DNA from: Flavobacterium sp.
Lineage (GTDB): Bacteria > Bacteroidota > Bacteroidia > Flavobacteriales > Flavobacteriaceae
Assembly: GCA_017989775.1 (NCBI GenBank)
Contig: JAGNPF010000001.1
Coordinates: 1,619 to 18,655 of the forward strand
Reading direction: 5' to 3'
DNA: 17,037 nucleotides
Below the pieces are notes generated by a model, which was given only the letters and a program-made list of their open reading frames with translations, was not told the DNA's origin and did no database searches. Made by a program: the position numbers and the translations under genes. Every line of letters starts with the position of its first letter. Position 1 is the stretch's first letter. Positions 1 through 17,037 of this stretch are shown one piece after another.

Positions 1-527
1 TGGTAAAAAGTATTCCAATACGGCTGTTCCGTGCCATCCGGAAAACGTACTTTTAATATGGGCAATCCCGATTTTCTCATGAACAATTTATTGAAAAACT
101 TTGGTTTTGGAATTACAATTCCATCTTCATTTTTCACTCCATTTCCTTCCCAGAACTCATTCCAATTGATAAAAAAGTCTTTGAATTTGGATTCATTACC
201 GTATTGCAATAGGTCTTTAAATTGTGGTGAAGCCACCGAAAGATGATTCAATACAATATCAAACTTCAGTTTTATCTGGAGCTCATTCAAGTCCTTTAAA
301 TCTTTTATGTCAACTAAATCCTTGTTGATGTCATAATCAATGATGGAAAACCCCCTGTCTAAATCACTGTTGAAAAAAGTGGGCAATACATATATAAAAG
401 AAAAGACATCTTTAAACTCGGCCATTTTGAGCATGCCTACGGTATCACTAAATTTCTCTCCTATACTGTCCGGATAAACATTTAGCATTACACCATTACT
501 GATATTTTTATTTTTATGTTGCATCAT
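1..527 (-). CDS. GH13 sucrose phosphorylase-like enzyme, N-terminal part (C-terminus beyond left edge)
   Basis: Reading the minus strand from ATG at 527 gives 175 codons open to the window edge. Seen in the translation: VMLNVYPDSIG near the start, LPTFFNSDLDRGFSIIDYD around residues 49-67, DIVLNH (the first conserved GH13 block) around 93-98, and RKSGLPILKVRFPDG towards the edge. These match the layout of GH13 subfamily 18 sucrose phosphorylases (equivalent blocks: ILPFF..GFDPIDH, DAIVNH, RPGLPFTHYKF). The family splits sucrose with phosphate to glucose-1-phosphate and fructose in the cytoplasm. Other members act on sucrose-6'-phosphate, glucosylglycerol or glucosylglycerate, but the fructokinase and sucrose-type transporter next door favour sucrose. 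The start is three bases after the fructokinase stop, so the two are cotranscribed and probably coupled. A second ATG follows immediately. The catalytic acid/base and substrate-binding loops are outside the window, so the exact substrate is inferred. Confidence 0.85.
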   Translation of the reverse strand, partial: MMQHKNKNISNGVMLNVYPDSIGEKFSDTVGMLKMAEFKDVFSFIYVLPTFFNSDLDRGFSIIDYDINKDLVDIKDLKDLNELQIKLKFDIVLNHLSVASPQFKDLLQYGNESKFKDFFINWNEFWEGNGVKNEDGIVIPKPKFFNKLFMRKSGLPILKVRFPDGTEQPYWNTFY

Positions 528-530
528 ATT

Positions 531-1457
531 TTATAGAAGTTTAGAAAGGATGTTGATGTTGTCTGGTAACCGACCTACATTTTGCAGTTTTAAAGCCGCT
601 AATTTTAAAGCAATATCCAAACATTCATAAATTGATTTTTCTTTTATGTAAGCAAATAAAAATCCAGACCAAAAAGCATCACCCGCTCCTGTGGAATCCA
701 TCACTTTATCAATTTTTATGGCCGGCATTTGTATTATTTCCTTGCCTTTTTGAGATAATTTTACCCCTTTGCTTCCTAAAGTCAAGCAAACGGTATCCAC
801 TCCTTGAAGGTGAAAAAATTCGAATATCTCTTCATGCGGAAGTTCTTTCTCAAATAGGCGTAGCATATCATCTTCACTAATTTTTATTAATGGATTGAAT
901 TGGCAATAGGTTTTAATTACTTTGAAAGCCTTCTTTTGACTTTTCCACAGCTTTCGGGCATAGTTAAGATCAATACTTAGCTTACATCCCAAATCGTGTG
1001 CTTCTTGTGCTTTCTTCAAGATTGTTTTTTGGGCAGGATTTTTACTCAATGCAAAGCAAGTGGTATGGAATATCTTGGTTCGGGATAAAATTTCAGTTGA
1101 AATTTGCTCTTCATAAATGCAACAATCTGCTGAACGATACGGTATAAAATCAGGCGTTCCCTCAGATCTTGAAACAAAAATCACGCTGGTCGACTTGTTC
1201 TCTAGCACATTGAGGTGGTTTGTATTCACTCCAACGCTCGACAAGCGCTCCGTGACATAAGAACCAAAACCGTCGTTCCCCACTGTTGCAACCATAATGG
1301 TATTCAAACCTAATCGAGTTGAATTCATGGCAACATTGGTAGGCGAACCTCCCAGATACCTGTGGTAATCCCTGGTTTCATTAATCAGCACGCCTTCCTG
1401 ATGTCCAATAAAATCTACCAATACTTCACCAACACAAAGGATGTCTATTTCCTCCAT
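531..1457 (-). CDS. PfkB-family carbohydrate kinase, probable fructokinase
   Basis: This cytoplasmic ribokinase-fold sugar kinase most likely phosphorylates the fructose released by the adjacent phosphorylase. The N-terminus reads DILCVGEVLVDFIG, followed by the first PfkB signature GGSPTNVAMNSTRLG. The second signature, DSTGAGDAFWSGF, lies near the C-terminus; its Asp (about residue 260 from the ATG used here) is the family's catalytic base. The length of 308 aa is normal. Two starts are possible: GTG at 1481, which overlaps the stop of the upstream transporter by 8 bases, or ATG at 1457. I chose ATG because PfkB proteins usually begin a few residues before the first beta strand. The gene is third in the minus-strand sugar operon. 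The family assignment is firm; fructose as substrate rests on context. Confidence 0.88.
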   Translation of the reverse strand: MEEIDILCVGEVLVDFIGHQEGVLINETRDYHRYLGGSPTNVAMNSTRLGLNTIMVATVGNDGFGSYVTERLSSVGVNTNHLNVLENKSTSVIFVSRSEGTPDFIPYRSADCCIYEEQISTEILSRTKIFHTTCFALSKNPAQKTILKKAQEAHDLGCKLSIDLNYARKLWKSQKKAFKVIKTYCQFNPLIKISEDDMLRLFEKELPHEEIFEFFHLQGVDTVCLTLGSKGVKLSQKGKEIIQMPAIKIDKVMDSTGAGDAFWSGFLFAYIKEKSIYECLDIALKLAALKLQNVGRLPDNINILSKLL

Positions 1458-1473
1458 TTTATTATTTGTTATA

Positions 1474-2781
1474 TTATTCACTTACTTTTGTGTTTTTTAT
1501 TTTGATTAGCAAGGTGCAGATAGCGGCAAGCACCAATAATACACCCGCAAAACGAATGGCTTGACGAGGATCGTTATCCAAAAAGTTTTTTAAAATGTAG
1601 CCAAAGGACAGGTTTTGGATAATCATTGGAATAACAATCATCATGTTTATAATTCCCATATAAACTCCATAACGTTCTTTTGGAACAACCGCAACGACCA
1701 TCAAATACGGAATTCCCATCATGCTTGCCCAAGCAATTCCGTAGCCAATAATGACCGCAAAAAACAGGTATTGATTTTGTACTGTTGGAAACCACAAAAA
1801 AGAAATGGCTCCAAATAGCAGACACGCAAAATGGATCATTTTGGCACCGTGTTTTTTGGCTAATTTGGCCAAATAAAAAGCAATGGAAAAAGTGACTATA
1901 AATCCAAAAGCGCCAATTAATCCGTTCCATTCTACCGCTTTTTCATAATCCACCGCATTCTTTGGAGTCACATTCCACACGGACAAGGCAATGCTTTTTG
2001 AATTGTTTTGCCAATAGCACATCATCGCATACCACTGAAACAAATACACCAGAAACAGCTGCCACATCACTGTTGGCATTTCTAAAACGGCTTTATAAAT
2101 GTCGATAAAGGGCGAAAAAATATTTAGTGGTTCCGCTTTTAAAATGGCTAATTCTGCTGCTGTTGGCGGGATTTCTTTTGTTTTGCCCATACTCCACCAA
2201 ATGGAAGTTACAGAAAGAATTGCTCCTAAAAAGAAGGAGGCATAAATCCAAGTGGGCAACGATCCGGTATAGCCAACAAAAACAATTGGAAACAGAAAAA
2301 GAGAAATATAAGCCAGAAACTGTCCGAAACCAGTAAAAAAACTTTGCGCTTGAAAACCAACGGGTTGTTGTTCTTCATCCAGCGTATCGGCAATAAAAGC
2401 ACGATAGGGTTCCATGGCGGTATTGTTTCCGACGTCTAAAATCCAAAGCAAGCCTGCGGCCATCCATAAGGAACTGCTAAATGGGAATAGAAACAATGCG
2501 ATACTACAAATTATGGCTCCAATAAAAAAGTACGGTTTTCTTCTTCCCCATCTTGGATGCCAGGTCTTGTCACTCATCGCGCCAATTATGGGCTGAATCA
2601 ATAAGCCCGTCAATGGCCCCGCAAGATTTAATATCGGAATTTGATCTGGACTTGCATGCAAAAAGTCATATATAGGATTAACAGCGCTTTGCTGTAAACC
2701 AAAACTGTATTGAATTCCAAAAAAGCCGACATTCATGTTGATTATCTGCCAGAAACTGAGTTTGGGTCTTTTGAAAATCAT
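1474..2781 (-). CDS. MFS sugar transporter of the sucrose/maltose (GPH/SLC45-like) type
   Basis: This 435-aa polytopic inner-membrane protein has about twelve hydrophobic segments. The loop after the second segment reads SDKTWHPRWGRRKPYF, the form of the MFS loop-2/3 motif typical of sucrose/maltose:H+ symporters (plant SUT, SLC45, and SuxC of the Xanthomonas sucrose locus). LNLAGPLTGLLIQPIIGA precedes it. The role inferred is proton-coupled import of the disaccharide after it crosses the outer membrane. The gene follows the TonB receptor after a 133-bp gap with a hairpin, and its 3' end overlaps or nearly touches the fructokinase start. No separate promoter is evident in the gap. Sucrose is favoured by the kinase and phosphorylase downstream, but maltose or a related disaccharide cannot be excluded from sequence alone. 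Confidence 0.87.
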   Translation of the reverse strand: MIFKRPKLSFWQIINMNVGFFGIQYSFGLQQSAVNPIYDFLHASPDQIPILNLAGPLTGLLIQPIIGAMSDKTWHPRWGRRKPYFFIGAIICSIALFLFPFSSSLWMAAGLLWILDVGNNTAMEPYRAFIADTLDEEQQPVGFQAQSFFTGFGQFLAYISLFLFPIVFVGYTGSLPTWIYASFFLGAILSVTSIWWSMGKTKEIPPTAAELAILKAEPLNIFSPFIDIYKAVLEMPTVMWQLFLVYLFQWYAMMCYWQNNSKSIALSVWNVTPKNAVDYEKAVEWNGLIGAFGFIVTFSIAFYLAKLAKKHGAKMIHFACLLFGAISFLWFPTVQNQYLFFAVIIGYGIAWASMMGIPYLMVVAVVPKERYGVYMGIINMMIVIPMIIQNLSFGYILKNFLDNDPRQAIRFAGVLLVLAAICTLLIKIKNTKVSE

Positions 2782-2850
2782 GGCTTATTGTGTTAGTTTT
2801 TTAAAATCATCAAAGTTGTATAGAGAGTGTACAGATGTTGTTTTTTAGAA

Positions 2851-2883
2851 ACAATTCCCATACTTAAAAAGTACAGGAATTGT
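2851..2883 (-). promoter_or_regulatory. intercistronic hairpin between receptor and transporter genes
   Basis: Arms ACAATTCC (2851-2858) and GGAATTGT (2876-2883) pair perfectly. A 2x2 internal loop and a further 3-bp TAC/GTA stem close on an A/T-rich 7-base loop. On the minus strand the hairpin lies about 30 bases after the receptor stop and is followed by a mixed A/T run rather than a clean T-tract. It therefore looks more like an mRNA-end-protecting or attenuating hairpin than a full terminator, which would let receptor mRNA exceed transporter and enzyme mRNA. The effect is inferred. Confidence 0.45.
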
Positions 2884-2914
2884 CAACTAACAAAACCCCA
2901 ACATCAAATTTTTA

Positions 2915-5335
2915 TTAAAATTTATAAGACAAAGCCATAGAAATTGATCTTCCCGGCATTGGTCTTGCTCTAACATAGTTTACTGAATTGTCCGTGATAT
3001 TTCCTTCTTCAGACTCTGTGATTGCCAAGGTGTCGAACAAGTTGTTTCCAGAAAGATTTACGGATAATCCTTTTGTGATTCCAACTTCAACAAAGGCGTT
3101 CACGATTACGAATCCGTTCATTACCAATTGATTTGAATCCTGTGCGAATGCTTTGGTTTGACCAATAAAACTCAATCCAATGGTGTTCTTGTTTTCTGAA
3201 AAGTTATAGGTCGGCATCAAATTGTACATCAATTTTGGTTGTCTTCTTGGTTCGTTTCCTTTGTTGTCACCCGATGTAATTTCGGCTTTTGTGTAAGTCA
3301 AGGCTCCTTTTAAGTTGAAATTGTCCATTATGTTATAAGACGATTCCAATTCTAGACCATACGATTTGTAATTGTTTTGGATAATGCTGTTTGAAGTGGC
3401 TTCATAACCACCTTGCTCGTCAGTTTTGGAGTGGAAAGCAGTTGCATACATATATCCTTTTGGAAATTTAAGTTTGTAACCCAATTCGGCTTGTGTCAAA
3501 AAGTCCAATGCGTTGATTTTACTTCCGTCTAAATAATCCAATCCCGAAAACAAAATACGGTCTGCTTTTGCGGCAGCACCTTTGCTGTATCTGGCAAAAA
3601 GAGATTGTTTTGCAGTCAATAAATAATTGGCTCCCAAAGTATAAGAAACATAATCATAATCATAATTCACGGCAGTTTCAGCAGCGGTATTTACAGCAAA
3701 AACATTTTGTTCTGGAACTGAAATTGTTCCGTTATTGTTGATATCATAAGTTCTTGAAGTTCCACCAGCAAATGATCCTGAAACTTTACCCAAATCATAT
3801 CGCAAACCACCTTCAAACGAAAGGTTTTCAGTTGCATCTATAGAAACGTTTACATAAGGTGCAGAAACATTATATTGCGTGTCATAATTTCTGGCTAAAT
3901 TACCCCAAGCTGGCGTTCCGTAAGCGTACAAACCATTATCAGACAATAATTGTCCTGCTGCATTGGTCACATTGATTAGGCGAGGATTGTCATCCGAAAC
4001 TTCTTGTAGATAAGAGTTCCACAACCAAGACGTAGAAATATTTTGAATCGATTTGAAGTAACCCGCAGTAATCCCTACTTTATTGAATTTTTTCGTCACT
4101 CTTAAATCATTCATGAAATTGCTTAAATCATTTAATTGTGTGTCGAACATGTGGATTCTGGATACTAATCCATTTGGATTGTTAAACGGAGTTCCGGAAT
4201 TGGCAAAAGTTAAAGTAGAACCTGCTCCAAAAGAAGCCGCGATGGCTGAAGCCGAACCCACTTCTGCTGGAAAAGGAGCGATAAAACCTCCGCTGTTAGA
4301 GGAATAACGACCATTTTCTGTTATTTTCCAACCGTCTTCCAAATCAAATGAAGCATTGACACCAATCGATTTTGAAACAGGATTCATTCCGTCGGCAACG
4401 TTTCCTCTTCTTAATTCACCGTCGGGACCAAGTCCTACATTGTGGTTCAAGTAAATGGATTGCAAAGCTCCTGTCGTGGCGTCAAAACCGCTAACGCTTC
4501 CCCAACTTGGATTGGCATTTGTGCCTGTAACTTTTACCGGCATCGGCATATAGGCGGCTGCTCTGTCGTTCAGGAATTTGGCATAAACGGTCACTTTTCC
4601 GTTTTCAAATTCTTTGGTAAGGTTGAATTTAACTTGTCCACCATTATTGGACGTGGAACCCGTTTTTCTCACACCTTCACCAGCCCTGTAAAAACCACCT
4701 ACGTGAAAATACAAACCGTCTCCAATTTTTGTTCCGTAGTCAACATCTGTCCTGAAATTGTTGTAATCCAAGCCGAAACTTGTTTTCACCAATCCACCTT
4801 CTGTTTTTCCGGTTTTGCTGATAAAGTTGATGATTCCACCCGGAGAGTTGGAAGATAGAGTAGAGGCCGATCCACCACGGATGGCTTCTATTCGAGCCAC
4901 GTTTCCGTCAAATCTCGTGAAGATATCGGCTGTTGCGAAAGCAATGTCGCCAAATAAAAGCACGGGAAGTCCATCCTCTTGAATTTGCAAATATTTGGAT
5001 CCACCCGATGAAATGGGTACACCACGAACCGAAATATTCGAGTTTCCTTCTCCACCAGATGATTCAGAACGAATGCCGGGAATTGACCTGAAAATTTCGG
5101 CAGTCGATCTTGGAGCCGATTGCTCGATTTGTTTCACGTCCATCGTGGTAATAGAAACGCTGGACTTGATTTTTGCTCTTGGGTTTACAACACCCGTTAT
5201 GACAACATCTTCCAGTTTTGTTGTTTTTATGGTATCGGTAACATGGGGAGTTTCATTTTGAGAAAACGACAAATTGAACAGCAGTAAGGTTGCCATCAAT
5301 CCCAGTTTTTTCAAGTGTAAGTTGCATTTTTTCAT
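2915..5335 (-). CDS. TonB-dependent outer-membrane receptor, probable sucrose/disaccharide uptake
   Basis: This 806-aa protein starts with a Sec signal peptide (basic MKKCNLHLKK, then a hydrophobic stretch ending SFSQ). A short linker carries a possible TonB box (EDVVITG), followed by a plug domain: SITTMDVKQIEQ, IFRSIPGIRSESSGGEGNSN, SVRGVPI, then IEAIRGGSASTLSSNSPGGI. The rest is aromatic-rich beta-barrel strands ending SMALSYKF, with the terminal Phe usual for outer-membrane proteins. It lacks the N-terminal carboxypeptidase-like domain of classic SusC proteins, and no SusD-like lipoprotein gene is next to it, so it resembles the stand-alone receptors of carbohydrate-utilisation loci such as SuxA. 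It heads the minus-strand sugar operon and is divergent from a LacI regulator that shares its upstream region. Receptor class is certain; substrate is inferred from neighbours. Confidence 0.9.
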   Translation of the reverse strand: MKKCNLHLKKLGLMATLLLFNLSFSQNETPHVTDTIKTTKLEDVVITGVVNPRAKIKSSVSITTMDVKQIEQSAPRSTAEIFRSIPGIRSESSGGEGNSNISVRGVPISSGGSKYLQIQEDGLPVLLFGDIAFATADIFTRFDGNVARIEAIRGGSASTLSSNSPGGIINFISKTGKTEGGLVKTSFGLDYNNFRTDVDYGTKIGDGLYFHVGGFYRAGEGVRKTGSTSNNGGQVKFNLTKEFENGKVTVYAKFLNDRAAAYMPMPVKVTGTNANPSWGSVSGFDATTGALQSIYLNHNVGLGPDGELRRGNVADGMNPVSKSIGVNASFDLEDGWKITENGRYSSNSGGFIAPFPAEVGSASAIAASFGAGSTLTFANSGTPFNNPNGLVSRIHMFDTQLNDLSNFMNDLRVTKKFNKVGITAGYFKSIQNISTSWLWNSYLQEVSDDNPRLINVTNAAGQLLSDNGLYAYGTPAWGNLARNYDTQYNVSAPYVNVSIDATENLSFEGGLRYDLGKVSGSFAGGTSRTYDINNNGTISVPEQNVFAVNTAAETAVNYDYDYVSYTLGANYLLTAKQSLFARYSKGAAAKADRILFSGLDYLDGSKINALDFLTQAELGYKLKFPKGYMYATAFHSKTDEQGGYEATSNSIIQNNYKSYGLELESSYNIMDNFNLKGALTYTKAEITSGDNKGNEPRRQPKLMYNLMPTYNFSENKNTIGLSFIGQTKAFAQDSNQLVMNGFVIVNAFVEVGITKGLSVNLSGNNLFDTLAITESEEGNITDNSVNYVRARPMPGRSISMALSYKF

Positions 5336-5379
5336 GGTTTAAAATTGTTTGATTAATAAATAGTTTGGTTCTTTTTTGT

Positions 5380-5387
5380 CAAAACTA
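5380..5387 (-). promoter_or_regulatory. -7 box of the receptor operon promoter
   Basis: The minus strand reads TAGTTTTG, a full match to the Bacteroidota -7 consensus TAnnTTTG, 45-52 bases before the receptor ATG. No good TTTG -33 box is found 17-23 bases upstream. The two LacI-type palindromes begin about 33 bases further upstream. A weak -33 with upstream operators would fit a promoter needing activation, but that is inference. Confidence 0.5.
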
Positions 5388-5419
5388 CTTTTAATAGTGT
5401 TAAATTTAAGAATATTTTG

Positions 5420-5456
5420 TTCGAAAACGTTTTCGAAAACACCGAAAACGTTTTCG
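5420..5456. promoter_or_regulatory. tandem LacI-family operators
   Basis: The first palindrome, 5420-5437, is an 18-bp perfect inverted repeat around the core CGAAAACGTTTTCG. The second, 5443-5456, repeats the same 14-bp core exactly. Their centres are 21 bp apart, about two helical turns, so two dimers would sit on one face of the DNA. The central CG and overall form are those of LacI/GalR-family sites. They lie in the 156-bp divergent region between the TonB receptor and the LacI regulator, making that regulator the obvious ligand. Confidence 0.85.
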
Positions 5457-5457
5457 A

Positions 5458-5487
5458 TTTGTAATTCATAATTTTTTCTTATATTTG
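5458..5487 (+). promoter_or_regulatory. promoter of the LacI-family regulator gene
   Basis: TTTG (5458-5461), an 18-base spacer and TATATTTG (5480-5487) match the Bacteroidota sigma-A promoter TTTG-N(17-23)-TAnnTTTG. The second operator ends one base before the -33 box, so a bound regulator should block this promoter (autorepression, inferred). The regulator ATG is only four bases after the -7 box, so the transcript would have almost no 5' leader. Confidence 0.65.
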
Positions 5488-5491
5488 TTAC

Positions 5492-6520
5492 ATGAAAGAG
5501 ACCACTCTAAAAGAAATTGCCGAAACATTGGGAATATCCATAACCACGGTTTCAAAAGCATTAAAAAACTATCCAGACGTAAGCGAAAAAACTCGAAAAG
5601 CCGTTGTTGCTTTGGCTGAGGAACTTAGCTACACGCCCAATAGTTTTGCCGTTAATTTGCGAACCAAGGAGTCCAAAACCATTGGGTTGATCATTCCCGA
5701 AGTCGTGCATCATTTCTTTTCGAATGTCATCAACGGAATCATCGCCGAGGCAGAGAAAAACGGATATCTCGTTATTATTCTGCAATCGAACGAATCTTTG
5801 GAGCTAGAAAAAAAGCAAGTGGAACTTCTTATCAATAAAAGGGTTGACGGAATCATCATGTCGCTTTCGAACGAATCCAACAATGATTTTCATATCAAGG
5901 AAATCCTGAGGAAAGGAATTCCTTTTGTCCAGTTTGACAAAATTTCCAAATTGATTCCCAGCTCCAAAGTGATTATCGATGACCAAAAAGCCGCGATGGA
6001 AGCCGTTCAGCATTTAATTGACAAGGGATGCAGAAAAATTGCCCATATCAGGGGTCTTGAAAATCCACAAAATTCGATTGACCGTTTTATTGGTTATAAA
6101 AAAGCTTTGGAAAAAAACGGAATTCCTTTTGATTCTAAATTGGTTTATTCGTGCAAAAGCATCACTTTTGAACAAGGAGTTGAATTTGCGAAGCAAATTG
6201 TCGAGGAGAATCTGGGAATTGACGGGATTTTTGTCATCACGGATTTGGTTGCTATTGGAGTTTTGGCCCATTTTAATGAAATTGGAATCCAAGTGCCCAA
6301 CCAAATTGCCATAATTGGTTTTAGTAACTGGTTTGTTTCCCAAGTAATCTCGCCAAAGTTGAGTACTGTCGATCAACCGAACTATGAAATGGGAGTGGCT
6401 GCATTTGAATTATTGCTCGAAGAAATGATTTGTCGCAAAGATGGCAAGGCTTTTACTCCAAGAACAATAGAATTGGGAACGAGTGTTATAGTAAGGGATT
6501 CGACTTTGAAGACGAATTAA
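5492..6520 (+). CDS. LacI-family transcriptional regulator of the sugar locus
   Basis: This 342-aa protein has the usual LacI layout. An N-terminal helix-turn-helix (TLKEIAETLGISITTVSKAL, about residues 5-24) is followed by VSEKTRKAV and the hinge region YTPNSFAVNLRTKES. A periplasmic-binding-protein-like effector domain begins at TIGLIIPEVVHHFFSNVINGI and includes RVDGIIMSLS, ALEKNGIPF, DGIFVITDLVAIGVL and AIIGFSNW. Such proteins bind palindromic operators as dimers and release or rearrange on binding sugar. The gene is divergent from the receptor operon, with two fitting palindromes between. The start at 5492 is favoured because the HTH begins three residues later, although it leaves hardly any leader behind the predicted promoter. 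The effector is unknown; sucrose or a breakdown product is the natural guess. Confidence 0.93.
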   Translation: MKETTLKEIAETLGISITTVSKALKNYPDVSEKTRKAVVALAEELSYTPNSFAVNLRTKESKTIGLIIPEVVHHFFSNVINGIIAEAEKNGYLVIILQSNESLELEKKQVELLINKRVDGIIMSLSNESNNDFHIKEILRKGIPFVQFDKISKLIPSSKVIIDDQKAAMEAVQHLIDKGCRKIAHIRGLENPQNSIDRFIGYKKALEKNGIPFDSKLVYSCKSITFEQGVEFAKQIVEENLGIDGIFVITDLVAIGVLAHFNEIGIQVPNQIAIIGFSNWFVSQVISPKLSTVDQPNYEMGVAAFELLLEEMICRKDGKAFTPRTIELGTSVIVRDSTLKTN

Positions 6521-6535
6521 ATGTCAATTTCAAAC

Positions 6536-6568
6536 AAAAAATGCCTCACAATTTTGCAAGGCATTTTT
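6536..6568. terminator. bidirectional terminator between lacI-type gene and deoxynucleoside kinase gene
   Basis: ATGCCT (6541-6546) pairs with AGGCAT (6559-6564) across a 12-base loop. An A-run on the left and a T-run on the right extend the stem and give a U-tract on both strands. It sits between convergent genes, 15 bases past the regulator stop and about 34 past the kinase stop. Confidence 0.85.
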
Positions 6569-6601
6569 ATTGTAATTCGTTATTTTTAATACGTAATTGA
6601 A

Positions 6602-7216
6602 TTAAAACAACCCATTCAATTCTGCATCGATTTTGTTGATAATCATTCCCAAATCTTCGGGATTGTCCACAAAGTTGATGTTGTCCACGTCGATAATTAG
6701 CAATTTTCCCTTGGTGTAGGTTTGAATCCAGGCTTCGTAACGTTCATTCAATCGGTTGAGGTAGTCTATGGAAATGGTGTTTTCGTATTCGCGACCTCTT
6801 TTGTGAATTTGTCCAACCAAATTGGGGATGGTGCTTCTCAAATAGATGAGCATGTCTGGAGGCCTTACCGTCGATTCCATCAATTCAAACAACGAAGAAT
6901 AGTTCTGGAAATCACGGTTGGTCATCAAGCCCATAGCGTGAAGATTGGGCGCAAAAATATGCGCGTCTTCATAAATGGTTCGGTCCTGGATGATTTTTTT
7001 GCCACTTTCTCGAATTTGCATTACTTGGCGAAAGCGACTGTTCAGGAAATAAATCTGTAAATTAAACGACCAACGCTCCATTTGATGATAGAAATCATCC
7101 AAGTAGGGATTGTCCACCACGTCTTCAAAATGCGGTTCCCATTTAAAATGTTTTGCCAATAAACGGGTCAATGTCGTTTTTCCTGCGCCTATGTTTCCTG
7201 CTACTGCTATGTGCAT
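6602..7216 (-). CDS. deoxynucleoside kinase (dNK/dGK family)
   Basis: This 204-aa cytoplasmic enzyme phosphorylates deoxynucleosides for nucleotide salvage. Seen: P-loop GNIGAGKT at residues 7-14, the EDVVDNPYLDDFY block (about 31-43) of the deoxynucleoside-kinase family, the DRT..ED motif at 78-84 (the family's DRS-type motif), and the lid segment HKRGREYE around 138-145. The length is that of bacterial dGK/dAK-type kinases. Its ATG overlaps the stop of the upstream exported-protein gene by one base (TAATG), so the two are translationally coupled. Which deoxynucleoside is used cannot be read from the sequence. A strong terminator follows. Confidence 0.92.
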   Translation of the reverse strand: MHIAVAGNIGAGKTTLTRLLAKHFKWEPHFEDVVDNPYLDDFYHQMERWSFNLQIYFLNSRFRQVMQIRESGKKIIQDRTIYEDAHIFAPNLHAMGLMTNRDFQNYSSLFELMESTVRPPDMLIYLRSTIPNLVGQIHKRGREYENTISIDYLNRLNERYEAWIQTYTKGKLLIIDVDNINFVDNPEDLGMIINKIDAELNGLF

Positions 7217-8007
7217 TACGGTATTGAGATTTTATAATTTGTAATTCCTTGGTTGGTAAAAATAGACAAAATTTGGTCTTTGTAGTAGAAATTTTCAAAT
7301 GATTTTTCCACATTCTCGATGGGGAAAATCGTGTTGTTTTTTACATCTTGAACGTATAATTTTCCTTCTTTTGAAAAGAGGATGCATTGTTTTTCGACAA
7401 TTTGAATTTGTTCGAAATCAGCGACTTTTCCCAAACTGGTGATTTTTCCAAATACATCCACGGCATACCAATTCAAGTTGTTGTCCACCCATTGGAACGT
7501 ATTGAAATCGGATTTATAATGTTTTAAATCCCCTTGAAAAGAAGGAGTTATGGATTGAAACGTGTTTTTCAGGTAGTCAAAAAGCCCAATTTCTTGGGTT
7601 AAACTATTGTAAATCCAAAGCCTGTTTTGGGAAGCAATTCCGGTCGCGGTGGCCATTATTGGAACCTCGTTTTCCGAAAGATTTATTTTTTGGGTTTCAC
7701 TCAACTGGTTGTCCAAAAGAATTATCGTGTTGAAGTTTTCATAAAACAACATAATTTTCAATGGGTTCTGGATGTCGATTTTTTTTGGTTTTCCCAGGGA
7801 AATATTCTTGTATTCAAAGGATTCGTCTTTATTGTTTTTAGACAAAACATTGTTTTTTATCGAATAGTGAAATCCAAATTGATCGTAGCCCAAAAAAGAA
7901 TCTGTCACAAATGCCGTTGAATCCAGTTTGGTCGCGACATACTTTTTGTCCTGTCCCGAACAGACAGTAAAGAAAAAAGCGAAGAGGAAAGAAATCAGGT
8001 TTTTCAT
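7216..8007 (-). CDS. exported protein of unknown function
   Basis: I do not recognise a named family. The 263-aa product starts with a hydrophobic signal sequence (MKNLISFLFAFFFTVCSGQDKK). The Cys is preceded by Val, so it is a poor lipobox, and plain Sec export with cleavage near SGQ is more likely. The remainder has repeated short beta-type segments with many aromatic residues (RLWIYNSLTQEIGLFDY, KQCILFSKEGKLYVQDV, KDQILSIFTNQGITNYKI), suggesting a beta-propeller-like or WD-type fold; this is an impression only. It is coupled to the downstream deoxynucleoside kinase by a TAATG stop-start overlap. A TAATTTG sequence just upstream could be a -7 box, but no matching -33 is seen. Confidence 0.8.
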   Translation of the reverse strand: MKNLISFLFAFFFTVCSGQDKKYVATKLDSTAFVTDSFLGYDQFGFHYSIKNNVLSKNNKDESFEYKNISLGKPKKIDIQNPLKIMLFYENFNTIILLDNQLSETQKINLSENEVPIMATATGIASQNRLWIYNSLTQEIGLFDYLKNTFQSITPSFQGDLKHYKSDFNTFQWVDNNLNWYAVDVFGKITSLGKVADFEQIQIVEKQCILFSKEGKLYVQDVKNNTIFPIENVEKSFENFYYKDQILSIFTNQGITNYKISIP

Positions 8008-8156
8008 AAGTGCACCAAATTACAAAAAAAAGGATTGAAGGTGTTGGATATTTTTAATTTCAAATCAAATTTTCCTGTTCATCCGTGGAAAACGACAATC
8101 TGTCTATTCGTTTGGGCAACTTGTATATTTTATTTTCCTGTTTGGTTTGATACTTC

Positions 8157-8164
8157 TAATTTTG
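8157..8164 (+). promoter_or_regulatory. possible -7 box for the GLPGLI/receptor operon
   Basis: TAATTTTG matches TAnnTTTG and lies 144 bases before the GLPGLI gene start. A poor -33 (TTTC) sits 19 bases upstream. The transcript would have a leader of about 135 bases that includes the inverted repeat at 8245-8269. Confidence 0.35.
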
Positions 8165-8244
8165 ATGGTAAGCATGTCTTTTTTGCAGATAAATTCATTG
8201 TCATTATTAAACCCTTTGCAATAATAAATGTCTTGTTTTTAATA

Positions 8245-8269
8245 TTTAAGTGTAACACAAACACTTAAA
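8245..8269. repeat. 9-bp perfect inverted repeat upstream of the GLPGLI gene
   Basis: TTTAAGTGT (8245-8253) and ACACTTAAA (8261-8269) pair perfectly across the 7-base spacer AACACAA, ending 38 bases before the GLPGLI start. No T-tract follows on either strand, so a protein-binding site or a leader hairpin is more likely than a terminator. The rest of the 300-bp gap (8008-8307) shows nothing else convincing. Confidence 0.5.
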
Positions 8270-8307
8270 AACAGTCTTATTGGTTACATCAAAAAAAAAC
8301 AAAACCC

Positions 8308-9198
8308 ATGTCCAAAATTATTTTTACAATAGCATTTCTTTTCGCGGTTCATTTGGGAATTCAAGCCCAGGAATTTCAAGGAATGGCGGTTTATCAATCC
8401 AAAACGAGTATGGAGGATTTTAAAGCTCGAATGTCCGGAAACAAAGACATTACTCCGGAGATGCAGAAAACTATGGAAGAGCGGATGAAGAGTATGTTCG
8501 AAAAGACATTTATCCTCAATTTCGACAAATCGGCTTCCATTTATAAGGAAGAAGAAAAACTCGATGCACCCACGCAAGGTGGTGGCGGTTTCCGCATGAT
8601 GGGGGGAATGATGGGAGCCGGAGGTACTTTTTACAAAAACATAAAAGAAAAAACCTATACCGTGGACAAGGAGTTTATGGGGAAAGAGTTTTTGATCAAG
8701 GATTCGCTGCCCAATTTAAAGTGGAAAATGGAAGGCGAGACCCGCGTGATTGGAGGTTTCAATTGTTTCAAGGCTACTGCGGTTCGCCCGGTAAGCAAGA
8801 CCGATTTTCAAAACTTGAGACCCAAGAAAGAAGAAGCAACCACGGACAAACCAGCCGATGCCACCAAGAAAACAAACTTTATGGACGGAATGGAAATGCC
8901 CAAAGAAGTTGTCGTGACGGCTTGGTACACCCCGGAAGTACCGGTTAACCAAGGCCCCGACAATTATTGGGGATTACCGGGATTAATTTTGGAAGTCAAC
9001 GATGGCAAAACAGTTATTTTGTGTTCCAAAATTATTTTGAACCCAAAGGAAAAAGCGGTAATCAAGGCTTCCACAAAAGGGAAAGTGGTTACCCAAGCCG
9101 AATATGATGAAACCGTAATAAAGAAAATGGAGGAATTCAGGGAAATGAATCGTGCCCGAGGAGGTAATGGAGGACCGCAAATGCGAATTGGCGGTTAA
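8308..9198 (+). CDS. GLPGLI family protein
   Basis: This 296-aa exported protein has a signal peptide ending AQ (HLGIQAQEF) and carries the family hallmark DNYWGLPGLILEVNDGKT near residues 219-236, where GLPGLI names the family. The family is restricted to Bacteroidota, is presumed periplasmic or outer-membrane associated, and has no firmly assigned function. Conserved context blocks include YQSKTSMEDF near the mature N-terminus and VTAWYTPEVPVNQGPDNYWG before the hallmark. Unusual features are a Met/Gly-rich stretch (GGGGFRMMGGMMGAGG, around residues 92-107) and a Gly/Arg-rich tail. A large receptor-like gene follows after 51 bp on the same strand, a common pairing for this family, so the two probably act together at the cell envelope. 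Confidence 0.9.
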   Translation: MSKIIFTIAFLFAVHLGIQAQEFQGMAVYQSKTSMEDFKARMSGNKDITPEMQKTMEERMKSMFEKTFILNFDKSASIYKEEEKLDAPTQGGGGFRMMGGMMGAGGTFYKNIKEKTYTVDKEFMGKEFLIKDSLPNLKWKMEGETRVIGGFNCFKATAVRPVSKTDFQNLRPKKEEATTDKPADATKKTNFMDGMEMPKEVVVTAWYTPEVPVNQGPDNYWGLPGLILEVNDGKTVILCSKIILNPKEKAVIKASTKGKVVTQAEYDETVIKKMEEFREMNRARGGNGGPQMRIGG

Positions 9199-9249
9199 AA
9201 AAAACATGTCGTTAGCTCTTGAATATTCAAATTTTCCAAAATCCAAATA

Positions 9250-11952
9250 ATGAAAAACGCATTTCTTGTCGTCCTATGCCTCATTGGCACACTTTCTTTT
9301 TCGCAAACCATAAAACTGGAAGGAATTATTTCCGATACCAAAAACATCCCATTGGAAATGGTAAACGTCATGGCGGTAAACAAAGCCACAAAAGCAATGG
9401 ATTCCTATGCCATTACCAATGAAAAAGGAAAGTATGTGCTCGATTTGAAAACAAATACGACCTATACCATCAGTGTGAGCTTTTTAGGAATGCAAAGTAA
9501 GCAGGTCGAAGTTGTTACCACTAACATAAATATCAGTAAAAATATTTCTTTAGATGAAGGCACAGTGGAACTCGATGGAGTCGAAATTGTACGCGAAATG
9601 CCGGTTTCCATCAAAGGGGATACTATTGTTTATAATGCCGATTCCTTTAAATCAGGAACCGAACGAAAACTCGAAGATGTCCTCAAGAAATTGCCGGGAG
9701 TCGAAGTCAACTCCGATGGCGAGATAGAAGTCGAAGGCAAAAAAGTAACCAAATTAATGGTCGAAGGCAAAGATTTTTTTGACGGTGACACAAAACTCGG
9801 AGTGAAGAATATTCCGGCCGATGCCATAGACAAGGTACAAGTGCTTCGCAATTTCAACGAAAATTCCATTTTGAAAAGTGTCGAAAACAATCAAGACAAT
9901 GTGGCGATGAACATCAAACTGAAATCTGGGAAAAAGAATTTTTGGTTTGGAGATTTAACAGCAGGAATTGGGGTCGGAATGCTGGACACGCGCTATTTGA
10001 TTAACCCCAAATTGTTTTATTACAGTCCCAAATACAGCATCAACCTGATTACTAATTTCAATAATATTGGCGAGTTGCCGATGACCATCCAGGATTACAT
10101 GAAACTGACGGGTGGATTTCGAGGTTTGGCTTCCAAAGGCGGTTCCAGTTTTAATGTTTCGTCGAATGATTTGGGAATTTCATTGATGAGGAACAATCGA
10201 GCCAAGGAAATTGAAACCCAGTTTGGAGCCGCCAATTTCTCGTACAATGTCAATAAAGCTTGGACTTTGAGCGGTTTTGGAATCATTTCCTCTTCGGTGA
10301 CGGAATTGGAAACCATTTCACAAACCAATATTTTGGAACCCAATTCTTCCGAAATTCAATCCACGGAGAACAAGAAAGAATTGGCGAATCAAAAAAGTAA
10401 TTTGGGAATGTTCAAGCTCAGTTCGAGCTACAAACCATCGACCGATTTCCAGTTTGATTATGATGTTTTGACCAAAATTTCGAAACAGGAAGAAGATGCG
10501 CCCATGTTGCGGGAATCCATTGTAAACAACAGTTCGACAACCGAAATCATCAATACCACAAAAGAGCAAGAGCCCATTTCGGTGAATCAAAACCTGAGTT
10601 TGTTTTATACTTTGAGCGAAAAGAACATTTTCGCGGTCGAAATGCAGCATTTGTTTCAAGAGGAAGATCCTTTTTACAATGCCAATCTAAAGTCGCAGCC
10701 CTTTAATTTGGTGGGTTATACTCCGGGACAAAATCGAAACGACATTACGCAAAACCGTTTCGTGAAAACGAGTAAACTGGATGCCAAAGTGGATTATTTT
10801 TACATGCTCACGCCCAAAAGCAACATCAATATTACATTGGGAAATACCTATTCGTACCAGAATTTCAATTCCAGTATGTATCAAACTTTGGACAATAATG
10901 ACATCAATGAATTGGATGACCAAGCCAATCAAAATGACGTGAATTACAATTTCAACGATGCCTTTTTGGGCTTGCATTACAAGATTTTGACTGGCAAATT
11001 CACCTTTACTCCTGGCGTGAGCATTCACGGTTACAATATGACAAACCAACAATTGGGAACGGATTATAGCCAAAACTTCTCCAGGATTTTACCCGATTTA
11101 TTGGCCATTTTTCAAATCAAGAAAGCGGAATCCCTGACCTATAATTTTTCGTACACCAATAGTTTTACCGATATCAACCAATTGGCAGAAGGTTTGGTTT
11201 TTTCTAATTACAATAGTCTTCGAAAAGGAAGCCGAACGCTCGAAAATGCAACGGCCCGCCAACATTCCTTGCGTTATTTCAAATACAATATGTTCAATTT
11301 AGAAAACATATCCGCCTTTTTGAGCTATTCCAAACGAATTGATGCCGTAAAAACCAGGGCTTTTTACGATGGGGTAAACCAGTCTTCAATGCCTTATAAT
11401 TCGGACTTTGCCGACGAAACTTTTTCTGGAAGCGGATCTTACGGCCGTTCGTTTTTGAAGAATTACAAAGCCTCTTTCTCGGCAAACATCAATTGGTCGT
11501 TGTTCAACAACATCCAAAACGGAGTATTGTCGACCAATGAAAGTTTTACCCAAAGTTACACCCTTAGGGCTTCCACGAATTACAAGAAGTTGCCCAATTT
11601 GGAAGTGGGCTACAATGTGGCAATCAACAATTACGCCAACAGTGTTTACTATACGGATAGGCCTTTTGCCAAATTGGATTATTATTTTTTGGACAGTTTT
11701 TCGCTCGTGACGGAATATGAATTTTACCACTATTACAACACCGAAAAAACGGTAAACAACGAGTATGATTTCTTGAGTGCAAGCCTTATTTATCAAAAGA
11801 AAGACAGCAAATTCGAGTATAAAATCAGCGGAACCAATCTCTTGAACACCAAATCCATCAACGACGACAGTTTTTCGCAATTCTCTACCAGAACGTCGCA
11901 ATACACCGTTCAACCTCGATATTTGATATTGTCTTTGAAGTATAATATTTAA
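9250..11952 (+). CDS. CarboxypepD-reg-like / outer-membrane beta-barrel family protein (TonB-receptor-like)
   Basis: This 900-aa protein begins with a signal peptide (MKNAFLVVLCLIGTLSFSQ). A carboxypeptidase-regulatory-like Ig-fold domain (IKLEGIISDTKNIPLEMVNV to YTISVSFLGMQSKQVEV, about residues 21-92) follows. Next comes a plug-like region containing GDTIVYNADSFKSGTERKLE, VLKKLPGVEVNSDGEIEVEG, VEGKDFFDGD and IPADAIDKVQVL (about 120-205). The remainder is a long barrel rich in Tyr/Phe/Asn. This layout is that of the outer-membrane beta-barrel proteins related to TonB-dependent receptors, which often lack a SusD partner. The ligand is unknown. It is the second gene of a two-gene unit with the GLPGLI protein and ends before a strong terminator. 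ATG at 9250 is well placed for the signal peptide. Confidence 0.9.
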   Translation: MKNAFLVVLCLIGTLSFSQTIKLEGIISDTKNIPLEMVNVMAVNKATKAMDSYAITNEKGKYVLDLKTNTTYTISVSFLGMQSKQVEVVTTNINISKNISLDEGTVELDGVEIVREMPVSIKGDTIVYNADSFKSGTERKLEDVLKKLPGVEVNSDGEIEVEGKKVTKLMVEGKDFFDGDTKLGVKNIPADAIDKVQVLRNFNENSILKSVENNQDNVAMNIKLKSGKKNFWFGDLTAGIGVGMLDTRYLINPKLFYYSPKYSINLITNFNNIGELPMTIQDYMKLTGGFRGLASKGGSSFNVSSNDLGISLMRNNRAKEIETQFGAANFSYNVNKAWTLSGFGIISSSVTELETISQTNILEPNSSEIQSTENKKELANQKSNLGMFKLSSSYKPSTDFQFDYDVLTKISKQEEDAPMLRESIVNNSSTTEIINTTKEQEPISVNQNLSLFYTLSEKNIFAVEMQHLFQEEDPFYNANLKSQPFNLVGYTPGQNRNDITQNRFVKTSKLDAKVDYFYMLTPKSNINITLGNTYSYQNFNSSMYQTLDNNDINELDDQANQNDVNYNFNDAFLGLHYKILTGKFTFTPGVSIHGYNMTNQQLGTDYSQNFSRILPDLLAIFQIKKAESLTYNFSYTNSFTDINQLAEGLVFSNYNSLRKGSRTLENATARQHSLRYFKYNMFNLENISAFLSYSKRIDAVKTRAFYDGVNQSSMPYNSDFADETFSGSGSYGRSFLKNYKASFSANINWSLFNNIQNGVLSTNESFTQSYTLRASTNYKKLPNLEVGYNVAINNYANSVYYTDRPFAKLDYYFLDSFSLVTEYEFYHYYNTEKTVNNEYDFLSASLIYQKKDSKFEYKISGTNLLNTKSINDDSFSQFSTRTSQYTVQPRYLILSLKYNI

Positions 11953-11984
11953 TGTGATAATTTCAATTTCTCTGGAAAATATGG

Positions 11985-12040
11985 CACAAAGAAAAACCCT
12001 GACAATTTTTATTTCGTCAGGGTTTTTCTTTGTGTTTTTT
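11985..12040. terminator. bidirectional terminator between receptor-like gene and metK
   Basis: A 19-bp perfect stem (11985-12003 with 12016-12034) has GC-rich core CCCTGAC/GTCAGGG, flanking A/T blocks and a 12-base loop. Six Ts follow on the plus strand, and the internal TTTTTCTTT acts as U-tract on the other strand. It lies 32 bases past the receptor-like gene and 12 bases past metK, which converge here. Confidence 0.9.
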
Positions 12041-12051
12041 GCGGTTAAATT

Positions 12052-13302
12052 TTACAACCCAAAAGCAGCTTTCACTTGATCCACGAAATCCAGTTTTTCC
12101 CAAGTAAACAACTCTACGGTCACTGTTTTTTCAACACCTCCAGGAGCGGAGAATGTTTTGGTCACGGTTTCTGGCTGACGCCCCATGTGTCCGTAAGCAG
12201 CCGTTTCGCTGTAAATAGGATTTCTCAATTTCAAACGTTGCTCGATGAAATAAGGACGCATGTCAAAAATGGCTTCCACTTTTTTGGCGATTTCACCATT
12301 GGTCAAATTCACTTTTGAAGTTCCGTAAGTGTCAACAAAAATTCCCATTGGTTTGGCAACCCCGATGGCGTAAGAAACCTGAACCAAAATCTCGTCGGCA
12401 ACACCAGCTGCAACCAAGTTTTTGGCAATGTGACGCGTGGCATAAGCCGCACTTCTGTCCACTTTACTAGGATCTTTTCCGGAGAAAGCACCACCACCAT
12501 GGGCTCCTTTTCCACCGTAAGTGTCCACGATGATTTTTCTTCCCGTCAATCCAGTGTCTCCGTGTGGTCCACCAATCACGAATTTCCCGGTAGGGTTGAT
12601 GTGGTATTGAATTTGGTCATTAAATAAATGAGCGTATTGAGGATATTTGGCCTTGATTCTTGGAATCAAAATAGAGATTAAATCACTTTTAATTTTAGCC
12701 AACATTTCAGCCTCTGGTGCGAAATCGTCGTGCTGAGTCGAGATAACAATCGCGTCAATTCGTTGTGGTTTGTTGTCGTCGGAATATTCCAAAGTTACTT
12801 GCGATTTGGCATCAGGGCGCAAATAAGTAATCTCGGAATTCTCTCTTCTGATATTGGCCAATTCAACCAACAAGGCGTGCGCAATATCCAAAGCCAATGG
12901 CATGTAGTTTTCGGTTTCGTTGGTGGCATAACCAAACATCATTCCTTGGTCACCAGCACCTTGTTCTTCTTTGCTGGCTCTGTCCACACCTTGGTTGATG
13001 TCGGCAGATTGCTCGTGAATGGCAGAAAGAACACCACAAGAATTGGCTTCAAACATATATTCACTTTTGGTATAACCAATTTTTTTGATAACCTCTCTTG
13101 CAATAGTTTGAACGTCCAAATACGTTTCAGATTTTACTTCACCAGCCAAAATAACTTGTCCAGTTGTAACCAAAGTTTCGCAAGCCACTTTTGATTCTGG
13201 GTCAAATGCCAAGAAATTATCAATTAGGGCATCAGAAATTTGATCTGCTACTTTGTCTGGATGTCCTTCACTCACTGATTCTGACGTAAATAAATAAGCC
13301 AT
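12052..13302 (-). CDS. metK: S-adenosylmethionine synthetase
   Basis: MetK makes S-adenosylmethionine from methionine and ATP in the cytoplasm. All family hallmarks are present: [15 protein letters not shown] near the N-terminus (His14 of GHPDK), GAGDQG at residues 115-120, and GGGAFSGKD at 269-277 followed by [11 protein letters not shown]. The 416-aa length is slightly longer than the roughly 384 aa of E. coli MetK and typical of Bacteroidota. It lies on the minus strand, divergent from metY, behind a promoter at 13436-13465 and a leader of about 125 bases carrying a SAM-II-like aptamer, so feedback by its own product is likely. The assignment is secure. Confidence 0.98.
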
Positions 13303-13321
13303 AATAATATAGATTTTATAA

Positions 13322-13384
13322 TTAAGCGAGAAAAAAGGTGGATTGCGGGAAAATAGTACTAAAGGAGAGTTGCTGCTTTAGCAT
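13322..13384 (-). CDS. possible short ORF in the metK leader (20 codons)
   Basis: An ATG at 13384-13382, inside the 3' part of the SAM-II-like aptamer, opens a 20-codon frame ending with TAA at 13324-13322, 19 bases before metK and in a different frame. The product would begin MLKQQ and end FFLA. If the aptamer folds, the ATG lies next to the pseudoknot strand and could be masked. It may be chance: the region is short and no homologue is known to me. Confidence 0.25.
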
Positions 13385-13422
13385 TTTTTTAACGAGGTTG
13401 CAATCAGTTCAAATTTTTCCTC
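13373..13422 (-). ncRNA. SAM-II-like riboswitch in the metK leader
   Basis: On the minus strand the RNA reads GAGG (13422-13419), a 21-base loop ending UGAUUGCAA, CCUC (13397-13394), then GUUAAAAAAAUGCUAAAG and CAG. P1 is GAGG/CCUC. Compared with the known SAM-II aptamer, the loop aligns without gaps over its last 19 bases (13 identical, including all of AUUGCAA). The 3' part matches the pattern GUGAUAAAUG..GCUAAA. Pseudoknot pairs UUGC with GCUAA are kept, and CUG (13407-13405) can pair with CAG (13375-13373) where SAM-II pairs ACC with GG, a compensatory change. It begins within about ten bases of the predicted transcription start. SAM-II binds SAM and lowers expression. Assignment by eye; a covariance search against RF00521 and RF01826 would decide. 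Confidence 0.7.
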
Positions 13423-13435
13423 TAAAATTCGGCTG

Positions 13436-13465
13436 CAAAGGTATGAAACCAAATTGAATTGCAAA
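13436..13465 (-). promoter_or_regulatory. metK promoter
   Basis: On the minus strand TTTG (13465-13462), an 18-base spacer and TACCTTTG (13443-13436) match the Bacteroidota promoter consensus exactly. Transcription should start near 13429, which puts the SAM-II-like element at the very 5' end of the mRNA. Confidence 0.75.
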
Positions 13466-13721
13466 TTAATCTTGACTAATTTTTTAAATTAAAAAGAAGA
13501 TTTGTTATTGGTTTTTTCGAAACAGATTGGAGAAGACAACTTGTTAACACTAACTTAAAGTAGTCATAATGTCAAATCCATTTGTTGGTCATATCTTTGA
13601 AATGTCAAATCAAAGGGGTGGAATAAAGGGATTTTGAAGGTTCCTTGGATAAAAGGCTCCTGATTGATTTGGTTTTTAATTCATTAGAATTAATGAAAAA
13701 TAGCTGTTTTTCAAGAAAACA
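13466..13721. other. noncoding stretch between divergent metK and metY control regions
   Basis: No credible gene is seen. It holds a perfect TAnnTTTG-type -7 box TATCTTTG (13592-13599, plus strand, without a good -33), two copies of ATGTCAAATC, and a 7-bp hairpin TTCATTA/TAATGAA (13680-13697). The plus-strand transcript leading to metY probably begins here or at 13722-13753. Confidence 0.4.
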
Positions 13722-13753
13722 TTTGGTTTTCTAAATAATAGTTTAGATATTTG
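13722..13753 (+). promoter_or_regulatory. possible promoter for the metY leader
   Basis: TTTG (13722-13725), a 20-base spacer and GATATTTG (13746-13753; seven of eight positions fit TAnnTTTG counting the free ones). It lies 22 bases before the first short leader ORF. No promoter-like sequence is found between the first terminator and the second leader ORF, or between the second terminator and metY, so this or TATCTTTG at 13592 would have to serve metY. Confidence 0.4.
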
Positions 13754-13775
13754 TCACAACAAAAAGAGAAGCAAA

Positions 13776-13844
13776 ATGAAATTTATGATTTGTAATATGT
13801 CGAAACAGGTTAAGGAGAAGTCCTGTGGGTCGCCTATTGCATAA
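13776..13844 (+). CDS. short leader-type ORF 1 (22 codons, Met/Cys-containing)
   Basis: This ATG-started frame of 22 codons begins MKFMICNMSK and ends SCGSPIA before TAA. Five of the 22 residues are Met or Cys. Its stop lies 28 bases before the stem of a strong intrinsic terminator, the spacing expected of an attenuator leader peptide. It shares the in-frame nonamer ATGATTTGT (Met-Ile-Cys) with leader ORF 2. No homologue is known to me. It could instead be chance, or a small peptide gene of its own ended by the terminator. Confidence 0.4.
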   Translation: MKFMICNMSKQVKEKSCGSPIA

Positions 13845-13867
13845 ATTTAAATTCAAATTTATATAAT

Positions 13868-13904
13868 AAAAAAAGCTTCCCAAGTAACGGGAAGCTTTTT
13901 TTTT
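13868..13904 (+). terminator. intrinsic terminator 1 upstream of metY
   Basis: AAGCTTCCC (13873-13881) and GGGAAGCTT (13889-13897) form a 9-bp perfect stem with loop AAGTAAC. A-run and T-run flanks extend it, and nine Ts follow on the plus strand. The A-run on the left also lets it work on the minus strand. No real gene on either strand needs it, apart from the short ORF just upstream. Confidence 0.88.
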
Positions 13905-13934
13905 GAATCCATGATAATCACAAGAAACAATACG

Positions 13935-14024
13935 ATGAACAATTTTAAACAGCAACAAATGAACTTCAACAATGTCAAATCGATGATTTGTGCAAAGTCT
14001 ATGAAGTTGGTGTGTGTCTGTTGA
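13935..14024 (+). CDS. short leader-type ORF 2 (29 codons, Met/Cys-rich) upstream of metY
   Basis: The frame opens at ATG 13935 (alternative ATG at 13959 giving 21 codons). It starts MNNFKQQQMNF and its last 14 codons read SMICAKSMKLVCVC before TGA. Seven of 29 residues are Met or Cys, with Cys at 19, 27 and 29, so the ribosome meets Cys codons just before the stop. The stem of a strong terminator starts 31 bases later and metY 133 bases after the stop. This is the classic layout of a leader-peptide attenuator, here plausibly reading charged tRNA-Cys or tRNA-Met to control homocysteine synthesis. A clear antiterminator pairing was not found by eye, so the mechanism is inferred. Confidence 0.5.
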   Translation: MNNFKQQQMNFNNVKSMICAKSMKLVCVC

Positions 14025-14054
14025 TTCCGAAAGTATGAGTTATAACAAAACTTG

Positions 14055-14098
14055 AAACCCTTTTGGATAGCCGTCTAAAAGGGTTTTTTATTTTTTTA
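14055..14098 (+). terminator. intrinsic terminator 2 directly upstream of metY (putative attenuator)
   Basis: AAACCCTTTT (14055-14064) pairs with AAAAGGGTTT (14077-14086). The stem can extend into the loop by a few pairs (GGA with TCT). A T-rich tail runs to 14097. It ends 60 bases before the metY start with no TAnnTTTG box in between, so metY expression seems to require readthrough. Confidence 0.9.
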
Positions 14099-14157
14099 GG
14101 CCCAAAAAACACAAGAATATTTCAAAATTAAATACAAACAAATCTAAAATAAATATT

Positions 14158-15438
14158 ATGAGTACTACAAAATTCGCGACAAACGCATTACACGCAGGAC
14201 ACGATGTTGCCAAAACAGCAGGAACCAGGGCGGTGCCTATTTACCAAACCAGTTCTTACGTGTTTAACAATTCGGATCACGCGGCCAATTTATTTGGACT
14301 TGCCGAAGCGGGATTTATATATACAAGATTGAACAATCCAACAAACGATATTCTGGAACAACGCCTGGCAGCCCTTGAAGGAGGTATTGCTGCCGTAGTT
14401 ACCGCCTCGGGAACAGCAGCCATTGCCACTTCCTTGTTGGTTTTGCTCAAGGCGGGCGACCATATAGTGGCTTCGAACAGTTTGTATGGTGGAACATACA
14501 ATTTGTTGAGTGTCACTTTGCCAAGGCTGGGAATCACCACCACGTTTGTGGATCCATCGGATGCAGCCAATTTTACCAAGGCAGCCCAAGAAAACACCAA
14601 AGTGTTCTTTGCGGAAAGCTTGGGGAATCCAAAATTGGACGTCTTGGATTTGAAAGCCATTTCGGCAGAAGCCAAAGCTTTTAAAGTTCCTTTTATCGTG
14701 GATAATACGGTTCCTTCACCTTATTTGTTGAATCCTATTGAGCACGGCGCCAATATCGTGATTCATTCCTTGACCAAATACATTGCAGGAAATGGGACAT
14801 CGCTAGGTGGAGCGGTTATTGATGCGGGAACATTCGATTGGAGCAGCGGAAAGTTTCCAGAATTTACAGAACCATCTGAAGCCTATCACGGACTAGTTTA
14901 TCACGAAGCGTTGGGAAATGCGGCTTTTATTGCCAAGGTTCGAATCGAAGGCTTGCGGGATTTTGGAGCGGCCTTAAGTCCGTTCAATGCTTTCCAGATT
15001 ATCCAGGGACTCGAAACTTTGCAGGTTCGTGTCCAGAAGCACAGTGAAAACGCATTGGCTTTGGCGCAATGGCTGGAAAAGCAGGACGCAGTGGCTTGGG
15101 TCAATTATCCAGGGTTGAAGTCCAGTAAATATCACGATTTGGCAACACAATATTTACCTAAAGGACAAAATGGCTTGCTAACTTTCGGCCTCAAAAACGG
15201 ATTTGAAGCCGCCAAGAAAGTGGCCGATGAAACAAAGTTGTTTTCGCTCTTGGCCAACATTGGAGACACCAAATCATTGATTATCCATCCGGCCAGCACC
15301 ACGCACCAGCAGTTGTCCGATGCAGACCAGGTCGCCACGGGAGTGACCAAGGATTTAATCAGGCTCTCGGTCGGGCTGGAAGACATCGAAGACTTGAAAG
15401 CCGATTTGCAATCTGTTTTCGAAAATTTAAAAGTATAA
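14158..15438 (+). CDS. metY: O-acetylhomoserine sulfhydrylase (O-acetylhomoserine aminocarboxypropyltransferase)
   Basis: This PLP enzyme of the Cys/Met metabolism family joins O-acetyl-L-homoserine with sulfide to give homocysteine, the direct-sulfhydrylation route to methionine. Seen: YTRLNNPTND at residues 55-64, the PLP-phosphate loop ASGTAA at 83-88, Tyr110 of SLYGGTYN, Asp182 of VDNT (pairs with the PLP ring nitrogen), and the Schiff-base lysine Lys207 in HSLTKYIAGNG. The 426-aa length is that of MetY rather than the shorter cystathionine gamma-synthase or beta-lyase. The substrate donor gene metX is 650 bp downstream on the same strand, and metK is divergent. Expression probably depends on the upstream leader ORF/terminator units. 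The gene call is secure; sulfide as co-substrate is known from the family. Confidence 0.96.
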   Translation: MSTTKFATNALHAGHDVAKTAGTRAVPIYQTSSYVFNNSDHAANLFGLAEAGFIYTRLNNPTNDILEQRLAALEGGIAAVVTASGTAAIATSLLVLLKAGDHIVASNSLYGGTYNLLSVTLPRLGITTTFVDPSDAANFTKAAQENTKVFFAESLGNPKLDVLDLKAISAEAKAFKVPFIVDNTVPSPYLLNPIEHGANIVIHSLTKYIAGNGTSLGGAVIDAGTFDWSSGKFPEFTEPSEAYHGLVYHEALGNAAFIAKVRIEGLRDFGAALSPFNAFQIIQGLETLQVRVQKHSENALALAQWLEKQDAVAWVNYPGLKSSKYHDLATQYLPKGQNGLLTFGLKNGFEAAKKVADETKLFSLLANIGDTKSLIIHPASTTHQQLSDADQVATGVTKDLIRLSVGLEDIEDLKADLQSVFENLKV

Positions 15439-15443
15439 AAAAC

Positions 15444-15484
15444 AACATATTTGAACTTGGGAAAACTGAATTCAATATGTTTTA
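15444..15484 (+). terminator. weak hairpin after metY
   Basis: The 12-base arm at 15444-15455 and the 11-base arm at 15471-15481 pair with one bulged T, and a TTTT run ends at 15484. The stem is AT-only, so termination is probably partial and the small ORF downstream may be reached by readthrough. Confidence 0.45.
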
Positions 15485-15521
15485 AAAAATAAAAAGTAGA
15501 ACATCTAAAAAATAAAACATC

Positions 15522-15734
15522 ATGGAAACTCTAAAATATATAACAGGCACATTAATTCAGTTTTTCAAAAGTTTGAATGGAACATCAAAAGCGAATGCTG
15601 AGAACAATGGTAACGAAGAAATAACACACACCAAATTTGGCATCAATTTAAAAAGGGCGCCCACTGCTGGAAAAACGCCAAGTTCTTTGTTGACTTTAAT
15701 GTATTCTGAAGAAAACGAAACGCTTTTCATCTAA
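15522..15734 (+). CDS. small protein of unknown function (70 aa)
   Basis: The frame starts at ATG 15522 and ends at TAA. The N-terminus (METLKYITGTLIQFFKSLNG) looks like a short amphipathic or weakly hydrophobic helix. The rest is polar with Asn/Glu/Lys (NAENNGNEEITHTKFGINLK) and ends YSEENETLFI. I recognise no family, signal peptide or metal site. It lies between metY and the metX riboswitch, behind a weak hairpin and before a good terminator, so it could be a minor last gene of the metY transcript. The terminator placed just after it argues for a real transcript end here. Alternatively it is a random open frame in an AT-rich gap. Confidence 0.5.
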   Translation: METLKYITGTLIQFFKSLNGTSKANAENNGNEEITHTKFGINLKRAPTAGKTPSSLLTLMYSEENETLFI

Positions 15735-15764
15735 TGCAATTGGAGGAAATGCTTTAATTTTAAG

Positions 15765-15812
15765 ACAAGCATCGGCAAGAGTCTGTTTGTGGACCCTTGC
15801 CGAACTTGTTTT
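15765..15812 (+). terminator. terminator after the small ORF
   Basis: ACAAG (15765-15769) pairs with CTTGT (15805-15809), and CGGCAAG (15773-15779) with CTTGCCG (15796-15802). A further GTC/GAC pair closes the apex. TTTT follows. It separates the metY unit from the metX promoter. Confidence 0.8.
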
Positions 15813-15844
15813 AACCCTAAATTAAAAAACCAACCAACCTAAAA

Positions 15845-15876
15845 TTTGGTTGTTTGAAAAAATTGTGGTTAATTTG
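15845..15876 (+). promoter_or_regulatory. metX promoter
   Basis: TTTG (15845-15848), a 20-base spacer and TTAATTTG (15869-15876, one mismatch to TAnnTTTG). Transcription would start near 15883, about 20 bases before the first stem of the SAM riboswitch. Confidence 0.55.
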
Positions 15877-15904
15877 TGCTTTTAAGTTCACAAACGTATT
15901 GAAA

Positions 15905-16009
15905 TGTTATAAAGAAAGCTCGAGGGAATAGACCCGATGAAAGCTTAGCAACCCTTTGCCAACGAAGAAGGTGCTACATTCTATCCCGATTTATCGGGAA
16001 AAGATAACA
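15905..16009 (+). ncRNA. SAM-I (S-box) riboswitch upstream of metX
   Basis: The aptamer is nearly canonical. P1 is TGTTAT (15905-15910) with ATAACA (16004-16009). P2 is AAGCT (15916-15920) with AGCTT (15942-15946), enclosing the kink-turn core GAGGGA..GACCCGATGA (15922-15940). GCAACC (15948-15953) precedes P3, followed by the conserved AAGGTGCTA (15968-15976). P4 is TCCCGA/TCGGGA (15984-15999) with a TTTA loop. S-box RNAs bind SAM and turn down methionine genes; here the target is metX, 77 bases downstream. The downstream platform is not a strong terminator (only CTAGA/TCTAG, 16018-16032, with a mixed C/T tail). Confidence 0.95.
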
Positions 16010-16017
16010 ACAAGATT

Positions 16018-16041
16018 CTAGATTTCTTCTAGCTTTCTTTC
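16018..16041 (+). promoter_or_regulatory. candidate expression platform of the SAM-I riboswitch
   Basis: CTAGA (16018-16022) pairs with TCTAG (16028-16032) and is followed by CTTTCTTTCT. In addition AGCTTTCTTT (16031-16040) is perfectly complementary over 10 bases to AAAGAAAGCT (15911-15920), the 5' strand of aptamer P2. The two pairings exclude each other, which would give a switch between aptamer-folded (small terminator-like hairpin free) and aptamer-open states. This is inferred from complementarity alone. Confidence 0.45.
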
Positions 16042-16085
16042 TAATATTTCCAGACACAAATCAAAAATTACAAAAGATTTGACTA

Positions 16086-17037
16086 TTGGAAAATAAACCA
16101 ACATCTATCATATTACAAAATTTCACCACCGAAAGTGGCGCATTTTACGCATCCTTGAATTTGAGTTTCCAGATTTTTGGACAAGCTTTAAACACGGCTC
16201 CCATTGTTCTGGTAAACCACGCCTTGACCGGGAATTCCCAGGTTATTGGTGCAAACGGTTGGTGGAATATTCTCATTGGCGAAAACAGGACCATCAATAC
16301 CGATAAATACACCATTTTGGCTTTCAACGTTCCCGGCAATGGTTACGATGACGTCTTGATAGAAAACTATCTGGATTTTAACGCAAGGGATGTGGCCAAA
16401 CTTTTTCTGGAAGGAATCAAAATATTGAAAATACAGCAATTGTATGCCATTATCGGTGGTTCTGTTGGTGGAGGAATTGCTTGGGAAATGGTGGCTTTGG
16501 AGCCAAAAATCACCGAACATTTAATCCCGATTGCCACCGACTGGAAATCGACGGATTGGTTGATTGCCAATTGTTTTTTGCAGGAACAAATCCTGAATAA
16601 CTCTTCAAAACCGATTGAAGATGCCCGAATTCACGCCATGTTGTGTTACAGGACGCCAGAGTCGTTCAAGGCCAAATTCCAGCGGACGACCAACGAGGAA
16701 CAGGCGATTTTCAATGTGGAAAGTTGGTTGAATCATCACGGCAAGAAATTGCAAAAACGGTTCCAGCTTTCGGCTTATCGAATGATGAACCAGTTGCTCA
16801 AAACCATTGACATCACCAGAAACAGCGATTCATTCGAGGAGATTGTTTCCAGAATAGAAGCCGAGATTCACATCATCGGCATTGATTCCGATTTGTTTTT
16901 TACGGCCAATGAGAACAAGGAAACCTTCGAAGAATTGAAAAAACTGGATAAAAAGGTGTCCTACGGCGAGATAAAATCCATTCACGGACACGACGCATTT
17001 TTGATAGAATACAAACAATTAGACAAATTGCTTAAAG
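16086..17037 (+). CDS. metX: homoserine O-acetyltransferase (C-terminal end beyond right edge)
   Basis: The open frame runs from 16086 to the edge (317 codons). It is an alpha/beta-hydrolase enzyme that acetylates homoserine from acetyl-CoA, giving the substrate of MetY. Seen: VLVNHALTGNSQV near residues 40-52, the nucleophile elbow GGSVGG with Ser126, IDSDLFF with Asp269, and HGHDAFL with His302, forming the Ser-Asp-His triad of the MetX family. The elbow has Val where GGSMGG is usual. The start is TTG: a TGA stop sits two codons upstream at 16080-16082, no ATG is available near the N-terminus, and TTG-GAA-AAT-AAA gives the expected start of the protein. Only a few C-terminal residues should be missing. 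It is controlled by the SAM-I riboswitch upstream. Homoserine succinyltransferase activity is unlikely given MetY nearby. Confidence 0.93.
   Translation, partial: MENKPTSIILQNFTTESGAFYASLNLSFQIFGQALNTAPIVLVNHALTGNSQVIGANGWWNILIGENRTINTDKYTILAFNVPGNGYDDVLIENYLDFNARDVAKLFLEGIKILKIQQLYAIIGGSVGGGIAWEMVALEPKITEHLIPIATDWKSTDWLIANCFLQEQILNNSSKPIEDARIHAMLCYRTPESFKAKFQRTTNEEQAIFNVESWLNHHGKKLQKRFQLSAYRMMNQLLKTIDITRNSDSFEEIVSRIEAEIHIIGIDSDLFFTANENKETFEELKKLDKKVSYGEIKSIHGHDAFLIEYKQLDKLLK

Follow-up and report, generated by a model that had tools for sequence, protein, structure and literature searches.

The stretch of Flavobacterium genome analyzed here (17,037 nucleotides, hereafter the window) carries metK (12052-13302, minus strand) and metY (14158-15438, plus strand) in divergent orientation. 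The metY product belongs to the O-acetylhomoserine sulfhydrylase family and scores 632.5 bits against the NCBIfam subfamily model TIGR01326 (cut-off 495.1). The original prediction had proposed one leader frame and one terminator ahead of this gene. That unit is real, but it is the second of two: the plus strand of the intergenic region holds two successive units, A and then B, each composed of a Met/Cys-rich frame and a terminator, and the upstream one (13776-13902) had been missed. Both were recovered by a scan that required a strong, T-run-bearing hairpin closely preceded by a Met/Cys-rich frame, whereas none of 400 dinucleotide shuffles of 13429-14157 yielded even one unit in the same scan. 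Judging from the sequence, the tandem units very probably form a series of ribosome-mediated transcription attenuators responsive to the charging of Met- and Cys-tRNA.

Leader B (13935-14024, plus strand) encodes MNNFKQQQMNFNNVKSMICAKSMKLVCVC followed by a stop codon, and has the 29 codons and seven Met/Cys residues, start Met included, that had been described for it. With the in-frame ATG at 13911 as the start, the leader would have 37 codons; in the closest relatives the frame begins at the equivalent of 13935. The covariance model built for leader B (R2) scores this copy, itself part of the training set, at 83.8 bits. Terminator B (14054-14096, plus strand) is present and strong as claimed, with a stem at 14054-14087, a T-rich tail to 14096 and a folding energy of -18.3 kcal/mol (z -4.87), but the stem has 15 pairs rather than the reported 10 bp. 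No clear antiterminator had been found by eye; folding gives one, in which segment 2 (UCCGAAAG, 14026-14033, plus strand), directly 3' of the stop codon, pairs with segment 3 (CUUUUGGA, 14060-14067, plus strand), which is also part of the terminator 5' arm (-8.7 kcal/mol, z -2.54, 1 of 200 shuffles as good).

This pairing covaries. Over 54 leader B sequences, 86.1% of the antiterminator cells are paired, as against 33.2-65.1% when the alignment is slid by 1-3 columns, and the covariation score was reached by none of 500 column shuffles; one pair position alone is occupied by GU (23), UA (10), AU (9) and GC (6). The segment 2:3 duplex energy has a mean z of -2.23 and lies within the best 5% of shuffles in 32 of the 54. 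Double-sided pair changes (4) and extra pair types were not above shuffles (271 and 282 of 500). Segment 2 is TCCGAAAG in the window's clade and TGCCAAAAG in others, located at or just after the stop codon. Terminator B is paired in 99.2% of cells, with 7 of its 12 pairs changed on both sides. By duplex energy, a protector hairpin was not detected in leader B (mean z 0.01, best 5% in 1 of 54).

Leader A (13776-13844, plus strand) has 22 codons, encoding MKFMICNMSKQVKEKSCGSPIA and then a stop, and scores 101.2 bits with its own covariance model (R1), whose training set includes this copy. Its length in relatives is 18-25 codons, with 22 codons in 59 of 86, a spread partly set by the classification rule (maximum 26 codons). 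Terminator A (segments 3 and 4, 13868-13902, plus strand) has its T-run at the stem end and just 3' of it and folds with -18.4 kcal/mol (z -5.04), an energy that none of 200 shuffles equaled; it is absent from the output of a simple terminator scanner. Matches of Phe_leader, Thr_leader and other Rfam families at this terminator were far under the gathering scores and were taken as chance.

Leader A occurs in two types, the commoner type 1 (37 sequences) and type 2, the window's own (15 sequences, window included). In type 1 the antiterminator, formed by segment 2 GCAGAG with CTCTGC, is paired in 98.6% of cells compared with at most 53.1% when slid, its covariation score was reached by 0 of 500 shuffles, and its duplex energy is in the best 5% in 34 of 37 (mean z -3.21); the type 1 terminator is paired in 99.4% of cells and shows compensatory changes. 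In type 2 the corresponding pairing reaches 76%, no better than two slid versions, although its covariation score is higher, and the duplex energy is in the best 5% in 4 of 15 (mean z -0.88; window copy -8.9 against a shuffled mean of -7.42). The antiterminator of the window's own leader A type is thus weak.

Within the leader A frame, segments 1 (ACAGG, 13805-13809) and 2 (CCUGU, 13822-13826, then GGG) form a predicted protector hairpin (13805-13829, plus strand). The window copy, at -5.2 kcal/mol, is equaled by 52 of 200 shuffles and so does not stand out from them. Across type 2 it is paired in 94.7% of cells over the 15 sequences, with a mean duplex z of -1.97 (best 5% in 7 of 15). In type 1 it is paired in 79.5% of cells with no covariation above shuffles, a result to which misregistered rows in the alignment contributed; the mean duplex z of this type is -1.34 (best 5% in 9 of 37). 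These duplex energies suggest that segment 2 of leader A tends to have an upstream partner. A model in which both leaders are open by default was dropped for leader A after this protector test.

A single promoter is predicted for the leader transcript at 13722-13753 (plus strand), with TTTG at 13722-13725 and GATATTTG at 13746-13753, an imperfect match at 7 of 8 positions to TAnnTTTG, which the consulted part of one study describes as the Bacteroidota -7 promoter motif (PMC7366714). Among 84 distinct regions the motif occurs within 80 nt 5' of leader A in 27, against 5.0 expected, and 18 of 28 occurrences start 26-35 nt ahead of the ATG; this enrichment is firm. Upstream of leader B copies that lack a classified leader A it was found in 1 of 56 (2.8 expected), and none of the 60 stretches that separate terminator A from leader B has it (2.9 expected). 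It was likewise absent between terminator B and metY in all 58 distinct regions (only 0.9 expected) and between terminator A and metY in the 21 regions with only leader A (0.6 expected). These absences after the terminators are weak evidence that no promoter lies there. In the window itself, the sole perfect plus-strand match in 13401-14160 is at 13592, so that, as the original prediction held, none lies between terminator B and metY.

The arrangement recurs in relatives. From 169 metY upstream regions, nearly all of the genus, 146 were kept once those with identical ends, those that were too short and those whose hit had less than 60% identity had been dropped, and at least one Met/Cys-rich frame with a terminator was found in 142 of these non-identical regions, two or more units within 900 nt in 72. 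In the remaining four (L118, L120, L121 and L170) the scan gave no unit, and no clear unit was seen on reading the 330 nt upstream of metY; R1 matches L118, L120 and L121 weakly (28-32 bits). The frames were picked partly by Met/Cys content, so these counts show recurrence and are not an unbiased codon test. The gene itself was found at E 1e-150 in only 84 of the 150 genomes of the genus sample. The spacers are variable, and what recurs are the frames, the stop-proximal segment 2 and the terminators. ATG, TGT and TGC make up 0.25 (leader A) and 0.358 (leader B) of in-frame triplets against 0.025-0.104 in the other frames, values that the Met/Cys-based choice of frames inflates. About 80% of the Met/Cys codons lie at least 14 nt 5' of segment 2. 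With 14 nt taken as the ribosome footprint, a ribosome stalled on these codons would not reach segment 2. The proposal of a ribosome-mediated attenuator for sulfur amino acids ahead of metY is supported by this geometry, which holds in the window and recurs in relatives.

Related leaders precede other genes. At E 0.01 or better, R1 matched in 145 and R2 in 126 of the 150 genomes of the genus sample, often with weak scores. The next identified gene after 98 chosen hits resembled metX in 37, OsmC in 27, cysH in 6, metB/C in 3, metY in 3, cysE, metH, homoserine dehydrogenase and an aspartokinase-type gene in 2 each and a TonB receptor in 1, with none identified in 13. In family scans of examples, cysH exceeds an NCBIfam cut-off (PRK02090) and cysE that of a serine acetyltransferase model; the metX and metB/C examples fall under the equivalog cut-offs, so these names are family-level, and the nearest metX-like start is often more than 1,000 nt away, which makes the metX-linked assignments looser. 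For cysH, 16 of 30 loci were read, of which a script flagged 8 and one (L290) was discarded by eye, leaving 7; the other 14 had no covariance model match at 1e-4. For metH, 8 of 30 loci were read and leaders were present in 1. The share Cys/(Cys+Met) is 0.38-1.0 in 16 cysH/cysE leaders against 0-0.12 in 5 metB/C-like and metH leaders (one-sided Mann-Whitney P 0.0005; leader A alone, 10 against 4, P 0.002, the rows being related, so that these values are only a guide), and the same contrast is seen inside single genomes (G163, G105 and G053). The metX-linked leaders are mixed, with Cys shares of 0.43 and 0.46, and among the copies linked to metX no more than one Met/Cys is present in 5 of 19 for leader A and in 3 of 17 for leader B. 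Codon content thus tracks the pathway at the extremes, not everywhere.

These contrasts bear on whether the RNA might sense a metabolite or uncharged tRNA directly, as a riboswitch or T-box, with the short frames incidental. SAM riboswitches of two classes flank the locus, so that RNA sensing of this pathway is already in use here. However, no Rfam family, T-box and SAM riboswitches included, reached its gathering score within 13430-14157, the parts that recur are the frames, segment 2 and the terminators while the spacers vary, and the Cys and Met codon shares differ between the cysteine and the metB/metH leaders. We consider direct sensing quite improbable.

Leaders before OsmC genes (L202, L203, L206, L208, L213 and others) keep the architecture with Trp/His/Tyr codons about as frequent as Met/Cys codons: per 100 residues, Trp+His+Tyr amount to 12 against 11 for Met+Cys in leader A and 17 against 17 in leader B. 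Together with a Trp codon in 39 of 86 leader A frames, they would favor a genuine attenuation mechanism whose signal is translation in general or some other amino acid. Pairing can nevertheless explain the Trp codon, which lies inside segment 1 (TGTGGAA), and in the cysH, cysE, metB/C-like and metH leaders Met+Cys amount to 23-32 per 100 residues against 2-9 for Trp+His+Tyr. A signal other than Met/Cys is very unlikely for the metY leaders, and attenuation by Met and Cys codons is the reading we retain.

Lack of conservation of the short frame in relatives had been put forward as a refuting result, and it did not occur: the frame recurs as a Met/Cys-rich frame, though the exact peptide is not kept. 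For leader B in the window's clade pN/pS is 0.39 in frame against 0.76 and 1.22 out of frame, whereas another leader B family gives 1.03 in frame against 1.18 and 0.48, and leader A gives 0.68 (0.72 and 0.85 in the other frames) for type 1 and 0.75 (0.87 and 0.87) for type 2. Purifying selection at the peptide level is therefore seen only in the window's leader B clade, with little or no support elsewhere, and Ka/Ks was set aside as the main proof of coding, being uninformative or contrary outside that clade. Where Cys is conserved in the clade, its codon is TGT in some sequences and TGC in others (8:1, 5:2 and 7:1). This pattern is compatible with, and does not prove, leaders that are constrained by codon identity and RNA pairing but not by the remaining peptide. 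As to initiation, A at -3, favored at F. johnsoniae starts (PMC6847099), is found in leader A at 71 of 80 distinct starts and in leader B at 81 of 111. As an alternative, the frames could specify small proteins rich in Cys and Met that have a function of their own, such as binding metals or thiols, with terminators that simply end their transcripts. Their recurrence with A at -3 and the low pN/pS of the window's clade would speak for it, but the peptides are widely divergent, the 3' codons of leader A agree with what RNA pairing requires (PQR and SAE arise from one CCGCAGAG segment read in different frames) and no promoter motif was found between the terminators and metY; we regard this alternative as very unlikely.

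Under the attenuation model, the features of an attenuator are predicted in both units: a frame with codons for the pathway product, an intrinsic terminator with a T-run and covariation, and an antiterminator that shares the terminator 5' arm, weak in the window-type leader A. From the frames, predicted terminators, alternative pairings, covariation, recurrence and codon content we infer translation, stalling and a switch with the following logic. The whole transcript would be driven by the single predicted promoter 5' of leader A. With ample Met and Cys, a ribosome would complete each leader and hide segment 2, the segment 3:4 terminator would form and transcription would end before metY. With Met or Cys scarce, the ribosome would stall on Met/Cys codons 5' of segment 2, which would be free to capture segment 3, so that no terminator would form and the polymerase would read through to metY. 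In this series arrangement, transcription of metY would need both units open. Leader A would behave in a trp-like manner, its weak predicted 1:2 protector inside the frame closing segment 2 when the leader is untranslated. In leader B no protector was detected, so that an untranslated leader B would stay antiterminated.

In the enterobacterial trp, his and ilv attenuators a leader frame enriched for codons of the amino acid that the pathway makes is combined with mutually exclusive antiterminator and terminator structures. The metY leaders resemble them in the product-codon frame and the predicted mutually exclusive structures, and leader A perhaps also in its weak predicted protector hairpin. 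They differ in using Met and Cys codons, in having two units in series, in their occurrence in Bacteroidota, and in a leader B that has no detected protector and carries its segment 2 at or just after the stop codon.

In Actinobacteria, Cys-rich leader peptides are described before cys operons, and in the mycobacterial cases no conserved terminator hairpins were reported and Rho was suspected (PMC1262725, in the sections available). The flavobacterial leaders share with these the short frames, the runs of Cys codons and the position before cysteine genes; unlike them, each flavobacterial frame is accompanied by a predicted intrinsic terminator and antiterminator. The tandem attenuators of Salmonella mgtCBR, whose signals are given as ATP and proline in the text available to us (PMC3641672), also have two short frames per leader, one of which senses a charged tRNA (Pro); there the two signals differ, whereas both metY leaders carry sulfur amino acid codons. 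The nearest precedent among the matches listed is in the same genus: a Flavobacterium psychrophilum transcriptome paper mentions strong clues for leader peptide attenuation before amino acid biosynthesis operons (PMC9723704), which is the mode proposed here for metY. Its main text contains methionine, metY, metX, metK and cysH 0 times and cysteine once, for a protease; partial prior notice in its supplement is possible. Among the full-text matches listed, which leave subscription literature mostly outside, there was no Met/Cys leader attenuator before met or cys genes in Bacteroidota. Attenuation itself is already known, and the Met/Cys tandem arrangement before metY would be a variation on it.

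If true, sulfur amino acids, and methionine especially, would join what ribosome-mediated attenuators sense, in a phylum for which the searchable literature covers such control thinly, and the cell would possess a direct sensor of its own sulfur amino acid supply. The difference in codons between cysH and metB leaders makes the specificity of this sensor directly testable. A wider reading is also conceivable, which we put forward tentatively, being somewhat inclined to doubt it: much of the flavobacterial sulfur regulon could be under one modular family of tandem leaders whose Met/Cys codons suit the gene controlled (Cys ahead of sulfate assimilation, Met ahead of the final steps to methionine, and the two together ahead of metY and metX), leader B being a default-open, translate-to-terminate switch. 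Methionine is hard to sense in this way, as it is also the initiating amino acid, and the design of leader B would answer that: on this same tentative reading stalling and failed initiation would both open leader B, making it a fail-safe methionine sensor.

Among 196 genomes of the order, R1 at 1e-4 matched in 18 of the same genus and 11 others (best outside the genus 2.1e-7) and R2 in 18 and 3 others, both models being tied to the sequence of the genus. A Met-rich frame with a terminator lies 5' of metY in a member of another family (L017). Fourteen loci with weak matches outside the genus were read by eye. From their sequences, L239, with an MCCMCMC-type frame, and L241, with a Met-rich frame before a metX relative of 49.8%, look like leaders, and L247, before an aspartokinase-like gene, may be a threonine-type leader; the other 11 did not resemble leaders.

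The layout around metY varies. In one genome (G006, L181:6547-9898, minus strand) a TonB-dependent receptor-like gene stands between leader A and leader B, so that the receptor would come under leader A and metY under leader B. In some species another leader A and B pair is found 3' of metY, followed by a SAM-I riboswitch and a metX-like gene (L181:3076-3395, minus strand; L199:2331-2615, plus strand), and in L199 the frames of this pair have almost no Met/Cys. In the window, R1 and R2 searches gave no second pair 3' of metY. A SAM-II riboswitch (Rfam, 67.0 bits) lies ahead of metK at 13368-13428 on the minus strand and a SAM-I riboswitch (76.4 bits) at 15904-16010 on the plus strand, 3' of metY; with the leaders, themselves predicted, three kinds of RNA control would act side by side on one pathway at this locus. 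A frame of 70 amino acids with no NCBIfam family match (15522-15734, plus strand) separates metY from the SAM-I riboswitch. Downstream of the riboswitch, a metX-like frame (16086-17037, plus strand) runs past the end of the window; no early ATG was seen in it by eye, and it may start at a TTG near 16086.
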